Shown here one piece after another: positions 1 to 64,000 of a DNA stretch of 64,000 bases (positions are counted from its first letter, which is position 1; each line of letters starts with the position of its first letter). The notes beneath the pieces are model-generated. The model was not told the DNA's origin, made no database searches, and saw only the letters and a list, made by a program, of their open reading frames with translations. Source of the stretch: a virus; the IMG/VR virus record IMGVR_UViG_3300036832_001118, positions 23,761-87,760 of that record. One strand, given 5' to 3'. A program made the position numbers and the translations under genes.

Positions 1-1911
1 CAAGGCTGGAGCCTCACCGGCACCGTTGATGACTTCCGCTTTTACAATCGCGCTTTATCTGCGACCGAAATCAACACCATTGCCAGTCTCGGTGAAGCGG
101 TATCGGTCGGCATACCGTTGGTCTTGCGCGCGGCGGCGCGGGCACCGTTGGTCGGCGCGGGGAACGTCAATTCGCGTCTCGCAAGCACATTCAACCTAAG
201 CGCACCGTTGTCCGGTGTGGGCCAGCTTAATTCGCTTCTGGGGCGATCATCTACGCTGCAGGCCCCTCTGCTGGGTGCTGGCAATTTGCTGGCGACGATC
301 GGTCTACCGGCGCAGCCAGGCAAGCTCATTCCGATCAGCGCCGTCTTCAGCGAAGGCCTGATCGATCCGGATACGGGTCAACCCTACGGCACCTGGCACG
401 GGCGCGGCCGGATGGGTGTGACCTTCGGGCGGCTGATGGGGATCTTCGCCCAGTTTGCGGGCGAGGGCGGATGCGCGGTTACCACGACTTGGCTGCAGGC
501 CGACTATATCTGGCCCGGTATTGTCGAGGATGCCGGCGAGCAAGTGTTATACCGCCAGGCGGCGGGGCTGGAGAAGTCACTCGCCACCGTTGATGCTTAT
601 CGGTTGACCCAGACCTACGCCGAGCTGATTCGAGATCAGTGGGATCCTTACCGGATCAGCTCAACCAATCTCCCCTATTTGGCTTGGGCGATGGGGGTCA
701 ACCTGTGGGAGGACAGCTGGTCGGAAGAGTTTAAACGTTGGTGGGTCGCCAACCAGTGGACCAAGAAATACGAGCGCGGCAGCGCACTCGGGCTCAAGGA
801 CTTCGTTAACACGGTCAACGCCTCTCCGGGGATGCACGCCGAGATTGTGAACTTGGTGGTGCCGCCAGCGTGCTTCTATCCGGGCAAGGCGCTGACCGAT
901 GCTGAGCGGGCCGCTTATGTGGCGCGCTTTCCGCAATTGCGCCTCTATCCATACGCGCCGCGCCCGCAGTTGCCCTATCTCGGTTATCTCGGCGGCTACT
1001 CGCTGACTAAGGGTGGTCAAAAGATATTCGTCAAGAACGGTCACTTCCTCGGTCCGCTGCTCAAGTACTACCCGACCAACTACAACGCGGGTGGTCTCTA
1101 CCTGCGTTCAGCCTCGCTGTACGAGCCGAGGACCGGCGTGGAGACCCAGTTGACCGTGCGCACCATCACGGCCGCGTCGCAGCCGGGACAGAAGGAAATC
1201 ACCTACGACGAGATATCGCTGTCCTCTATTCCCGGCAATCTGTTCTATCCGGGAAACAACAACAAACAGTATCTGCTGGCAAGGCATCCGACCACGCAGA
1301 GGCTCAAGCACGCCGTTGTGCTGGGGCGACTACCCTATACGCCAAGCCGTCTGGTGCGAATTCCGCGTGACGGGACACTGGATCGCACACAATACCAAGC
1401 ACTATTCACTACCATTGGTACTGGCCTCGATCCGATCAAGGTGCGGCCGGAACAGGTCTATCAGATACATCCGATGCGACAGCTGGAATGGTACTGCGGC
1501 ATGCCTCTGCGCCGCACCTACCTGACCAAAACGAATGCTTGGCAATTCCTTTACGAGCGTTGGTATCTGTTCGATCCGACGCGGCTTCCCGATAACCGCA
1601 AGGCCGCCACCTACATGGGGCGCGCTCGGTTCGGTATCCATAAATATACGGCCGAGGCCGATATCCAGGCGTGGTTTACCTGGCCGAAGTTCTATGCGCG
1701 GGCCAATGGCTATTACGGCAAGGGGCGATTTTTCCCGCCCAAAAACACCAAACTGATTGATCAAATCAGGCGCGCAGTAACCGCCTCGATGGCGGCGCGC
1801 GACACTGTGCTGATCGACACAGGCATCAAGCGCACAATTCAAATCCGCGATCTGACGGTGCTCGATGGTCGATTCTCCATCGGCCAATATGTCACCGACA
1901 GGACCGCTTGA
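1..1911 (+). CDS. Tail protein: LamG end + Gly-Ala repeats + P2 gpI-like domain (5' truncated)
   Basis: The frame is open from the left edge, so the N-terminus lies outside the window. The first ~30 visible residues (GWSLTGTVDDFRFYNRALS) match the closing strands of a LamG/concanavalin-like lectin domain and closely resemble the LamG end in the giant protein at 25.3-30.0 kb. Three degenerate repeats of the type APLxGAGxLxxxL follow. From about nt 560 the sequence resembles the P2 gpI/Tail_P2_I baseplate family (AYAELIRDQWDPYRI; NLPYLAWAMGVNLWED; RGSALGLKDFV). gpI proteins sit at the edge of the baseplate and connect to fibres. The fusion of a lectin and repeat arm to a gpI-like core is inferred to be a baseplate-anchored receptor-binding arm. 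A TTG at 118 is a possible but unlikely internal start. Confidence 0.75.
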   Translation, partial: QGWSLTGTVDDFRFYNRALSATEINTIASLGEAVSVGIPLVLRAAARAPLVGAGNVNSRLASTFNLSAPLSGVGQLNSLLGRSSTLQAPLLGAGNLLATIGLPAQPGKLIPISAVFSEGLIDPDTGQPYGTWHGRGRMGVTFGRLMGIFAQFAGEGGCAVTTTWLQADYIWPGIVEDAGEQVLYRQAAGLEKSLATVDAYRLTQTYAELIRDQWDPYRISSTNLPYLAWAMGVNLWEDSWSEEFKRWWVANQWTKKYERGSALGLKDFVNTVNASPGMHAEIVNLVVPPACFYPGKALTDAERAAYVARFPQLRLYPYAPRPQLPYLGYLGGYSLTKGGQKIFVKNGHFLGPLLKYYPTNYNAGGLYLRSASLYEPRTGVETQLTVRTITAASQPGQKEITYDEISLSSIPGNLFYPGNNNKQYLLARHPTTQRLKHAVVLGRLPYTPSRLVRIPRDGTLDRTQYQALFTTIGTGLDPIKVRPEQVYQIHPMRQLEWYCGMPLRRTYLTKTNAWQFLYERWYLFDPTRLPDNRKAATYMGRARFGIHKYTAEADIQAWFTWPKFYARANGYYGKGRFFPPKNTKLIDQIRRAVTASMAARDTVLIDTGIKRTIQIRDLTVLDGRFSIGQYVTDRTA

Positions 1912-1921
1912 GGAGTCAACG

Positions 1922-4507
1922 ATGGCCGAAAAAGAAGTCTTGTTTGAAGACAATATGGAGACCCAGGCGCAGGACTTTAACAACCTGCAAGACTGGATCG
2001 GCAAGTCGATTGACGACGTCGTTGTTGACGCGATCGATGCCGGCAATGCCTACACGGGTTTGGGCATATCCAAGGCGGCGGCTACCCAGGTGACCATTGC
2101 GCCGGGTAGGTTGTACTGGGGCGGTGCCGTCTACATCATGGAAGACCCGGTTACGATCGACTTTCAAACAGTTGCCGGTGGAATGCCGGTGACGCAGAAG
2201 CGGCAAATCGCCATCGTCGCGTGGGGCAGCACGATCACGACCGATGTCCAGCCGCGCAACTTCGTTGTCGACGCAGACACCGGGCAGGCGCAGCCCGAGA
2301 GCGTGGCGATGACCAGCATTCGGACCTGCAACGTTGGCCCGATCCCCGGCGTTGAAGCGCCCAGTCCTAACTATCCGGCTGTGCCCGCCACCAACTTGCT
2401 GATTGGCTACGTGCTGATGGACCCGTCTGGCGTGGTGTCCATTCAGCAGACGAGTTCAACGCAGCTTACGAATTTGACGACCCTGGGCAATGCGGTCGGC
2501 GGACTGATGGCGTGGCAGGGTATTGTTAATGGGCAGATTTCTACTCTACAGACCAGCTTGGCGGCATTGGCTGCCAGCCTGGCGAACTATGTCACCCTCG
2601 ACATGTTCAGCAAGCTAACAGATCTCGTGAATCAGATATGGCAGATCGTCAACAAGCCAGCCACTTATGTGCTCGACAGCATTGATAACTTCTTCGATTT
2701 ATCTCAGTCCGCAGTAGGCACTAATGTCGACGGACCATACGCTGCCAATGTGGCGGAGGGCATTCGCTTTGTTTCGAATGGTAACTGGACCGGAAAGTTG
2801 GTGTTGTTGAATAATACTGAGCCAGCAATTCAAGCCTGGGATACGTTCATTCTGCCGAAACCCTCGGGCATGCGCGTGCGCATGGACTGCAGTTTTCAGG
2901 GCCTTGATTGGGTCGCGGAACGTATTCTTGGGCATCCGTATTGGACCTACTCACCGCGCAAACTGGCCTGGGCACGTGAGCGGTTTCGTTGCGGCGTGCC
3001 GTTCTTGCCGTGCCCATCTCCAACGGTGTTTGCTTGGACCGGCACGCTCGATCCAGTCTACTGCAATTTGCGCTTTGATGCAGGCGACACATGGCCGGGT
3101 ATACCGTGCAACCAGCTGGTTAAGTATCCGGATGATGACTGGGATTTCCCGCGCTACATCCCGAACCGTAATTTCTATTACTGGGAAGACGCTGTCGATG
3201 TGTTTTACTGGAGCAAGGTGAGCGCCAGTCTACACTATAACCACAATCACTACGGCCAATCATTTCTCAATTCTCAAGACGGCTGGCTTGGCGGAATTAC
3301 CGTGTTCAGCATGGTGCCGAATTATTTTCAGCCACTGACCCTATTGATCTATCGCTGCGACGATCAGGGAGTGCCGGATCATCAGCAATGCATCGCTCAA
3401 CTCGATCTTGATGCTGCCGGGGTGCAGGCTTGTTACAGCAACCCGATACAATTGGGTGATTTGGTCGCTCCCGCTCAATTGACGTTTGAACTTCAACAAG
3501 CGTTACAGGCTGGCTATAGGCCTGGCGATTTTATTGGGTATACGAGCGATGAAGGTGTAAGGGCCTATATGAGTTTTGGTTTTGTCGTGGTTCCGGGTAA
3601 TTTCGTAAATAATGCGCAAGTCTGGAACATTTATTTTCCAGGTTTCCCGGTCTTTGCCTATCCGGTGCGACTGACGTTCTCGCCAGTATATCTCGAAGCT
3701 GGCAAGCGTTATTCGTTTCATCTAGGCAGCCAATCCGATCATCAGTTCGCAGTCTCCATTGACCCGTCCTGCTACTCAGTGCATCACGGCGATTTCTGGG
3801 AGTACGATGGCTCTGCTTGGTTCCGGGTTGTGACGGGTGGGCCACGGACGCTGCGCTTCATGCTGCATTATCTGGTCTGGGGACAGTATGGGCAGAACAC
3901 GCCGACCGGGCAGCTGCGCTACGATGTGGAGATGCAGCCGCTGTCTCTAACCGGCGGCATCCAATCGGCCGACATTCTGGCTGAGCATATCATTCCAGCA
4001 GCCACGGACCTGAGCTATGCGCTGTTTCTCAACAATAAGTGGCAGCCGTTCGATTCCAACCCGAATAACCCGACGCCGCTTAATTCTTCGGTACAACTGG
4101 CACGCTTGAAGATCGTCTTCACCGGCACGACCGATTTGATGCCTGGTGTTAGCCTGACCAACAGCCAAGTAAAGCTGACAGGTACGACGCAGAACCAGTT
4201 CTATCACATCTCGACCAACATCTCGCGCGGCTCGCCGACCGGTACTGGCCTTCAGGTCATTACCAGCTCGACCAATTTCGTGCCGGCCCATCATACGCTG
4301 AGCTGCTTCATCCACACGACGGCGCGACAGACGCCGACGACAGTCAGCCCCCCTGTGGTGCTGAGCGACGGAGTCACCACTCAGCACGTCTGGCAGTTTA
4401 CGACGGGGGTCACCTCTGTCAGCAACTATCAGGTGGAATTGTCGGGCGGCACTGATGGTACCGGCGACAACTTTGTGGTCAACCAACGATCGGCCTACGG
4501 TAAATAA
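1922..4507 (+). CDS. Putative baseplate/tail-fibre protein, 861 aa
   Basis: ATG at 1922 is preceded by GAGGAG; an upstream in-frame ATG at 1865 lies inside the previous gene and lacks a ribosome site. The N-terminal ~180 residues (FEDNMETQAQDFNNLQDWIG; VTIAPGRLYWGGAVY) resemble baseplate-attachment domains of phage fibre proteins that follow gpI. The rest is rich in aromatic residues, Gly and Asn with no recognised enzyme motif; residues ~200-260 may form a short helical linker. The position directly after the gpI-like gene and before further fibre genes supports a structural tail role. The exact function is unknown. Confidence 0.6.
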   Translation: MAEKEVLFEDNMETQAQDFNNLQDWIGKSIDDVVVDAIDAGNAYTGLGISKAAATQVTIAPGRLYWGGAVYIMEDPVTIDFQTVAGGMPVTQKRQIAIVAWGSTITTDVQPRNFVVDADTGQAQPESVAMTSIRTCNVGPIPGVEAPSPNYPAVPATNLLIGYVLMDPSGVVSIQQTSSTQLTNLTTLGNAVGGLMAWQGIVNGQISTLQTSLAALAASLANYVTLDMFSKLTDLVNQIWQIVNKPATYVLDSIDNFFDLSQSAVGTNVDGPYAANVAEGIRFVSNGNWTGKLVLLNNTEPAIQAWDTFILPKPSGMRVRMDCSFQGLDWVAERILGHPYWTYSPRKLAWARERFRCGVPFLPCPSPTVFAWTGTLDPVYCNLRFDAGDTWPGIPCNQLVKYPDDDWDFPRYIPNRNFYYWEDAVDVFYWSKVSASLHYNHNHYGQSFLNSQDGWLGGITVFSMVPNYFQPLTLLIYRCDDQGVPDHQQCIAQLDLDAAGVQACYSNPIQLGDLVAPAQLTFELQQALQAGYRPGDFIGYTSDEGVRAYMSFGFVVVPGNFVNNAQVWNIYFPGFPVFAYPVRLTFSPVYLEAGKRYSFHLGSQSDHQFAVSIDPSCYSVHHGDFWEYDGSAWFRVVTGGPRTLRFMLHYLVWGQYGQNTPTGQLRYDVEMQPLSLTGGIQSADILAEHIIPAATDLSYALFLNNKWQPFDSNPNNPTPLNSSVQLARLKIVFTGTTDLMPGVSLTNSQVKLTGTTQNQFYHISTNISRGSPTGTGLQVITSSTNFVPAHHTLSCFIHTTARQTPTTVSPPVVLSDGVTTQHVWQFTTGVTSVSNYQVELSGGTDGTGDNFVVNQRSAYGK

Positions 4508-4518
4508 GGAGAGAAGTT

Positions 4519-4704
4519 ATGGCGGAACAGTATTATAGCGTTCGACCAAAGACGGTTTTCCAAGCCAATGACGTGATTTTCTATCCGGGGCGCGGCGACT
4601 ACATCGTTGCGGAGAGTGTTTATAACGGTAAGACCGATGATGGCCAGGCCAATTTTATGGACCTGTGCGAGTCGGCAACGCCGGTTAACGCTCCGGGCAG
4701 TTAG
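4519..4704 (+). CDS. Small tail-region protein, 61 aa
   Basis: Starts at ATG 4519 after a good AAGGAGAGAAG site, 11 bases past the preceding stop. The product (MAEQYYSVRPKTVFQANDVI...) is soluble-looking, with a YPGRGDY segment, and no family was recognised. It lies between two fibre-type genes and ends one base before the next start, so it is probably co-translated with them as an accessory fibre or baseplate component. Confidence 0.5.
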   Translation: MAEQYYSVRPKTVFQANDVIFYPGRGDYIVAESVYNGKTDDGQANFMDLCESATPVNAPGS

Positions 4705-4705
4705 A

Positions 4706-6067
4706 ATGGGTCAGATAATAGACCCCAACTCACTGCTGCTTAAGACCGATCAGCAGCCAGCGAATGTCGCTTTCTTCAACAATCTGATTAGCCAGATGTG
4801 TTTTGCCATCAACGGCGTTGGCACTCGCATGGATGGCTACGATGCTGCTGAGCAGAACTTGGTCAATCTGGGACTGGCCAACATCAATTCCACGCTGGGT
4901 CCCTTCCTCAGCACCCTGCAGCAGGCAGCGCAGTTAGGGTTCCTGGTGGCGGAGGCGGATGGTGTTACGGCCTCGCTGACTCTGGGGCAGCCATTCGAGC
5001 TTGTGCTGACCAGCAATGGCGCCAGCCTGTTCACCCCGACCACATGGCTGATGGCCATGGACGTGACCGACAATACCAACTGGGGCGTGCTCCAGCTGGT
5101 GAGTTGGGTGCAGGAGGACTTGAACCTCTCCACCACCTGCATCTACGCCAGCAAGACCAAGGCATCTGCTTCGTGGCAAGTGTGCTGCGGCAGTGGCGTG
5201 CTCAATGCCATGGTCAACGATCTGCAGGCTGCCAACACTGCGGCGACCAATGCGCAGAACGCGGCCAGCAGCGCGCAGACCAACGCCAATTACGTGCAGA
5301 GCGTTGCCACCACAATATCGACGTCTGGCAACGTCATCTCGGTCGCGGGCAAGGCCGGCACCGTGACGCTGGTCGAGGGTGACATTGCCAACCTGACCTC
5401 GGACTTGGCAGCGCGGCCGACCAGCACCTACGTTAACAATGCCGTGGCTGGGCTGCAGCCGCGCAGCGCCAACCTCGATCAATTGTCGAGCAGCGCCCTG
5501 ACCGCGTTCGGCTTCGCGCTGTTCAGCGCCGCTAATTCCGCCGCCGCCATGACGACACTGGGTGCGGCAGGGTTGATCAGTCCTAGCTTCAGCGGTGTGC
5601 CCAAGGCCCCAACCCAGGCACCGGGAGATAACTCAACCAACATCAGCACGACGGCATTCGTTGCGGCAGCGCTTACAACAGCGCTGGCCAGTTATCAGAC
5701 GACAGCTGGCTTGGCTACCGCAGTCGCTGGGTTGACCATTAACTCGAATCAGATAGCCGCCGCCTTCAATGACCAGACCGCCACCAGCTACACCTTTGCG
5801 GCGAGCGACGTTGGTAAGCAGATCACCCTAACCAACAGCGCCGCCATAACTGCCACCCTACCGAACAACTTGCCCAAGGGCTGGAACTGCTTGGTGTGGC
5901 AGGGCGGCGCCGGGCAGGTGACGTTCACAGCTGGCAGCGGTGCCACGCTAGTCAACCGCCAGAGCAAGACCAAGACCGCCGGGCAGTACGCGATGGTCAG
6001 CTTGATGGTGATGAGCAATAGCATTGGCACCAGCGCGGTGTACGCGCTTGGCGGGGATGCAGCCTGA
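4706..6067 (+). CDS. Tail fibre protein, 453 aa
   Basis: The chosen start is ATG 4706 (MGQIIDPNSLLL), one base after the preceding stop; a longer frame from 4607 would overlap the 61-residue gene. The middle has Ala/Asn-rich helical sequence (about residues 165-200) and the phage fibre motif APGDNSTNISTTAFVAAAL. The C-terminus (TYTF-type strand, AITATLPNNLPKGWNCLVWQ) is a common fibre tip or trimerisation module. The stop overlaps the next gene (TGATG), which suggests coupled translation with the SPRY protein. Confidence 0.7.
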   Translation: MGQIIDPNSLLLKTDQQPANVAFFNNLISQMCFAINGVGTRMDGYDAAEQNLVNLGLANINSTLGPFLSTLQQAAQLGFLVAEADGVTASLTLGQPFELVLTSNGASLFTPTTWLMAMDVTDNTNWGVLQLVSWVQEDLNLSTTCIYASKTKASASWQVCCGSGVLNAMVNDLQAANTAATNAQNAASSAQTNANYVQSVATTISTSGNVISVAGKAGTVTLVEGDIANLTSDLAARPTSTYVNNAVAGLQPRSANLDQLSSSALTAFGFALFSAANSAAAMTTLGAAGLISPSFSGVPKAPTQAPGDNSTNISTTAFVAAALTTALASYQTTAGLATAVAGLTINSNQIAAAFNDQTATSYTFAASDVGKQITLTNSAAITATLPNNLPKGWNCLVWQGGAGQVTFTAGSGATLVNRQSKTKTAGQYAMVSLMVMSNSIGTSAVYALGGDAA

Positions 6068-6771
6068 TGCTGATGGTGCCAAGCACGCGCGGGTTCGTCG
6101 GCGCTGTACCGCTGCCGCCCTCAGCGCTTGACCCAAATTTTAGCGTGCCGGCGATAACGCTGAGCAACAACAACTTGACCGCCATCGGCAACTCGACGAC
6201 CAGCTCCGGCTCGGTGCTCGGTACCCAAGGGGCGGCCAGCGGCAAGCGCTACTTCGAGGCAACCTTCGATATCCTGGCCACTACTCCAAATGGGCTGGGG
6301 TCATTCGTCGGCGTGGTCAACACCTACTTCACGCGCCTAGCATATCCGGCAGGACTGAACCTGACTTTTATGTATCCCGGCACCGACAGTTATAGCTGGG
6401 GCTTCGGCCAATACCAGGGAAATTACATGGCCCAGCTGATTGGCGGAACTCCAAGTGGTACAGCGTTTTCTGGGAGTAATGGTGCCGTCGCGATGGTCGC
6501 CGTCGACCTCGACGCGGGTCATCTTTGGTTCGGCATGAATGGAGCCTGGTGTCAGGGTAGTCCGCTTGGAACAGTCGATTTTAGCATTCCTCCAGGGGGA
6601 TCGTTAGGGGGAGCGTTGTGGCCCGCGGTCTTTGTGACCGCGAACCCGAACTTTACCCAGGTCACCTTCAACCCTGGCTACGGGCCGTTCCAATACGGGC
6701 CGCCCAGCGGCTTCATAGCCTGGGGCGCGGGCGACGGCACCGGGGCATTTGTTAGCACAAGTCCCCGTTAA
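6067..6771 (+). CDS. SPRY-domain tail protein, 234 aa
   Basis: Almost the whole protein is one SPRY-like beta sandwich. Recognisable strands are ITLSNNNLTAIG, SGKRYFEATFD, DSYSWGFGQYQG, VAVDLDAGHLWFGMNGAW and LWPAVFV. A clearly related domain forms the C-terminus of the protein ending at 22511. SPRY folds are binding modules, so a receptor- or surface-glycan-binding role at the fibre is inferred. The start overlaps the fibre stop. Confidence 0.7.
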   Translation: MLMVPSTRGFVGAVPLPPSALDPNFSVPAITLSNNNLTAIGNSTTSSGSVLGTQGAASGKRYFEATFDILATTPNGLGSFVGVVNTYFTRLAYPAGLNLTFMYPGTDSYSWGFGQYQGNYMAQLIGGTPSGTAFSGSNGAVAMVAVDLDAGHLWFGMNGAWCQGSPLGTVDFSIPPGGSLGGALWPAVFVTANPNFTQVTFNPGYGPFQYGPPSGFIAWGAGDGTGAFVSTSPR

Positions 6772-6804
6772 TGATGTCCGCAATGAAACATCACAGGATA
6801 GAAA

Positions 6805-7041
6805 ATGCCCATCCAAATCAACAACCAAACACTTGAGCTGGATGGCATCCAAAGCATCCTCGTCAGCGACATTCAGCCCGACACCGACACCGACTACTTT
6901 GTCCGCATTCTCACCTTCTTTAGCGATCCAATATCCACAACCAATCGCGCGCCGTTGTTAACACTGAAACTCTATGGCGGAAGCCAGTCCACCAACGACA
7001 AGTCTGAATTAGAAATCCAAACTCCGTCTCTGGAGTTTTAG
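6805..7041 (+). CDS. Small tail-region protein, 78 aa
   Basis: ATG 6805 is preceded by only a weak AGGATAG ribosome site. The product is beta-rich (MPIQINNQTLELDGIQSILV) and acidic, with no recognised family. It is the last gene before a strong terminator and so closes the first transcription segment of the tail region. Confidence 0.45.
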   Translation: MPIQINNQTLELDGIQSILVSDIQPDTDTDYFVRILTFFSDPISTTNRAPLLTLKLYGGSQSTNDKSELEIQTPSLEF

Positions 7042-7091
7042 TTCACCGAGCCTCCCTGGACCTGGATCCCTATCCCTCACAGGTCCCACCT

Positions 7092-7125
7092 GGCCGGCAG
7101 CTCGCGCTGTCGGCCTTTTTGTTTT
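7092..7125 (+). terminator. Rho-independent terminator before the sheath gene
   Basis: Stem GGCCGGCAG/CTGTCGGCC (one G-T pair), 6-base loop, then TTTTTGTTTT. It lies 23 bases before the sheath start, so the sheath gene may have its own promoter or rely on read-through. Confidence 0.8.
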
Positions 7126-7147
7126 CCTGCACCGAAGGAGCAGCAAC

Positions 7148-9043
7148 ATGTCTCAGCCCTATTTCGGCCTACAGTTTATCCAACTCGACGACCAGCCGAT
7201 TCCGGTGCTGGGTGCCAATATGGATGTGATTGGAATTATTGGACCGTGCAGCACGGCCGATAATACCGTGTTTCCCCTCAACACCCCCGTCCTCGTCTAC
7301 TCGAACGATACCGATACCCTACAATCGCTTGGGAGTGACGGATACATCCAAGATGCCATCAACGGCATCAATGCGCAGTTGGCTGACTTCCAGGTCGCGG
7401 CGCAACTCGTGATCGTCGTCACGCCGTATGGAACGGCCGCGGACCTCAACATCAAGACGCAGCAGACGATTGCCAACATCATGGGCAACAGCGTCATGCG
7501 CACTGGTGTGTGGGCATTCACTAACGCGGCCAATATGCTGTACTGCACGCCGCGCCTGATCATCGCCCCCGGCTATACTGGTCAGATGGCCAACAGTTTG
7601 AACACGCTGTTCGTCAACACGGTTGGTATCGGCTACGTCCCCTATGGGACCTATCAGATCCAGTTCGCGCCGGGTGTGGGCGAACTCAATGGAGCGACGT
7701 TGGTTCTTCCCACCGCGCATGCGGTGGCGGAGGCGGATGGCTCGATCCATGAGCAGGATATCTTCATTGATAGCTGGGGGGCCTGGTTCACATCGGCGCC
7801 GACCGCAACCATTGTGACGCCCGACGGGCCGCCGGTCGTGGCGCAGCGTGCTTCGGGCAGCATGATCTTCAATCAGAACCCCGGCATCGGTTCGACCATC
7901 ACGCTCGGCGGAACGACCGTGACGTTTGTCTCCGGCACGCCGACCGGCAATCAGGTGCAGATCGGCGCCAACCTGTCGATCACGCTGAACAATTTGCTGA
8001 CGATGCTCAACGCCAGCGCCGACACCAACATCAGGATCTGTCAGCCGTATACGCTGAGCACCAACCAGCTGTTGTTCATCGCGACTGCCGCGGGGGCAGC
8101 CGGCAACGGCTTCACGCTTTCCGGGACGGTCACTGGGCTCTCGATCTCTGGGCCACACCTGACGGGCGGTCAAGATGCAATGGCCTCGGTCCGGTGCACG
8201 ATGACGGCGACGGTCGCGCTCGGTGCCAACCCGGTCTGCGCAGCGCTCGGCGGCGGCGTGCTCGATAATCTGATCGGGCAAGCGATTGTTGAGAGTGCCG
8301 GCACCTCGCAAATCCAGGACGAGAACTGGCGCACCACGATGAACAATCAAAGGGTCATTGCGGTCAGCGGTGGGGTGAAGATCCAGGATCCCGTGTCAGG
8401 CAACATCATCGTGGTGCCGCGAGCTGGTCGTGAGGCTGGCCTTGCTGTGGCACGTGACTTTGCCACCGGCGCGCCGTTCCACTCCTGGGCCAACCAGCCC
8501 ATCCAGGGCATCGTCGGGCCCGCCCGCACGGTCGAGTTCTCACTGACTGATCCGGCCTGTGAGGGGCAGCAACTGCTTGCCGCCAATATCGGCATCATCG
8601 CCCGCGGTTTGATTGGTGTGGAAACGGCGGTCAGTTCCGGCGGGTTCATCTCGATCACGTTGGACAACACAGGGGATGATCCTCTGTGGCAAATGATTAA
8701 CGTAAAACGCGGCAGAGACTTCATTCACCTCAGTCTCATGCCAGTGTTGCGGACCTACCTCGGGCGCTCCAATATTGATCGGCAGACGGTAACTAATGTT
8801 ATCACCACGATCAATGACTTCCTGTTCACCCTGAAGGCGCGCCAGCAAATCATCGACGGCAAGGCGTCATTCAACGGCAGCTTCAACACCGCAGGCGAAA
8901 TCCGGCTCGGTCACCTGACCGTTGGGTTCTCCGCCGAAGAAGCGCCGGTGCTCAAACTGATCACGACCATGTCGTCTCGGTACAAACCTGCGATAGATCA
9001 AATGGTCGCACAGCTAGAGCAACAGCTAAATATCTCGGCCTAA
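7148..9043 (+). CDS. Contractile tail sheath protein, 631 aa
   Basis: Related to the P2 FI/tail-sheath family. The N-terminal region has VIGIIGPCSTADN and a domain of Ala-rich helices and strands; the C-terminal third has VNVKRGRDFIHLSLMPVLR, where sheath proteins pack on the tube. Residues ~235-320 carry a Gly/Thr-rich insertion (GSTITLGGTTVTFVSG), probably the surface-exposed domain that varies between sheaths. Start ATG 7148 follows GAAGGAGCAGCA. The tube gene follows after an inserted HNH gene. Function is confident from family resemblance and gene order. Confidence 0.9.
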   Translation: MSQPYFGLQFIQLDDQPIPVLGANMDVIGIIGPCSTADNTVFPLNTPVLVYSNDTDTLQSLGSDGYIQDAINGINAQLADFQVAAQLVIVVTPYGTAADLNIKTQQTIANIMGNSVMRTGVWAFTNAANMLYCTPRLIIAPGYTGQMANSLNTLFVNTVGIGYVPYGTYQIQFAPGVGELNGATLVLPTAHAVAEADGSIHEQDIFIDSWGAWFTSAPTATIVTPDGPPVVAQRASGSMIFNQNPGIGSTITLGGTTVTFVSGTPTGNQVQIGANLSITLNNLLTMLNASADTNIRICQPYTLSTNQLLFIATAAGAAGNGFTLSGTVTGLSISGPHLTGGQDAMASVRCTMTATVALGANPVCAALGGGVLDNLIGQAIVESAGTSQIQDENWRTTMNNQRVIAVSGGVKIQDPVSGNIIVVPRAGREAGLAVARDFATGAPFHSWANQPIQGIVGPARTVEFSLTDPACEGQQLLAANIGIIARGLIGVETAVSSGGFISITLDNTGDDPLWQMINVKRGRDFIHLSLMPVLRTYLGRSNIDRQTVTNVITTINDFLFTLKARQQIIDGKASFNGSFNTAGEIRLGHLTVGFSAEEAPVLKLITTMSSRYKPAIDQMVAQLEQQLNISA

Positions 9044-9132
9044 ATCCGAAGGAAGTCGGAAGTACTGGCATAAAAATCTGATATCCGCTATGGTGGTGCC
9101 TGCCACTCGGCATCATCATAGCGGAGGGAAAC

Positions 9133-9642
9133 GTGAGCCATATCATAGGCTTAATAGGAGAGCGCTTCGGGCGTCTATTGGTCATTGCCAGGGGCCCAAG
9201 CACTAAAGTTAACGGTTTTGCTTGTTGGGCTTGTCAGTGCGATTGCGGCAAGGTCACGGTCGTTAGCGGCATTAACCTACGGAATGGTCAGACCCGCTCC
9301 TGTGGATGTCTTAGGAAAGAAATGCTTGACGCCGGATTACATGTCACTCACGGGAATCGTCGCGGCCGTAAATCAACGCCAGAATATCAAACTTGGCTTG
9401 AGATGATGCGCCGTTGTTACAATCCGAACTTCATTGGTTTCAAAGATTACGGGGGTCGAGGTATTCGAGTTTGCAGAAAGTGGCGCCGGTCATTTGAGGC
9501 GTTTCTTGCTGATGTAGATAGGCGCCCGTCGCCTGAATACTCGATAGATCGTATCAACAACAACGGAAATTACGAGCCCGGCAACGTGCGTTGGGCTACG
9601 CGTAAAGAACAAGCAAACAATAGACGACCGCGGACAAAGTAA
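9133..9642 (+). CDS. HNH-type homing endonuclease, 169 aa
   Basis: GTG 9133 follows a strong GGAGGG site. The N-terminal half carries the zinc-ribbon pattern of phage HNH proteins (CDCGKVTVV; GQTRSCGCL). The C-terminal half has YQTWLEMMRRCYNP, YGGRGIRVC and SIDRINNNGNYEPGNVRWAT, the conserved DNA-nicking region of this free-standing endonuclease group. It sits alone between sheath and tube genes that are normally adjacent, and its own terminator follows. It is inferred to be a selfish insertion and not a tail component. Confidence 0.8.
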   Translation: MSHIIGLIGERFGRLLVIARGPSTKVNGFACWACQCDCGKVTVVSGINLRNGQTRSCGCLRKEMLDAGLHVTHGNRRGRKSTPEYQTWLEMMRRCYNPNFIGFKDYGGRGIRVCRKWRRSFEAFLADVDRRPSPEYSIDRINNNGNYEPGNVRWATRKEQANNRRPRTK

Positions 9643-9691
9643 CGCGGCGGCGACGAAGTTCGCCTGAATCAACCAAACACACCGTTTCCGA

Positions 9692-9718
9692 AACCCGGCC
9701 TTCGCGCCGGGTTTTTTG
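9692..9718 (+). terminator. Rho-independent terminator after the HNH gene
   Basis: CCCGGC stem and GCCGGG arm around a 6-base loop, followed by TTTTTT. It separates the HNH gene from the tube gene, whose start is 51 bases further on. Confidence 0.85.
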
Positions 9719-9768
9719 TTGCCCGGAACACACTTCAAGCGGCCATACAAGAGCAGGAGTACTTCAAG

Positions 9769-10359
9769 ATGGCTAACCCAGTTTGGACTTTGGAAGATGC
9801 GAACATGTTCTGCGGTGTCGGTCCCACCGACAACACGGCCAGCAACCATCTGGTGCTGACCGAAGTAAAGCTCCCTGGCCTCGACATGCAGTACGTCGAC
9901 CATCGCGCTGGTGGCGCGCCGATTGCGATCGAAGTCAGCACAGTGATCGCCCGGCTTGAGTGCACGTTCGTCTGCGTCGGGCTGCAGGATCAGATCATCA
10001 AGCTGATAGGCAGTTGGAACAACACCATGAACTGGTTCTGGATCTATGGTGTGATCCGCGACCAAGGTAATGGCACGGCAGCTCAGGCGGCCGCGGCGAT
10101 CAAAGGTCAGCTTGGCCGTGCCGATCCGCAGAACTATCGACGTGGCGATCTAATGCACACGAACTACGCCATTCGCGGCATTACGCACTACGAATTCAAC
10201 ATCGCGGGCGCGAATGTGGTGCTCTGGGATTATATGTCCAACACCAGGATCATTGGCGACGTCGATCAGAACCGGGTCATCAATACCTTCCTCAACACCG
10301 CGGCAGTGACAGCGGCCCCGGCGATCTCGACCGTGTTCCCATTCCAGCCGGGTGAATAA
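9769..10359 (+). CDS. Tail tube protein, 196 aa
   Basis: Matches the P2 FII major tail-tube family in length and sequence style: LTEVKLPGLDMQYVDH near the N-terminus, AIEVSTVIARLECTF, and YEFNIAGANVVLWDY near the C-terminus. It forms the inner tube through which DNA passes. A CAGGAG site lies about 12 bases before the ATG. The stop is directly followed by the chaperone gene. Confidence 0.88.
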   Translation: MANPVWTLEDANMFCGVGPTDNTASNHLVLTEVKLPGLDMQYVDHRAGGAPIAIEVSTVIARLECTFVCVGLQDQIIKLIGSWNNTMNWFWIYGVIRDQGNGTAAQAAAAIKGQLGRADPQNYRRGDLMHTNYAIRGITHYEFNIAGANVVLWDYMSNTRIIGDVDQNRVINTFLNTAAVTAAPAISTVFPFQPGE

Positions 10360-10893
10360 ATGAAAGCGTGGGCTATGCGCAACGACGGCACGTTCGTCGT
10401 TGAACTCTACACGCCGCTCAAGCATCAAAATCGGGAGATCGAATACATCGTCATTCAAGCTCCGCGCTACGAGCATTCCATCCGTTGGAACCGCGGTGAG
10501 ATCCCATCAGGCTTTGCCCTGTTGGCGGAACTCACCAACTTGCCAGAGCGATTGCTGCGTCAGGTGACCAATCCAGATATCGACCGCATCACCTTTGCGC
10601 TGTTCGCGCAGGCGAAGTTCGCGCAGACGGACGTGTTTGAGGGCAAGATCCCGCTCGCCACGCCGGATGAGCAGCTACCCGAAGACATGGAAACGCCAAT
10701 AGTCGATCAGGTTGATCCGCGCTTCCCGCACGTTGAAGGACCGATCAAACGCTTCCCAGCCCCGCCGGTCACACAAGTTCCCGGCGCGGCGCCACAACCC
10801 GGAGCAGCACCTGCGTCGCCAGCACCCGCAGCGCCAGCAGAGAATTTCGATCTTGGCTTTAGCGGGCCAGAAGCGATGAAGGCGGTTAGCTAA
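10360..10893 (+). CDS. Tail assembly chaperone (gpE-like), 177 aa
   Basis: Lies exactly between tube and tape-measure genes, where myophages encode the chaperone that coats the tape measure during tail assembly. The N-terminal ~120 residues form the conserved domain (YTPLKHQNREIEYIVIQAPRY; LTNLPERLLRQVT). The C-terminus is a Pro/Ala linker ending in FDLGFSGPEAMKAVS. The next gene starts immediately after the stop, so there is no room for the usual -1 frameshift product (E') downstream. Confidence 0.72.
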   Translation: MKAWAMRNDGTFVVELYTPLKHQNREIEYIVIQAPRYEHSIRWNRGEIPSGFALLAELTNLPERLLRQVTNPDIDRITFALFAQAKFAQTDVFEGKIPLATPDEQLPEDMETPIVDQVDPRFPHVEGPIKRFPAPPVTQVPGAAPQPGAAPASPAPAAPAENFDLGFSGPEAMKAVS

Positions 10894-13800
10894 ATGGACG
10901 ACATCCTCGCCAGCGCTCAAGTTGTTTTGGAAGGCGTTGACAAAGTCAGTCCTGCTGCGACCTCGAGTATAGACGCGCTCAAACGGCTCGCCGCGACTGG
11001 CGCTGATGTACAACGGCAGCTGATCAATGCCGCACAGAACCATCAGCAAACGCTGCAAGTCCTTAATAAAATTTATGCGCAGAACCAGCAGGCGGCACAA
11101 GCCGCGGGTACGGGAGCGACCCAAGCCGCCAATGCAGCATCTCAGGCGGTTCAGAAGCATACGCAAACGGTCCAACAAGTACCTCCCGCACTTAATGCGG
11201 CGGGACGTGCCGCCAATCAGCTGCAGAAACAACTGACGGATGCGTTCTCGGTCTATGCGATTGAGGAGTTCATTCGCAAGTCTTACATGGCTTTCACCAG
11301 CCAAGAATTGGCGATGCGTAGAGTTCAACTCGCCGCTGGCGGCACGACAGAGGAGATCAACAAGGTACACCGGGGACTGCACGATATAGCCACCGAAACT
11401 AACCAAGCGACCGAGAATATGGCCAAGGCGTTTCGCGACTTTCAGGCCCGATCCGGGCTGGGCTATGGTGAGGCAGTAAAGGCGTTTAGGGCCGTGGCTG
11501 ATGCCGCTGATTTGGCTGGCGTCCACGTTGACGCGATGTCGCGCGTTGCCACGGCGGCGATGGCGCAGTTGAACATCAACGACAAGGAATTGTCGCAGCT
11601 CATGGGAGCTTTTGGCAAAGCCTTCGCCGGAATGGGCAGTGAAGCTTTGCATGTCATGCCGAATATCATTGCCTTGATGCAGCGGCTTCATATCACCGGA
11701 AAGGATGCGCTTGAAGGAGTTGCTGCTGCTATCCAGGCTACAGGCAAGCTACAGGGCTCAGCTGAGGGGGCCGCGCGCGGGTATCAGGCCATCGTCGACC
11801 TGGCGTCTCGTCCAGATACTAGGCTGGGTTATGTACTTCAAGACAAAGTTCAAGCCGTTGCGGATCATATTGGCGACACTACCGATTTATACGCGGCTGC
11901 CCTTGAGAAGATGCGAGAGGAATGGAAGAAGACTGGCGGCAATTTTCGCAGCGAGATGATGCAATTGAATTTAATGTTTGAGGGCAACCAAGACGCAATA
12001 CAAACGGCCCGAGCTGCCATGAAGTTATCCGATGAGGAATTTAAAAAATACATTCAAGACTTGAAGGAAAAAATGGCGACAGAAAAAGAAGCCGCAAAGC
12101 TACATGAAGAGACCATGAGAGGAGCAATCGACGGAACGCGTAAGCTCATTGGCGCCTGGAATGATTTGGAACTTTCGATCGGCGGGCTCCTGGATAAGCT
12201 GGGCGCAACCGACAGTCTGAATAGTACCGTCACTGATTTGAAGAAGCTCACGGAATTGCTTGAGTGGCTAGATAAGTTCATGAAAGAGCATATGAGTATG
12301 GGAGGGCTCGGCGGTGTAACAAGTGGATTTGGTCTCGGGACGCGGTTTCGCGAGCATATTTTAAGTCTTCCTCCCGCCTTCAGCATGGGCACCCCGGCGC
12401 CGCCGAGAATGCAATCTGGCGGCGTTGTCACTGAACCAACCGTCGCAATGATCGGCGAGGCTGGGCCCGAAGCGGTCGTGCCGCTCGGCGGTGGTGGCGC
12501 TGATATGCGTGGCGCTGACGGCGGCACTCAAGCCGAGCGTGAGGCGGCCGAGATGTGGGGACGTCTGCATGGTCTGGCCGGAGCGCGCCACAAGCACGTC
12601 GATCTGAAGGGCCAACTCAGCCAAGAGGAATTGGACAAGATCCTGCAAGCTGAGGGAGGTGGCGGCCCTGGTGGTGGCGGCCGTGACACCGGGTGGGGAC
12701 CGGGGAGTGGACGCGGGGGAACCAGAGGGGACGGCACCTCTCGTGGTGACGGCAGAACTGACGACAATAGAACTTCCGATGTGAAGCCGCCTCCAGCGGC
12801 AGCGCCACTGCCAACGCAAGGCGCGGCTGGCATCCCTGGGTTACCCGGCAGCCCATCCGGTCCAGCGCTGACGCCTGAAGAGCGCAAAGCGGCGGGGGCG
12901 CCGAGCGGTGGAACAGGAGGAGAATTTCAAGCCGGTGGAAAGTACTCAAAATCACAGCAGGCGGCCATCAATGCCGTTGTAAATGAATGGCGCAAGGCTG
13001 GAATGTCTGATGTTGGCATTGCAGGTGTTCTTGCCAACATTCGTGAGGAATCTACATTTGATCCAACTTTGCGACATCCCGATCAGCCAAAATACGGCGG
13101 TGAAGCGCATTTTGCGCATGGCTTGTATCAGGAAGGCGGCGCTGAATGGAATAACTACGTAAGTTGGATGCAGCGGAATTATCCAAAAGGCGATTGGCGT
13201 GATCCGAAATTGCAAAGTGAATTTGCTGCTAAGAATTTGCGCGAAGGGATAGGCGACGCGCGTTATAAGGCAGTTTGGGAAAGGATGAAAAATGCCAAGA
13301 CGCCAGCGGAAGCAGCAGCGGCTTATGTTGAAGGTTATTTGAAACCTGCCGCAAAATATCGAGAAAAACGCGTTCGTGAGTTCAGGGCCGGTGGCGCTCC
13401 CGGTTTAGAGACATATGGAACCGGAACTGGTGGCCCCGCTGAGATAGCGCGACCCGACTTGCCGCCGATAGGTCAGGTCGCCGGGCTGCCGGGTGGGCCG
13501 TCTGGTCCGAGCCTGACGCCGGAACAAAGGAAAGCGGCTGCGACTGGTGGCGGTGGGGGCGGCGGCGAGGGTGGTGGCAGTGTGATCTCTCCATTCCCAG
13601 GCGCTCATGGGTTTGGAATCGGGTCTAGCAATGTTTATGGAGCAGGCAGAAGCGGAGGGCGCCGAGCGCATTCAGGTAATGATCTTCATGCCGGTGATAG
13701 TCCGGGGTCGACTCCGAATGGCACGCCTGTAGTGTCAATGACTGGTGGTACGGTTCTCTACAACGGCAGGAATTCGGGATATGGAGCAAATATTGTCATC

Positions 13801-14973
13801 AGGGGCGATGACGGCATTATTCGTAGATACGCAGTTCATGGAAGTACTGCGGATCTAAAGCCGGGAGCGCATGTTGATCAGGGGCAGTTCATTGGTCGCA
13901 TTGGGGAGAACCATCTCCATTACGAGGAAATTCCGCCTACCAGAAATGGTAGGGACAATCCAGTCTATCATGAATTTGAGAGAAATGCGAGGACCAATAC
14001 ATTTACCAACACAGCAAACCAAAGAGGAACCGTTGATCCTTCTGGCCCCCACGGATCATTGCAGAACATAGGCAAGAAAAAAGAGCAGGTCGACCAAGCA
14101 ACCGGCCCGACGAAGCCTGGCGGCAAGGGCACCAAGCTCTTCATTCATGGAATGAATTATGAGCGCTTTGGTGACGCCAGCAAGATACAAGATGAGATCG
14201 AAGCGGATGTGCGGCGTCAAGCAGCGGCCGAGGGTTACGACAACGTAGAGTTTGTTCGCGGCAGCAATAACCAGCAAAAAATTGCTGAGGCCGATGCGCG
14301 TCTGAAGAAAGGGGGTATCACGAAGGTTGATGGCTTCTCGCAGGGTGGCTACATTATCAATAATCACCTGCGAAAGAGATATCCAAAAATTGCTATGACG
14401 GATTATGGTGCCACAAAAAGTGGCGCTGATCCTAATTTCCCTGGCGTCAAACATATGCAGTTGCCGAAGGCGGCGGCTGATAGAGCTGTCGAAGAGCGTA
14501 AGGCGCGCGAGGCCAAGGCGGCACCAGCGCCTGCTGTCCGCAGCGCTGAAGTTGAGCGCGGTGAGGCAGCTGGCCTACAGGCGCGCCTCGCCCAGGCTGA
14601 CAAGGAAGCGGCGGCAGCTAAGCCCAAGAAGGAAGCGGCAGGACCGCCGCTAGCATTGAAGACGGCTAAGGCGATGGCCGAGGGCGGCATCGTCACGCGA
14701 CCGACCGATGCGCTCGTTGGCGAGGCGGGTCCCGAGGCGATCATTCCGCTGGACGGTGGCGGCTCAAGTAGTTTGGACATTGACAGTTTGCTCCGGCAAC
14801 ACGCCGAGTTGCAGGCACATATGAACCAAAATCCGATCGAGGTGCCGATGGCTGAGCCGCATCGCATGGGGGGCGGTCGCCAACCGTTCGGTCGCATGAT
14901 TGAGATGTCGCGACGTAAGACCGAAGCGCGCCGCACGGCACATGAAGTGCCGCTCGATACAGGGCCGATGTAA
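10894..14973 (+). CDS. Tape-measure protein 1 with lysozyme, M23 and serine-hydrolase-like segments, 1359 aa
   Basis: The N-terminal ~420 residues are Ala/Gln-rich helices typical of tape-measure proteins that set tail length. Two GGxVTxPTxAxxGEAGPEA boxes (about 509 and 1264) are standard tape-measure motifs. Cargo in order: a tail-lysozyme-like domain (about 690-840) with Glu718/Glu719 in NIREESTFDP; an M23 endopeptidase-like domain with His926 and Asp930 (HSGND), His982, and HLH at 1007-1009; then a segment with FIHGMNYERFG and a nucleophile-elbow GFSQGG (Ser1149), as in alpha/beta-hydrolases. The domains probably act on the wall during injection. The first ~160 residues and the tail motifs are clearly paralogous to the next gene, which starts on this gene's stop. 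Confidence 0.88.
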   Translation: MDDILASAQVVLEGVDKVSPAATSSIDALKRLAATGADVQRQLINAAQNHQQTLQVLNKIYAQNQQAAQAAGTGATQAANAASQAVQKHTQTVQQVPPALNAAGRAANQLQKQLTDAFSVYAIEEFIRKSYMAFTSQELAMRRVQLAAGGTTEEINKVHRGLHDIATETNQATENMAKAFRDFQARSGLGYGEAVKAFRAVADAADLAGVHVDAMSRVATAAMAQLNINDKELSQLMGAFGKAFAGMGSEALHVMPNIIALMQRLHITGKDALEGVAAAIQATGKLQGSAEGAARGYQAIVDLASRPDTRLGYVLQDKVQAVADHIGDTTDLYAAALEKMREEWKKTGGNFRSEMMQLNLMFEGNQDAIQTARAAMKLSDEEFKKYIQDLKEKMATEKEAAKLHEETMRGAIDGTRKLIGAWNDLELSIGGLLDKLGATDSLNSTVTDLKKLTELLEWLDKFMKEHMSMGGLGGVTSGFGLGTRFREHILSLPPAFSMGTPAPPRMQSGGVVTEPTVAMIGEAGPEAVVPLGGGGADMRGADGGTQAEREAAEMWGRLHGLAGARHKHVDLKGQLSQEELDKILQAEGGGGPGGGGRDTGWGPGSGRGGTRGDGTSRGDGRTDDNRTSDVKPPPAAAPLPTQGAAGIPGLPGSPSGPALTPEERKAAGAPSGGTGGEFQAGGKYSKSQQAAINAVVNEWRKAGMSDVGIAGVLANIREESTFDPTLRHPDQPKYGGEAHFAHGLYQEGGAEWNNYVSWMQRNYPKGDWRDPKLQSEFAAKNLREGIGDARYKAVWERMKNAKTPAEAAAAYVEGYLKPAAKYREKRVREFRAGGAPGLETYGTGTGGPAEIARPDLPPIGQVAGLPGGPSGPSLTPEQRKAAATGGGGGGGEGGGSVISPFPGAHGFGIGSSNVYGAGRSGGRRAHSGNDLHAGDSPGSTPNGTPVVSMTGGTVLYNGRNSGYGANIVIRGDDGIIRRYAVHGSTADLKPGAHVDQGQFIGRIGENHLHYEEIPPTRNGRDNPVYHEFERNARTNTFTNTANQRGTVDPSGPHGSLQNIGKKKEQVDQATGPTKPGGKGTKLFIHGMNYERFGDASKIQDEIEADVRRQAAAEGYDNVEFVRGSNNQQKIAEADARLKKGGITKVDGFSQGGYIINNHLRKRYPKIAMTDYGATKSGADPNFPGVKHMQLPKAAADRAVEERKAREAKAAPAPAVRSAEVERGEAAGLQARLAQADKEAAAAKPKKEAAGPPLALKTAKAMAEGGIVTRPTDALVGEAGPEAIIPLDGGGSSSLDIDSLLRQHAELQAHMNQNPIEVPMAEPHRMGGGRQPFGRMIEMSRRKTEARRTAHEVPLDTGPM

Positions 14974-17900
14974 TGGATGAAGTTGTCGGCAGCGCCAAGG
15001 TTGTTCTGGAGGGTATCGATAAGATTAGCCCTGCCGTAACAACCAGTATCGATACACTTAAAAAGTGGGCGGCAAGTGGCGCCGATGTGCAACGGCAGTT
15101 GATCCAGGCTGCGCAGAAGCATCAACAAACACTGCAAGTGCTTAACCAGATCTACGCACAGAACCAACAAGCCGCACAAGCTGCAGGCGGCGCAACGACA
15201 CAAGCGTTCAATGCAGGAACGCAGGCGGCTCAGCAATTAACGCAGGCGGTTCAGAAAGTGCCGCCCTCACTTATTAATATCGGACAGGCCGGCGCCGTCT
15301 TACAAAAACAAGTCGCCGGCTATTTCTCGATCTACGCGATTGAGGAGTTCATTCGCAAGTCTTACATGGCTTTCACCAGTCATGAAGAACATATGCGGCG
15401 AATTCAACTCGCCTTTGGCGGTACCACAGAGGAGATCAAAAAACTACATGGTGAACTGAGTAGCCTGGCGGCAGCGGTCGGGTCAACAACAGAGAAGATG
15501 ACTGACGACCTCCGTGCGTTTATGGCCGGTTCAGGACTTGGACGCGGCGAGGCACTGGAGGCGTTCAAGGGTATTGCCATGGCGGCCGACGAGGCCGGCA
15601 TTCACGTGCAGGATATGTCACGCATTGCCACAATGGCAATGGCACAGCTGCAAATTAGCACGCGAGAGATGCCCCAGTTAATGGGGTCAATGGGTAAGGC
15701 TTTCGCTGAAATGGGCGCTGCGGCCGCGCGCGTCCTGCCGAATATCATCACTTTGATGCAGCAGATCGGCCTTACAGGCAAAGCCAATCTGCAAGCCGCC
15801 TTGGCCATCGCCGAGGTCAGCACAAAAGCTACCGGCGACGCAGAGATTTCTTGGCGTAATCTGCAGACCATATTGCAGCAAATGGGCGATCCCGAAAGCA
15901 AATTGAATCGTCAGGCGGCGGATAGGTTCGACGCTTTCAAACAGAATATTGGCGATACCATCGATGCATACATGATTGCCGTTGATTGGACGCGGGATGT
16001 TATGAAGCGGCATCCCGACATCCGCAGCGTAAACGCTGAAATGGATTGGATGTTTGGCCATAATGTGCAGCTGCAGGAACAGTTAAAACACGATGCGGCA
16101 GTCGAGCGGGATGAGTTATATAAAACATTACGGGCCCAGAAGGATGCGCTCGGTAATGTCAAGGAGATCGATGAGGCGCATCAAAAGTTTGTAAAGGGCT
16201 CAATAGATGGAACGCGTCGGCTCTCGCAAGCTTTGATCGACGTGGCAGTATCGGCCGGTGGATTTCTTGATTCGATTGGCATGACTGATACTTTGCATAG
16301 CACTGTTACCGACCTGCAACATCTCAAAGAACTCATTGAATGGTTTCAAGGGAAGAGTAAGGAGGGCGAAGACAAGGGCGGCGTTCCGAACGATGCTTCA
16401 GAGTACAGGGACATGCTGCGCCGCCGAATACACCCACCGGCTAAGCCAGAAATCAAGCCACATCAATCTGGTGGCGTTGTTAGTGAGCCGACCTTGGCAA
16501 TGATCGGTGAGGCTGGGCCGGAAGCCGTGGTCCCGCTGACACGCGGCTTTGATATGCGCGGCGCCTCGGGCGGTACGCAGGCCGAGCGGGACGCCGGGAC
16601 AATGTGGGCTCGCTTGCATGGTCTGGCACTAACGCGGACCAAGCATATCGATCTGCACGGGAAGCTGACGCAGGAAACCATCGACAAGCTGATGGGTGGC
16701 GGGGGCAGCTCTGGCGGAGGTGGCGCCAGCGGGGATTCCAGCGGGGCGAGCGGGACACCGACGGGGACAAGCAGCACGACGGGTGACAGCAAATCAACTG
16801 GCGATAGCAAGGCTGATACAGGCGGTACGCAACCGGCCCCGCCTGGGGCAGAGGGAACATTCCGACCTGTTTATAAACTAGGGGGTGCTGATCTCAGCGA
16901 CGCCGTCGTCAATACGATTGCCGGCGAAGCTTACACCAACAATCAAGAGAGCGTCGATGCTGTCATCAATAATATGCTGAATCGCGTCGGATCGAAAGGC
17001 TGGGGGCCATCCGGCGACATGCAACAGGTAGCACGCGCGCGCGGTCAATATGCTGGCTATCGTAAGGCCAATGCTAAAGAAGCTGAATTTATTCGTAACA
17101 GAATCAAAGCCATCGCGTCCGGTGGGGTTAAAGACAACACTGGTGGATCAAACGAATATCGAGCAGGTTCCTACCGCGGGCCTTGGTATCAACATCATCG
17201 CGACGCACCAGTAGTTGGTGGCAATCGATTTGGCTTTAATCCAAAAGTTTCAAATGGACCTTACGCTCCTTATCCAACCAAGATGATGGCCAAGGGCGGA
17301 ATTGTTACGAAGCCTACGCTGGCGACGATCGGCGAGAATGGGCCAGAGGCCGTGGTGCCGCTCCAGGAGGTGGGTACAAAGGGGCAACAACAGCAGTTTT
17401 GGGGAATGCCGAGTGAGGGTGGAAAGGAGGGAGAAGCGGATTTAGATCCAGTACGTGCATTAGCGTTCGAGAATGAAAAAATTTTAGGACAGCCTGGGCG
17501 TCATCGTGCTTCGCAGTGGCACGAGTGGTTGAAGCAAAATCCCTATGGCCGTGGGGTAAGTGAGGGAGAAGCTATAGGTACCAATCCATTTGGGGTTCGA
17601 CAAAAGGAGTATTTGAAACAGCTAGAACGTACAATGGAGGTACAGGGAGATAACCCTGATCTCGATAAGAGAGTCTTGGAAGATTTAGGCCCTCGTCCAT
17701 CGCAAGCCAGCCTCACTGGTGGCGGCGGCTCTAGTGGTGGTGCCGGTGCCAGCATGAACTTCGGTGGTGGCTTTGGCGGCGGCGAAACATCTGCACCGGA
17801 AGGCTACACGCCGAGCGTGGCCAACATACATCCAAACGCTCATGGATTTCTTAACGCGATTGCTAGCACAGAGACAGACTTCAGCGAAAGAGAGGCTTAC

Positions 17901-18473
17901 TCCGACGCGACTAACGTCAAGAGCTACGGCGGCAACACGTCGATGTACGATTACGGCTACTATCAGATGGCTCAGCGTGACATCGACTATGCTGTCAAAA
18001 CTCTGCACATGTCTCCGGAGATAGCTCAGCATTTGACTGGTGGGCCTGATCATAAGAGTACGCTCGATCAGCAGACTGCTTCCGTTAATGAATATTTGCA
18101 GCGGCGTTATCCAGACGCTTATAGAAATCTAGTGGAGCGCGGTGACTATGAAGGCATGCGCCAGGCCACGAGGCATGGCAAAAGCTGGGTTTGGTTTGGC
18201 CTGAAAGACAAACCCAAGCAAGCTTTGACTGAGTACAACAAGGTCGCGCAGCCGCAGACCACGGCAGTGACGCCGCTGCCCAAGTCGCGACCGGCATCGG
18301 CGCAGGCAAGCGCACAGACCCACTTCAACAACAACCCGATTCAGGTGCCGGTCGCCCCGGCCAAGCTTGGGGCACACCGCCAATCGTTTGCGCGCAGCGC
18401 TGGTTGGGCGCAGCGCAAGGCGCATGCCCGCAGCGCTCGACAGGAAGCCACGGTTCATACCGGGGAGATGTAA
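14973..18473 (+). CDS. Tape-measure protein 2 (paralogue) with SleB-like and lysozyme-like domains, 1166 aa
   Basis: The N-terminus closely mirrors the upstream protein (GADVQRQLI, HQQTLQVLNxIYAQNQQAAQAAG, IYAIEEFIRKSYMAFTS), and it carries the same two tape-measure boxes (about 500 and 775). The cargo differs: residues ~635-760 resemble a SleB/cell-wall hydrolase (DAVVNTIAGEAYTN with Glu in GEAY; NRFGF), and ~955-1085 a lysozyme-like fold with Glu967 in ASTETDFSE and YGYYQMAQRD. Translation is coupled through a TAATG overlap. Both genes are intact and rich in helix-forming sequence, so both may be built into tails or they may be alternatives. Confidence 0.85.
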   Translation: MDEVVGSAKVVLEGIDKISPAVTTSIDTLKKWAASGADVQRQLIQAAQKHQQTLQVLNQIYAQNQQAAQAAGGATTQAFNAGTQAAQQLTQAVQKVPPSLINIGQAGAVLQKQVAGYFSIYAIEEFIRKSYMAFTSHEEHMRRIQLAFGGTTEEIKKLHGELSSLAAAVGSTTEKMTDDLRAFMAGSGLGRGEALEAFKGIAMAADEAGIHVQDMSRIATMAMAQLQISTREMPQLMGSMGKAFAEMGAAAARVLPNIITLMQQIGLTGKANLQAALAIAEVSTKATGDAEISWRNLQTILQQMGDPESKLNRQAADRFDAFKQNIGDTIDAYMIAVDWTRDVMKRHPDIRSVNAEMDWMFGHNVQLQEQLKHDAAVERDELYKTLRAQKDALGNVKEIDEAHQKFVKGSIDGTRRLSQALIDVAVSAGGFLDSIGMTDTLHSTVTDLQHLKELIEWFQGKSKEGEDKGGVPNDASEYRDMLRRRIHPPAKPEIKPHQSGGVVSEPTLAMIGEAGPEAVVPLTRGFDMRGASGGTQAERDAGTMWARLHGLALTRTKHIDLHGKLTQETIDKLMGGGGSSGGGGASGDSSGASGTPTGTSSTTGDSKSTGDSKADTGGTQPAPPGAEGTFRPVYKLGGADLSDAVVNTIAGEAYTNNQESVDAVINNMLNRVGSKGWGPSGDMQQVARARGQYAGYRKANAKEAEFIRNRIKAIASGGVKDNTGGSNEYRAGSYRGPWYQHHRDAPVVGGNRFGFNPKVSNGPYAPYPTKMMAKGGIVTKPTLATIGENGPEAVVPLQEVGTKGQQQQFWGMPSEGGKEGEADLDPVRALAFENEKILGQPGRHRASQWHEWLKQNPYGRGVSEGEAIGTNPFGVRQKEYLKQLERTMEVQGDNPDLDKRVLEDLGPRPSQASLTGGGGSSGGAGASMNFGGGFGGGETSAPEGYTPSVANIHPNAHGFLNAIASTETDFSEREAYSDATNVKSYGGNTSMYDYGYYQMAQRDIDYAVKTLHMSPEIAQHLTGGPDHKSTLDQQTASVNEYLQRRYPDAYRNLVERGDYEGMRQATRHGKSWVWFGLKDKPKQALTEYNKVAQPQTTAVTPLPKSRPASAQASAQTHFNNNPIQVPVAPAKLGAHRQSFARSAGWAQRKAHARSARQEATVHTGEM

Positions 18474-19121
18474 ATGGCCGTTCCACCCTTCACCGTCCCT
18501 CTTCCGAACGTCATCGGTGTCAAGAACCCGCCGGTTACCCCGCCCGTAGAGAACACTTTCAAAATCCGGCCTTATTACGAGGCTTATGCTAGCGGTCAAA
18601 CGAGCAAGTATCCCTATGCGAGCTGGCTGCAGAACGGAGCCAGCCTGTATGCGCCGACGACAGATAGCGGCATCAACAATGTTCTATACGCGTGGGGGCC
18701 GATCCAATTTATTGTTGTTGGATTGAACACGCATGAGCTGGACCACGATACGGAAACGGATTGGGCGCAGAAGGAAATTGTAAACGCGGCGATCTACAGG
18801 GAGTGGGTAGGAGAAAACGATGAGCAACTCTACGTGCGCGGGCGCATATTCCCTTATCGTATCCAGGGCATGACACAGCTCGAAGCATTCGAGTTGCAAC
18901 GGCGCGGCGGCATTGTCAACCAACTCATCCGCGGTGATGGCTTGATCATGGGCTGGTTTGCCTGTCAGAAACTCGTGCGCGGTCATACGTTCCTGTCTGC
19001 GGAAGGCGTCGGCCAGCAGATCGCTTTCGAGACCGTGCTGGTGCGTTGTCCTGTGCCCGCTGCTGACAATCGCTATTCCAGTCTTTGGGGCACCATGATC
19101 AATCCGCAGGGACTAGGCTGA
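18474..19121 (+). CDS. Tail protein gpU-like, 215 aa
   Basis: Belongs to the P2 gpU family by position (after tape measure, before gpX) and sequence: YAWGPIQFIVVGLNTHELDHDT, RIQGMTQLEAFELQRRGG and GWFACQKLVRGHTFLSAEG. gpU acts at the distal tail/baseplate junction. The N-terminal ~45 residues before this core are Pro-rich and longer than usual. It starts on the base after the tape-measure stop. Confidence 0.8.
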   Translation: MAVPPFTVPLPNVIGVKNPPVTPPVENTFKIRPYYEAYASGQTSKYPYASWLQNGASLYAPTTDSGINNVLYAWGPIQFIVVGLNTHELDHDTETDWAQKEIVNAAIYREWVGENDEQLYVRGRIFPYRIQGMTQLEAFELQRRGGIVNQLIRGDGLIMGWFACQKLVRGHTFLSAEGVGQQIAFETVLVRCPVPAADNRYSSLWGTMINPQGLG

Positions 19122-19143
19122 TGGGCAAGCGTAGGTATGCCGC

Positions 19144-19413
19144 ATGGTGACCGGTTTCGAATTAGTCCAGGTGACGACAGACTACGTCACCGCAGATCTG
19201 ATTATTTGGAAGCGCTATAAGCGCAAAGCGCCGGGTATGGTCGAGCTGATGCTGGACGCCAATCCGCAGTTGGCCTTCGTGCACCGGACCACGCCGTTCA
19301 TTCCGCCGGGCACTTATCTGCGTGTGCCGATCGATCCTGGAATGATCCTTGGGCGTATCGCGCCGCTGCCCACGGATTCCTTGTGGACTGACAGGGCGGG
19401 TAGTACGCTGTGA
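19144..19413 (+). CDS. Tail protein gpX-like (LysM-like), 89 aa
   Basis: A short LysM-like protein (DYVTADLIIWKRYKRKAPGMVELMLDANPQLA ending in PPGTYLRVP, abridged) as expected for P2 gpX, a small baseplate hub component. It overlaps the hub gene by GTGA. The ribosome site before ATG 19144 is weak, which fits coupling to gpU translation. Confidence 0.8.
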   Translation: MVTGFELVQVTTDYVTADLIIWKRYKRKAPGMVELMLDANPQLAFVHRTTPFIPPGTYLRVPIDPGMILGRIAPLPTDSLWTDRAGSTL

Positions 19414-20993
19414 GCAACGGCGGCATCCCGCTGCCATCGTTGCCGCCTGATCCGATCCTTGTTGGACAGCCCTTCCCGCTGCAAGGCTTGCCGCAAGCGC
19501 CGTTCGGTTCGCCAATTCTTGATACGCGACCGGGACCGCCGCAACTGCTCAACAGTGCCAGCGGCGGCGTAAACACCAGGTACACCACGGACATTTTTTC
19601 CGGGACGGACAACAATGGCAATCCGCTTCCACCGCCGCCGAACCCGTTTATCGGCTCGCCAATTCAAACTAATCGGCTGCAGGCTTTCTGCACGGTGATA
19701 GTCGCCGGAGTCGATATCACGGATAAGCTCAATCCCTATCTCATCTCGCTGCGGATAGTAGATGCCAAGGTTCCAACCGCAGAAATCGAAATCGATGACC
19801 GTGACGCACGGCTGCCGATCCCGCCATATAACGCGGATGTCAGCATCTACATTGGCTGGGTGGCTGAGGCTACCTACGTGAATTTCAAAGGTGTGATTGT
19901 GGACCTCGAATACAGCGACGCGCGCCAGGGCGGCCGACACATGACGGTGCACTGCCGGGCTGACAGCCTGAATACCAAGATGAAGGAACCAGGTTCCGAT
20001 AATGTAGGCGATGGCCCCCCACCGGGCGAGAACGTCGGCAAGACAATTCCTGTCAACGAATGGCTACAGTCCGCGGCGAAGGCGGCCGGGACGATAGTGA
20101 GTTTTGCACCCGATGCGCTGGCGAAGGCGCAGAAACTTTTGAAGGATCATCATGACCGCAACAATGAAAGCATGCAGCAATTGGTGGAGCGTGAGGCCAA
20201 GGCGGCGGGCCTCACCACGCAATATTTTCGTGGTGGGGTCAAACTCTTCGGGATCAACGACGCGCAGGGAAGTGTCATCGCCCAGGTCGGTTACAATCTG
20301 ATCAGTCTACGCGTGCGACCCTACTCGGCCCGTGGCAGCTGGAGCGACAGCAGACAACACTGGTTCGATACCAAGCTGGGCCAGTGGAAGCGAATGAAGA
20401 TCCCCATCAGCACCGGCAGCGCGCAATTCGACAGTGCGATTGGTGCGGTTGCAGGCTTCCTGTTGCCGAAACCGGCGCCAGACGAGGCGTCAGCGCAAGC
20501 CGATCGCGACGGGGGATCTAATCAGGTTGGCTTCGGTTATGGGCACGGTCGTATCTGTATCAATGGTGAGCCATCGGCACAATTCTTGTGTGCGGTAACG
20601 GTGATCGGAGTACGCTCCGGTGTGGATGGCCGTTACAAGGCTTGGGACGCGGTCGAGCATATCTATTCCCGTCAAGGCTACGTCACTTGGCTCGATGTTA
20701 TTACGGATGCGGACGGCAGCCCCGGCAGCAACGTGCTGGAAGGTCACATCGCGGCGGCTGAGTTGGGTGCGAAGTTGGCGCTAGCCTACGCAAAACAGGG
20801 CGTTAGCGCTATCGTGCCGCTTCCCAGCCCAACGCAGCTAAACCAACAAGTTCCCGCAGGAGAGCCGATCGATTCGGGTACCGCGTCGTCTCTCTTGCCA
20901 AACCTCTCACCCCCTCCGCCTGTGCCGAATGCGCCGATCCCACTTGATCCATTGGGGTCATTGGGGAGTCAACCCTTGGGAGGGTCTTTGTGA
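19410..20993 (+). CDS. Baseplate hub protein gpD-like, 527 aa
   Basis: Matches the phage late control D/hub family: VIVAGVDITDKLNPYLISLRI, YIGWVAEATYVNFKGVI, VHCRADSLNTKMKEP, VNEWLQSAAKAAG and ESMQQLVEREAKAAGL. gpD is the ring that caps the tube and positions the spike. The N-terminal ~85 residues and the C-terminal ~45 residues are Pro/Gly-rich extensions not typical of the family. The GTG start overlaps the gpX stop. Confidence 0.82.
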   Translation: MSNGGIPLPSLPPDPILVGQPFPLQGLPQAPFGSPILDTRPGPPQLLNSASGGVNTRYTTDIFSGTDNNGNPLPPPPNPFIGSPIQTNRLQAFCTVIVAGVDITDKLNPYLISLRIVDAKVPTAEIEIDDRDARLPIPPYNADVSIYIGWVAEATYVNFKGVIVDLEYSDARQGGRHMTVHCRADSLNTKMKEPGSDNVGDGPPPGENVGKTIPVNEWLQSAAKAAGTIVSFAPDALAKAQKLLKDHHDRNNESMQQLVEREAKAAGLTTQYFRGGVKLFGINDAQGSVIAQVGYNLISLRVRPYSARGSWSDSRQHWFDTKLGQWKRMKIPISTGSAQFDSAIGAVAGFLLPKPAPDEASAQADRDGGSNQVGFGYGHGRICINGEPSAQFLCAVTVIGVRSGVDGRYKAWDAVEHIYSRQGYVTWLDVITDADGSPGSNVLEGHIAAAELGAKLALAYAKQGVSAIVPLPSPTQLNQQVPAGEPIDSGTASSLLPNLSPPPPVPNAPIPLDPLGSLGSQPLGGSL

Positions 20994-21011
20994 AGCATTT
21001 GGGGTCATGAT

Positions 21012-22511
21012 GTGTCCAACCGTCGCCTCGCGCACACATACACACTCCAGGCTGAGTTCGACGGCCAAGGCGTTCTAGTCGCCGATCCCTATCCGCTTTA
21101 TCCGCGTGCCTTTTTGTGGGCCCATCTCGATGACGGGATTATGGAGTCCGTCACGACCAATTGGGGCAACGAAGGCATCTACATGGAAGGCGTCGGCCCG
21201 TCGTTGGTCGGGCGCGCCGTTCCCGGTCTCGGTCCGCTGCAGCAGATCAACCTTGGCGGTGCGCTGCAGTTCGACGCTGACGGCAATCTCGCTTACGATC
21301 CGACTAACGTTGAACATCAAATCGCGGCGCTGACCGCGCAGCTGACGACGTTGCAGCAACAGTTTGCAGCGTTGAATGATCAGGTCGAGCTTCTTTACGC
21401 GACGCTCAAATCGACTGCTTTCAACCCGTATGGCCAAGCCAGCCTTGCTGGGGCAGGGGCGCTGGCTGCGGCGTTGGCCACGCCATTTTCGCTGGCGGTG
21501 CCAGCGATGCAGGCGAACGGTAATCTGCAGGCGGTAATTGGCTTTCAGCTGCCAATGGCCCCCCGAGCATTCGCCGCCGTTGGCAGCCTCACCGCAGCTG
21601 CGCTCAATGCTCTCAATATGCGATCCGCGATGACTGGGGCGGGCGCAGCCAACGTTGCTTTGATCCAAGTGCCCAGCACCGTCAAGCAACTCGGGTCCCA
21701 GTTGTTTGCTGGCGCTGGTGGCGGCGTATCAAAATTGGGCATTGGATTGGCGGCGTCAGCCACTTTGGCGGGCGCGAGCAATCTCAATGTCAGCTTGCTC
21801 ACGGCGTTGGGCAGTTCAACAAGCTTTGCTGGCGCGAGCACCTCTGCGGCCAAATTGATACAAGTGCAACGGATCTCGAGGCTTCTCTCTGGCTCTGGTG
21901 GTGCTAGCATAGATGTGCAGCTTTACCGATCGGCATTCGATCCGGTCCACAAGGGTGCGCAGGTCATTCTGTCGAACAACAACTTAACCGCCACGGTGGC
22001 CAGCGCGCCGTATCAGAGCGGATCGGCGATAGGCACAAGCTCGCGCTCCAACGGCAAGCTGTACTTTGAGGTGCACCAGGATGTGCCGATCACGACCGGC
22101 GATATCGCCACCGCCATCGGCGTGGTGACCACGGGCTTTGACGTGTCCCTGCAGGTTGGCCAGGACGTCTACAGCTGGGGCATGATGGCGGCAGACAGGA
22201 ATGGCCGGCATGATAATAACACAGATGGCGGAGGGATTCCTGCTATTGCGGGCGTCGTCTATACATTTATGGTGGCGATTGATTTCAATTACACCGGCGC
22301 CGGCAACAACACCGCGATCTACTTTGGCGTAAACGGGTCATGGTCCAATAGTGGCGCGCCGATCTGGAATAACCTGCCGCCCAACACTCTGCTCTACCCG
22401 GCGGTGTCGCCGTGGTCCGATGCTGTTGGCAATCCGTCCCAGCTCACGCTCAATATTGGGACGACCGCGTTCAACTATACTCCGCTGAGCGGCTTCTCCG
22501 CTTGGGGCTAA
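21012..22511 (+). CDS. Baseplate/tail protein: coiled coil + Gly-Ala repeats + SPRY domain, 499 aa
   Basis: Starts at GTG 21012 after the hub gene. The N-terminal ~100 residues are unrecognised (DPYPLYPRAFLWAHLDDGIM). Residues ~100-130 form a coiled coil (IAALTAQLTTLQQQFAALND). Residues ~140-310 hold about six repeats like ASLAGAGALAAALA and TLAGASNLNVSLL, of the same type as in the proteins at 1-1911 and 25347-29990. The C-terminal ~180 residues form a SPRY domain related to the protein at 6067-6771. A modular adhesin attached near the hub is inferred. Confidence 0.65.
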   Translation: MSNRRLAHTYTLQAEFDGQGVLVADPYPLYPRAFLWAHLDDGIMESVTTNWGNEGIYMEGVGPSLVGRAVPGLGPLQQINLGGALQFDADGNLAYDPTNVEHQIAALTAQLTTLQQQFAALNDQVELLYATLKSTAFNPYGQASLAGAGALAAALATPFSLAVPAMQANGNLQAVIGFQLPMAPRAFAAVGSLTAAALNALNMRSAMTGAGAANVALIQVPSTVKQLGSQLFAGAGGGVSKLGIGLAASATLAGASNLNVSLLTALGSSTSFAGASTSAAKLIQVQRISRLLSGSGGASIDVQLYRSAFDPVHKGAQVILSNNNLTATVASAPYQSGSAIGTSSRSNGKLYFEVHQDVPITTGDIATAIGVVTTGFDVSLQVGQDVYSWGMMAADRNGRHDNNTDGGGIPAIAGVVYTFMVAIDFNYTGAGNNTAIYFGVNGSWSNSGAPIWNNLPPNTLLYPAVSPWSDAVGNPSQLTLNIGTTAFNYTPLSGFSAWG

Positions 22512-22530
22512 TATTAATTAGGATGGGGCA

Positions 22531-23622
22531 ATGCTTACGAGAGATGTGAAGACTGCGACTACGAGCTATGGTGATCTTGTACATTACGCTGAGCGGGAGG
22601 TCGGCGCCAAAGCCTGGGCTTGCTTTTGTCGGTTCGGTGGCGTCGGCGACAACCTCATCGCTGCTGCCGTCGCCAAGCCGCTCAAGGATCTCGGCTATCT
22701 GGTCGAATGCATCAGCCAGGAGCCAAACCACGAGCTGTTCCTCAACAACCCACACATCGATAAACTGTCGGTCTACCAGCAAGAGGATTGGCCCAAAGAT
22801 CAACTCGCCTGGTGCCAGTGGTTCGCCAAGCGGAGCAAGGAGTATGACCGCTTCGCCAATCTGAGCCATACCGTCGAGGTGCGGCATGCGGCATTCCCGG
22901 CCATGTCGTCATTTTGGTGGCCAGCACATTATCGCCGTAAGTTTTTTGCTGGCAGCTATCTGGAAACGGCCTGTGATCTGCTCGATGTTCCCTATACCTT
23001 TGATCGGCTGTTCTGGCCGACCGACGCAGAGGTCGAGAACGCGCAAGAGACGCGCAACAAGATCGGTACCGGTCCGATCATCGGCTGGTGCTGCAATGGC
23101 ACGCGCATCGATAAGGTCTATCCACAAGCTCCGCAAACCATCGGCCGCCTGATCAAAGAGTTAGATGCGCAAGTCGTGTTGATCGGTCGAGGACCGGGCA
23201 CGCCGGACTATGCGCTGGCTGAGCAGACCTTCCAAATGGTCGAAGCGCAGAACGGCAGCAAAGCCGGGCTGCAGCACGTGGGCGGCGACGGCTGGCCGTT
23301 GCGGCGGGTGTTGACGTTCACGCAATCGCTCGACCTTATCATTGGGCCAGACACCGGGCCGCTCTGGGCGGTCGCGCTCGAGCCCAGCCCGAAAATCGTG
23401 CTGCATTCGCACGCGTCAGTCGAGAACATTTGTAAACATTGGCGCAACACCGTCAGCCTGCATGCTGATCCGCGCCGCGTCGATTGCTGGCCTTGCCACA
23501 GGCTCCACGACACCGCGGATACCTGCCGCTTGAACCAATGGAAGAATGGCGCCGCCTGCATCTCCTACATTCCGGCTGATGCAGTCATCAAGGCGGCGAG
23601 ACAACTACTGCAATCAACCTGA
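22531..23622 (+). CDS. GT9/heptosyltransferase-like glycosyltransferase, 363 aa
   Basis: Resembles family 9 GT-B transferases: CFCRFGGVGDNLIAAAVAK at the N-terminus (acceptor-side loop), GPIIGWCCNG at the domain start, and LDLIIGPDTGPLWAVALEP, the usual nucleotide-sugar binding DTGP box. The C-terminus has CWPCHRLHDTADTC, a Cys cluster. Family members add heptose or other sugars to lipopolysaccharide. In a tail operon it could modify the host surface (superinfection exclusion) or glycosylate virion proteins; neither can be decided here. A strong terminator follows. Confidence 0.72.
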   Translation: MLTRDVKTATTSYGDLVHYAEREVGAKAWACFCRFGGVGDNLIAAAVAKPLKDLGYLVECISQEPNHELFLNNPHIDKLSVYQQEDWPKDQLAWCQWFAKRSKEYDRFANLSHTVEVRHAAFPAMSSFWWPAHYRRKFFAGSYLETACDLLDVPYTFDRLFWPTDAEVENAQETRNKIGTGPIIGWCCNGTRIDKVYPQAPQTIGRLIKELDAQVVLIGRGPGTPDYALAEQTFQMVEAQNGSKAGLQHVGGDGWPLRRVLTFTQSLDLIIGPDTGPLWAVALEPSPKIVLHSHASVENICKHWRNTVSLHADPRRVDCWPCHRLHDTADTCRLNQWKNGAACISYIPADAVIKAARQLLQST

Positions 23623-23649
23623 GCCAACACATTTCATAACGGTTCCCTG

Positions 23650-23673
23650 ACCCGCCACTCGGCGGGTTTTTTG
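23650..23673 (+). terminator. Rho-independent terminator after the glycosyltransferase
   Basis: CCCGCC/GGCGGG stem, ACTC loop, TTTTTT tail, 28 bases after the glycosyltransferase stop. The next gene starts 12 bases later. Confidence 0.85.
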
Positions 23674-23685
23674 TTGTCTGGAGAC

Positions 23686-23931
23686 ATGCTCATGCTTGAA
23701 TTCGATACGCTCGTCGTTCCGCTCGATGCCAACGTGCAACAGACGCTGGAAGCCAAGGGGCGCGAAGGCTGGATGCTGGTGCCCGGTACGACGCCGCGCG
23801 TGATCTATCAGATCTGCCGTCCAATCCAGACGCAGCCGCTCGCTGAGAACAAGGGCTTTGGCGTCCTGCGCATTGACGAGTCGCAAATCCACATCGTCGA
23901 CAAAGACGGGAACAAGGTGGAGCGCCACTGA
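23686..23931 (+). CDS. Small protein of unknown function, 81 aa
   Basis: ATG 23686 follows CTGGAGAC. The sequence (FDTLVVPLDANVQQTLEAKG followed by REGWMLVPGT) has the strand-helix-GWxLV pattern seen in short DUF4177-like proteins, but the match is weak. It lies one base before the methyltransferase start and is probably co-expressed with it. Confidence 0.5.
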   Translation: MLMLEFDTLVVPLDANVQQTLEAKGREGWMLVPGTTPRVIYQICRPIQTQPLAENKGFGVLRIDESQIHIVDKDGNKVERH

Positions 23932-23932
23932 C

Positions 23933-24619
23933 ATGCACGGGACCCTGATCCGCGGGATTGACGTGAATGGGCATAGCGTCGGCCCGATCGTCGATATGGA
24001 CTACAACCCGTTGATCTTCAATCAGCAGAGTATCGACGCCGCCAAGAACGTGATCTTGACGCCAACAGCCAACATCACGGTCGCAGAGCGCTGGACCAAT
24101 GAAACCGAATTTATGGTGCAGTATCTCGATCAGCTCAAACTCACGCGCGACAGCTGGGTGTTGGACTATGGCTGTGGCGTTGGTCGTCTCGCCAAAGTGA
24201 TGATCGAGCATTACGGTTGTCAGGTTGTCGGCGTTGATATTAGCAAGTCGATGCGCAGTATGGCGCATACCTATGTGCAGAGCGACCGGTTCATGTCCTG
24301 CTCGGCGGAGATGTGCGATGCGCTGGCGCCAGACTTCGATGTCGCGATTGCGGTTTGGACGCTGCAGCATTGCCGTCGCCCGATCGAGGACATCCAATTT
24401 ATCTGGCGCAACCTCAATGGCGATGGCCGACTGTTGGTATTGAATGAATCATTTCGCTATCTGCCGGTGGTCAACGGCCGCAGTTGCGATTGGGTTGATG
24501 ATCATCAGGAAGTCTGGGGCGAACTGCGCAGGCTTTTCCACCAACATTGGGAACAACCATTCCCGTCTTCACAAGGTCGCTTGGCATTTTACCAGCGGCA
24601 CGATCAAGCAGAGGAGTAA
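23933..24619 (+). CDS. Class I SAM-dependent methyltransferase, 228 aa
   Basis: ATG 23933 is chosen because the longer frame would run through the previous gene. Motif I is VLDYGCGVGRLAKVM, followed by VVGVDISKSM (acidic ribose-binding position), DVAIAVWTLQHC (motif IV region) and GRLLVLNESF. The substrate is unknown. Adjacent to a glycosyltransferase, it could methylate a sugar or a small molecule; the sequence does not resemble DNA methyltransferases. Confidence 0.72.
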   Translation: MHGTLIRGIDVNGHSVGPIVDMDYNPLIFNQQSIDAAKNVILTPTANITVAERWTNETEFMVQYLDQLKLTRDSWVLDYGCGVGRLAKVMIEHYGCQVVGVDISKSMRSMAHTYVQSDRFMSCSAEMCDALAPDFDVAIAVWTLQHCRRPIEDIQFIWRNLNGDGRLLVLNESFRYLPVVNGRSCDWVDDHQEVWGELRRLFHQHWEQPFPSSQGRLAFYQRHDQAEE

Positions 24620-24625
24620 AATGCT

Positions 24626-25036
24626 ATGGCGAATATCGGTTTGTGGGCGCAGAAGAACATGCTTGACTGGGTGCTGTTAGGAGCAGCACCAGCCAAGCCG
24701 CCCGGCACCTATGTCGGGCTGAGCCTTGGAGCGCCAACCTATCAGACCATGTCGGAGGTGGGTGCTGGCTCTGGTTACAGCCGCATCGGCGCAGCGACGA
24801 CTTGGTTTACCCCCGCGACTACCGGTGGCGGCGTTGGCACGACATGGAACGCGACCGCAGCCACGTTTGGCCCGTTCTCATCCTCGGGGGCGATCAGCGG
24901 ATTAGTCGTTGTTGACAACGCAACCAGCGCGACCCCCAACATGCTTTGGTACGGCAACTTGGCCACGCCGCGCACCCCGCTGGCGGGTGACTCTCTGGTC
25001 CTTGCCAGTAGCGCGCTGGTCATCACCTTGTCCTGA
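24626..25036 (+). CDS. Gp80-like tail-region structural protein, 136 aa
   Basis: The pattern KNMLDWVLLG followed by TYVGLSLGAPT, YSRIGAA, FGPFSSSG and LVVVDNATSAT resembles the small phage proteins (Gp80-like) that accompany tail fibres. It is beta-rich and lacks catalytic motifs. The stop overlaps the next start (TGATG). Confidence 0.6.
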   Translation: MANIGLWAQKNMLDWVLLGAAPAKPPGTYVGLSLGAPTYQTMSEVGAGSGYSRIGAATTWFTPATTGGGVGTTWNATAATFGPFSSSGAISGLVVVDNATSATPNMLWYGNLATPRTPLAGDSLVLASSALVITLS

Positions 25037-25347
25037 TGGCGTGGCAACGCGGCGGCTATTGCTGCAGGTGCGGTGACTGCTGCGTCGGGAATCCGTTTCC
25101 CGATCCGGATGATCCCAACGCATCGGCGGCGATGAAACTGCCGCCCGAAGTCAATGGCTATTGCCCGCTGTTTAAGTGGGCAAACCTGCCGGAGGGCCCT
25201 GGCTTCTGCAAGGGCCACGCCGGCGCGGTACCGGCGGGACGGGAGGACCCATTCTACCTGAATGGCTGCAACGTGTGGCCACAGTCGCCAAGCGAGATTT
25301 CTGAGTACAAAAACTGTACCTACTCATTCACCTGGGTTGACGACTAG
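25036..25347 (+). CDS. Cysteine-rich protein, YkgJ-like metal-binding pattern, 103 aa
   Basis: The N-terminus GGYCCRCGDCCVGNPF matches the start of CxxCxxCC metal-chelating proteins, and further Cys residues occur at YCPLF, FCKGH, LNGCNVWP and NCTYSF. It probably binds iron, zinc or a cluster. It is translationally coupled to both neighbours by overlapping stop/start codons (TGATG before, TAGTG after), so it is made together with the giant adhesin. Its role in the virion is unknown. Confidence 0.55.
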   Translation: MAWQRGGYCCRCGDCCVGNPFPDPDDPNASAAMKLPPEVNGYCPLFKWANLPEGPGFCKGHAGAVPAGREDPFYLNGCNVWPQSPSEISEYKNCTYSFTWVDD

Positions 25348-28300
25348 TGGCAACGAAGACCTGGTACATCCTCAACACAAATGGGGCCAGCCCAAACTTC
25401 ATGGGCAACCTCCAGGATGGAGGCACCTCTCCGAGTGTAGCTAATTGCTCCTTCGGCTATGCTCCTGGCAAGCTGGCGATCAATTCCTACTGCAAGTCAT
25501 TTCTGGGCGCCATCAGCACCAGCAGCACTAGCGGCACGACATCGTACATCAACAGTGCCGCTGGCCCAGGCAAGGGCACCGGCACAAGTACCAGCACGGC
25601 CGGTGACAGCTTCGCTACCCCCGTGCCATACTCGGTATCGTTCGCGGCCGGGACCTGGACCTTCACCTGGAACATGATCGCCAACACTGCCACCCTGACG
25701 GGTAGGCTGTGCATGAGGGTGTGGGCCAGCGTTAATCAGGACAGCACCAGCGCCAGGGAGCTGACGTCTGGGGCAGTGTTCAGCAATGTGCTGGGCATCT
25801 CGACCAGCGGCACGACGCTGACGACATCCTGGTCGGCCCCTGCCATCACCTTGAACAATGAGTATTTGTTCTTTCAATTAGAGTGGCAGGAGCAGACCAG
25901 CACTGGTAGCTCAGTCTCTGACAATGCCTTGTTCCGCCAGGGCAGCAGCATCGTCAGCGCTTCTGCTGCTGTTGTTGCCAACATCTCTGCGAACCTTGCT
26001 GGTGCCGGCGCGCTCACCGCCGACGCGACCATTCTGACTGTCGCGCTGGGCACGCCGACCGGGCCATCTGGATCGAGCGTCTGGTACAAGTTCGAAGACA
26101 GCACGACCACCGACAGCTCGGGCAACAACAACACCGGCACACTGGGCGGTTCGCCACTGCCAGTGCTGGGCACCGGCAAGTTCGGCCAGGGCATGGTGTT
26201 CGGCGGCCCCTCTGGCGGAATTGCTGTCCCGTCCGCCGCGGTTAGCGTTCCGACCGCCACCTCGTCATTCTCGGTCATGGCGTGGGTCAAGACGTCGTTT
26301 AATGGCGACGGCCAACCCATATTCGGCGGCCGCACTGGCAGCAGCACGTCGATCATTGACTTCATGCTCGGTTACAATGGTGTCGACAATGCCGGCACCA
26401 ACACAGCGTCCATCCTCGTCTGGGCCGACGATGGTTCTGGCCAGACGCACATCAACGGCACCACGGCCCTCAACGACAATGCGTGGCACCACGTGTGCGT
26501 CGTGTTTGATGGCAGCGGTGGCGCCGCGTTATCAGATAATTTTAATCGTGCAAATGGCTCGCTCGGTTCCCCCTGGATCAACTCGCCGAGCCTCACTGGG
26601 CTCGCCATCGCCAGCAATCAAGTCACGATGGGCAGCGCGGCCTGGGCGCTGGCGTACTGGGACCCAGCGGTTAACGCCGCCCCCGCCGATCAGTGGGCGT
26701 CGGTGGTTTGCTCTGCCGGGACTTTTATGGGTCCGGTGGTGCGGCATCAGTCCGGTGCATCGTCTGGCTACATGTGCTTCTACAACGGCAATGCCAGCGG
26801 CCTGATCTATCTCTACAGTTTTACTGGCGGCACGTTTAATTTTCTGAGCAACGCTGTAGGCAGTTGCAACATCGGCGATACGCTGACGCTGCAGGCCGTC
26901 GGCTCGACGCTACGGGTGCTCGTTAACGGCGTCTCCACAGGTACTTTTACCGACACAACCTATTCCAGCGGCCAGCCCGGCATCGCGGCTCAACAAGGCA
27001 CGCTCGATAATTTCAGTGCGGGTACTACGCAGACACTAAAACTCTACGTTGACGGCACCCAGCAGGGTTCGACGACGACGGCGCCGTTGACGTCGGGCAT
27101 CACGCTCAACAACGCCTATGTCGGCCGCGAGAATGCCCAAGGCTGGGGCATCACCGGCACCATCGACGACTTCCGGTTCTATCCCAAGGCGCTGACAGTA
27201 ACCGAGATCGGCACCTTGCTGGTCGGCGTGGCAGGCGCGACCACTTGGCAGGGCAGCGCGACCCCAGCAGGTACCGGTGCCCTGACTGTCAATGCCAACT
27301 TACTCGCGCAGGCTGCTGCTGTATTAGCTGGCGTTGGTGCACAGACTGCTAGTGCATGGCTGTATATGCCAGCATCACTGGCGCCTCTTGCTGGTGTCAG
27401 TGCCCTGACTACGACATTGCGGCAGAGCCTGCCTTTCGCCGCTTCGCCCTTCTCTGGTGTCGGCGCGTTTGCGCCGCTGAATCTGTCGCCGCAACTGGTC
27501 AGCAGTGCCAGTTTCAGTGGCGCCGGTCAGGCCAGTTGGCCGACGATCAATCCGATCAATCAACTGTTGGTAGCTCGGGCAACGTTGGCTGGCGCGAGCA
27601 GCGAGTCATCCGCGCTCAACGTCTTGCTTGGTACTACATCGGCGCTGAGCGGTGCGGGCCAAGCCAACTGGCCGACCACTAATCCCGTCAATCAGCTGCT
27701 GGTAGCTTCCAGCTTGCTAGCTGGTGGCAGCGCCTTGGTCGGCGACGTAACGCGAGTCGTCGGTGCGGGCACCCAGTGGCAGGGCACGGCCCTGTGGGCT
27801 GGAGCATCCACGCTCGCTGCGCAAGCAACAGCGATTCTCGTTGCCTCCTCCAGTCTGGCAGGCAGCGCAGCCCTGACCGTACAAGTTGGTGTCGGGCTCG
27901 CCACGACTGCTGCGTTGAGTGGCGCTAGCAGCCAATCGTCTGCGCTGAGTGTTCTGCTCAGAACCACATCGGCACTGAGTGGTGTCGGCGCTGCTAGTTG
28001 GCCAACGATCGATCCTATCGATCAGCTGTTGGCCGCGACCGCGACGTTGGCCGGTGCCAGCACCTCGGCATCGAGCCTGCTGACGCTGCGGCCGGTCACC
28101 GCCACGCTCGCTGGCGCCAGTGCGCAACTCGCCAGCATGACGGCGAGGATGCCCAGCGTTGCGGCCTTGGCTGGGGCTGCGACGCTTGCGGGTAGTTTAA
28201 GCCAAACTCTCTTGAGCAGTGCGATCTGGGCTGGAGCGGGCGCGGCTCTCAGCGGCCTGACGCAGCAGCTCTCTGTTAACGTGGCTTCCTTTGCTGCGGT

Positions 28301-29990
28301 CGGCAATCTTACGGGCGACGCTCCAGTGTTGCGCGCCGCCTATGCAACCTTTGCCGGCAGCAGCGCTCTCACCGTCGCTCCGGCGCAATGGCTGACTAGT
28401 ACTGCCGCATTTGCCGGCGCGGGATCGCTCATAGCCACGCCGGTCCAATGGCAGGGTATTGCAGCGCTTGCTCCGGGCGCCAGTACCCTCAACGGCGATC
28501 TCTTTATTCCTGGCCATAACGCATGGTCGGCGATCCTGAACGTCTGGCCAGCGACCGGCACCCTGATCGCTGCCACGACGGCACAGCTTGCGGCAGTTTC
28601 GAATCTTGCCGCAGCCTCCACCCTCGCCGGTTCGCTGACGACGCGGATGCCGATCAGCGCCGTGGCTACAGGCGCCGGACAACTCAGCGCAACCGCGGCG
28701 CAGGCGGTTGCGGCAAAATCGACGCTGGCTGGTGCTGGGCAATCGGCGGCCACTTCGTCGAGCCTGCAACTGGCTGCAAATGCGAGTGTTTCCGGCGTCG
28801 GCGGGCTCACCGGGAATTACTATCAATTACTATCAATTACCAGCAGCGTCCTGAACGGCCTCGGTGGTCTCGTCACGACCCCGGCCCAATGGATGCAGAC
28901 GACCTCCGCGTTGAACGGCGTTGGCGCCCTGGCTGGCGACATCGTCAAGCTCACCGGCGGCCAACTGCGGCCGATCGATGCCGTAGTCTATCTCGGAACG
29001 AGTGCGCTGACGGCGCAGACGGCCCAATGGCTGCAAGGCCTCGTGACATGGTCCGGCGCGGGCGCACTCACCCCACCGTCCGTTTCCGTCATCGAACCTG
29101 TGACGCTCTCCCTCGGTGGACAGAGTTCGATGGCCGCGTCGGCCGCTTTGCGAATGTCCGCGGTCTTCGCGGCGGCTGGCGTCGGTCAGGTCGCGGCTGA
29201 TCTCGTTCGCTTCACGCCCGGTATACAGCAGGGCTCAGCGTTGTTGACCGGCGCGTCTTTACTCGTTGCCGCCACCAGCCAGAGTATGGCCGTCAACTTG
29301 GCGCTGGCGGGCAATGGGACGCTGACGGGCCTCGGCTCTCTCAGAATGGCCGCCAGCTCGTTGTGGGCCGGGTCGAGCGTGCTGACGGCGGATCTCGGTC
29401 GCCTCGGTCAGGCTACGCAAATCGCGACGGCGCTCGCTGGGGTTGGTGGGTTCAGCGCCGTTGCCAGTTTGGCGCTACCACTCAAGGCGAGCTTTGGTGC
29501 GGCCGGCACGCTGATCGCCGTCGCCCAACAGTTAGCGGCGCTCGCACCGCAGCCATTGCAGGGCGCTGGTGCGATAAATGCGCGTGCCACCAACCTGATG
29601 GCGCTGCAAACGCTGCTCGGCGGCGCCAGCAGTCTGACGGCTGCGCCCACGCAATTCCAACAGGTCGCCGGCATTCTGGCCGCGGCCGGCTATAGCGCCG
29701 CCTACCTCGGTCAGATCCAGCTGCTCAGCCAGCAAATCCTATTCGGCACTGGCGTGCTGGGTGCCAACCTGATCCAGACGTCGATCCGGGTTGTCACCGC
29801 CACGATCATCGGGCGCCCCAGCGAATCTGGAATCAACGTTACCGGGCGCAACCCGAACACCTCCACGGTAACGGGCCAGGACGAGCGTGCCGGGATCAGC
29901 GTCACTGGGCGCAAGAGCGCCACCACGGTGACTGGTCAGAACCCGCGAACCGGCATCATCGGCCAAGGCGACTTCGTCACTCTGCATTGA
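25347..29990 (+). CDS. Giant LamG/repeat adhesin, 1547 aa
   Basis: GTG 25347 overlaps the preceding stop. Order: an N-terminal jelly-roll-like domain (about 1-210) with GTWTFTWNMIANTATLTGRL; one Gly-Ala repeat (~210-230); a LamG domain (about 235-630) that is interrupted after HHVCVVFDGSGG by a second beta domain (LSDNFNRANGSLGSPWINSP to about LDNFSAGTTQ) and resumes at LKLYVDGTQQGS, ending GTIDDFRFYPKAL; then about 40 degenerate 19-26-residue repeats around LAGAGALTA to near residue 1480; then a short tail with three TVTGQ/SVTGR units. The left-edge protein shares the LamG end and repeat type. Carbohydrate binding on the host surface is inferred. Confidence 0.75.
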   Translation: MATKTWYILNTNGASPNFMGNLQDGGTSPSVANCSFGYAPGKLAINSYCKSFLGAISTSSTSGTTSYINSAAGPGKGTGTSTSTAGDSFATPVPYSVSFAAGTWTFTWNMIANTATLTGRLCMRVWASVNQDSTSARELTSGAVFSNVLGISTSGTTLTTSWSAPAITLNNEYLFFQLEWQEQTSTGSSVSDNALFRQGSSIVSASAAVVANISANLAGAGALTADATILTVALGTPTGPSGSSVWYKFEDSTTTDSSGNNNTGTLGGSPLPVLGTGKFGQGMVFGGPSGGIAVPSAAVSVPTATSSFSVMAWVKTSFNGDGQPIFGGRTGSSTSIIDFMLGYNGVDNAGTNTASILVWADDGSGQTHINGTTALNDNAWHHVCVVFDGSGGAALSDNFNRANGSLGSPWINSPSLTGLAIASNQVTMGSAAWALAYWDPAVNAAPADQWASVVCSAGTFMGPVVRHQSGASSGYMCFYNGNASGLIYLYSFTGGTFNFLSNAVGSCNIGDTLTLQAVGSTLRVLVNGVSTGTFTDTTYSSGQPGIAAQQGTLDNFSAGTTQTLKLYVDGTQQGSTTTAPLTSGITLNNAYVGRENAQGWGITGTIDDFRFYPKALTVTEIGTLLVGVAGATTWQGSATPAGTGALTVNANLLAQAAAVLAGVGAQTASAWLYMPASLAPLAGVSALTTTLRQSLPFAASPFSGVGAFAPLNLSPQLVSSASFSGAGQASWPTINPINQLLVARATLAGASSESSALNVLLGTTSALSGAGQANWPTTNPVNQLLVASSLLAGGSALVGDVTRVVGAGTQWQGTALWAGASTLAAQATAILVASSSLAGSAALTVQVGVGLATTAALSGASSQSSALSVLLRTTSALSGVGAASWPTIDPIDQLLAATATLAGASTSASSLLTLRPVTATLAGASAQLASMTARMPSVAALAGAATLAGSLSQTLLSSAIWAGAGAALSGLTQQLSVNVASFAAVGNLTGDAPVLRAAYATFAGSSALTVAPAQWLTSTAAFAGAGSLIATPVQWQGIAALAPGASTLNGDLFIPGHNAWSAILNVWPATGTLIAATTAQLAAVSNLAAASTLAGSLTTRMPISAVATGAGQLSATAAQAVAAKSTLAGAGQSAATSSSLQLAANASVSGVGGLTGNYYQLLSITSSVLNGLGGLVTTPAQWMQTTSALNGVGALAGDIVKLTGGQLRPIDAVVYLGTSALTAQTAQWLQGLVTWSGAGALTPPSVSVIEPVTLSLGGQSSMAASAALRMSAVFAAAGVGQVAADLVRFTPGIQQGSALLTGASLLVAATSQSMAVNLALAGNGTLTGLGSLRMAASSLWAGSSVLTADLGRLGQATQIATALAGVGGFSAVASLALPLKASFGAAGTLIAVAQQLAALAPQPLQGAGAINARATNLMALQTLLGGASSLTAAPTQFQQVAGILAAAGYSAAYLGQIQLLSQQILFGTGVLGANLIQTSIRVVTATIIGRPSESGINVTGRNPNTSTVTGQDERAGISVTGRKSATTVTGQNPRTGIIGQGDFVTLH
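27240..29790 (+). repeat. Array of ~40 degenerate Gly-Ala coding repeats
   Basis: Each unit is about 20 codons with the consensus (S/A)xLaGaGaLtaxxxxxL. Within nt 27500-28080 a higher-order unit recurs three times, with GAGQASWPTINPINQLL, GAGQANWPTTNPVNQLL and GVGAASWPTIDPIDQLL, showing recent segmental duplication inside the gene. Confidence 0.8.
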
Positions 29991-30003
29991 TCGGAGAGCA
30001 TCC

Positions 30004-30498
30004 GTGCCCGTCACCTATCACGCCGACATCGATGTCGTGTCCGGTACCGACTGGACGATTGCCGGCACCCTCTATGACGCCACCGGCAAACTGCTCGACG
30101 TCACCAATTGCGCGCTAGCTTGGGTGTTGCTCGATCCGGACGGCAATCCAGTTCTGCCGACCGATCTCAACATCACGATCAGTAAGACAGATCCGGTTAA
30201 TGGTGCCATCCAAATCACCGTGCCGATGCAATACACCTACCTGCGGCCAGGCCGTTACACCGATGCACTGCAAGTGACTGAGGGCACTTCGACGGACGTG
30301 TTTTGGATGGGGCAACTGCGTTGCGCCGCTAACCCGCTCAACGTGTTCAACAACATCGTTGAACAGCCCGTCCCGCCGCCAGCACCCACTTCTTCCTACG
30401 AAGAAGCGTTGGTTGTCGTGCCGCAGTGGTGGTGGACGGTGCCAAATGCAGCCGCGCCCTACTACCCCTACTACCCCTACTACGGGGGTTGGTGGTGA
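30004..30498 (+). CDS. Ig-like beta-sandwich tail protein, 164 aa
   Basis: GTG 30004 follows TCGGAGAGC. The first ~110 residues have the strand pattern of an Ig-like baseplate or fibre domain (GTDWTIAGTLYDATGKLLDV; ITVPMQYTYLRPGRYTDALQ). The C-terminus is Pro-rich and ends in a striking Tyr/Pro/Trp tail (YYPYYPYYGGWW). It overlaps the M15 peptidase start by GTGA. Confidence 0.55.
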   Translation: MPVTYHADIDVVSGTDWTIAGTLYDATGKLLDVTNCALAWVLLDPDGNPVLPTDLNITISKTDPVNGAIQITVPMQYTYLRPGRYTDALQVTEGTSTDVFWMGQLRCAANPLNVFNNIVEQPVPPPAPTSSYEEALVVVPQWWWTVPNAAAPYYPYYPYYGGWW

Positions 30499-30974
30499 CG
30501 TCGCCGTGGCCGCACGACGATCAGATTAGCTTGATGCGATTCTACGGCCGTCCTGGCCGGGTGGCGATGGGCAACGTGCTGGTGCCCTGGCACATGATCT
30601 ACAACGAACCACCGCATCCGACGATTCAGCATTTCGCGATGCACGTCAAATGCGTGGCCGCGATGAACCGTATCTTGCAGGCCATCTGGGACCACTACGG
30701 CCATTCGCAGGAAGCCATCGAAGAAGTAGGCATGAATATCTGGGGCGGCGCCTACAACCCGCGCAAGATCCGCGGCTCTAACCGCTGGTCGACGCACGCG
30801 TTTGGTGCCGCGGTCGATTTCGACCCTGATCATAACGAGATGAACTTCTCACCGCATAATCCGCACAAGATGGCGCAGCCGGTGATCGACTGCTTCAAGG
30901 CTGAGGGCGCGTTCTGGGGTGGTGATTTCAGGGGCCGAAAAGATCCCATGCATTTTCAGTTTGCGCACGAATGA
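30495..30974 (+). CDS. M15-type peptidase (L,D/D,D-peptidase-like), 159 aa
   Basis: The preferred start is GTG 30495 at the GTGA overlap. The core motifs are those of the M15_4/VanY-like zinc peptidases: RWSTHAFGAAVDFD (His101, Asp108) and WGGDFRGRKDPMHFQF (His153 as third zinc ligand). These enzymes cut peptidoglycan stem peptides. No signal peptide is visible. Being first in the lysis block, it may be an endolysin or an exolysin. Confidence 0.82.
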   Translation: MTSPWPHDDQISLMRFYGRPGRVAMGNVLVPWHMIYNEPPHPTIQHFAMHVKCVAAMNRILQAIWDHYGHSQEAIEEVGMNIWGGAYNPRKIRGSNRWSTHAFGAAVDFDPDHNEMNFSPHNPHKMAQPVIDCFKAEGAFWGGDFRGRKDPMHFQFAHE

Positions 30975-30980
30975 GGTCTC

Positions 30981-31835
30981 ATGCAAGCCAACTACGACAA
31001 GTTCATCCGGCGCGTCATCGCCATGTATGAGGGTGGGTATTGCAACGATTTTGGCGACCCCGGCGGGCCGACGAAATTTGGCATCACCTGCTATGACCTG
31101 GCGCAGCACATGGGACGGAGGATGCAATCAAAAGCCGCCTGGGCGCCGATCGTGCGTGCCATGTCGTTGCAGACCGCCGAAGAAATCTATGCGAGCAAGT
31201 ATGCGACTAAGGATCGCTTTAACGAACTGGAGTCGGGCAGCGACTGTGTGATCCTCGACTACGGGATCAATAGCGGTGTGCTGCGGCCGGTGTGGATTGC
31301 ACAAAAAATCACTGGCCGCCCGCGCTCCAATATCTTCAATGACGATCTGGTCAAAGCGATCAACGACTATTCGGCGCATCGTTTCGTCGAACGTATGTGC
31401 GATGAGCGCATGACGTTCCTACGTGGGCTCGCTATCTGGCCACGCTTTCGTGGCGGCTGGTCAACGCGTGTCGCCGACCTGCGGCGCTATTGTACGAGCC
31501 TTGCCAATGACCAGCCGGTCGCGCCCCCAAGGGATGTCGTCTCCGATCACGTCGCATCTGTGAAGACGGCGCAGCGCGAATACAATCAACTCTATCAGCT
31601 GCATCTCGACGTTGATGGGTTTGAGGGGCCCGAGACCAGGGCCGTCACCCGCCGCTTCCAACAAGAGTATGGGCTCGAGGTCGACGGCATCATCGGTGAG
31701 CACACCATGGCCAAACTGGCGGAAGTCGTGCCGCCGGTGCCGGGCGTGCTTTCGTTGTTCGAGGACGAAGCGCCGGAAGCCATGGCCAAGGGTGTCGAAA
31801 ACGTTAGCGACATCCATTTGGAGTACGAACATTGA
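30981..31835 (+). CDS. GH108 muramidase-type endolysin with peptidoglycan-binding domain, 284 aa
   Basis: The N-terminal ~165 residues match glycoside hydrolase family 108: catalytic Glu17 in MYEGGY, GGPTKFGIT, LDYGINSGVLRPVWIAQ and ERMTFLRGL. Residues ~195-245 form a peptidoglycan-binding fold (LHLDVDGFEGPETRAVTRRF; DGIIGEHTMAKL). There is no signal sequence, so export via the downstream holin is likely. Its TGA overlaps the TTG start of the next gene. Confidence 0.85.
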   Translation: MQANYDKFIRRVIAMYEGGYCNDFGDPGGPTKFGITCYDLAQHMGRRMQSKAAWAPIVRAMSLQTAEEIYASKYATKDRFNELESGSDCVILDYGINSGVLRPVWIAQKITGRPRSNIFNDDLVKAINDYSAHRFVERMCDERMTFLRGLAIWPRFRGGWSTRVADLRRYCTSLANDQPVAPPRDVVSDHVASVKTAQREYNQLYQLHLDVDGFEGPETRAVTRRFQQEYGLEVDGIIGEHTMAKLAEVVPPVPGVLSLFEDEAPEAMAKGVENVSDIHLEYEH

Positions 31836-32617
31836 TCCACTATTTCGGCAAGAAGTCTGCGCGCCTTGGCGCCATCCGATTCATGGCGACCTCGTATGTT
31901 GACCTGGCGCGGCTGCCGACACCGCCGATCGTGTTCGGCCATGTCAACAATAGTTGGCCATTCTTGACTCTCGGAAACGATGCATGCGGAAATTGCGTGT
32001 GGGCAGGCGCGGCACACGAGACGCAGATTTTCCGCGCAGCAACACGCAAGCCATGGCCGCGCTTCACCGACGATAGTGTCGTCAGCGTTTACAGTCAGCA
32101 AACCGGCTACGTGCCTGGCGTGCCATCGACCGATGATGGCACCGACATGCAGGCGGCGGCGGAGTTTCGTCGCGTCACCGGTATGCCCGATGCGGATGGC
32201 GCACTGCATTTCATCAAGGCTTATGCCACCATTCCCATCACTAACGATCAGCACATGCTGGACCTGATCGTCAAACTGACCTTTGCTTTTGGCGTGATCG
32301 GCTGTGGATTTCGCATGCAACAGGCGCAGGGGACGCAGTTTGATCAGAAGCAGCCATGGAGCCTGATGCGCGGGTCGCCGATTGTTGGCGGCCACTATGT
32401 GCCCGTCGTTGGTCGCAACTCACGGGGCAATCTGGTTGGCATCAGCTGGGGCCGCACTACCGCAATCACCCCGGTTTTCATGATGGAGCAGCTGGATGAA
32501 ATGATCGTCTATCTGAGCCGCGAGTATCTGACGGCCGGAGGTCACACTCCCGAACTCTTGCAGGAAGCCCAACTCGACGCCGACTTAGCCACACTTTCCA
32601 TCCCCTCCCATGCATAA
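31832..32617 (+). CDS. Papain-like cysteine-peptidase-like protein, 261 aa
   Basis: TTG 31832 is chosen because GGAG lies 8 bases upstream and it overlaps the previous stop; the ATG at 31883 has no ribosome site. Candidate catalytic residues are Cys55 in NDACGNCVWAGAAHE and His188 in VGGHYVPVVGRN, followed by ISWG (205-207), in papain-fold order. Placement next to the endolysin suggests a wall- or protein-processing role, but the substrate is not known. Confidence 0.55.
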   Translation: MIHYFGKKSARLGAIRFMATSYVDLARLPTPPIVFGHVNNSWPFLTLGNDACGNCVWAGAAHETQIFRAATRKPWPRFTDDSVVSVYSQQTGYVPGVPSTDDGTDMQAAAEFRRVTGMPDADGALHFIKAYATIPITNDQHMLDLIVKLTFAFGVIGCGFRMQQAQGTQFDQKQPWSLMRGSPIVGGHYVPVVGRNSRGNLVGISWGRTTAITPVFMMEQLDEMIVYLSREYLTAGGHTPELLQEAQLDADLATLSIPSHA

Positions 32618-32628
32618 GGAGAACTAGC

Positions 32629-33024
32629 ATGCTGTCCTACCTGAAAGGGGCCGCCGCTGCTATCGCGCTGGCCGCACTGGTCGCGTGTTCGCAGAGCGGC
32701 CAAGCGCCCGATGCCACCCTCACGCTGGAGCAAATTCAGAACTCCATCAAGGCCACCTGCAACTATGTGCCGACCATCGAGAGTATTGCCTCGCTGGCGG
32801 CGACAATCACCAGTACGATCAATCCAGCTGCGGGCGCTGCCGCTACGGTCGGCGTCGCGGTCGGCTCGGCGCTGGTGGCCGATGTCTGCAAGGCCGTGAC
32901 GGCACAGCAGGCGATGCTGAAGAGTTCAGCCAAGCCCGGCGAGCCTCTGAAAGAGCGAACCCTTGACGTCACCGTCAACGGCGTCTCCGTGCATGGTACG
33001 TTGGTCCCGGAGAATAAGACATGA
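32629..33024 (+). CDS. Lipoprotein, 131 aa
   Basis: ATG 32629 follows AAGGAGAAC. The N-terminus is a lipoprotein signal peptide (hydrophobic AIALAALVAC; lipobox LVAC with Cys20). The mature part has Ala-rich helices (residues ~55-90) and a short C-terminal strand region. It could be an outer-membrane spanin component, but it is larger than most. It overlaps the next gene by ATGA. Confidence 0.6.
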   Translation: MLSYLKGAAAAIALAALVACSQSGQAPDATLTLEQIQNSIKATCNYVPTIESIASLAATITSTINPAAGAAATVGVAVGSALVADVCKAVTAQQAMLKSSAKPGEPLKERTLDVTVNGVSVHGTLVPENKT

Positions 33025-33425
33025 CCAGCAACATCCAGGCGATGGCCGATTACATCCCGGCCGCGTGGCGCGCCTACCAGCACCTCGGCCAGATCCGCGA
33101 CCTGCAGGCGCGGGCGCTGCCGCACATCCAAGCGCTGATGGCGATGATGCCACAGGCGCAGGCGCTCTATGCGGAGATCTTCCCGGAGGCGCAGCAGTCG
33201 CAGTCGCACCCGCCGGCGCTGACCGGCATCTCGGTCGAGCAGCTCCAGCAAATGCTCAACCACTACGGCGCCAGCCTGCGCGTAGATGGCAAGTATGGCG
33301 ACCGCACCCACAAGGCGGTCGAGGCCTATCAGCGCGGACACGGGCTGATCGTTGACGGCTGGGCCGGATCGGAAACGTTGAATCACCTGTTCGGCAAGGT
33401 GTCGAGCGACGCGGCCAAGCCGTGA
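33021..33425 (+). CDS. Peptidoglycan-binding-domain protein, 134 aa
   Basis: The N-terminal half is helical and Ala/Met-rich. Residues ~73-125 form a PG_binding_1-like fold (QQMLNHYGASLRVDGKYGDR; AVEAYQRGHGLIVDGWAGSE). No catalytic domain is present, so it may target or anchor a partner lysis protein to the wall. It overlaps genes on both sides (ATGA, GTGA). Confidence 0.65.
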   Translation: MTSNIQAMADYIPAAWRAYQHLGQIRDLQARALPHIQALMAMMPQAQALYAEIFPEAQQSQSHPPALTGISVEQLQQMLNHYGASLRVDGKYGDRTHKAVEAYQRGHGLIVDGWAGSETLNHLFGKVSSDAAKP

Positions 33426-33517
33426 TCAGCAACAACGGCTGCTTACTGATCTTGAACGTTGCGGTCTGGATAATGGTTGGTCTTCTGCTCTTAATCGGCA
33501 GCGCCAAGTACGGATGA
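33422..33517 (+). CDS. Tiny membrane protein, 31 aa
   Basis: GTG 33422 overlaps the preceding stop (GTGA). The peptide is one hydrophobic span (CLLILNVAVWIMVGLLLLIG) with a short Lys-Tyr-Gly tail. It sits in the lysis cassette six bases before the holin gene, so it may be an antiholin or a small lysis regulator; this is inference from position only. Confidence 0.5.
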   Translation: MISNNGCLLILNVAVWIMVGLLLLIGSAKYG

Positions 33518-33523
33518 ACCGCC

Positions 33524-33835
33524 ATGAAACTCAGCCAGGATCAACTCTACTCATTCGTGCGTTGGGTCATCACCGGCCTGTGCGGTTGGCTGCTGACCAA
33601 GGGCTGGATCAACGATGTGTGGGTCGAGGGCATCATCGGCGTCGCCCTGGCCATCGCCTCGCTCGGCTGGTCGATGTGGACCCACACCCCAGCGCAACAA
33701 TTAGAGGCGGTCAAGCGCATCAGCCCAGACATCAAGGTCGAGGTACCAGAGAAGGTTCTCGACGCGCATCCCTCGATTAAACAATTGGCGGATAGCAACC
33801 CAGCCTTCATGCACGTGGTGGGGCGCGATCAATAA
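33524..33835 (+). CDS. Holin-like membrane protein, 103 aa
   Basis: Resembles the Pam3-gp28-type putative holins: YSFVRWVITGLCGWLLTKGW, then VEGIIGVALAIASLGWSMWT, giving one or two membrane spans within residues 10-52. A soluble C-terminus (AVKRISPDIKVEVPEKVL) follows, probably cytoplasmic. It would release the muramidase encoded upstream. Confidence 0.68.
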   Translation: MKLSQDQLYSFVRWVITGLCGWLLTKGWINDVWVEGIIGVALAIASLGWSMWTHTPAQQLEAVKRISPDIKVEVPEKVLDAHPSIKQLADSNPAFMHVVGRDQ

Positions 33836-33845
33836 TGGAAGACCG

Positions 33846-34250
33846 GTGGCTGATACGAATAACAATGGTCGCACTATACGCCTCCCCAGTCTCGCCACCC
33901 TCAGCGTTGTCATCGCGCTGCTGGTACAGCTCGGCGGCGTCATTGTCTGGGCGACCAACGAGCATAATGCGCGCGTCGTTTTGCAGCAACAAGTGGACGC
34001 CCGCATCCGCGATGCTGATGGCCGCCTCGTGCAATTAGATACGCGTCTGGCGCGGCTTGACGAATTCGTGCGCACGCTCAATGACAAGCAGAATGTGGTC
34101 AATACCTCGGATGCGGCCCGCTACGACAGTCTCGAAGGGCACCTGAAGCGTATGGATGATCGCGTCGACCGCATCGTGCAGGCGCTCGACCAGACATATA
34201 ATTTGCTCAACGAGCACCTGCGCAACCCAAAAATGCACCGCCAACCATGA
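33846..34250 (+). CDS. Membrane-anchored coiled-coil protein (i-spanin-like?), 134 aa
   Basis: GTG 33846 follows GGAAG. Residues ~14-36 form an N-terminal membrane span (LATLSVVIALLVQLGGVIVW) and residues ~45-125 are strongly heptad-like (LDTRLARLDEFVRTLND; LKRMDDRVDRIVQAL). This layout, next to a holin, fits an inner-membrane spanin or a holin-associated protein. The lipoprotein at 32629 could be its partner, but the genes are not adjacent. Confidence 0.55.
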   Translation: MADTNNNGRTIRLPSLATLSVVIALLVQLGGVIVWATNEHNARVVLQQQVDARIRDADGRLVQLDTRLARLDEFVRTLNDKQNVVNTSDAARYDSLEGHLKRMDDRVDRIVQALDQTYNLLNEHLRNPKMHRQP

Positions 34251-34356
34251 GACTCAGCTGCCTCGCCCGTAGGGCAGTTGATAGGGCTGCTCGCAGCCTA
34301 CCCCCATCACACGCTGTGGGCAGCCCACCCCTAATAAAAGGACGAGAGCGATCGCA

Positions 34357-34845
34357 ATACCATATGTCGCCTGCTTCTTTGGCGCCGGACCGACCGGCAT
34401 CTGGGCCTGGGGCGGGTTCTTCACGTCGTCCGGTATATGGCGCACGGCCAACCGCTTGCGCGCCATTGGGATCGAGGCGGAATGCTTTCGCTTCAATCAG
34501 ACGGAGCTTGCCGATGCGCGGCTGACGACCGCGCGCACTGCACATCGGCCGGTCGGTATGTTGGCCTACTCGCTTGGCAACACCGCGGCGCTGTGGTTGC
34601 AACAATACACGACGTGTAATTTGTTGTTTTCGATCGCCGACTCGAAGCTGGGGCGTAACACTCCGGTCAATCACATGCACACCAAGCGCTCAGTGCTGTG
34701 GCGCGGTCCTGGCGTGCTCAGTGGCGCTGGCGGCGATCTCGGCTATGACGTGGTGCACGACAGCAACAAGCCGCATCTGCTGATGGATTTCGCGCCCGAG
34801 GTTTGGCAGAACGCAATGGCCGAATTCAGCAAACTGATTGTTTGA
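34357..34845 (+). CDS. Alpha/beta-hydrolase-like protein with no standard start codon, about 162 aa
   Basis: The frame encodes CFFGAGPTGIWAWGGFFTSS, then RLRAIGIEAECF, then a nucleophile-elbow-like GMLAYSLGNTAA (Ser72 if translated from 34357) and a C-terminal His in VVHDSNKPHLLMDF. No ATG, GTG or TTG occurs in frame between the stop at 34279-34281 and TTG 34456, yet the conserved-looking sequence begins upstream of that TTG. ATC 34351 and ATA 34357 follow an AAAGGACGAG site, so either a rare start or an ATG-to-ATA mutation is possible. It ends two bases from a convergent gene. The substrate is unknown; LysB-type lysis esterases offer a precedent. Confidence 0.5.
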   Translation: MPYVACFFGAGPTGIWAWGGFFTSSGIWRTANRLRAIGIEAECFRFNQTELADARLTTARTAHRPVGMLAYSLGNTAALWLQQYTTCNLLFSIADSKLGRNTPVNHMHTKRSVLWRGPGVLSGAGGDLGYDVVHDSNKPHLLMDFAPEVWQNAMAEFSKLIV

Positions 34846-34847
34846 CG

Positions 34848-35297
34848 CTATTGCTTCGGCGCGTGACACACCTGCGTGTCCTCTGGGAACCTGCGGCAAT
34901 GCTCTTCACCCATTTGGATCACGCGTTCGCGACTTTCGTCTATTGATTCTGGTTGCGGGTCTATGACCGGCGGCGTTCCGGGCGGTCGTGCGTAGGCGGC
35001 GAATGGCACGTGCGGAGCATTCAGACTATTGGGCACCGGCCGCGATATGATCGGCGGGTGACGTTCCCATGGCGGACCGTACAGGGCCCAAGAATAGTCG
35101 TCGGGCAGTCGACAATAGGGATCGTAGTCCGCGTCGGGGCAGAAAAAGTAGTTTCCATCGCGATAGATGTGGCGCGGATACGAATAAACCTCGACCGGCG
35201 GCGGTGGTAACCGCGGCAGCGGCACGACCGGAATGCCATCGGCCAGTGCCAGCGCCGGCGAAAACGCCAGCAAACATGCTAAGATAGACCGTCTCAT
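34848..35297 (-). CDS. Secreted Pro/Tyr-rich protein, 149 aa
   Basis: The start at 35297 is chosen because GGAGGGCTTCA precedes it and the product begins with a clear signal peptide (MRRSILACLLAFSPALALAD). The mature protein is rich in Pro, Tyr and Arg (PLPRLPPPPVEVYSYPRHIY) with several Cys residues. No family was recognised. It is the only leftward gene in this part and converges on the hydrolase gene, so it is probably an independently transcribed lysogenic-conversion-type gene. Confidence 0.6.
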   Translation of the reverse strand: MRRSILACLLAFSPALALADGIPVVPLPRLPPPPVEVYSYPRHIYRDGNYFFCPDADYDPYCRLPDDYSWALYGPPWERHPPIISRPVPNSLNAPHVPFAAYARPPGTPPVIDPQPESIDESRERVIQMGEEHCRRFPEDTQVCHAPKQ

Positions 35298-35310
35298 TGA
35301 AGCCCTCCTT

Positions 35311-35342
35311 GCCTCGTCCCTTCGGGGGCGAGGCCTTTTTTT
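35311..35342 (+). terminator. Rho-independent terminator, rightward
   Basis: GCCTCG stem with additional C-G pairs around a TTC loop, then T7. Its orientation stops rightward transcripts at the end of the lysis block, just before the operator region at 35.36 kb. Confidence 0.8.
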
Positions 35343-35357
35343 GTGTTTAAACGCCCC

Positions 35358-35394
35358 GCCCAAAATGGGCAATGCGTGCCGCCCAAAATGGGCA
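35358..35394. promoter_or_regulatory. Two GCCCAAAATGGGCA operator-like repeats
   Basis: Identical 14-base copies begin at 35358 and 35381 (23 bases apart, about two helical turns). Each has GCCC/GGGC arms around AAAAT. A third copy lies at 47479 over a candidate promoter, which suggests one regulator for both regions. Confidence 0.6.
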
Positions 35395-35435
35395 AGATGG
35401 CCTAAGTTACCATCAGATACAAATTTCTGTGGCGC

Positions 35436-35456
35436 ATGACAAGCGCTACTTGACAT
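35436..35456. promoter_or_regulatory. CTTGACA-type dyad operator/promoter
   Basis: ATGACAAG-N5-CTTGACAT differs at one base from the dyad at 49627. TTGACA (35450-35455) could be a -35 for the rightward small-gene block, with AACCAT 17 bases further as a poor -10. It is a proposed site for the CI-like repressor. Confidence 0.5.
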
Positions 35457-35518
35457 GGTGCAAGGACAGCGCAACCATGCTGTGTGAGGATTTAACGCCG
35501 CCCCAATGGAGATGTCCG

Positions 35519-35710
35519 ATGGGTCCGCTTAGTGACAGACAGCGGCGTGAGGACGTCCAATATGCCCAAGCCCGAGAGCGCATAGAGAAGGGATGGGATG
35601 CCATACTGCGACGCGACGCAGACACTGCTGCGGATCTCCTTGAGCAGGCCGCGCATGACTTGCGCGCTATCAACAAGAAAGTCGTGCCAATTCGGGGCCC
35701 GAAAGGGTGA
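35519..35710 (+). CDS. Small helical protein, 63 aa
   Basis: ATG 35519 follows GGAGATGTCCG; an upstream in-frame ATG at 35480 lacks a ribosome site. The product is charged and helical (DRQRREDVQYAQARERIEKG; DTAADLLEQAAHDLRAINK). No family was recognised. It is the first gene of the rightward block downstream of the operator-like sites. Confidence 0.5.
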   Translation: MGPLSDRQRREDVQYAQARERIEKGWDAILRRDADTAADLLEQAAHDLRAINKKVVPIRGPKG

Positions 35711-35743
35711 GGGGGTTGTAACCCAGCGTATGGAGGACGCACA

Positions 35744-36079
35744 ATGAGTAGTAATGGTGGGAATGTGCAGGAAGCGGAAGGTCGGATGCGTCAACTGCCG
35801 GGTGTCATTGCCGGCATGGAGAAGACGCTGGAGCGGGAGCTGGGTCGCACTCCAGCGATCGCGCCTGATGCGCCGGAACTGAAGCGCAATACATTCACGG
35901 CCCACGAGCCATTGCAAACCATCGCTGATGCTCTCAAGCGATTGATTTGGGATGACAATGAAAAACTCGCGCAGATGATCACCTCGCATTTTCAGGCCGA
36001 GCAACCCGCATCTATGGCTGCCGCCATCCAGCGGGCCGCTGATGATTTGAGGAATGAGTACAGCAATTCGCGGCAGTAA
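35744..36079 (+). CDS. Hypothetical helical protein, 111 aa
   Basis: ATG 35744 follows a strong GGAGGACGCAC site. Helical segments are GVIAGMEKTLERELG, HEPLQTIADALKRLIWDD and ASMAAAIQRAADDLRNEY. There is no domain call. A likely terminator follows. Confidence 0.55.
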   Translation: MSSNGGNVQEAEGRMRQLPGVIAGMEKTLERELGRTPAIAPDAPELKRNTFTAHEPLQTIADALKRLIWDDNEKLAQMITSHFQAEQPASMAAAIQRAADDLRNEYSNSRQ

Positions 36080-36101
36080 CCAATTCCCCTGTCGCGATGG
36101 G

Positions 36102-36151
36102 GCCGCCGCTAGAGGGAGGAAGGGCCTTTGCCTGGCGGCGGCTCTTTTCTT
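36102..36151 (+). terminator. Possible terminator
   Basis: GCCGCCGC (36102-36109) pairs with GCGGCGGC (36135-36142), with an inner AGG/CCT pairing, followed by TCTTTTCTT. The long loop lowers confidence. Confidence 0.4.
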
Positions 36152-36180
36152 GGCCCACTTGGAACCCAAAGGAAAGGCAA

Positions 36181-36462
36181 ATGAAACGCGCTCGCATCCG
36201 CGATGAGTTCGGCACCCGCAAAGGCACTAAGCTCGATAAGTTGGTTTGCTACCTTGTCCCCAAAGCCGACAAGGAGATCAAACTTAAACGACTGGCCAAG
36301 ATGATCCATCGCAAGGACAAGGTCATCGACCCGGTCAATGCGACCAGGATGAGCATCAACGGCCTTAACCGTCACATCCAGGAGCGCAACCTCCCTTATA
36401 AGCCAGTCACCTACTCTCGCGCCGGCAAAGAGATCACGCTCCGATTACAGCGCACGACTTGA
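36181..36462 (+). CDS. Basic protein, possible DNA-binding, 93 aa
   Basis: ATG 36181 follows AAAGGAAAGGC. The product is very basic (MKRARIRDEFGTRKGTKLDK; LNRHIQERNLPYKPVTYSRA), with a helix-strand pattern like a small winged helix near residues 15-75. That reading is tentative and no family was recognised. Confidence 0.5.
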   Translation: MKRARIRDEFGTRKGTKLDKLVCYLVPKADKEIKLKRLAKMIHRKDKVIDPVNATRMSINGLNRHIQERNLPYKPVTYSRAGKEITLRLQRTT

Positions 36463-36529
36463 GGTGGGGCCCGCCGTCGATGGCTTATAGCTACAGAGGC
36501 TGTCGACGGCGATTGCTTTGGAGGGAGCC

Positions 36530-36790
36530 ATGGACGACGATCTTGACGACTTCATTAATGCGTGGCTGGCACCTAAGCAGAGAAGGTGGATGCGTATGGC
36601 AGATATCATTTCAACGGCAGATAAACTGGCAGAGATTAAGCGAGAGATCGCCGTGCGCCGCAACGCCTATCCCAAATGGGTCGAGGCCGGTCGCTTGACG
36701 CAGCAAAAGTCTGATTACCAATTGCGCGTCATGCAGGCTATCCAAGCCGACTATGAGCGCAAGGCGAAAGCGAGCAACACGGAGGAATAA
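36530..36790 (+). CDS. Hypothetical helical protein, 86 aa
   Basis: ATG 36530 follows TTGGAGGGAGCC, a very strong ribosome site. The N-terminus is acidic (MDDDLDDFINAWL) and the C-terminal helix is long and basic (KLAEIKREIAVRRNAYPKWV; YQLRVMQAIQADYERKAKA). Similar short phage proteins accompany replication or packaging genes, but no specific family was recognised. Confidence 0.55.
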   Translation: MDDDLDDFINAWLAPKQRRWMRMADIISTADKLAEIKREIAVRRNAYPKWVEAGRLTQQKSDYQLRVMQAIQADYERKAKASNTEE

Positions 36791-36813
36791 AACACCGTGA
36801 AGATAACCCCATT

Positions 36814-37011
36814 ATGAGCATGGATATATTGAATAAGTTGTTGACGGTGCATCGCACAGACGCGCGGCTGGTTTGCGTCATTCGCGCCCTCGGGGAAATC
36901 CCGGTGATCCGCTACGCCGAGGAGCACACACGAGACGGCCACACTATCACACTGACGTTTCCGGCTGAGCTGGTGGAAGTGTATCTCCCAGTTGATGCAG
37001 GCACGCGGTGA
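36814..37011 (+). CDS. Hypothetical protein, 65 aa
   Basis: ATG 36814 has no clear ribosome site and may be coupled to the gene 24 bases upstream. The product (LLTVHRTDARLVCVIRALGE) looks like a compact alpha/beta protein of unknown function. Confidence 0.4.
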   Translation: MSMDILNKLLTVHRTDARLVCVIRALGEIPVIRYAEEHTRDGHTITLTFPAELVEVYLPVDAGTR

Positions 37012-37098
37012 GTTCCCGTCGGACATCATCCATCGTGGGTTCGGCGACAGGCCACTGCCGGAACGCAGACCACCACCAATAACCAAGGGAGCGCGACT

Positions 37099-37569
37099 AT
37101 GTTACAGCGACGTCAAATGCTAAGCGCGAAGGAACTGCTGCTACCCAAAAAGGTGGTTGAGGCCCTGATCGCCATCCGCGACGAGCTGCGCGATGGCAAA
37201 TATCCGCACCGGTCCATCTACAGTGGCGAGACGTGGTCACCGATCAGTTACGGTTTCAACCCACAGCTCCCCCCGGACACGGAGGTATACTTCAACATGG
37301 TGCACTGGTCCATCCATTCGCGGGAGTATTCGCGGCCGTACCGAATCTGCTGCATCGGCGGCCTGGTGGAACAGCGCACCGGATATCGGATGCGTGGTGA
37401 CTTTGATTTTCAGCAGCACCAACTGTGCTATCCGGGCGGCATTCCTGACCGGCAGATTACCGAAAGCCAGGTTCGCCTGTACAACAAAATCACCCCGGAC
37501 CAAGCGGCCGACGCGATCGACAACTTCCTGTACGAGGGTGACCCACAGTGGGGGCGCGTGCTGACATGA
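37099..37569 (+). CDS. Hypothetical protein, 156 aa
   Basis: ATG 37099 follows AAGGGAGCGCG. It starts with helices (KKVVEALIAIRDELRDGKYP) and continues with a Tyr/Arg-rich strand region (SREYSRPYRICCIGGLVEQR). Its stop overlaps a tiny ORF that in turn overlaps the next gene, so 37.1-38.6 kb is read as one coupled operon. Confidence 0.5.
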   Translation: MLQRRQMLSAKELLLPKKVVEALIAIRDELRDGKYPHRSIYSGETWSPISYGFNPQLPPDTEVYFNMVHWSIHSREYSRPYRICCIGGLVEQRTGYRMRGDFDFQQHQLCYPGGIPDRQITESQVRLYNKITPDQAADAIDNFLYEGDPQWGRVLT

Positions 37570-37646
37570 ATGACCAGTTGACCATCTGGACCGGCTGCAT
37601 CGGTATCCCGACGAGGACCCTGCCATCTATGAGACTTGGGGTATGA
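37566..37646 (+). CDS. Tiny bridging ORF, 26 aa
   Basis: ATG 37566 overlaps the upstream stop and its own TGA overlaps the next ATG at 37643. The peptide (MNDQLTIWTGCIGIPTRTLP...) has no recognisable feature. It may serve only for translational coupling. Confidence 0.3.
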   Translation: MNDQLTIWTGCIGIPTRTLPSMRLGV

Positions 37647-38122
37647 TAACCCTCAAAGACCTGATTGAGTTCGCATCCAAGAACTGTGAGCAGATCTTCA
37701 AGGTCACCGGCGAAATCGTCGCCATGTTTCACATGTGCGACGCCGACGAAAACAACTTTATCTGGCAGCCGGACATGGCGGACAAAGATGCCATGGCTGC
37801 GGCGGCGCGACAGATCATGTGCGAGAAACACATCCAATCCTACGTATTCATCGACGAGGCCTGGATCTTGGAGATCAAGCGAACCCTGAAACCTGGGGAG
37901 GCGGAAGAGATCGAGCGCTTCTGTAACGAGTTTGGTGTAAGCAACCATCCGGATCGCCGCGAGGTGCTGATGTTCTACGCCGAGAGCAAGAGCGGCGAGC
38001 GTCTGCAGGCACATCGCCCCATAGTGCGCCCGGAGCACGGCAAGCCAAAACTGATGTCGCTGCGATATCCCTGGCAGGGTGGCACGTCGCGCGGACGCCT
38101 GGTTGGATTGCTGCAGCCATGA
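37643..38122 (+). CDS. Hypothetical protein, 159 aa
   Basis: Starts at ATG 37643 on the tiny ORF's stop. It has an alpha/beta pattern: LIEFASKNCEQIFKVTGEIV, AMAAAARQIMCEKHIQSYVF, then a charged helix. No family was recognised. ATGA overlap with the next gene. Confidence 0.5.
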   Translation: MITLKDLIEFASKNCEQIFKVTGEIVAMFHMCDADENNFIWQPDMADKDAMAAAARQIMCEKHIQSYVFIDEAWILEIKRTLKPGEAEEIERFCNEFGVSNHPDRREVLMFYAESKSGERLQAHRPIVRPEHGKPKLMSLRYPWQGGTSRGRLVGLLQP

Positions 38123-38556
38123 AATGCCGCCGACTGCCGCCACCGCCACCCAAAGGTTATACCTGGCTGCACCAGCGGTTGCTGCCGATTGCAGCAGTGG
38201 AATGGTGGTCGCGCCAAAATATGGCGGCGTTTGATCGCTGGGGTATTGAAACCGAAGAGCACTGGCGCAACGACCCGAGCTACCACTGGGCCGCGCAGCG
38301 CAAGAAGGTCAAGCCCATGAGCATCAAGATCTACGACGAGGACTGCCCCGGCTGCCGCCCGGCGGCAATGGATCCGGCCACCGGGCAGGTGCTGCCCGAC
38401 GACCACCCGCTGATGCAACGGATCCTGCGCGCCTGGGGCCAAACCAGTCGCGCGCAGCGCGCGGCCTGGCACAAGGTCACCTGCCAGAACTCACGCGACC
38501 CGCACGACCTGCTGCTATGCCAGCAGTTTCTCAGCGCGATCCAACATGGCGGCTGA
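38119..38556 (+). CDS. Hypothetical protein, 145 aa
   Basis: Overlaps its predecessor by ATGA. It has a Pro-rich N-terminus (PPPPPKGYTWLHQRLLPIA), a Trp-rich helix, a possible metal pair in EDCPGCRP, and a C-terminal helix with RAWGQTSRAQRAAWHKV. No function can be assigned. Confidence 0.5.
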   Translation: MKCRRLPPPPPKGYTWLHQRLLPIAAVEWWSRQNMAAFDRWGIETEEHWRNDPSYHWAAQRKKVKPMSIKIYDEDCPGCRPAAMDPATGQVLPDDHPLMQRILRAWGQTSRAQRAAWHKVTCQNSRDPHDLLLCQQFLSAIQHGG

Positions 38557-38558
38557 CC

Positions 38559-38780
38559 ATGGTCCCGCCCGCCTATGCCGCCGCGGCGTACCAAGCCGCT
38601 GCCATCATGGAGGCGATGATGCGCGCCCATCGCCAACTATTGGAGGAGGAAAACGTGTGGCGGATATGGGACTATGCGGGCAGCGAGCCGTTACGTAAAT
38701 TAAACATTACCCTGGCGCAGGCGCAGTGGGCGTTCCACGAGGCCAAACGTCGGGTACGGGATAGGCATATTGGGCAGTAA
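38559..38780 (+). CDS. Hypothetical helical protein, 73 aa
   Basis: ATG 38559 lies two bases after the previous stop; a frame extension upstream would overlap that gene. It is entirely helical (YAAAAYQAAAIMEAMMRAHR; LAQAQWAFHEAKRRVRDRH). Unknown function. Confidence 0.45.
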   Translation: MVPPAYAAAAYQAAAIMEAMMRAHRQLLEEENVWRIWDYAGSEPLRKLNITLAQAQWAFHEAKRRVRDRHIGQ

Positions 38781-38784
38781 TTTC

Positions 38785-38988
38785 ATGGCCATCGTGTATG
38801 CCAAGTTCGAGGTCAATATCACGTCCCGCGATGGCTGGACCAAGCTGCAGCTGGACGAACTGCGACGCTGCCTAGACCTTGCCACGCGCGCGTACACAAC
38901 CCCAGAGTATGATGGTGACGTAGAGGTTGAGCTTACCGAAACGGCAGGGGACTCGACGACGCAGGCGCAGATCGACGGAGGCGAATGA
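38785..38988 (+). CDS. Small beta-rich protein, 67 aa
   Basis: ATG 38785 is preferred over TTG 38770, which overlaps the previous gene. The product (AKFEVNITSRDGWTKLQLDE; YDGDVEVELTETAGDSTT) is beta-rich and acidic, of unknown function. Confidence 0.4.
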   Translation: MAIVYAKFEVNITSRDGWTKLQLDELRRCLDLATRAYTTPEYDGDVEVELTETAGDSTTQAQIDGGE

Positions 38989-38994
38989 CCAGCC

Positions 38995-39078
38995 GTGATC
39001 TGCATCTTCATGTTGGGTGCAGTGTCGGGTGTCGTGGGGACAATCTGTGTGCTCATGCTGCTGTCTTGGTACGCATAA
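38995..39078 (+). CDS. Possible tiny membrane protein, 27 aa
   Basis: GTG 38995 opens a frame that is almost entirely one membrane span (CIFMLGAVSGVVGTICVLML). A GGAGG lies 13 bases upstream, longer than ideal. An alternative 47-residue frame from ATG 38985 overlaps it. The hydrophobic pattern favours the GTG frame. Confidence 0.35.
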   Translation: MICIFMLGAVSGVVGTICVLMLLSWYA

Positions 39079-39111
39079 TGGCAGCACGAGATGCCCAGCC
39101 GAGGAGACTAA

Positions 39112-39393
39112 ATGATGCGCGACCTTGAAGTAACTGAGGGACAAGAGTGGTGGATACAAGAAAAGGGCGCGCAGGCCTACCTATGGCACGGCACCCTGCT
39201 CCGGCATATTGAGTTCGATGGCGAGTGTTGGCGGGCTGGTGGTTGGTACAGCTACGTGGTGCTACCGCGCTTTGGCTGGATCAACGATGTGTGCCTCATC
39301 GTTGGCCAGCTGCCGGATGACATGGCGGAAGGACTCCGCAACGCCAAAATGGACCCGCGTCACGCGCACCTCAACGAGCTCATGAAACCCTAA
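39112..39393 (+). CDS. Hypothetical protein, 93 aa
   Basis: ATG 39112 follows GAGGAGACTAA. It is Trp-rich (VTEGQEWWIQEKGAQAYLWH; GWYSYVVLPRFGWINDVCLI), suggesting a beta barrel or sheet. Unknown function. Confidence 0.5.
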   Translation: MMRDLEVTEGQEWWIQEKGAQAYLWHGTLLRHIEFDGECWRAGGWYSYVVLPRFGWINDVCLIVGQLPDDMAEGLRNAKMDPRHAHLNELMKP

Positions 39394-39414
39394 TTAGGGA
39401 TCGAGGTAAAACCC

Positions 39415-39543
39415 ATGCTCTACTTAATCGTTTTATTGCTGCTGTGGGTAGTATGGCTGGAGGTTCGAGTGCGCATCCTTACGCGTGAAGTGTTTGCTTT
39501 CGAAAAGGCATACGTTCACAGATTTCCACATGCAGACAAGTAA
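39415..39543 (+). CDS. Small membrane protein, 42 aa
   Basis: ATG 39415 follows GAGG by 7 bases. The N-terminal span LYLIVLLLLWVVWLEVRVRI is followed by a basic, probably cytoplasmic, tail. It ends one base before the next start. Such short anchors are common in phage operons, and the role is unknown. Confidence 0.5.
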   Translation: MLYLIVLLLLWVVWLEVRVRILTREVFAFEKAYVHRFPHADK

Positions 39544-39544
39544 G

Positions 39545-39976
39545 ATGATTGACAAATCGACCTGGGGCGAGGGCCCGTGGCAGACCGAGCCCGACGAGCT
39601 GGACTGGACCGACGCTGTCACCGGGCTGCGCTGCCGAATTTTGCGCAACCCGCGCATGGGGATGCTGTGCGGCTACGTCGAGGTGCCACCCGAGCATCCG
39701 TTGTTCGGCCGCCATTACGATGGGGTGAATGCGCGCGTTGAGGTGCACGGCGGGGCGACCTTTGCTGAGGAGGAGGACGGACTATGGTGGATCGGCTTCG
39801 ATTGCGGCCACACCTGGGACATCGCGCCGGGGATGGATGCGATGTTGCCGCCGTATGTGCGCGAACGGAACAGAGGGAGACCAGTAGTCTACCGCAGCTT
39901 CGACTACGTCCACGACCAGTGCACCGCTTTGGCGTGGCAGATACACCAGCTAGCCGAAAAGCCCGAGGCCACGTAA
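39545..39976 (+). CDS. Conserved phage protein of unknown function, 143 aa
   Basis: ATG 39545 or 39530 are both possible; 39545 avoids overlap with the membrane protein. The pattern GYVEVPPEHPLFGRHYD, then VHGGATFAEEEDGLWWIGFD and CGHTWDIAPG matches a widespread phage protein family of unknown function. The conserved Cys/His/Asp residues suggest metal binding. Confidence 0.6.
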   Translation: MIDKSTWGEGPWQTEPDELDWTDAVTGLRCRILRNPRMGMLCGYVEVPPEHPLFGRHYDGVNARVEVHGGATFAEEEDGLWWIGFDCGHTWDIAPGMDAMLPPYVRERNRGRPVVYRSFDYVHDQCTALAWQIHQLAEKPEAT

Positions 39977-40004
39977 TGTGTCCGGTGCTCAATGAGGAAG
40001 CGCA

Positions 40005-40178
40005 ATGCCAAAGAGCAAGAAAAAATTCGGATCCAATTTCAAAGTACTTGATGCGCACGTCATCCAGCCCGAGGAATACGCGGAGGCGCCGGAGTTGACC
40101 GACGAGCAGCTCGCCCAGGCCGATCTGTATGAGGGCGGCAAGCTGATCCGCCGCGGCAAGCCGCGGTCGCGGCAATGA
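40005..40178 (+). CDS. Small protein with BrnA-like acidic/RG tail, 57 aa
   Basis: ATG 40005 follows TGAGGAAGCG. It has a basic N-terminus (MPKSKKKFGSNFKVL), an acidic middle (EAPELTDEQLAQADLY) and a basic end (KLIRRGKPRSRQ). The middle resembles the linker of BrnA/CopG-type antitoxins, but the DNA-binding part is missing. Its 3' part overlaps an opposing frame. Confidence 0.45.
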   Translation: MPKSKKKFGSNFKVLDAHVIQPEEYAEAPELTDEQLAQADLYEGGKLIRRGKPRSRQ

Positions 40179-40248
40179 TCGTCGCGTCGGCTGGCTCAAC
40201 ACCAATTTCCACCAAAGCGGCATAAAGATCAGAGCGAACTGTCCCCAT
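40060..40248 (-). CDS. Possible leftward small ORF opposite the previous gene, 62 aa
   Basis: ATG at 40248 follows GGGAGG by 9 bases on the minus strand. The first ~30 residues (TVRSDLYAALVEIGVEPADA) look like a real protein, while the rest runs antisense through the 57-residue gene and is Arg/Pro-rich. Either it is a read-through relic or the true gene ended earlier before a frameshift. Confidence 0.35.
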   Translation of the reverse strand: MGTVRSDLYAALVEIGVEPADATIIAATAACRGGSACRPHTDRPGRAARRSTPAPPRIPRAG

Positions 40249-40306
40249 CAGACTGGGCCTCCCATCGGTGTGGCGTTCCTTAGCCGTCCAGTACGTTAAA
40301 GCTCTC

Positions 40307-41116
40307 TCAGCCCTTCTCTCCGGTGAGGGCGAACTTCTTCGGCTTGAACATCTGGAACGCACGCAGCAGCCGCTCCTCGCTAGCGGCAACGCGGCTATCA
40401 GGGTGCAGCAGCGACAGCACAAGGTTGAACTCGGCAGCCGTCATGATCTTCTTCTGCTTCTGCATGAACTCAAGATAAAAACGCTTGGTTTCGGAGGCCT
40501 CGTTCTGCTCCTGCTGCAACGTCGGCATGATGCGCTTGATGTGATCCCTGATCTCCGTCATGCGGCGCTGGTCGTATTCGTTATCGAGTTTGCGTTGATG
40601 CTGTCTAATCGCCGCACTAAGTTTTTGCTGGGCTGACATCGACAACATTTTGCGGTTGATTTCCGGCTCAGCATTGGCCGCCGCGTCGCGTCTGATTTCC
40701 TCGTCTTTGAGTATTCTCGATGTTTGCCGCGAGCCGATCCCGACTTCGGCTGCTATATCTTTGGTTGATCGTCCGACCTCTTTGGAGGAAATCACCTGAT
40801 CCTTGACCCGTTCGGACTTGGACCCCTTTTTGTAGCCGGAGCTGCCTTTTGGTCGTCCGCCCTTGGGGCGAGCAGGTTTAGACATGATGTCTAAACCCTC
40901 CAAGTCCCGACTGATTTGCCGTTGGCTCACCTTCAGCTTGTCAGCGATCTGCTGCTCAGTCATGCCGTCTTTGTAAAGCTCGGCCGCCTCCTCACGCCGC
41001 CATTCCGCCTGCTGGCTTGGCGATAGATACTCATAAGGCGCCCCGCAGGAACACTTGGCATCGGTCAGCGCTCCGCAAGCGGTGCAACGCAACGTCAGAG
41101 TTGTGCGTGCGTCCAT
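40307..41116 (-). CDS. Zinc-ribbon plus double HTH regulator, 269 aa
   Basis: The start at 41116 follows GGGAGGATAC. Cys11, Cys14, Cys22 and Cys24 form a zinc ribbon (LRCTACGALTDAKCSCGAPY). Two helix-turn-helix segments follow (DGMTEQQIADKLKVSQRQIS; GRSTKDIAAEVGIGSRQTSR) with a basic GGRPKGSSGYKKGSKSER between them, and a long C-terminal helical region. It may be a transcription or replication regulator; the target is unknown. Confidence 0.65.
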   Translation of the reverse strand: MDARTTLTLRCTACGALTDAKCSCGAPYEYLSPSQQAEWRREEAAELYKDGMTEQQIADKLKVSQRQISRDLEGLDIMSKPARPKGGRPKGSSGYKKGSKSERVKDQVISSKEVGRSTKDIAAEVGIGSRQTSRILKDEEIRRDAAANAEPEINRKMLSMSAQQKLSAAIRQHQRKLDNEYDQRRMTEIRDHIKRIMPTLQQEQNEASETKRFYLEFMQKQKKIMTAAEFNLVLSLLHPDSRVAASEERLLRAFQMFKPKKFALTGEKG

Positions 41117-41188
41117 CGTATCCTCCCATAGACAAAGACCGGGGAAGTTTTCATCCCCCGGCCCCCGTATGGCGCGTAGTCAGATCAA

Positions 41189-41593
41189 TCACTCTGCGGG
41201 TTGCGGCGATGAACCGAGTAGGTTGTTGCGTGCAGTTTGAATTCGTTGCGAACGACCTACGCCTCGTCTCGTCATGCAGCGCTTGATAGCGGTGGATAGC
41301 TCACCCAACATCGCATTAATGATCCTGGGATTGCCGCCATTTTTTTGTGCGCTCGCCTTGACTTTGCGCGCCATCTCCGCGTCATCGAAGCAGACTCGGC
41401 CATTAGGCGAGTTCTCAATGTTGACGCTGGCGGCGGTGAGGCGGAAGTCTTCGTCTTCATTATAGAGCGCCTCGACTTCGGGCTCCACGACCTGAGAAAG
41501 CGGTCGTGGCTTTCCCCGGACAGGTGCCGGCATCTGGAGCGGTAATTCCGGCGCACACCGTGCGAGCGCAGTACGCTGTTCACGCGCAGTCAT
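41189..41593 (-). CDS. Hypothetical protein, divergent from the YdaS-like gene, 134 aa
   Basis: The start at 41593 is chosen for GGGAGGAATACTA; the longer frame from 41671 would cover the shared promoter region. The C-terminus (CFDDAEMARKVKASAQKNGG; MLGELSTAIKRCMTRRGVG) is helical and basic. No family was recognised. Its position opposite a Cro-like gene suggests a control role. Confidence 0.5.
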   Translation of the reverse strand: MTAREQRTALARCAPELPLQMPAPVRGKPRPLSQVVEPEVEALYNEDEDFRLTAASVNIENSPNGRVCFDDAEMARKVKASAQKNGGNPRIINAMLGELSTAIKRCMTRRGVGRSQRIQTARNNLLGSSPQPAE

Positions 41594-41730
41594 TAGTATT
41601 CCTCCCTTTGGACCGCTGGTAGTGTATGCACACCAATCGCGTATCATTAAGATGGCCGCTAACAAAGTCAATGCGGATATTAAGAAAATTTTAAGCTATC
41701 ATTTGTCATGCTATCTTCTTTGGAGAAACC
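41594..41730. promoter_or_regulatory. Divergent promoter region between leftward and YdaS-like genes
   Basis: 137 AT-rich bases with no ORF. It contains TTAAGAAAATTTTAAG (imperfect dyad) and two GCTATC copies just before the rightward start, and is a likely operator region for the YdaS-like protein. No -35/-10 pair is convincing. Confidence 0.5.
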
Positions 41731-41955
41731 ATGCTTGATCGCATGACGCACAAGGTAAGAGACGCTGGCGTAATAGCCGCGATTGAGGCCGCTGGCGGCA
41801 TTCGCGCTTTGGCCCGCGCCCTCGATCTCTCCCATGTGTCGGTGCTCCGGTGGACGTCGGTGCCGATCCGATACTTGCTACAGATCGAAGAAATCACCGG
41901 CGTCCCGCGCGAGAAACTGCGGCCCGAGCTTTATCGCAAGCCAAGGCGCCCATAG
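41731..41955 (+). CDS. YdaS/Cro-like HTH protein, 74 aa
   Basis: ATG 41731 follows GGAGAAACC. It has a short helix-turn-helix (GGIRALARALDLSHVSVLRW, then VPIRYLLQIEEITGVPREKL) typical of YdaS-type Cro repressors. It is divergent from the 134-residue gene, so it probably regulates the shared promoter region. Attachment-type repeats lie downstream. Confidence 0.7.
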   Translation: MLDRMTHKVRDAGVIAAIEAAGGIRALARALDLSHVSVLRWTSVPIRYLLQIEEITGVPREKLRPELYRKPRRP

Positions 41956-42068
41956 CTTTTGAGCCCGTGGCCGGTACTCGGGCATAGGGCGGCCCGGCCA
42001 ACTGCACGATCTGGTCCATCAGCCTCCCCGCGAACCTTTGCGGAACAAAAAACCAAATCTTGAGCACG

Positions 42069-42205
42069 GGTGAGAATTTTGGTGAGAATTTGCCTGCTAA
42101 GTGCTTTCGCTGCCACACTGCCGTATTTTTGCAACGAAGTTGTCAGTGTTTATAGATCAATGGGTTACAGACGAATTCTCACCAGAAAGTTCTCACCGGT
42201 GAGAA
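42069..42205. other. Candidate attP: five GGTGAGAA arm-type repeats
   Basis: GGTGAGAATTT occurs directly at 42069 and 42081. Inverted copies are GAATTCTCACC at 42173 and the first half of a perfect 16-base palindrome TTCTCACCGGTGAGAA at 42190-42205. The ~80 bases between the groups would hold the core. It lies at the 3' end of the integrase gene group, in a 290-base stretch (41956-42244) with no gene. Confidence 0.5.
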
Positions 42206-42244
42206 TGTGCACAGAGCGCGAACAAAGGCTTAAGTCACCCCTGT

Positions 42245-42602
42245 TCATGCGGTATCTGAATCGCCTAATTCAGTCGGAACCTGCCAAATTGCTTCGGCAT
42301 TGCGGATCATGTTGAGAATTTTGATCGACACGCGCGTGGGGCGCCATCCCTGATGCCAGCGAAGCCGAAATTCAGCCTCGGGCATTAGTGTCGGCCCAAA
42401 CTCTTGGTACCAAGCTGCCCATGCCAACGCCAAGGCGTCTTGGCGCGCCTGGGCGAGATAGTGAGCATAGGCTGCGCGGAACTTTTTCGTGCCTGGGGTA
42501 CCTGGGAGCGGTCCGTAATGTTGGGCCTTAGTGCGGAAATAATAATATTTGCTCTTGCGCCGCATCACGAAGGTCGGAAGGTTCAGTTTTTTTTGCAGGC
42601 AT
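42245..42602 (-). pseudogene. Integrase N-terminal-domain-like protein with an A8 frameshift
   Basis: The frame encodes LNLPTFVMRRKSKYYYFRTK and then YGPLPGTPGTKKFRAAYAHY, parallel to the integrase N-terminus (LPHLNIKKGRYYFRTK; GALPAPDDPTFNVEYMRK). No catalytic domain follows. A natural start ATG at 42602 (MPAKK...) is one base out of frame because of an 8-base A run (T8 at 42587-42594); seven A's would fuse start and body into about 118 residues. It may be slippage-expressed, mutated or a sequencing error. If made, it could compete for arm-type sites. Confidence 0.5.
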
Positions 42603-42609
42603 GTCCGCG

Positions 42610-42726
42610 TCAGCCGCCGAACAATTTCATGAAGGCGGCGCCCGCTGCGAACAAGGCAGCGCCTGCTGTCATTCCTATCAAGGCAAGCTGCCAAGGGGCG
42701 AGGCCTTTGCGGGGGCCCGCCGACAT
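42610..42726 (-). CDS. Small membrane protein, 38 aa
   Basis: ATG at 42726 overlaps the integrase stop (TGATG). One membrane span (ALIGMTAGAALFAAGAAFMK) follows a short basic start (MSAGPRKGLAPWQL). It is coupled to integrase translation; function unknown. Confidence 0.5.
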   Translation of the reverse strand: MSAGPRKGLAPWQLALIGMTAGAALFAAGAAFMKLFGG

Positions 42727-43847
42727 CACGCTACCGCTTCCCACTTGTCCATGGCGGTGTCGTTGAGGCTGCGCTTATTCGCCTCCTGCACGTAGTAGAG
42801 CGCCATTTTGGGGGTGCGATGGCCGAGCACCGCCATGATCTCCGGGACCGTCGCCCCGGCCTCGGCCAGGGCAATGCCAGCGTTCTTGCGCAAGCCGTGC
42901 AGGGTGTAGCCCTTGGCGCCGATCTCGCGCAGCCGGTCCTTGACCCGATGCGACAGCGAATCGGCCGTATAGGCGCGCTTCCAGGACGAGGTGAGAATGA
43001 ACTTGTCGTGCTGCGGCCATGCTTGCAGAAAGGCCAGCAGCGTCTTGTGCACGCGCAGCGACAGTGGCTCGTTGGTCTTCTCCTGCACGACCCGGATACG
43101 TACGCCGGGCGCCAGCGGGCCGGAGAGGTCCGACCATTGCATCGCGATGACGTCGCCGCGCCGCTGCCCGGTATAGAGCAACAGGTGGAAGGCGCATTGC
43201 ATCGACGGGTTGGCGCCGGTGAGAAACGCCTTGATGACGTGCTCGGGCCACGGCTTATGCGCCTGCTTGACCTTGTAGTAAGTCTTGGCCTCGCGCGTCG
43301 GGTTGACCTTGCCGGTAGCTTGGAACTCCGGAAACCCCTTGGCGAACTCCCACAGATTGGAAATCAGCCGCAGGTGCTGGTCGGCGGTCGAGGCGCCATG
43401 CTCGCGATAGATGCCGGCCGTGTAGTGGTCGAGGTTGGTGACATCGACATCGTGCAACTGTGCGGCACCGATACGATCGCGGATCATGTTGAGATGCTTG
43501 CCGTAGTTATAGCGGGTCATCTTGGCGAATGCGCGGAACTCGCGCGCATGTTCGTAGTGCAGGATGAGCCAGCCGATTGAGCCCGGCAGATACGCGACCC
43601 GCACTGGTTGCGTCGGCGGCGCCAACAGTACCGCAGCGAATTGGCCCGCCATCTCTTTCGGCACCGGCACATCTGCGGCGCGGCATTTGCGCATATATTC
43701 GACGTTGAAGGTCGGATCATCTGGCGCCGGGAGCGCACCACCATAATAGGTTTTGGTGCGAAAGTAGTAGCGGCCCTTTTTGATGTTGAGGTGGGGCAGC
43801 TTCGTGTGTTGCTGCTCAGTCCTCGGTTTCGTTATCACGGTGCGCAT
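42726..43847 (-). CDS. int: Tyrosine recombinase integrase, 373 aa
   Basis: An arm-binding-like N-terminus (to ~45) and a core-binding domain (YEHAREFRAFAKMTRYNYGK) precede a catalytic domain with Arg in LLLYTGQRRGDVIAMQW, HGLRKNAG, GHRTPKMALYYV (nucleophile Tyr351 or 352) and a conserved Lys region. It performs phage integration and excision. The upstream frame encodes an excisionase-like protein that overlaps it; the candidate attP lies ~520 bases downstream. Confidence 0.92.
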   Translation of the reverse strand: MRTVITKPRTEQQHTKLPHLNIKKGRYYFRTKTYYGGALPAPDDPTFNVEYMRKCRAADVPVPKEMAGQFAAVLLAPPTQPVRVAYLPGSIGWLILHYEHAREFRAFAKMTRYNYGKHLNMIRDRIGAAQLHDVDVTNLDHYTAGIYREHGASTADQHLRLISNLWEFAKGFPEFQATGKVNPTREAKTYYKVKQAHKPWPEHVIKAFLTGANPSMQCAFHLLLYTGQRRGDVIAMQWSDLSGPLAPGVRIRVVQEKTNEPLSLRVHKTLLAFLQAWPQHDKFILTSSWKRAYTADSLSHRVKDRLREIGAKGYTLHGLRKNAGIALAEAGATVPEIMAVLGHRTPKMALYYVQEANKRSLNDTAMDKWEAVA

Positions 43848-44112
43848 GACGTCTAAATCCTAAAACCTTATCCATTGTATTGGCGCGTCCTTCGCGCGGC
43901 TGCAAATCATCCCAAGCCGCCTCAAGCTCCAGTCGATCCCAGCGCGGAGCCCCACGCAGGCGCCGCGGCTTGGGCATCAGCCCGGTCTCAACCAAGTCGA
44001 GGAACAGCGACTTGGAAATGTCGAGGTAGGCCGCCGCCCGGTCCGCCCGCAACGCCCGCGGCGGATAGGCCAGATGATCTTGCAGCTTCGGCGTACTCAC
44101 CGTCCGCTCCAT
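43816..44112 (-). CDS. Excisionase/AlpA-like HTH protein, 98 aa
   Basis: A MerR/AlpA-type helix-turn-helix (LRADRAAAYLDISKSLFLDL, then VETGLMPKPRRLRGAPRWDR) as in excisionases that direct tyrosine integrases. Starts at 44112 or 44124 are possible; 44124 lies in the operator palindrome. The 3' end overlaps int by 32 bases. It probably controls the direction of recombination. Confidence 0.7.
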   Translation of the reverse strand: MERTVSTPKLQDHLAYPPRALRADRAAAYLDISKSLFLDLVETGLMPKPRRLRGAPRWDRLELEAAWDDLQPREGRANTMDKVLGFRRHAHRDNETED

Positions 44113-44123
44113 AACATATAGCA

Positions 44124-44141
44124 TGTCAAGCTAGCTTGACA
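44124..44141. promoter_or_regulatory. Perfect 18-base palindrome upstream of xis/int
   Basis: TGTCAAGCTAGCTTGACA. On the minus strand TTGTCA and TATATG lie 16 bases apart, so the palindrome may cover a leftward promoter for xis/int. The half-sites match the dyads at 35436 and 49627. Proposed repressor site. Confidence 0.6.
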
Positions 44142-44147
44142 AGGTCG

Positions 44148-44531
44148 CTAAGTCCCTGTTTTGACCTGTTTTAGTCGCTGCAGTCGCTTAACCGAGCGGG
44201 CTCGCGTCGTTTTAAGCTGCCGCTTCAGCATTGCGACCCATTCTTTAAGCTCATTGACGTATCGGCTGTTATAGTCGCCCCAAATAAACGTAGAAACGCG
44301 ATAAGCTGGGTTGTCATCACGACTCCTAGTGTCGTCGACGAACTGCCCACAATAATGATTGGTCAGCACATCGACATGGACTGGGTTTAATGCACATTGG
44401 CCCTTTTGATGATGCTTGGTCGTTTTGATAAGCGTGCGAACATCATATCGATTGTACTCCTCACCGCGGTACGAAGGCGTCCAATCCGCTGGAGGGATTG
44501 GCTTGAAATGCTTGCACATCAAACAGCTCAT
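44148..44531 (-). CDS. Hypothetical Cys-containing protein, 127 aa
   Basis: The start at 44531 is preferred; the longer frame overlaps the upstream zinc-finger gene. The N-terminus MSCLMCKHFKPIPP with later Cys residues (GQCALNP; NHYCGQF) suggests a metal-binding site like small phage Cys-His proteins. The C-terminus is basic and helical. Unknown role. Confidence 0.5.
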   Translation of the reverse strand: MSCLMCKHFKPIPPADWTPSYRGEEYNRYDVRTLIKTTKHHQKGQCALNPVHVDVLTNHYCGQFVDDTRSRDDNPAYRVSTFIWGDYNSRYVNELKEWVAMLKRQLKTTRARSVKRLQRLKQVKTGT

Positions 44532-44548
44532 TTCGGTGCGTCCCGCCG

Positions 44549-44791
44549 CTAAGTCTTTGGCCGCTTCTTGCAATGCTTGAGGTGCCGCGTCAGGCCGCCG
44601 TGGCCAAAGTACTCGCCGCCACAATACTGGCATTTGAGCTTCGGATTGCTCGGTCCTCTCAACACCCGGATGGACAGTGCGATGTCGTCCAGTTCGGTCG
44701 GCCGGTTGTTACGAAGGAATATGTTCAAATCCGCCTGTGCCTCGTTGCGTTTGCGCAGCAGCTCCAACAACTGATCACTGAAGTCGCTCAT
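44549..44791 (-). CDS. C2H2-like zinc-finger protein, 80 aa
   Basis: ATG 44791 overlaps the stop of the tiny membrane ORF (ATGA). A helical N-terminus (LLELLRKRNEAQADLNIFLR) is followed by a C2H2-type finger CQYCGGEYFGHGGLTRHLKH with a final Cys. It probably binds nucleic acid. Confidence 0.6.
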   Translation of the reverse strand: MSDFSDQLLELLRKRNEAQADLNIFLRNNRPTELDDIALSIRVLRGPSNPKLKCQYCGGEYFGHGGLTRHLKHCKKRPKT

Positions 44792-44859
44792 GTCATGAAC
44801 CACAACACAGCAAACATGACGACCATGGCCAGCGTTAGAATTTCGATCTCACGCATCAT
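44788..44859 (-). CDS. Tiny membrane protein, 23 aa
   Basis: ATG 44859 overlaps the preceding stop and its own TGA overlaps the next ATG. It is nearly all one membrane span (ILTLAMVVMFAVLWFMT). The double overlap makes translation likely; function unknown. Confidence 0.4.
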   Translation of the reverse strand: MMREIEILTLAMVVMFAVLWFMT

Positions 44860-45110
44860 TGGGTCTCACTATTGTTTTCAAACTCCCATAAGCGCTGTTC
44901 CAACATGTTGAAAGCGTGCCTTGAACTATTGCTGCCCTCTTTCAGCAACAAATATTGGACTGCTCCAACCAATACCCTTATTAGATCGGGGGCGTCGATG
45001 CGCGCATCCACCTTATCCAAACTGTGCATGGCTTCTTCGAGTTCGGTTTCTGTAATTTTCTTACCTAATCGAGTTTCTACTCGGTCTTTCAGGCTATCCA
45101 TTTTGGCCAT
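44856..45110 (-). CDS. Hypothetical helical protein, 84 aa
   Basis: Start 45110 follows GGAGCAGGG. It is helical and charged (RVETRLGKKITETELEEAMH; LIRVLVGAVQYLLLKEG). It lies 8 bases after the annealing-protein gene in the same leftward operon and may assist recombination; no family was recognised. Confidence 0.5.
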   Translation of the reverse strand: MAKMDSLKDRVETRLGKKITETELEEAMHSLDKVDARIDAPDLIRVLVGAVQYLLLKEGSNSSRHAFNMLEQRLWEFENNSETQ

Positions 45111-45118
45111 CCCTGCTC

Positions 45119-46084
45119 CTATCCGACGCTATCCCAACCTGTGCGCCACTGTTCCAGATCAGCCGTGCGATCTTCACCGCGCAATTCGCCAGGCGGTCGA
45201 TCGCGCGGGACCCCCTGTTTATGTGCGGCGACTCCGATTGCTTTGTAGTCGAGCTTCAACTCTCCCCCCGGTTCATCCTTGAGCGGGTTCGTCACCACCT
45301 CGTGCGTGGAGCCGGTTCTGCGCGCATCGAACATTTCCTCGACCGTGGACTCCTGGTTTTTCAATGCCGAGTGCATTCCCTGTAAAATCGGCATGTGGTC
45401 GATCGTCAGATCCTCGATGCCCTTGACTGCCAAGGCGCCGTAAAGTTGTTCTGGTTTCACGCCGAATTGGGCAAATGCCTTGACGGCGCGTTCGCGACGC
45501 TCGGCCAAAGTTTTGACGTCACCCATGACGATTTGCTGGCAGGCCTTGTAGGCTTTGGCCCAAACGCCTTTAGGAATACCGGTAAAGATCGCATTGCGGA
45601 GTGCAATAGCTTGGGCCGCGTTCAGAGTTATGGCGATCATATCGTCGGAGTACATGCGGCCGCGCTTATCGGCGATGCTGCGACTCGACTCTTTGCTGAT
45701 GGTCGAATTCTTTTGCAGATCGATAAAGACCCCCTCGGCAATGACGAGTTTGTTCTCACGATCGATGCGGACAAAGCGCGCTATGCAGCGGTTGTTGCCC
45801 CACTGCGAGGCGACGATCTCGGCGAGGCGGATGGACGGACCCTTGATCGGCTTGCCTGCTCGCGGCAGCGCGTAGGCGGCTTCGGCCGCAGTCTCCTCAT
45901 CGAGCGTGGCCAGGGTCATGATATCGGCGATGGCGCTGTGCATATCGCGCGGGTATGCCTTTGCCGTGGCGATGGCGCTGTCGAGCTCGGCGCGGGCGAT
46001 GACCGATAGCGTTCCGCCTTCGTCCTGCGGCACAGGCAGCTTGCTATCGATGATTTCGCCGTCGTCGGTGACTGTTTCTGCCAT
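45119..46084 (-). CDS. Putative single-strand annealing/recombination protein, 321 aa
   Basis: The core (AAYALPRAGKPIKGPSIRLA, then EIVASQWGNNRCIARFVRID, GRMYSDDMIAITLNAAQAIA and LRNAIFTGIP) matches a phage protein family found next to exonucleases and presumed to anneal DNA. It follows a RecE-like exonuclease gene by 13 bases. Together they would form a Red-like recombination pair. The family assignment is from memory of pattern and context, so it remains moderate. Confidence 0.55.
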   Translation of the reverse strand: MAETVTDDGEIIDSKLPVPQDEGGTLSVIARAELDSAIATAKAYPRDMHSAIADIMTLATLDEETAAEAAYALPRAGKPIKGPSIRLAEIVASQWGNNRCIARFVRIDRENKLVIAEGVFIDLQKNSTISKESSRSIADKRGRMYSDDMIAITLNAAQAIALRNAIFTGIPKGVWAKAYKACQQIVMGDVKTLAERRERAVKAFAQFGVKPEQLYGALAVKGIEDLTIDHMPILQGMHSALKNQESTVEEMFDARRTGSTHEVVTNPLKDEPGGELKLDYKAIGVAAHKQGVPRDRPPGELRGEDRTADLEQWRTGWDSVG

Positions 46085-46097
46085 GGACCTACTCCCG

Positions 46098-46997
46098 TTA
46101 TTTGTACCAATTTGGCATGTCGGCGAGTTGCAACTCCGATACTGGGTCTTGCAGCAGCCACATTTCGCCGGGCTTGAATTGTTGCTGATAGTGACGATAG
46201 ATTGCGAAGGCTTGCTGTCGATCGCGGGCGGCGATCTCTAGGATCGCGCTGCCGGGCGATAACGAGCATGACCAGCTGATGGGGGCGCCCTCGGCCTGGA
46301 AAAAGATCCACTGAAAGGCGAAGCGCTCGGCGGCGACGACGCGCTGCAGCCAAGCCGGATCGTGGTCGCCGTAGACCTTCTTGTCGCTGACAAGCTCAGG
46401 GATCTGGGTGCGGCCTTGCAAATAATGCTCGGCCTGTAAATCGTATCGATAGTCGACAATTGCGCGCCTGCAGGCTTCGTCAAATGATCGGCCAGTCCAG
46501 TTGCGGATTGATTTGAGGTCGCCGATGCCGCGCGGCTTTAAATAATCAAAGCGCGCCTTGCATCGGATGCCGGAGGCGTCCCAGAAAACCGAGACTTCCG
46601 GCACCCCGCCCTCGAACGCCGAGGCAAGGTCCGGGTTCTGCGCGATCAGCTTGGCGCTGATTTCAATGCGGTCGAAGTCCTCCCCGTCCAGTACATTCTC
46701 GCCATTGGGACACAACTCGGCCTTGGCCTTGGCGGTGAGCGTGACGAGATCGTCGGGGCGACGGACGTACAGCGAACGAAACGCTTGACTGCCTTCCAGC
46801 ACATACTTGTGCAATGCGCGGCCGAACCGCTGCTGCGGAGTTGGTTGCGACGGGCTGTAGTCGGGATTAAGCGGGCTGTCCCACCAATAATCCGGGCCGG
46901 ATTGCAGCAGCCGTTTGATGTCGGTCGAGCCGAGCGCGGAATCGGCATGATAGTCGGCTTCGTTCAGATCAAAGTAGATGCCCTGACGCTCAGCCAT
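46098..46997 (-). CDS. PD-(D/E)XK exonuclease, RecE/DUF3799-like, 299 aa
   Basis: Typical features of this nuclease family: N-terminal YFDLNEADYHADSALGSTDI, QRFGRALHKYVLEG, then KARFDYLKPRGIGDLKSIRN containing the D...DxK active site, and YDLQAEHYLQG. It would resect double-stranded DNA 5'-3' to feed the partner annealing protein. A strong hairpin and TGTCAAGGAG repeats lie in the 143 bases upstream. Confidence 0.75.
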   Translation of the reverse strand: MAERQGIYFDLNEADYHADSALGSTDIKRLLQSGPDYWWDSPLNPDYSPSQPTPQQRFGRALHKYVLEGSQAFRSLYVRRPDDLVTLTAKAKAELCPNGENVLDGEDFDRIEISAKLIAQNPDLASAFEGGVPEVSVFWDASGIRCKARFDYLKPRGIGDLKSIRNWTGRSFDEACRRAIVDYRYDLQAEHYLQGRTQIPELVSDKKVYGDHDPAWLQRVVAAERFAFQWIFFQAEGAPISWSCSLSPGSAILEIAARDRQQAFAIYRHYQQQFKPGEMWLLQDPVSELQLADMPNWYK

Positions 46998-47077
46998 GGG
47001 GCCACCCTGCTCAGAAGAGAAGGGACCGGCCCCCGCCGGTTTGTCAGCAAAAGCTCTAGGTTGCTATTGAGCGAGGG

Positions 47078-47113
47078 CCGGGCACGAGCATCAGTCGCGA
47101 TGCCCGTGCCCGG
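47078..47113. other. Strong hairpin in the intergenic leader of the exonuclease gene
   Basis: CCGGGCACG-AGCATC pairs with GATGC-CGTGCCCGG around a 6-base loop, with one or two bulges. A short TTTACTT follows on the plus strand only. It may be an RNA leader structure or a weak terminator. Confidence 0.5.
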
Positions 47114-47127
47114 TTTACTTCACACCA

Positions 47128-47148
47128 TGTCAAGGAGATGTCAAGGAG
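47128..47148. promoter_or_regulatory. Tandem TGTCAAGGAG repeats, 11-base period
   Basis: Two TGTCAAGGAG copies, the second overlapping the stop of the upstream gene. The half-sites match the CI-type dyads but are in direct orientation. On the minus strand each provides TTGACA, a possible -35 for the recombination genes. Confidence 0.4.
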
Positions 47149-47374
47149 CTTTTCGAGCGCGCAAAATTTGCTTGCCGCAGGTCTCGGCATTCGTCAGGTA
47201 TTCGTTAAGACCGGCGCCGCCGCCGAATTGCGCGGCGATCTGTGCGCCCAGGCACCCAAGGATCATCGCTTCCCGCATTTGCTCGGCGGAGGCGAGGCTC
47301 CCCCTGCGCCGAACGCGCTCAGTGCGCAACTGAACCACGGTATCTTTCTGCAGGGCGGCAGCCGGATCGGCCAT
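47141..47374 (-). CDS. Hypothetical protein, 77 aa
   Basis: ATG 47374 follows GGGAGAGTACCC. It is helical and basic in the middle (LRTERVRRRGSLASAEQMRE, then AMILGCLGAQIAAQFGGG). First gene of the leftward operon below the promoter at 47.46-47.49 kb; no family was recognised. Confidence 0.5.
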   Translation of the reverse strand: MADPAAALQKDTVVQLRTERVRRRGSLASAEQMREAMILGCLGAQIAAQFGGGAGLNEYLTNAETCGKQILRARKAP

Positions 47375-47456
47375 TGGGTACTCTCCCTGACACGTTCTTA
47401 TATCTTTTGGTAAGGTACGGCGCTGTCATACTCAAGGGGGACTCGGCCATATTTAC

Positions 47457-47492
47457 GTTATAATGATGTAACGATTTTGCCCAAAATGGGCA
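47457..47492 (-). promoter_or_regulatory. Leftward promoter overlapped by a GCCCAAAATGGGC operator
   Basis: On the minus strand TTGGGC (47484-47479), a 16-base spacer and TATAAC (47462-47457) form a good sigma70-like promoter. The operator-like TTTGCCCAAAATGGGCAAA covers the -35. Same motif as at 35358/35381. Confidence 0.6.
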
Positions 47493-47495
47493 AAC

Positions 47496-47936
47496 TTAAT
47501 GGTGCAAGGCGGATAATGTCTTGCTGGCCTTATGGATATTGGCCTCGATGGTGGCGAAATCTGCCGCCGCTGGTGCCGCTTTTGCAACCTTGTCGCTGAG
47601 CCAAAATCCGCTCCCCTCGCGCGCTAGATAGCCGACCTTCTTCATCTTTTCCATGCGTCGCTGCGCGGTCTGCCGCGCAATGCCGAGCTGCACCTCAATG
47701 TCCCGCGCCGTGGTCAGCTTGTTCTGATTATGATTGGCGATAACGATGGCCGAAATGGCCACCATATCACGCGCGATCCGGTTCTTAATACCCAACGCGC
47801 GCCAAGGCTTGCGGAAAAGTGTATCCAGCGTCTGGTAAAGAGCCGCCACTTCGCCGCGCCATGCGCTATTGACGATCTCTCGCACGGCTGTCGCTCCGAC
47901 GCCGATATGTCTTTCGATATCATGCGCGCGTGTCAC
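47496..47936 (-). CDS. Winged-helix DNA-binding protein A, 146 aa
   Basis: GTG start at 47936. Helical N-terminus, then a winged HTH (TTARDIEVQLGIARQTAQRR, then MEKMKKVGYLAREGSGFWLS). It is clearly paralogous to the next upstream gene (IAxHxxxxxTAxxIxxxxGxARxTxQRxxxxxxxVGxxxRxGSxxWLS). Its start region carries a 16-base tandem repeat. Candidate regulator of the adjacent promoter. Confidence 0.65.
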   Translation of the reverse strand: MTRAHDIERHIGVGATAVREIVNSAWRGEVAALYQTLDTLFRKPWRALGIKNRIARDMVAISAIVIANHNQNKLTTARDIEVQLGIARQTAQRRMEKMKKVGYLAREGSGFWLSDKVAKAAPAAADFATIEANIHKASKTLSALHH

Positions 47937-48012
47937 AAAAGCTTCAAGACAGATGATGACGATGGCCGCTCAAAAAAGCGCCACATTTTTTTTGCCGCCG
48001 GCATATTTGCCA

Positions 48013-48044
48013 GTTTTCGGCAACCGTTGTTTTAGGCAACCGTT
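48013..48044. repeat. Tandem 16-base repeat upstream of winged-helix gene A
   Basis: GTTTTCGGCAACCGTT is followed directly by GTTTTAGGCAACCGTT. It lies between the two winged-helix genes, about 80 bases before the leftward start of A. Operator-like. Confidence 0.55.
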
Positions 48045-48463
48045 TATTTTTTCCGCTTCGATTGCAATTCCTTAGCCGCATCGATGACGAGCTTGGTGGC
48101 CTTGTCATAGGCGCTGCGCGGCATCACCGGCATTTTCGCCGTGCGCCGAGAGAGCCAATAGTGTGATCCCGCGCGCTCCACCCAGCCGACGCGGACTAAA
48201 TCGTCGAGGATACGCTGCACCGTCATGCGCGCAAGACCGCTGTGCTTGCCAATCTCATGTGCGGTAGCCGTCTCGCCCTTGAGGTGGCAGGCGATGACAC
48301 GCTGAAAGACGTGACGCATTTCCAAGACATAACGCGCCTCGAATTGGCCAAGCGTCGTGCGAAACAGCTCATCCAATCCCAGCATAAGGGTTGTGAACAC
48401 GCGCCGCTGCTTGGCGCGCCTCAGACGCGGCAGACGGTCTGCACGCTTGGTTCTTTTTGTCAC
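48044..48463 (-). CDS. Winged-helix DNA-binding protein B, 139 aa
   Basis: GTG start at 48463. Basic N-terminus (RADRLPRLRRAKQRRVF), then ARYVLEMRHVFQRVIACHLK and a winged HTH (ATAHEIGKHSGLARMTVQRI, then LVRVGWVERAGSHYWLS). Paralogue of the 146-residue gene. Both lie downstream of the repressor and may be lytic/lysogenic control factors. Confidence 0.65.
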   Translation of the reverse strand: MTKRTKRADRLPRLRRAKQRRVFTTLMLGLDELFRTTLGQFEARYVLEMRHVFQRVIACHLKGETATAHEIGKHSGLARMTVQRILDDLVRVGWVERAGSHYWLSRRTAKMPVMPRSAYDKATKLVIDAAKELQSKRKK

Positions 48464-48552
48464 GGTAACCCCAAAAAAAAGAAAGTCCGCAATCCTATAC
48501 GCAACGCAACGTGACGTAATATATCTGCAAGTATCTGATTCGCTTCACTTCC

Positions 48553-49221
48553 TCAAAGGGAAAAGTTGGTGCGACGGCGGATGGAATACACCACAGGTCC
48601 GATAATGTGGATGGCTCTGGCGGAAATATTTTGATCCTCGCCTTGACGACAATTCACCAACAAGGATCCGTCCTCGCCCCGGCGTAACTTCGCGAGCATG
48701 TACTTTTTTTCGAAGATTGCGCCGTAATAGCCGTCTGTGCTGAAGCGGTTGGCGGCGCGATCGAGAATGACAATATCTCCACGCCTGAATTCTGGTGGGA
48801 GTGCTTCGCCAACGCGGACTGCAATCAGCTTATCAGGCTCCGCGCCGAGACGTTGGACATCGGAGGCTGGCACCGCCCATTCACGCCGTGTTCGATAATA
48901 TCGCCATTCGATTTCATCATCGGGGTCGCCCCGACGCAGCCGCACATTGAGGTTCGCGTGATCCTCGAGATCCATCTCTGGCACCCAGAGCGGGACCTCT
49001 GCCCAGAGCGGCGCAGGCCCGGCGGCGAAGCGCAACCATCCTGGTGTCGTCGCCAGAAGTTGCGCGATCTGCTCGATCTTTGCTGGAGGTATGTCGATCT
49101 GACCCAACTCCATTTGGCTGAGCGCTTGCCGGCTGATGCCGAGATGCTTGGAGAGGGCGTAGGCCGAGAGACGTGCGATCTCACGCGCCTGTCGCAATCG
49201 CATTCCTGGAGTGGCTTTCAT
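48553..49221 (-). CDS. CI-like repressor with S24-like C-domain lacking the catalytic Ser, 222 aa
   Basis: The start at 49221 (MKATPGMRLRQAREIARLSA) is favoured; ATG 49254 lies inside the operator. N-terminal XRE helix-turn-helix (LSAYALSKHLGISRQALSQM). The C-terminal part has the S24/LexA-like frame GDIVILDRAANRF and YMLAKLRRGEDGSLLV, but the nucleophile position reads VGEALPPEF in place of a Gly-Ser-Met type box. RecA-stimulated self-cleavage is therefore unlikely. It probably represses the divergent cro-like gene and the other CTTGACA dyads. Confidence 0.75.
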   Translation of the reverse strand: MKATPGMRLRQAREIARLSAYALSKHLGISRQALSQMELGQIDIPPAKIEQIAQLLATTPGWLRFAAGPAPLWAEVPLWVPEMDLEDHANLNVRLRRGDPDDEIEWRYYRTRREWAVPASDVQRLGAEPDKLIAVRVGEALPPEFRRGDIVILDRAANRFSTDGYYGAIFEKKYMLAKLRRGEDGSLLVNCRQGEDQNISARAIHIIGPVVYSIRRRTNFSL

Positions 49222-49246
49222 GTGTTGGCTGGCCCCGCTAAGGTTA

Positions 49247-49276
49247 CTTGACATAGCGTCAAGGGAGCCGCATCTT
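49247..49276 (+). promoter_or_regulatory. Operator dyad and rightward promoter between CI- and Cro-like genes
   Basis: CTTGACATAGCGTCAAG (49247-49263) is an inverted repeat. Its TTGACA (49248-49253) serves as a -35 with CATCTT 17 bases on. It covers the longer possible start of the repressor. Repression and autoregulation are likely. Confidence 0.6.
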
Positions 49277-49307
49277 TCGTCGCCAAATTGGAAGGGGGCT
49301 ATTTGCC

Positions 49308-49622
49308 GTGCCAGGCCAGCCCGACTGGGACAAGCTAAATCGCGAGGCGGTGCTGGAGGTGCGCCGCCTGTCGGCTTTGAAGTTAGCGAAGCCGGGCCAG
49401 GGGCCTGACCAGGGTCTCGCAACCTTGGCCAGGCGGTTGAACATCAGCCGACAGGCAATCGCGCTTTGGGAGGCTCGTGTTCCAGAAGCCCATGTGCCCG
49501 CGATCAAGCGCATCCTCGGCATTCCCCAGTACAAATTGCGCGGCGACAAGTGGAAGCCGTCGCGTAAGGCCAATGGCAACGCGCCCAAAATGGCCAAGCC
49601 CAGGTTAAAGCAAATTCCTTAA
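49308..49622 (+). CDS. Cro-like HTH protein, 104 aa
   Basis: GTG 49308 follows GGAAGGGGG at a long spacing. The HTH (GLATLARRLNISRQAIALWE) is followed by VPEAHVPAIKRILGIPQYKL, a YdaS/Cro arrangement. Divergent from the CI-like gene with an operator between, as in a lambda-type switch. The C-terminus is basic. Confidence 0.7.
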   Translation: MPGQPDWDKLNREAVLEVRRLSALKLAKPGQGPDQGLATLARRLNISRQAIALWEARVPEAHVPAIKRILGIPQYKLRGDKWKPSRKANGNAPKMAKPRLKQIP

Positions 49623-49626
49623 CACC

Positions 49627-49647
49627 ATGTCAAGGCCAACTTGACAT
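49627..49647. promoter_or_regulatory. CTTGACA-type dyad operator
   Basis: ATGTCAAG-N5-CTTGACAT, extended by ACC/GGGT flanks, five bases after the Cro-like stop. The inner TTGACA may start the next rightward transcript (49697 onwards). Confidence 0.6.
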
Positions 49648-49696
49648 GGGGTGTGAGGAAACCGTGATCCGGTCGTGATTTAGGGGAGGTTTCCCG

Positions 49697-49879
49697 GTGA
49701 GTCCGCCGAACTTTCACAAGACCTTTCGCTTCGTCAGGCACTGCGACGCCGATGCCTATTGCAAGCTCGGCTGGTGCCCGACCCGCGCTTTGACGGGCAC
49801 CTATTACGAGCAGTTCAGCGTCCTGTTCGTCTGGATGTGTGATTGCCCGTCTCCGCAACCGAACGGAACGTCAGCATGA
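49697..49879 (+). CDS. Hypothetical Cys-rich protein, 60 aa
   Basis: GTG 49697 follows GGGGAGG. Short protein with several Cys/His (FVRHCDADAYCKLGWCPTRA; MCDCPSP), possibly metal-binding. First gene after the Cro-like operator; ATGA overlap with the next. Confidence 0.45.
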   Translation: MSPPNFHKTFRFVRHCDADAYCKLGWCPTRALTGTYYEQFSVLFVWMCDCPSPQPNGTSA

Positions 49880-50172
49880 CTATACGCGAGCAAATCAGCG
49901 ACATGATCGATCGGTTGGACGCAAACGGGCACGGCAACCTGGTCGCCGACTCCGCACCGTGCTGGATACTGCTCAACGAGGACAGCGATATCCGCGCCAT
50001 GGTGTTTTATCTCAGCGATGACACTGGCGAGGTCTGGGTCGTCGTCCCTGCAGATGCGGACCAGTCGTATCATCTGAGCCGCAAAGATGCCGCGGATCTG
50101 ATCACTGGGCAGCAGCAGAATAGTTTCAACTTTGCCCGGTTTCGACAGTCGCGCGCGAGGGCCCTGCAATGA
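49876..50172 (+). CDS. Hypothetical protein, 98 aa
   Basis: ATG 49876 overlaps the previous stop. Alpha/beta pattern (IREQISDMIDRLDANGHGNL; AMVFYLSDDTGEVWVVVP). No family was recognised. Overlaps the nuclease gene by ATGA, so it is in the same operon. Confidence 0.5.
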   Translation: MTIREQISDMIDRLDANGHGNLVADSAPCWILLNEDSDIRAMVFYLSDDTGEVWVVVPADADQSYHLSRKDAADLITGQQQNSFNFARFRQSRARALQ

Positions 50173-50633
50173 CGGTGCTCGCGCAAAAGGATCTGTTCTC
50201 GAACCGCTACCGCAAGGTGCCTGCGCTCAACCCGCTTGAATACAAGATGCAAATCGCGCTGGCTGAGTTGCTGCGTTTGCTGGGACGCAAAGGTGTCGAC
50301 TGGTGGCACACGCCCAACGGCGAGCTGCGCAACAAGCGGCACGCAGCCAAGCTCAAGGCCATGGGGGTGCGGCCAGGGGTGGCTGATTTTTTCTTCACCT
50401 GGGGCGAGCCGGTGTCGGTCGCGGCCGAGCCGCAGGTGCGCATCTTTCCGCAAAACCTATTCCTGGAACTCAAGCGGCGCGGCGAGCATCTGAGCCCCGA
50501 TCAAGAGCAGTTTCGCGACAGCGTGACGGTCAAGGGCTCGTTCTACGAGGTCGCCGACAACATTGACGACGCGATTGCCATCCTTAAGCGGTACCACATC
50601 CTGCGCTCAACAACTCAAGGGATCTCGGCATGA
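50169..50633 (+). CDS. VRR-NUC-type nuclease, 154 aa
   Basis: Small phage VRR-NUC pattern: WHTPNGELRNKRHAAKLKAM, GVRPGVADFFF, then LFLELKRRGEHLSPDQEQFR with Asp, Glu-x-Lys active-site residues. Such enzymes cut branched DNA or serve replication. It is translationally coupled to its neighbours in the replication operon. Confidence 0.8.
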   Translation: MTVLAQKDLFSNRYRKVPALNPLEYKMQIALAELLRLLGRKGVDWWHTPNGELRNKRHAAKLKAMGVRPGVADFFFTWGEPVSVAAEPQVRIFPQNLFLELKRRGEHLSPDQEQFRDSVTVKGSFYEVADNIDDAIAILKRYHILRSTTQGISA

Positions 50634-51232
50634 CGGTGTGGACTGACACTGAGGGCGAAATATTGCCCGGCAAATGGAATCCCTTGGAAGACGGGCCGAT
50701 GCTGGACCACATTCCGTCGCGCTGGGACAGCCCGCATGTGATCCAGCGCTATACCGAAGCGCTGGGCTTGCTCAAGCATACGCCGCTGGGCCGCATCTAC
50801 CCGAAATTACCACAGACCTGTTGGCCCGCCTGGGAGCGTGAATGGGACGCGCTGATGGCGCGCTGTCACGATATCGAGGCGATGTCGTCCGAGGGCAAGG
50901 TCAGCGACGAATTGTACACGGCTTATAAAACCTGGGAGACCGACGCCAACTGGTCGCGGCACGATCCGCCGACCGCGCAGCAGATCAAGGAAATGGATCA
51001 TGCCTTGAGTTGGCCCGCCCGCTATTTGCTGCCATATCGGCAGCGGCTACTGGTGGCGTTTTTGTGCCTGTGCGATGGCAACGCCAAGGGCATCGAGCCG
51101 CGCCGCGTCTATCGCAATAGCCAAGCATCACGCAGCGTTCGCCTCAATCATCGCGACATTTCCTCACTTGCGCGCGCTGGCGGTGCGATCATCGCACGCG
51201 GGCTCAACGACGACAACGTGGGAGTCTTCTGA
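50630..51232 (+). CDS. Hypothetical replication-operon protein, 200 aa
   Basis: Sequence PRxxRTxxxL-like features are limited; the visible segments are VIQRYTEALGLLKHTPLGRI, MDHALSWPARYLLPYRQRLL and the C-terminal RRVYRNSQASRSVRLNHRDI, which could be a helix-turn-helix. It resembles DUF6362-type phage proteins only in general layout. It may be a regulator of the late genes, but there is no direct proof. Confidence 0.45.
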   Translation: MTVWTDTEGEILPGKWNPLEDGPMLDHIPSRWDSPHVIQRYTEALGLLKHTPLGRIYPKLPQTCWPAWEREWDALMARCHDIEAMSSEGKVSDELYTAYKTWETDANWSRHDPPTAQQIKEMDHALSWPARYLLPYRQRLLVAFLCLCDGNAKGIEPRRVYRNSQASRSVRLNHRDISSLARAGGAIIARGLNDDNVGVF

Positions 51233-51447
51233 TGCACGAGCACGCGCCCCTCATCGCCTGCGCGGTTTCGTTTACCTGGTGCAACGACTGCAAATGCGTC
51301 CACGTCGGTTTATTTGATGAGGATCGGGAAATGATCGGCATCGGCAGTATCGGTGATATTGACCTGCTGATCAGCATGTTGCAGCAGGCCAAAGGCATGA
51401 ACAAGGACTGGATGCTGGTCGGCGAGAAGCCACTGCGAATGCAATGA
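51232..51447 (+). CDS. Hypothetical protein, 71 aa
   Basis: Overlaps its neighbours by TGATG and ATGA. Begins MHEHAPLIACAVSFTWCNDC; continues with DREMIGIGSIGDIDLLISML. It may bind metal through Cys/His at the start. Unknown function. Confidence 0.45.
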   Translation: MHEHAPLIACAVSFTWCNDCKCVHVGLFDEDREMIGIGSIGDIDLLISMLQQAKGMNKDWMLVGEKPLRMQ

Positions 51448-52070
51448 TTATACTGCCTGACCAAGCCGCGGCTGACTACCTGCGCGCGATCGGCGCGGCG
51501 GCAGTCTATGTCTTGGCCGATCCGTGGGGGTTGAGCCGCACCGGTGCCGCCCAGAATTTGCAGCGCACATTCGACGCCTGGGAGCAGCAGCATTTTGAGC
51601 CCAAATGGATCGGCTGGGTAGGAAGCCTTGAGTTGGCCCAATGGCTCGCCGACGCACCGCGCAAGTTCAAACAAAAGCACGGCAACATCAGCGTGCTGAC
51701 CTGGGAGCAGGTGGTATTGGTCATTCGTGGCGTGGCGACAGTATCCGATCCATCCACATCAGAATATGCTCCGCTGTACCCAATCACCGATCACGAGACC
51801 GCCATCAAGAACGCGGCGCAGATGGCGCAGCGGGTGCGCATCAATATGGATGTGCTCAAGCAAAACGGTGCGCTACACCCGTTCAATGCGGCGTACAAGA
51901 AATACAATGAGGAGCGCCGCGCCAGGCGCGAGCGCGCGGTCAATTATAAGGTCTTTGAGGCCGAGCTGAGCAATAGCGTGGCCTGTATTCTTGCTTCCGG
52001 CGCCGAGCCACTGAGCGGGACCGTGCTGGCAGATATGCGACGGAAGTTTCCTTTCCTGAACAATGGTTGA
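51444..52070 (+). CDS. Hypothetical protein, 208 aa
   Basis: Starts on the previous stop. Mostly helical (DYLRAIGAAAVYVLADPWGL; RKFKQKHGNISVLTWEQVVL; YKKYNEERRARRERAVNYKV). No family was recognised. It directly precedes the primase/helicase and may help initiation. Confidence 0.45.
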   Translation: MIILPDQAAADYLRAIGAAAVYVLADPWGLSRTGAAQNLQRTFDAWEQQHFEPKWIGWVGSLELAQWLADAPRKFKQKHGNISVLTWEQVVLVIRGVATVSDPSTSEYAPLYPITDHETAIKNAAQMAQRVRINMDVLKQNGALHPFNAAYKKYNEERRARRERAVNYKVFEAELSNSVACILASGAEPLSGTVLADMRRKFPFLNNG

Positions 52071-52088
52071 GCGGAAAGGCGGTGGCGC

Positions 52089-54248
52089 GTGCCCGACACT
52101 GCCGATTTTGTTGCGCTCATGGAACCGGTGGCGCTGCATCTCTTGGGTGAGCCTAATCGGCGCCTCTCAAGCGATACCGAGCTGCGCTTTGGCACCCATG
52201 GCTCGTTGTCGGTCGATCTGACCAAGGGCACTTGGTACGACCATGAGATCGGCAAAGGCGGTGGAGTGGTCGATCTCGTTCGTCATATTAAAGGCTTTCA
52301 GACCGTAGCCTGCATGCAATGGATTGATGAATTCCGCGAACGCGAGGGCAACGGTCAAGCGCCGCCTGTGCGCAAAAGCAATGGCGCACATCAGCCACAA
52401 CAGCCGCAGCCGCAACGGTCATCGCCGGGGCGTGAGGTCGAGCACTACAATTATCTCGATGAGGCGGGCAGTCTGCTTTACCAGGTGGTGCGCTATGCCG
52501 AGCCGAAGACGTTTCGCCAGCGTCGTCCCGACGGCAATGGCGGCTGGATTTGGAATATGCATGGCGTGCGCCAGGTGCCCTATCGGATGGCAGAGCTGAG
52601 CGAGGCCTTGGCCAACGAACACACGGTGTTCGTTGTTGAGGGCGAAAAGGACGTCAACACCATGTGGGCCAATGGCCTGCCGGCAACCTGCAATGCCATG
52701 GGAGCGGGAAGTTGGTCGGACACGCTGTGTCCGTTCTTTCGCGACGCCGACGTGGTGGTCATTGCCGACAATGACCCGCAGACCAAGAACGCCAAGGGCG
52801 AGCCGCTGTGTCATCAGGATGGTCGGCCCAAGCGTCCCGGCCAGGACCATGCGCATGCGGTGGCGGCGCAGCTGAGCGACAGCATTGCGCGCCGGGTGCG
52901 ACTGCTCGATCTCGGCCAAGTGTGGGCGCAATGCCCGGAGAAGGGCGATATCAGCGATTGGTTTGAGGCTGGGCTCAAGCCCGGCGATCTGTGGCAGATC
53001 GTCGAGCAGCTGCCGGAGTGGTCGCCGGAACCGCCACCCGCAGCACCTGCGATCGAGGTCGAATACGCCTTCCCGGTCAATGAAAAGGATATTCCGCCGC
53101 GCGATTGGGAGGTGCCTGGGTTGCTGATGCGCAAGCAGGTGACCGTCCTGGTGGCGCCATCCGGGTCGGGCAAGAGCCTGCTGACAATTCAGCTGGCGCT
53201 CGGATTTGCTGACGCTCAGCCGTGGGCCAATTGGCGGCCGCGCGCCAAGCTGCGCGTGCTGATGGTCAACAGCGAGGACGATATCCTGGAACAGCGCCGC
53301 CGCTTTGCCGCAGCATTGCGGGTGATGCAGGTCGATCGCGATGGCATCGCCGATAAGGTGATCCTGGCTGACAGCTCGCACGGCATCATCATTGCCAAGT
53401 TTCATTCCAGCACCAAGACCATGGTGGCGACGCCATTGTTGGAACGGCTGATAGAGACGGTCAAGCGGCATCAGGTGGATTGGATTTGTGTTGATCCATT
53501 TGCCGAGACGTTTGAGGGCGAGGAGAACAACAACGAACTGAAGTGGGCGGCAATTCTGTGGCGCGAGGTGGCGCGTCGCTGCAATGTTGCTGTCATTCTA
53601 GTGCATCACACCAAGAAGTATGCGCATGACATGGCGGGCGATGTCGATGCCGCGCGTGGCGCATCGGCCCTGATCGGGGTCGCCCGCATTGTCTCAACGC
53701 TGTTCGGCATGTCCAAGACCGAGGCGCAGGCCATGGGCGTCAAGGAGGAGGACCGTCACGACTATTTACGTTATGACGATGCTAAGGCTAATCTGAACAA
53801 GAAGTCGCCATTCGCCAAGTGGTTCAAGAAAATATCGATCACTCTGGATAATGCCCGCGGTGACATTCCCGGCGACGAGGTCGGGGCGCTCGAGCCCTGG
53901 ACGCCGCCCGGTCTGATGGATGGGATCACCGATGTCGACATTACCAACTTCATGCACCGGGTTGACCAAGGATTGTTGGATCAAAACGGTGTGCCGACCG
54001 GTGAACTCTACACGTGTTCGACCCGAAGGGACGATGACTACGAAGTCTTCCGCTGGGTCGGCGAGTTGGTCAAAGAATTCTTCAAGATCGATGAAAATGG
54101 TCGCGCGTCGCAGATGATCAAGGCGTGGCGTGAGGCCAATCCGCCGCGTCTGATCGAAACCAAATATCGGTCAAAGAAACAGCGCAAGCTACGCGGCTGC
54201 GTGCATTCCGATTTATGGGAACCGCCGAAGAGTGAGACTGACGCGTAA
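52089..54248 (+). CDS. Primase/helicase: Toprim-like + RepA-like ATPase, 719 aa
   Basis: GTG 52089. The N-terminus resembles a primase-associated domain (GTWYDHEIGKGGGVVDLVRH) but lacks zinc Cys. Residues ~180-225 are Toprim-like (VFVVEGEKDVNTMWANGLPA; VVIADNDP). Walker A APSGSGKSLLT lies near 356-366, Walker B WICVDPFAETF near 465, and VILVHHTKK follows. These fit a DNA-replication primase/helicase fusion. The C-terminal ~130 residues are basic and unrecognised. Confidence 0.8.
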   Translation: MPDTADFVALMEPVALHLLGEPNRRLSSDTELRFGTHGSLSVDLTKGTWYDHEIGKGGGVVDLVRHIKGFQTVACMQWIDEFREREGNGQAPPVRKSNGAHQPQQPQPQRSSPGREVEHYNYLDEAGSLLYQVVRYAEPKTFRQRRPDGNGGWIWNMHGVRQVPYRMAELSEALANEHTVFVVEGEKDVNTMWANGLPATCNAMGAGSWSDTLCPFFRDADVVVIADNDPQTKNAKGEPLCHQDGRPKRPGQDHAHAVAAQLSDSIARRVRLLDLGQVWAQCPEKGDISDWFEAGLKPGDLWQIVEQLPEWSPEPPPAAPAIEVEYAFPVNEKDIPPRDWEVPGLLMRKQVTVLVAPSGSGKSLLTIQLALGFADAQPWANWRPRAKLRVLMVNSEDDILEQRRRFAAALRVMQVDRDGIADKVILADSSHGIIIAKFHSSTKTMVATPLLERLIETVKRHQVDWICVDPFAETFEGEENNNELKWAAILWREVARRCNVAVILVHHTKKYAHDMAGDVDAARGASALIGVARIVSTLFGMSKTEAQAMGVKEEDRHDYLRYDDAKANLNKKSPFAKWFKKISITLDNARGDIPGDEVGALEPWTPPGLMDGITDVDITNFMHRVDQGLLDQNGVPTGELYTCSTRRDDDYEVFRWVGELVKEFFKIDENGRASQMIKAWREANPPRLIETKYRSKKQRKLRGCVHSDLWEPPKSETDA

Positions 54249-54278
54249 TCCGGATACGAATATTAGCCTGTTCGTCGC

Positions 54279-54449
54279 TCATAGTTCTATCTCGAGATCG
54301 TCGTCAGTGAATATCAAGATGTGCACCGACTGAGCTATTCTCCGATCTGACCAGTCCGGATGAGCCTTAAGCATGCGACCGATAGCCTCTCGCTTGCTTT
54401 TGTTCTGCATCGCGGGCTCGGCCCTCTTCAATAGATCGCGCAGTTTCAT
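54279..54449 (-). CDS. Small helical protein, 56 aa
   Basis: ATG 54449 overlaps the preceding gene's stop (ATGA). The product (MKLRDLLKRAEPAMQNKSKR, then IGRMLKAHPDWSDRRIAQSV) ends in an HTH-like segment. Possible regulator; no family certain. Confidence 0.5.
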   Translation of the reverse strand: MKLRDLLKRAEPAMQNKSKREAIGRMLKAHPDWSDRRIAQSVHILIFTDDDLEIEL

Positions 54450-54763
54450 TTGATGTTCCCGCTCTTGATCAGGTAGCGACCGATGGCCTCGGCCACCAGC
54501 CCAACGATGTGCTCCTGCTTTGTGTTACGATTGATGGTGACGCCAGCGAGCACCTTGTTGTCTATCGTTTGCCGTTCCTGAGAATATTCTGATCTGGGAT
54601 GGTCGCTGACGCGCAGCGTGCCGACTCTGCGAGAAAACTTATAGTACCGACTGCTGCCAATAATACTGACGTAATTTAACCGAAAGCCAGCCTTGACGAG
54701 CAGCGTTTCGGCTTCTGTCATAGCCTCGTCGATATCGATCACCTGCGTCAATAGCAGCACCAA
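54446..54763 (-). CDS. Hypothetical protein, 105 aa
   Basis: The start is TTG/GTG at 54763/54760 or ATG further in. Alpha/beta pattern (EAETLLVKAGFRLNYVSIIG; SRYYKFSRRVGTLRVSDHPR). It precedes the 56-residue gene in the same leftward run. Unknown function. Confidence 0.45.
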   Translation of the reverse strand: MVLLLTQVIDIDEAMTEAETLLVKAGFRLNYVSIIGSSRYYKFSRRVGTLRVSDHPRSEYSQERQTIDNKVLAGVTINRNTKQEHIVGLVAEAIGRYLIKSGNIK

Positions 54764-54764
54764 A

Positions 54765-55007
54765 TCAGTAATCCCAGTTTAGATCGGCGCTCGATGGCTT
54801 GGCAGATCTAATTGCCCGCCCTATTCGTCGATGGAATGCGGTGGCCGCATCCAGAGACCAATCCTCAACCATACTGTAAGTTCGCGATCGGTTGGTAAGA
54901 TAAGAAAATTGAGCCACTACCCTAATGGGGTACGCATCATGCGGGCCGCGATAAAAGTTGAAATAATTAGATGCGATTTTGATTCTGGACAGCATCACCA
55001 ACTTCAT
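54765..55007 (-). CDS. Hypothetical protein, 80 aa
   Basis: ATG 55007 or 54995. The sequence (NYFNFYRGPHDAYPIRVVAQ; AATAFHRRIGRAIRSAK) overlaps the zinc-ribbon gene by 41 bases. Unknown function; the ribosome site is weak. Confidence 0.4.
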   Translation of the reverse strand: MKLVMLSRIKIASNYFNFYRGPHDAYPIRVVAQFSYLTNRSRTYSMVEDWSLDAATAFHRRIGRAIRSAKPSSADLNWDY

Positions 55008-55158
55008 CCGATTCTTGCTGTCGCGGTACTATCAGATCGGCGCGCGCACCGCAACGCGGACAGGCTGGCCATATGGTCGTGCTGCTGCGTTTGCCGCGCC
55101 AGCCGCAACGAACGCAGACTACGCGGATTTTTTCAGATCGCTTGTTGTGGCGTTTCAT
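54967..55158 (-). CDS. Zinc-ribbon protein, 63 aa
   Basis: ATG 55158. A CxxC...CxxC ribbon (VVCVRCGWRGKRSSTTIWPA then CPRCGARADL). Small basic nucleic-acid-binding protein likely. Weak ribosome site; coupled to the preceding gene four bases away. Confidence 0.55.
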   Translation of the reverse strand: MKRHNKRSEKIRVVCVRCGWRGKRSSTTIWPACPRCGARADLIVPRQQESDEVGDAVQNQNRI

Positions 55159-55162
55159 GAAA

Positions 55163-55513
55163 TTACTGCTTTTTTCGCGTCCTAACAAGCTTCGCGATGT
55201 GCTTGCTGGTGATAAATCCGGCCTCAAGTGCAGCGGCTTTGTTAAGAATAGCAGCTTGCGATTGTCCGTTCATCCAATATCCACCTGTATGCACATGTAT
55301 GGCAAAGCGGATCTGAACTTTGACTGCATCTCCTGATTTGGCACCAACTATACGGGCAAAGGATTCGCAAAATTCATCAAACGAATTGTTGATCCCGCGA
55401 CCGGGCGCAGGGGCGGATGGTGATTCCCATTCGGTCACGGCCCCAAACAGGACAATAAGCCGTTCGTAAAGATGCTTGCGCCCCACAGGCGTCCATATGT
55501 CTGGATCATGCAT
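55163..55513 (-). CDS. Hypothetical protein, 116 aa
   Basis: ATG 55513 overlaps the methyltransferase stop by 8 bases. Contains VQIRFAIHVHTGGYWMNGQS and a Lys-rich tail. May act with the methyltransferase; no family was recognised. Confidence 0.5.
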   Translation of the reverse strand: MHDPDIWTPVGRKHLYERLIVLFGAVTEWESPSAPAPGRGINNSFDEFCESFARIVGAKSGDAVKVQIRFAIHVHTGGYWMNGQSQAAILNKAAALEAGFITSKHIAKLVRTRKKQ

Positions 55514-56399
55514 TTGTCATCTCCGGTTGGCGCACCCTTTGTCTTGACCATGAATCCGGTTCCGGCCGCACGATGAAGCCAATGCGTCCGAATTCATGCT
55601 TGAACGCATCGGGCTGCGGGCCGAAGTAGAAAAAGGCTTGGCCCTGTGTCGGTTGGGCTAAGCCGCCGTCGCAATCTTGGAACTTGATCCGACCTTGCGT
55701 GAAGCAGACGCAATCAGCCGCTGATATCGCGTCGTGAAACCACATCGCGTCGGTGAAATTGTGGGTCAGCGCAATGCAGGCGCTGACGCGATGGGAATTC
55801 CATTCACTGATCAGTTTGCTGATGAACTTGCCCATGGTCGGCTGTTGATACGGTGAATTGAGCCAGACCCGTCCGTACCACGGTTGATGCAACCCGTTTT
55901 GCTCTTTGTCGAAGTACTGCTTCGCCTTAACCGTCCGCTGCGCCTGCTCGCAGGATGCGGGGTCGAGATCGATATCGCCCAAAACCGCGCGTGCCCGCGA
56001 GATATATTCGAGCGGCGTATACCACTCATTGCGCCTGCGCGCGATCGTGCCGCGATACTTGGGACGAAACTGAAAGCTGATCAGTTGCCTGATCTCAGCG
56101 GCCCGCGCTAAATCCTCAACTGTGGCGCAGGGATTGGTGACGATCTCCTCAAGCTGGTTGGCCAGCTGCCAGTTTGCCGCCAGCCACTCGGCGCCTTGGA
56201 TCAGCGAGCGTGCTGCGGGCTCGTTAAAGCCGAGCACGTCCTCATGTGCTCTGATCCAGCTCTGCCATTGCTTGTGGCCAAGCGATTCCTTGCACTTGAT
56301 CAGCCCCTTGCCCGCCTCACTCAAATAAAACGGTCGGTCGTTGCTTGATGTCCTGGCCTTGCGGTAAAGAACACCGATGGCGATGGCAGCCTCGGACAT
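55506..56399 (-). CDS. Dam-type adenine methyltransferase 1 with DUF3102-like N-domain and NSPY motif, 297 aa
   Basis: Residues ~30-70 (CKESLGHKQWQSWIRAHEDV; GFNEPAARSLIQGAEWL) resemble DUF3102. Residues ~130-280 match the phage N6-adenine methyltransferase family (NEWYTPLEYISRARAVLGDI; DLDPASCEQAQ; GQAFFYFG). The catalytic tetrad, normally N/D-P-P-Y/F, reads NSPY in VWLNSPYQQP, so activity may be altered. Paralogous to the 345-residue protein that ends at 57292; the ParB-like gene lies between. Confidence 0.75.
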   Translation of the reverse strand: MSEAAIAIGVLYRKARTSSNDRPFYLSEAGKGLIKCKESLGHKQWQSWIRAHEDVLGFNEPAARSLIQGAEWLAANWQLANQLEEIVTNPCATVEDLARAAEIRQLISFQFRPKYRGTIARRRNEWYTPLEYISRARAVLGDIDLDPASCEQAQRTVKAKQYFDKEQNGLHQPWYGRVWLNSPYQQPTMGKFISKLISEWNSHRVSACIALTHNFTDAMWFHDAISAADCVCFTQGRIKFQDCDGGLAQPTQGQAFFYFGPQPDAFKHEFGRIGFIVRPEPDSWSRQRVRQPEMTNA

Positions 56400-56405
56400 G
56401 GCTGA

Positions 56406-57308
56406 TCACATCGTGGTATATGTTTCATTTAGTCGTGAAACATCAAGGCGTCCTGACTTGCCCGGATGTTTGTTGATGTTGTCAGCCAGCCAACGCGCTA
56501 TCTGCAGCGGCATGTCGCCAGGATGGATGCGCAACGCTTTGGCCCCAGTCTTGGCCCAGCGCGTCTTGACATGCTCGATAATCTCATCAGGCGGATGATT
56601 GATGAGTTGCTTGCGCACCGGCTCGTCGATCGGACGCGGCTGCGAGTCATAGAGAATCGCAATGCCAAACACCATGTAGCCGTAGACCCTATATCGGTCC
56701 TTCCAGCATTCCCTGATCGAGTTAAGCGATTTGACCATGACGCCATGCCTGGGGTCCATATCGAGCTGCCAGGCTTTTTCAACGTAGCTGGGCCCGCGCA
56801 AATTGCGCTTTCCCTTGCCGTTCAAGGTATAACCGCAAGCTTCGATGGCGGCCTCAAAGCCCTTGTCAGTGCCAGCCACGCCGTAAGAATGCAGCGCCGT
56901 CTCTTTTCGAATAAACTCCTTGAGGCGCCGCGAATTGGTCAAGGCGAACATCTGCGCCTCTTGAGCCTGACCGGTAGACTGAAACACCTTGCAGTCGACT
57001 TCGCGGTCTTTCTCACCGCGACGAACGAGGCCCTCCTTGCGGGTTACGCCGTCATAGATCCAGTAACTACCGTTAGGTCGTTGCGCGACAAGAAATACAT
57101 CAAGCCACGCCTCGTAAAATTCGTGCTCAATGTTATGGGCGATGCGCTCGCGCGGCCGGGTCTGATAAGACCAGTCGACCTCGAGCTCGCTGAGCTTCAG
57201 TCGAGTAATGATTCCTGATTGATGCAGGATCGGCGCAAGGAGCGCGGCTTCTTCAGGCGAAAGGATCGACTTTCGCTGCTTTCCCTTGCCGTTAAGTTTC
57301 GTCGCCAT
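56406..57308 (-). CDS. ParB/sulfiredoxin-like protein, 300 aa
   Basis: The start at 57308 is chosen for GAGGAGGAACAAG; the longer frame is inside the adjacent methyltransferase. A ParB-N-like core is seen (LSELEVDWSYQTRPRERIAH; YWIYDGVTRKEGLVRRG; EAQMFALTNSRR). The rest is helical, with a possible second domain (AIEACGYTLNGKGKRNLRGP). Such proteins accompany phage methyltransferases. Anti-restriction or partition roles are possible but undecided. Confidence 0.65.
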   Translation of the reverse strand: MATKLNGKGKQRKSILSPEEAALLAPILHQSGIITRLKLSELEVDWSYQTRPRERIAHNIEHEFYEAWLDVFLVAQRPNGSYWIYDGVTRKEGLVRRGEKDREVDCKVFQSTGQAQEAQMFALTNSRRLKEFIRKETALHSYGVAGTDKGFEAAIEACGYTLNGKGKRNLRGPSYVEKAWQLDMDPRHGVMVKSLNSIRECWKDRYRVYGYMVFGIAILYDSQPRPIDEPVRKQLINHPPDEIIEHVKTRWAKTGAKALRIHPGDMPLQIARWLADNINKHPGKSGRLDVSRLNETYTTM

Positions 57309-58329
57309 CTTGTTCCTCCTCGTTTTTTTCCTCCGGTAGCGGCTCGTATAGACGACTCGGCCGCAGACACAGGCCAATCACACAGAACACATCCTCAAAC
57401 CGCTGCACATCGTTGCCGAAGTAGAAAAATGCCTGACCTTGAGTTGGTGCTCCTACAATTTCGGCGGGGTGGAATTGAATCCGACCACGCGTGAAGCAGA
57501 TGCTCTGACAGACGCCCACCGCCGTATTAAACCACTCGGTATCGGTGGAGTTGTTGGTGAGCATGATTGCCGCAGTGATGCGACCTGATGCAATTTCCGC
57601 AACTAATTTGCTGATGAAGGCGGGCAGCAGCTTTTTATGATAGGGCGGGTTAAGCCATATGCGGCCGCGCCATTCCTGGCTCAAGCCGTCATCCTCAATC
57701 GTGAAGTAATCGGTGGCGTCTACTGTTTGCTGCGCCAGATCGCATGAGGCTGGATCTAGGTCAATCTCACCGAGCACTCGGCGTGTCGCCTCGATGTATA
57801 TGGCGGGCGTATAACGTTCGATTTCTCCGGTGCCTTCGGTGCCGCGCACGGTGCCGTCATTTTGCTGCTCGCAAATGCGCGTGGCGCGGTGCTTGGCGAC
57901 GTTTTGGCGCGAGACGATCTTGTCCGGATCGCTGATCCATTTTGATCGCTTGTCCGGCTTAGAACAAAAGCGCGTGTTCCAGCGATGAATTACGAGGTCG
58001 CCGGGATCGGCAGCGGGTAAGTAGGATTTCAGTGCTGAAATCCTACTTATGCCTTTTCGGCCCGATGATGCTGCTTTCTGCGATGATTCTACCGCCTCAT
58101 TGCGCCAAACGAGGTATTTGACTTGCTCGTCTATCTTGATTTTGATGGCTTTTTCCAACTGCTCACGCGCAAACGGGTCCTTGGTCTCACGCCACGCGCG
58201 GGCCCAATGCCGCTCGCCAGCCTCCGCGACGGCGATCGTCTTGAGGCCCTTATCGGGATCGTAGATGGTAACCGAGCGCTCTGCACCCAGCTCGACAAGC
58301 TCGCTCAAATGCTCGCTGATTTTGGCCAT
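57292..58329 (-). CDS. Dam-type adenine methyltransferase 2 with canonical NPPY, 345 aa
   Basis: Catalytic half (about residues 185-320): ERYTPAIYIEATRRVLGEID, LDPASCDLAQQ, IWLNPPYHKK and GQAFFYFG, a phage N6-adenine methyltransferase. The N-terminal half (KTIAVAEAGERHWARAWRET; KIKIDEQVKYLVWRNEAVES) is unlike methyltransferase 1. A 32-base palindrome sits in the linker, coding for ISRISALKSYL near residues 94-104. The 3' end overlaps the start of the ParB-like gene. Confidence 0.8.
   Translation of the reverse strand: MAKISEHLSELVELGAERSVTIYDPDKGLKTIAVAEAGERHWARAWRETKDPFAREQLEKAIKIKIDEQVKYLVWRNEAVESSQKAASSGRKGISRISALKSYLPAADPGDLVIHRWNTRFCSKPDKRSKWISDPDKIVSRQNVAKHRATRICEQQNDGTVRGTEGTGEIERYTPAIYIEATRRVLGEIDLDPASCDLAQQTVDATDYFTIEDDGLSQEWRGRIWLNPPYHKKLLPAFISKLVAEIASGRITAAIMLTNNSTDTEWFNTAVGVCQSICFTRGRIQFHPAEIVGAPTQGQAFFYFGNDVQRFEDVFCVIGLCLRPSRLYEPLPEEKNEEEQDGDET
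58018..58049. repeat. 32-base perfect palindrome inside methyltransferase 2 gene
   Basis: 15-base arms (TAAGTAGGATTTCAG and its complement) flank TG. It is read in frame without disturbing the gene. A related, imperfect copy lies at 63264-63291. It may be an inserted palindromic element or a protein-binding site. Confidence 0.75.
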
Positions 58330-58366
58330 CGAATCGCCCGCTGAAGGGCGCGATGATCATGATCTC

Positions 58367-58382
58367 CTTGACGCATGTCAAG
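58367..58382. promoter_or_regulatory. CTTGACA-type dyad operator upstream of methyltransferase 2
   Basis: CTTGACGCATGTCAAG; on the minus strand CTTGACATGCGTCAAGG, nearly the same as the CI/Cro operator CTTGACATAGCGTCAAGG but with one base fewer. A second TATCAAGG half-site follows at 58387. It lies 38 bases before the leftward start at 58329. Confidence 0.6.
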
Positions 58383-58388
58383 TGGGTA

Positions 58389-59711
58389 TCAAGGAATGTT
58401 TTGCGGAAAGCCAACCATGGCGGCGTCATGCGCGCCCAAGAACCAACGCGCAATGCGCCCGGACAGCGATGGACACTGTGGGATAGTCGGCGTAACCGGC
58501 GCCGCCGGGGCGAGCCCATAGGTCAGCAAGTCATAGGCCGAGACGCGGTCAATGGCGCCCTCATACTTGCCCGCGATCGGCGAGGTATCCAGCACAGCCT
58601 CGCGCTCTTGCGCCGTCAACGGGCCAATACGTGAGGATGGCTTACGTATCTGGATGCGTTCTACCGGGCTCGGTGCACCGGTCTGATTCAGGAACGACAC
58701 CAGCGCCTCGCCGGTGCCGAGCTGCATGATCACCTTGGCGGTGTCGAGCTTGGGGTTCGGCCGGAAGGTGTCTGCCGCAGCTTTAACGGCCTTCTGATCG
58801 CGTGGCGTGAAGGCGCGTAGCGCGTGCTGCACGCGGTTGCCCAGCTGCCCCAGCACCTTGTCTGGGACGTCACGCGGGTTCTGGGTGACGAAGTAGACGC
58901 CAACACCTTTGGAGCGGATTAAGCGCACCACGTGCTCGATCTGATAGAGCAATGGCTTGGGCGCGTCGGTGAACAGGAGATGCGCCTCGTCAAAGAAGAA
59001 CACCAGCTTGGGCTTGTCCTGATCGCCGACCTCGGGCAGCTGCTGTTCCATTTGCGTCAGCAGCCAGAGTAGGAATGTGGCGTAGAGTTGCGGGTTGTGC
59101 ATCAGCTTATCGGCCGCCAGGATATTGATGCGGCCGCGCCCCTGTGCGTCAGTGCTGAGAAAGTCATCCAGCTCGAGCGAAGGCAAGCCAAAGAAATGGT
59201 CTGCGCCTTGGTTCTCCAGCACCAGGATCTGACGTTGGATGGTGCCGGCCGTTGGCTTGGACACGCGGCCATATTCGGCTGACCAGATGCTACCGGCTGA
59301 TGTGGTCAGGAAGGTCAGAAGGGCGCGCAGGTCCTTGAGGTCGTCTAACAGCATGCCGTGATCGCTGGCGACGCGAAAGGCAATGTTGAGTGCACCCTCC
59401 TGAACTGCGTTGAGGCCCATCATGCGGCTGAGCAGGATCGGACCGATGCTCCATATCCGCGCTCGCACCGGGTGACCCTGCTTGCCAAACAGGTCCCAGA
59501 ACAGCACGGGAAACCGATCTGATGCCGCAATGCCGGATAAATCGCCCTTGACGTCAGCGGCGAACACGGGGACGCCGGCACGGGAAAAACTCTCGGCTAA
59601 TCCCTGCAGTGTGACCGTCTTGCCGGTGCCCGTGGCGCCGGTGATTAGGCCGTGCCGGTTGGCCAGCGCAAGGTTCAGGCTTGCGCCTTTGCCTAGAAAT
59701 ATCTGATCCAT
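58389..59711 (-). CDS. HerA/DUF853-like ATPase (YjgR-like), 440 aa
   Basis: The start at 59711 follows GGAGGGGAATAAA. Walker [21 protein letters not shown] (about 21-40), then [13 protein letters not shown], Walker [13 protein letters not shown] (about 237-248), and [20 protein letters not shown] with an arginine-rich finger region. This matches DUF853 AAA ATPases related to HerA DNA translocases. They are usually bacterial and are rare in phages. It could pump DNA, assist recombination or act in phage-phage defence; no partner nuclease is adjacent. Confidence 0.75.
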
Positions 59712-59712
59712 T

Positions 59713-59904
59713 TTATTCCCCTCCGTATTTCATTTTGAGCTTGACGCGTTGGATCGGCAGGCCTTGCAGCAGTACGCTTTCCTCAATTGCCTTCCGCACA
59801 TCTGACTTTGTCGGGAAAACGATCGCCGTCGTCGGATCATCGTCGCTTTCCGCATAAACGCTAACCGCGCCGTCCGGTGACTCGCACAGAATAATATATG
59901 GCAT
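59713..59904 (-). CDS. Hypothetical protein, 63 aa
   Basis: Start 59904; the stop is 2 bases before the HerA-like start. Strand-rich ([20 protein letters not shown]) then a helix ([16 protein letters not shown]). It may be co-expressed with the ATPase. Unknown function. Confidence 0.5.
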
Positions 59905-59908
59905 GCGC

Positions 59909-60094
59909 CTACCATCCCTTTGGTATGCCGTGCTTAACGTACATCTGAATTAGCCGCGCGACGGTCTCTTTGATCGGCAACTCGCCTGACTCGTAGCGTT
60001 GCGCGGTGCGCAGGTTCACAGCCAACTTGCGCGCCAGCTCCACATTGTACAAACCAAGCTTCTCGCGTGCGGCCTTGTATTCTGACGCGTCCAT
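59909..60094 (-). CDS. XRE-type HTH protein, 61 aa
   Basis: ATG 60094 follows AGGATC. A single HTH (KLGLYNVELARKLAVNLRTA, then QRYESGELPIKE). It may regulate the surrounding cluster of small leftward genes. Confidence 0.6.
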   Translation of the reverse strand: MDASEYKAAREKLGLYNVELARKLAVNLRTAQRYESGELPIKETVARLIQMYVKHGIPKGW

Positions 60095-60191
60095 TGCTAT
60101 TGATCCTTTCGAGCGTGGTCCTAGTTTGACCTCACAGTTTGCTAGGGTCAGCTCATGGCCGGGGGACTGCAATCCCCCGGCCGCTTTGTGT

Positions 60192-60515
60192 TTAGCGTCC
60201 ATTCCACTTTACACGGATTTCTGTCACATCGATTTTCCCGGTCGATTCATCGATAAAGGCGCCGTAAAACCACAGGCCACATCCGGCCATGTAATACGAT
60301 CCATGTTTGTCTGACGTTGAAAACTTGATATCTCTCACCGAAGCGCGGCAAGAATATTGCTGATAGAGTGCCTGCTGCACCCTTTCCTCATCACTCGGTG
60401 GAGCGGAAGGCGCTTGCGAGCCTATTACAGCGCCTAATACAGCGACCCCTGCTATGGTCCCAAATAACAGACCAACCATTGTCAGCCCGACTTTATTTTC
60501 TCTTTTTCTGTCCAT
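60192..60515 (-). CDS. Membrane-anchored hypothetical protein, 107 aa
   Basis: ATG 60515 follows the shared leader TGAGGATTATCAG. One membrane span (VGLTMVGLLFGTIAGVAVLG), then a soluble domain with two Cys (QYSCRASVRDIKF; MAGCGLWFYG). Unknown function; probably exported domain. Confidence 0.55.
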   Translation of the reverse strand: MDRKRENKVGLTMVGLLFGTIAGVAVLGAVIGSQAPSAPPSDEERVQQALYQQYSCRASVRDIKFSTSDKHGSYYMAGCGLWFYGAFIDESTGKIDVTEIRVKWNGR

Positions 60516-60590
60516 CTGATAATCCTCACAGTTTGATTTGATGCACAAGCGCATCATGGGACGGGCCATCTGACCCGCCCGGTGATGGGC

Positions 60591-60815
60591 TCAAAGCGTA
60601 TCCAGAAATTCGCGGAAGGCGTCGCCATGCGCAAGAAACAACGGCGCCAATTCATTCGAGCGATCGATTGCCGCAGTCAGCGCAGATATAGCATCAAGCA
60701 TCGCCCCTCCAGCGGCAATCTGCGCCCGCCGATGTTCCTCAACTATGGCGTGATAACGGGCTGAAATATCGCCGATCCGGGCAATGATGGCGCGTTGTTC
60801 TGGCGTATAGTCCAT
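60591..60815 (-). CDS. Hypothetical helical protein, 74 aa
   Basis: ATG 60815 after ACTGAGGAGGATCAG. Helical (EQRAIIARIGDISARYHAIV; AISALTAAIDRSNELAPLFL). Unknown function. Part of the run of small leader-linked genes. Confidence 0.5.
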   Translation of the reverse strand: MDYTPEQRAIIARIGDISARYHAIVEEHRRAQIAAGGAMLDAISALTAAIDRSNELAPLFLAHGDAFREFLDTL

Positions 60816-60825
60816 CTGATCCTCC

Positions 60826-61029
60826 TCAGTTCGCATTATTCGCCGCATGTGATGCTTGTAGCGCGCTGATAAACTCCTGAATGTTCTCCGGATCAGTGAT
60901 CAAGCTTGTGATCGCGAACCCCATAACGGCAATGGCCTCACGCTCTGATAGGCCGCGGTCCTGAAGATATTCAAGCAGCGCTATCGCCTCGTCGCGCAGC
61001 ATTTCCTCAACGTCCTCTAGATTGCTCAT
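60826..61029 (-). CDS. Hypothetical helical protein, 67 aa
   Basis: ATG 61029 after GAGGGATCAG. Acidic helices (LEDVEEMLRDEAIALLEYLQ; REAIAVMGFAITSLI). Unknown function. Confidence 0.5.
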   Translation of the reverse strand: MSNLEDVEEMLRDEAIALLEYLQDRGLSEREAIAVMGFAITSLITDPENIQEFISALQASHAANNAN

Positions 61030-61040
61030 GTTCTGATCCC

Positions 61041-61187
61041 TCATGCTTGTTTGGTCAGCCAATAGTTCAGGCTATTCACGCGGTCCTGTGCCTCACGCTT
61101 GGTGTTCGCGTTGTAGACTTTTGTGTTTTGCTGACGGTCCCAAATCTCCCATCCGAGATCGGTCCGGTGCACATAGTAGCGTTTCAT
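61041..61187 (-). CDS. Small protein, 48 aa
   Basis: ATG 61187 after the full leader AAACTGTGAGGATCAG. Short strand-turn-helix (RYYVHRTDLGWEIWDRQQNT; KREAQDRVNSLNYWL). Resembles short phage SPOR-like or DUF2188-like proteins in shape only. Confidence 0.5.
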   Translation of the reverse strand: MKRYYVHRTDLGWEIWDRQQNTKVYNANTKREAQDRVNSLNYWLTKQA

Positions 61188-61250
61188 CTGATCCTCACAG
61201 TTTGGCATGATTGCCCAATTGCCCCACACAATGGCGAGGCAATAAGTCAA

Positions 61251-61484
61251 TCACTTGCCGCGTTTTGCTATTGTGTCGTTTATTCCGTATGCCTCAAAAT
61301 AATCCGCGACCAACTCAGCGTCTATGTCCGGGTCGTCGCAATCGTCTACGCGCCAGACAAGCTCGGGCCCGTCCGTGTAGATCACATGCGCCTGTTGCGC
61401 CGCGTCTTTCTCGCTGGTCGCCTCAATTTCCAGTGTGGCACTCTGATAGACGGTCTGCAGGATAGTTACGCGATACTTGGACAT
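61251..61484 (-). CDS. Hypothetical protein, 77 aa
   Basis: ATG 61484, weak GGGG site. Compact alpha/beta protein (YRVTILQTVYQSATLEIEAT; SEKDAAQQAHVIY). Unknown function; small phage accessory protein. Confidence 0.5.
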   Translation of the reverse strand: MSKYRVTILQTVYQSATLEIEATSEKDAAQQAHVIYTDGPELVWRVDDCDDPDIDAELVADYFEAYGINDTIAKRGK

Positions 61485-61494
61485 GGTTGCCCCA

Positions 61495-61710
61495 CTATTT
61501 CGTGAGTTGGCGATCGTGTTGCTCAAGTCGATCGAGCACGCGCGCCATTTGCGTATGCATCGCGTGCAGCTCGGTCAGGATTGCTGTTTGTCCGGTGTCA
61601 AGGCGCATGAGAATGGCGTGTTGCACGCGAAACTCATCCTTGATGCTGGCAACTTCATTGATCAGCACATCAACCCTGCTTGCCAGTAATGTCCAATCAA
61701 CCTCGGCCAT
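61495..61710 (-). CDS. Coiled-coil protein, 71 aa
   Basis: ATG 61710 after ACTGTGAGGACAC. Long helices (RVDVLINEVASIKDEFRVQH; MHTQMARVLDRLEQHDRQL) suggesting a coiled coil. Unknown function. Confidence 0.5.
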   Translation of the reverse strand: MAEVDWTLLASRVDVLINEVASIKDEFRVQHAILMRLDTGQTAILTELHAMHTQMARVLDRLEQHDRQLTK

Positions 61711-61745
61711 GTGTCCTCACAGTCAGCGTCATGTTAGTTTGCTTA

Positions 61746-61934
61746 TCAGTTTGTTTTTGCCGCATTGCGGGCACACATCAGCGCGCGCGCATAGGCGAGA
61801 TCAAAGGAACCGGGATTGTTGCGGTCGCCGCTAAAGGTGCCAGCGATCTCGCGTTGATTGGCGCGGCTGCGCTCTACAACATAACCCGTCGTGTTGTTGT
61901 AGTAGTCGCGGCCTAAGGTTCGAATGTTCCACAT
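61746..61934 (-). CDS. Hypothetical protein, 62 aa
   Basis: ATG 61934 after the full AAACTGTGAGGACAAC leader. No domain seen (TLGRDYYNNTTGYVVERSRA; SGDRNNPGSFDLAYA). First gene of the leftward run below the divergent region 61935-62104, which is AT/GC-mixed and contains GGCGCGGCGCC-type sequence. Confidence 0.5.
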   Translation of the reverse strand: MWNIRTLGRDYYNNTTGYVVERSRANQREIAGTFSGDRNNPGSFDLAYARALMCARNAAKTN

Positions 61935-62104
61935 GTTGTCCTCACAGTTTGGTTGTATTCAGTAAATAGAATATACGGCGCGGCGCCGCAAAATGCAAAT
62001 GGAATTGTGCGCGTTAAATGCGGCGCAATGCCGCATTATGATATGTGCTTCGTGCGCCATAATGGAGACTTGTGGGCATTCCATAATCATTAGGGGGGGG
62101 CAAA

Positions 62105-62329
62105 ATGACAGAGGCCCAAGCCAAATTCGTCGCGGATTATATTCTCGCCGATCGCATCGCCGATACAGGAACAGGTATGCCAACCATCGTTGCCTACCTC
62201 AATAGCGGCGCCCATACCTTTCGCGGGAGCAAACTCGTATTCGACGAAATCAGTAGGCTGTTGATCCTGGACGACAACATTTTTATCCGCTGCGAACAGT
62301 GCGCCGCGATCGAAATCATTCCCAAATAA
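62105..62329 (+). CDS. Hypothetical protein, 74 aa
   Basis: ATG 62105 after a run of G's (AGGGGGGGGC). Alpha/beta protein with a Cys pair (IRCEQCAAIEIIP). It lies opposite the leftward run and before the intergenic motif array. No family was recognised. Confidence 0.5.
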   Translation: MTEAQAKFVADYILADRIADTGTGMPTIVAYLNSGAHTFRGSKLVFDEISRLLILDDNIFIRCEQCAAIEIIPK

Positions 62330-62524
62330 GACGCGAAAACCGAGTTTAGGGTCATTCTGTCAACTATATCACAATAATTTGATATGATGGCACAGGATAC
62401 CTCTTTGGCGCAGTCAAATATGGGTGCGCCATAAGTTTTTAAAATTGGCGCCTTTATGGCGCATCATGGCGCAGGGCGACGCGTCAATACCCCCGCAAAA
62501 CTCGCATTTGCGCCATTGCGCCAT

Positions 62525-62553
62525 GCGGGGGGTGCGAAGCACACACCCCCCGC
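62525..62553. other. GC-rich hairpin in the motif array
   Basis: 10-base arms GCGGGGGGTG and CACCCCCCGC around a 9-base loop, no T-run. It is unlikely to be a terminator and fits a structural site within the origin/packaging candidate. Confidence 0.6.
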
Positions 62554-62731
62554 CGCTTCGCTATGGCGCACTGGACGGCGCCGCAAAGCGTGCATGGCGC
62601 AATGGTGCAAAGAAAATGCGGGTTTTGTGGCTTCGTGCGGCGCCAGCCATTTTCGCTTCCGCGGCTTGACCTTTAAGAAAAAATAGAAGAAATTTGGCGC
62701 GCGTTGAAAAGAGACAAGGCACAAGGGAAAC

Positions 62732-62758
62732 AACCGTCCCAGATCGGGGCGGTTTTTT
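62732..62758 (+). terminator. Rho-independent terminator before the candidate terS
   Basis: AACCGTCCC/GGGGCGGTT stem (one G-T pair), AGATC loop, TTTTTT. It is 30 bases before the candidate terS start. Confidence 0.8.
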
Positions 62759-62788
62759 ATTGGGCGTGTCGGGCACCATGGTACCACT

Positions 62789-63265
62789 GTGCCAAAACAG
62801 AAAACTTCTACAGCTGTAAAAAGCAAAACCTTCAACGGAAAGGTGCGGCAACAGCGCCTAGAACGCCAATTGCGTCCGTATGAGGCGCCAAAAGAGGCGC
62901 CAAAGAAGTTTGCTAATCCTAATGGTCGCACCAGAGGGCAGCCGAATAATATCTCGCGCCTAACACGCGAAGCTATATTCGAGGGTCTATCGCGCTGTGG
63001 CGGTCGCGAGGGTATGGTCGGGTTCGTTATCAAGGCGACAAACGAAAATATCAAAAACGGCGTAGCCATGCTCAATATGATCACGCCGCGTATTGTCGAC
63101 GCGATCGTTACCCATAACGACATGATCTTTAAGACGCTGGCTGAAGTAGACACAGAGCTCGCAGCACGCGGCTTGCCCACGTCGCAAGAGATATTCAAGC
63201 TGGATTTTAAGGGCGATACGGATGACGAGGGTATGGTCATAGAGAATGAAGTTGGTAAGGAATAG
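62789..63265 (+). CDS. Putative small terminase subunit, 158 aa
   Basis: GTG 62789. Basic N-terminus, then NPNGRTRGQPNNISRLTREA, a common start of small-terminase-like phage proteins, and GGREGMVGFVIKATNENIKN. The acidic C-terminus (GDTDDEGMVIENEVGKE) is typical for terS-like contacts. A motif array upstream supports a packaging role. Other GRPxG-type phage proteins are alternatives. A related palindrome starts at its stop. Confidence 0.5.
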   Translation: MPKQKTSTAVKSKTFNGKVRQQRLERQLRPYEAPKEAPKKFANPNGRTRGQPNNISRLTREAIFEGLSRCGGREGMVGFVIKATNENIKNGVAMLNMITPRIVDAIVTHNDMIFKTLAEVDTELAARGLPTSQEIFKLDFKGDTDDEGMVIENEVGKE

Positions 63266-63291
63266 TAGGATTTCAGCGCTGAAAGTCTACT
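63264..63291. repeat. Second copy of the AGTAGGATTTCAG palindrome
   Basis: AGTAGGATTTCAG-CG-CTGAAAGTCTACT, with two mismatches to a perfect dyad. It starts inside the stop codon of the candidate terS. Matches the 32-base palindrome at 58018 apart from those changes. Confidence 0.7.
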
Positions 63292-63433
63292 GTCCCCAAA
63301 CCCTATTCGCAATTCACCATTACTGCCATTGAAACCATTAGCTTATTTTCCCTAAAATAATTGTCCCCTAAGGGCTTGTATTGGGGACAAGGGTATGCCA
63401 TATACAGTCTATCGAAACTGTGAGGACAAGATC

Positions 63434-63601
63434 ATGTTTGTATCACCGCAATGGAAAGAAGTTTTTGGAGTGTTCACTGCTCGCAATGGGCAATGGGCGC
63501 TTGTGTCCACCCATGGCAATCTGGCCGAGGCTATGCGCGAACGGGATTATGTGGCCCGCGATCTAGGTCAACAGGCGACCGTGCTCCGCAAGGCTCTATA
63601 G
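63434..63601 (+). CDS. Small protein, 55 aa
   Basis: ATG 63434 is preferred because the shared AAACTGTGAGGA leader precedes it; an upstream ATG 63395 is possible. Compact (MFVSPQWKEVFGVFTARNGQ, then EAMRERDYVARDLGQ). A TTGTCCCC...GGGGACAA dyad (63361-63390) lies upstream and may mark its promoter. Unknown function. Confidence 0.5.
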   Translation: MFVSPQWKEVFGVFTARNGQWALVSTHGNLAEAMRERDYVARDLGQQATVLRKAL

Positions 63602-63725
63602 GGCATAGGGAGGCCCTCTAGGGAGGGTGCCCTCAGAAACGTTTCCAGGGGCCCCAGTCGAGACGGCCCCGAAATGCGAAGCTCTCCAATGTATATCTGC
63701 CGCCACCTTTTTCCCCTAATAGGCG

Positions 63726-63769
63726 AATGGGTCCCATATTCAACCCCTAATACCAATGGGTCCCATATT
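63726..63769. promoter_or_regulatory. Two AATGGGTCCCATATT repeats before the recombinase
   Basis: 15-base copies at 63726 and 63755, each holding the dyad ATGGG-T-CCCAT. They lie within the 179 gene-free bases upstream of the recombinase start, so operator or recombination-site roles are likely. Confidence 0.6.
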
Positions 63770-63780
63770 TAGAGGTTGTC

Positions 63781-64000
63781 ATGCGTGCCGTTTTTTACTT
63801 ACGCGTCAGTACCAAGGATCAGGACACTGACAATCAGGAGCGGGAGCTTCGGGTTGCGGCGGCTCGGTTGGGTCATGAGGTGACGCACATTTATCGCGAC
63901 CATGGGATCAGCGGTGCCAAGGGTCGAGACAGGCGGCCTGGGTTTGACCAACTGCACCGGGACGCCAGCCGCGGGAAATTCGACCTCGTCATGGCCTGGT
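63781..64000 (+). CDS. Serine recombinase/resolvase (3' truncated)
   Basis: ATG 63781, open to the right edge. The N-terminal catalytic domain is clear: AVFYLRVSTKDQDTDNQERE with nucleophile Ser10, then HIYRDHGISGAKGRDRRPGF and FDLVMAW. It catalyses strand exchange. With the tyrosine integrase elsewhere it may be a second integration system, a dimer resolvase or an invertase; the size needed to tell is outside the window. Confidence 0.85.
   Translation, partial: MRAVFYLRVSTKDQDTDNQERELRVAAARLGHEVTHIYRDHGISGAKGRDRRPGFDQLHRDASRGKFDLVMAW

Follow-up and report, generated by a model that had tools for sequence, protein, structure and literature searches.

A probable lambda-type attachment site beside the only tyrosine integrase gene of an uncultured phage

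The gene-free stretch at 41956–42244, flanked by two genes that converge on it, carries a cluster of short repeats about 0.5 kb past the 3′ end of an integrase gene (int), and raises the question of whether these repeats constitute the phage attachment site (attP) or serve another function. The analysed window comprises the last 64 kb (64,000 bases) of an 87,760-base IMG/VR virus record, IMGVR_UViG_3300036832_001118. The first 736 bases of the record (L010, 1–736) and its last 723 bases, at the end of the window, overlap with 90% identity, pointing to residual read errors and a closed genome; judging from its sequence, the record probably represents an unintegrated phage genome that is closed and was obtained from error-prone reads. 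Since the ends overlap, the genome appears to be circular and unintegrated, and an intact attP should therefore be present. The overlapping ends fall within a serine resolvase gene. A search with PF00589 revealed a single integrase in the whole record, which is the only tyrosine integrase gene of the phage. The following genes surround the gap:

41731–41955, plus strand: YdaS/P22-Cro-like gene
42245–42694, minus strand: open reading frame on the far side of the gap, between int and the repeat cluster, with a stand-alone relative of integrase-type arm-binding domains
42726–43847, minus strand: tyrosine integrase of 373 amino acids (PF00589, 4e-14; phrog_1, 1e-34)
43816–44124, minus strand: candidate excisionase gene, small and winged-helix-like, which overlaps the start of int

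The first-pass annotation had described five copies of GGTGAGAA as arm-type sites, with a direct pair at 42069/42081 and an inverted group including a perfect 16-base palindrome, in a gene-free stretch next to the integrase. All these elements were found at the positions given for them, and are listed here together with the other elements of the gap:

42069–42076, plus strand: left-arm site 1, exact match to GGTGAGAA
42081–42088, plus strand: left-arm site 2, exact match to GGTGAGAA, 12 bases after site 1
42119–42136, no strand assigned: putative crossover core, TGCCGTATTTTTGCAACG
42155–42167, plus strand: possible IHF site, GATCAATGGGTTA, with one mismatch to WATCAANNNNTTR
42176–42183, minus strand: right-arm site 1, GGTGAGAA, inverted relative to the left arm
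42190–42197, minus strand: right-arm site 2, GGTGAGAA, left half of the palindrome
42198–42205, plus strand: right-arm site 3, GGTGAGAA, right half of the palindrome
42216–42227, no strand assigned: block GCGCGAACAAAG outside the right arm

The direct pair is separated from the inverted group by 87 bases (42089–42175), and the palindrome, TTCTCACCGGTGAGAA, occupies 42190–42205. The clustering is beyond chance: GGTGAGAA occurs 10 times in the whole window against 1.4 copies expected, a count reached in none of 100 shuffles, and the five copies in the cluster compare with a maximum of three per 200 bases for any 8-mer when the entire 87.8-kb record was dinucleotide-shuffled 20 times. Another cluster that exceeds chance, with seven copies of ATGGCGCA in less than 180 bases, was detected at 62425–62601.

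The adjacent integrase comprises an arm-binding domain (about residues 20–57), a core-binding domain (about 91–176), and a catalytic domain (about 200–372), and its catalytic residues R229, H317, R320, H343, and Y352 are conserved among close relatives. In a structure model built with 38 aligned relatives (pLDDT 90), residues 20–57 adopt a beta-beta-beta-alpha fold (pLDDT about 90), followed by a disordered linker (72–81) and then by the core-binding and catalytic domains. The top Foldseek matches of the model were full-length lambda Int–DNA complexes (1z1b/1z1g), aligned over about 360 columns with the arm-binding domain included. According to the model, the N-terminal domain is an arm-binding domain of the lambda type.

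A pattern scan for GGTGAGAA repeats revealed a second phage, the 85-kb viral contig L002, which encodes an integrase 80% identical to that of the window, with five GGTGAGAA sites beside its gene. Alignment of the two loci showed that the left-arm pair lies within a 23-base stretch identical in both phages, with site 1 in the same position and orientation; the 18 bases of TGCCGTATTTTTGCAACG are likewise all identical (18/18), while the flanks of this block differ, and GCGCGAACAAAG is also identical. In the right arm of L002, the first and the last sites are kept, the last one in the same position and orientation, and the middle one lies at nearly the same place but is flipped, so that the palindrome is absent. 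The palindrome is most simply explained, from this comparison of sequences, as a by-product of two single sites standing head to head rather than as a conserved operator. Its absence in L002 argues for single integrase sites and against a repressor operator. The same scan yielded seven other loci with GGTGAGAA repeats (L003–L009), none of which encodes a relative of the window integrase in the stretches examined; these repeats were regarded as coincidental.

More distant integrases are accompanied by the same architecture. L020, L021, and L022, whose integrases are 43–45% identical to that of the window but differ in the N-terminal region, carry a two-sided cluster in the same layout with another arm motif, TTTTACAG. 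In L027 and L081, with integrases about 25–31% identical to that of the window, a direct pair spaced by 12 bases is separated by about 110 bases from inverted sites, each locus having its own motif; the arm motif of the further relatives with this layout is TTGCAAAC or TTGGAAAC. Across the relatives, the arm motif and the integrase N-terminal domain change together, and these sets of co-varying motifs and domains provide data on how arm-binding domains read DNA. In the gap of L081 lies the 3′ portion of a tRNA-Pro, which matches annotated tRNA-Pro genes at 90% identity. The gap of L089 holds a tRNA-like 3′ portion that ends in CCA; its Rfam tRNA score of 21.8 bits (E = 0.028) falls short of the gathering score. 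Crossover cores of tRNA origin are a hallmark of attP sites. The tRNA 3′ parts between the arms of L081 and L089 thus mark the inter-arm position as the core position in this integrase family.

Altogether, the tyrosine integrase of 42726–43847 very probably has its attP at 42069–42205. The lambda-type attP proposed in the first-pass annotation is thereby upheld, given that cluster, integrase, and core move together in L002, that relatives share the architecture and two of them carry tRNA 3′ DNA between the arms, and that the integrase has a predicted lambda-type arm-binding domain.

The perfect 16-base palindrome and the adjoining YdaS/P22-Cro-like gene could also suggest that a phage repressor or Cro-like protein uses the sites as operators, with the palindrome serving as a dimer operator. 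This is very unlikely, because the stretch is bordered on both sides by the 3′ end of a gene and contains no promoter or terminator match, no GGTGAGAA was found ahead of the regulator genes at 41731, 48553–49422, or 49308, and L002 has a flipped middle site and no palindrome. Even less probable is a dimer-resolution site of a plasmid-phage, similar to Cre/lox, rather than a site of integration into the host. The apparent circularity of the record and the lack of a detected host attB are compatible with it, but the window integrase has the lambda layout and the cores of relatives are derived from tRNA genes; Cre-type systems are not known to have an arm-binding domain or arm sites. The least probable of the alternatives is a replication origin with the repeats as its iterons: they are short, partly direct, and intergenic, as iterons would be, but their inverted two-sided layout surrounds a conserved core, such repeats are linked to integrases across the relatives, with a motif that changes with the integrase N-terminal domain, and the relatives have tRNA 3′ segments at the same position.

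If the region is the attP, the N-terminal domain of the integrase would bind the five GGTGAGAA arm-type sites, two in the left arm and three in the right, while the core-binding and catalytic domains would act at a core near 42119–42136. The arms would be folded back by a bending protein, probably IHF or one like it, allowing an integrase tetramer to bridge arms and core and to exchange strands with a matching host attB. Integration would split the two arm groups between the two ends of the prophage, and the excision factor would probably come from the small gene at 43816–44124.

The core was previously placed within 42092–42172; the location between the arms is supported, and the range can be narrowed to 42119–42136. 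The block TGCCGTATTTTTGCAACG is taken as the putative crossover core, its definition depending solely on the identity of the two phages there, and its place relative to the arms is that of the cores of tRNA origin in L081 and L089. Unlike the cores of these two relatives, it showed no tRNA similarity and no Rfam match. The exact 18-mer was found in a single viral contig, L002, and a plasmid search with the core returned only chance-level matches (E = 9). No attB, attL, or attR was found; integrase scans of genome contigs gave no relatives, and consequently there were no prophage junctions to read. Plasmid-borne relatives of the integrase are mostly alphaproteobacterial, which is a tentative hint at the host. 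With this locus, an uncultured phage group has a full integrase/attP module, whose short core could serve to trace the host gene.

The possible IHF site of the window is suggested by a weak match, 0.18 such matches being expected per 280 bases, and it is not kept in L002, which has none. In the related attP regions, IHF matches are exact in L020, L022, and L089, and L021 has one with a single mismatch; those of L020, L021, and L022 lie near the arms.

The assignment of the 43816–44124 product as an excisionase is tentatively suggested by its position, its conservation, and low-scoring profile matches (phrog_66 excisionase, 3e-4; phrog_25900, 1.5e-8; TIGR01764 below the cut-off). An 85% identical homologue occupies the same place in L002.

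The product of 42245–42694 matches positions 14–61 of the integrase profile (hhalign 93.8%, E = 1.7e-7) and an N-domain HMM (2.7e-8), while its remaining C-terminal part is not integrase-like; the start of the frame is uncertain because of a run of eight A near the likely start. The arm domain shows no specific closeness to the integrase of the same phage, a search of viral contigs gave no close relative of the frame, and L002 has a different open reading frame between int and attP. It is conceivable, though rather doubtful, that this product is a free-standing arm-binding protein competing with the integrase on GGTGAGAA or assisting it; if so, the phage would have a further, separate means of controlling integration and excision. 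In L072 (about 4513–4965), an integrase-type arm-binding domain is fused to a MUG113/T5orf172 (GIY-YIG-type) nuclease domain, in a protein starting right at the end of the integrase gene there.

A lambda-type attP is a known arrangement, ordinary in kind, and what is new here is the phage group carrying it. Lambda Int holds the arm sites with its N-terminal domain and works on the core with its remaining part (PMC4880445). The locus studied here resembles this system in its heterobivalent integrase with an N-terminal arm-binding domain and in five arm-type sites flanking the core (PMC4880445), but the arm motif is unrelated, the core is different, and the arm groups are inverted; bending sites lie between the core and arms of lambda attP (PMC4880445), whereas the IHF site of the window is only a candidate. 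The attP of ICEMlSym(R7A) from Mesorhizobium, used by IntS, spans 283 bases and likewise has five arm-type motifs, all of them needed for integration (PMC11963761); it differs in its motif (TGKTGGTATC), in an excision factor gene located away from int, and in belonging to an ICE rather than a phage. In the cluster K mycobacteriophages CrimD, Anaya, and Adephagia, pairs of arm-type sites lie on either side of the core, the right pair being inverted, and a different arm motif goes with a different N-terminus of the integrase (PMC3203893); however, these are actinobacterial phages with a core in tmRNA, an attP located 5′ of int, and four sites.

Elsewhere in the window, the adjacent open reading frames 10894–14973 and 14973–18473 (1359 and 1166 amino acids) have similar starts and partly similar DNA, and are perhaps duplicated tape-measure genes. 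The gene at 58389–59711 on the minus strand gave a 628-bit HerA_C match, here in a phage genome, and two Dam-type methyltransferase genes (55506–56399 and 57292–58329) are located near it.
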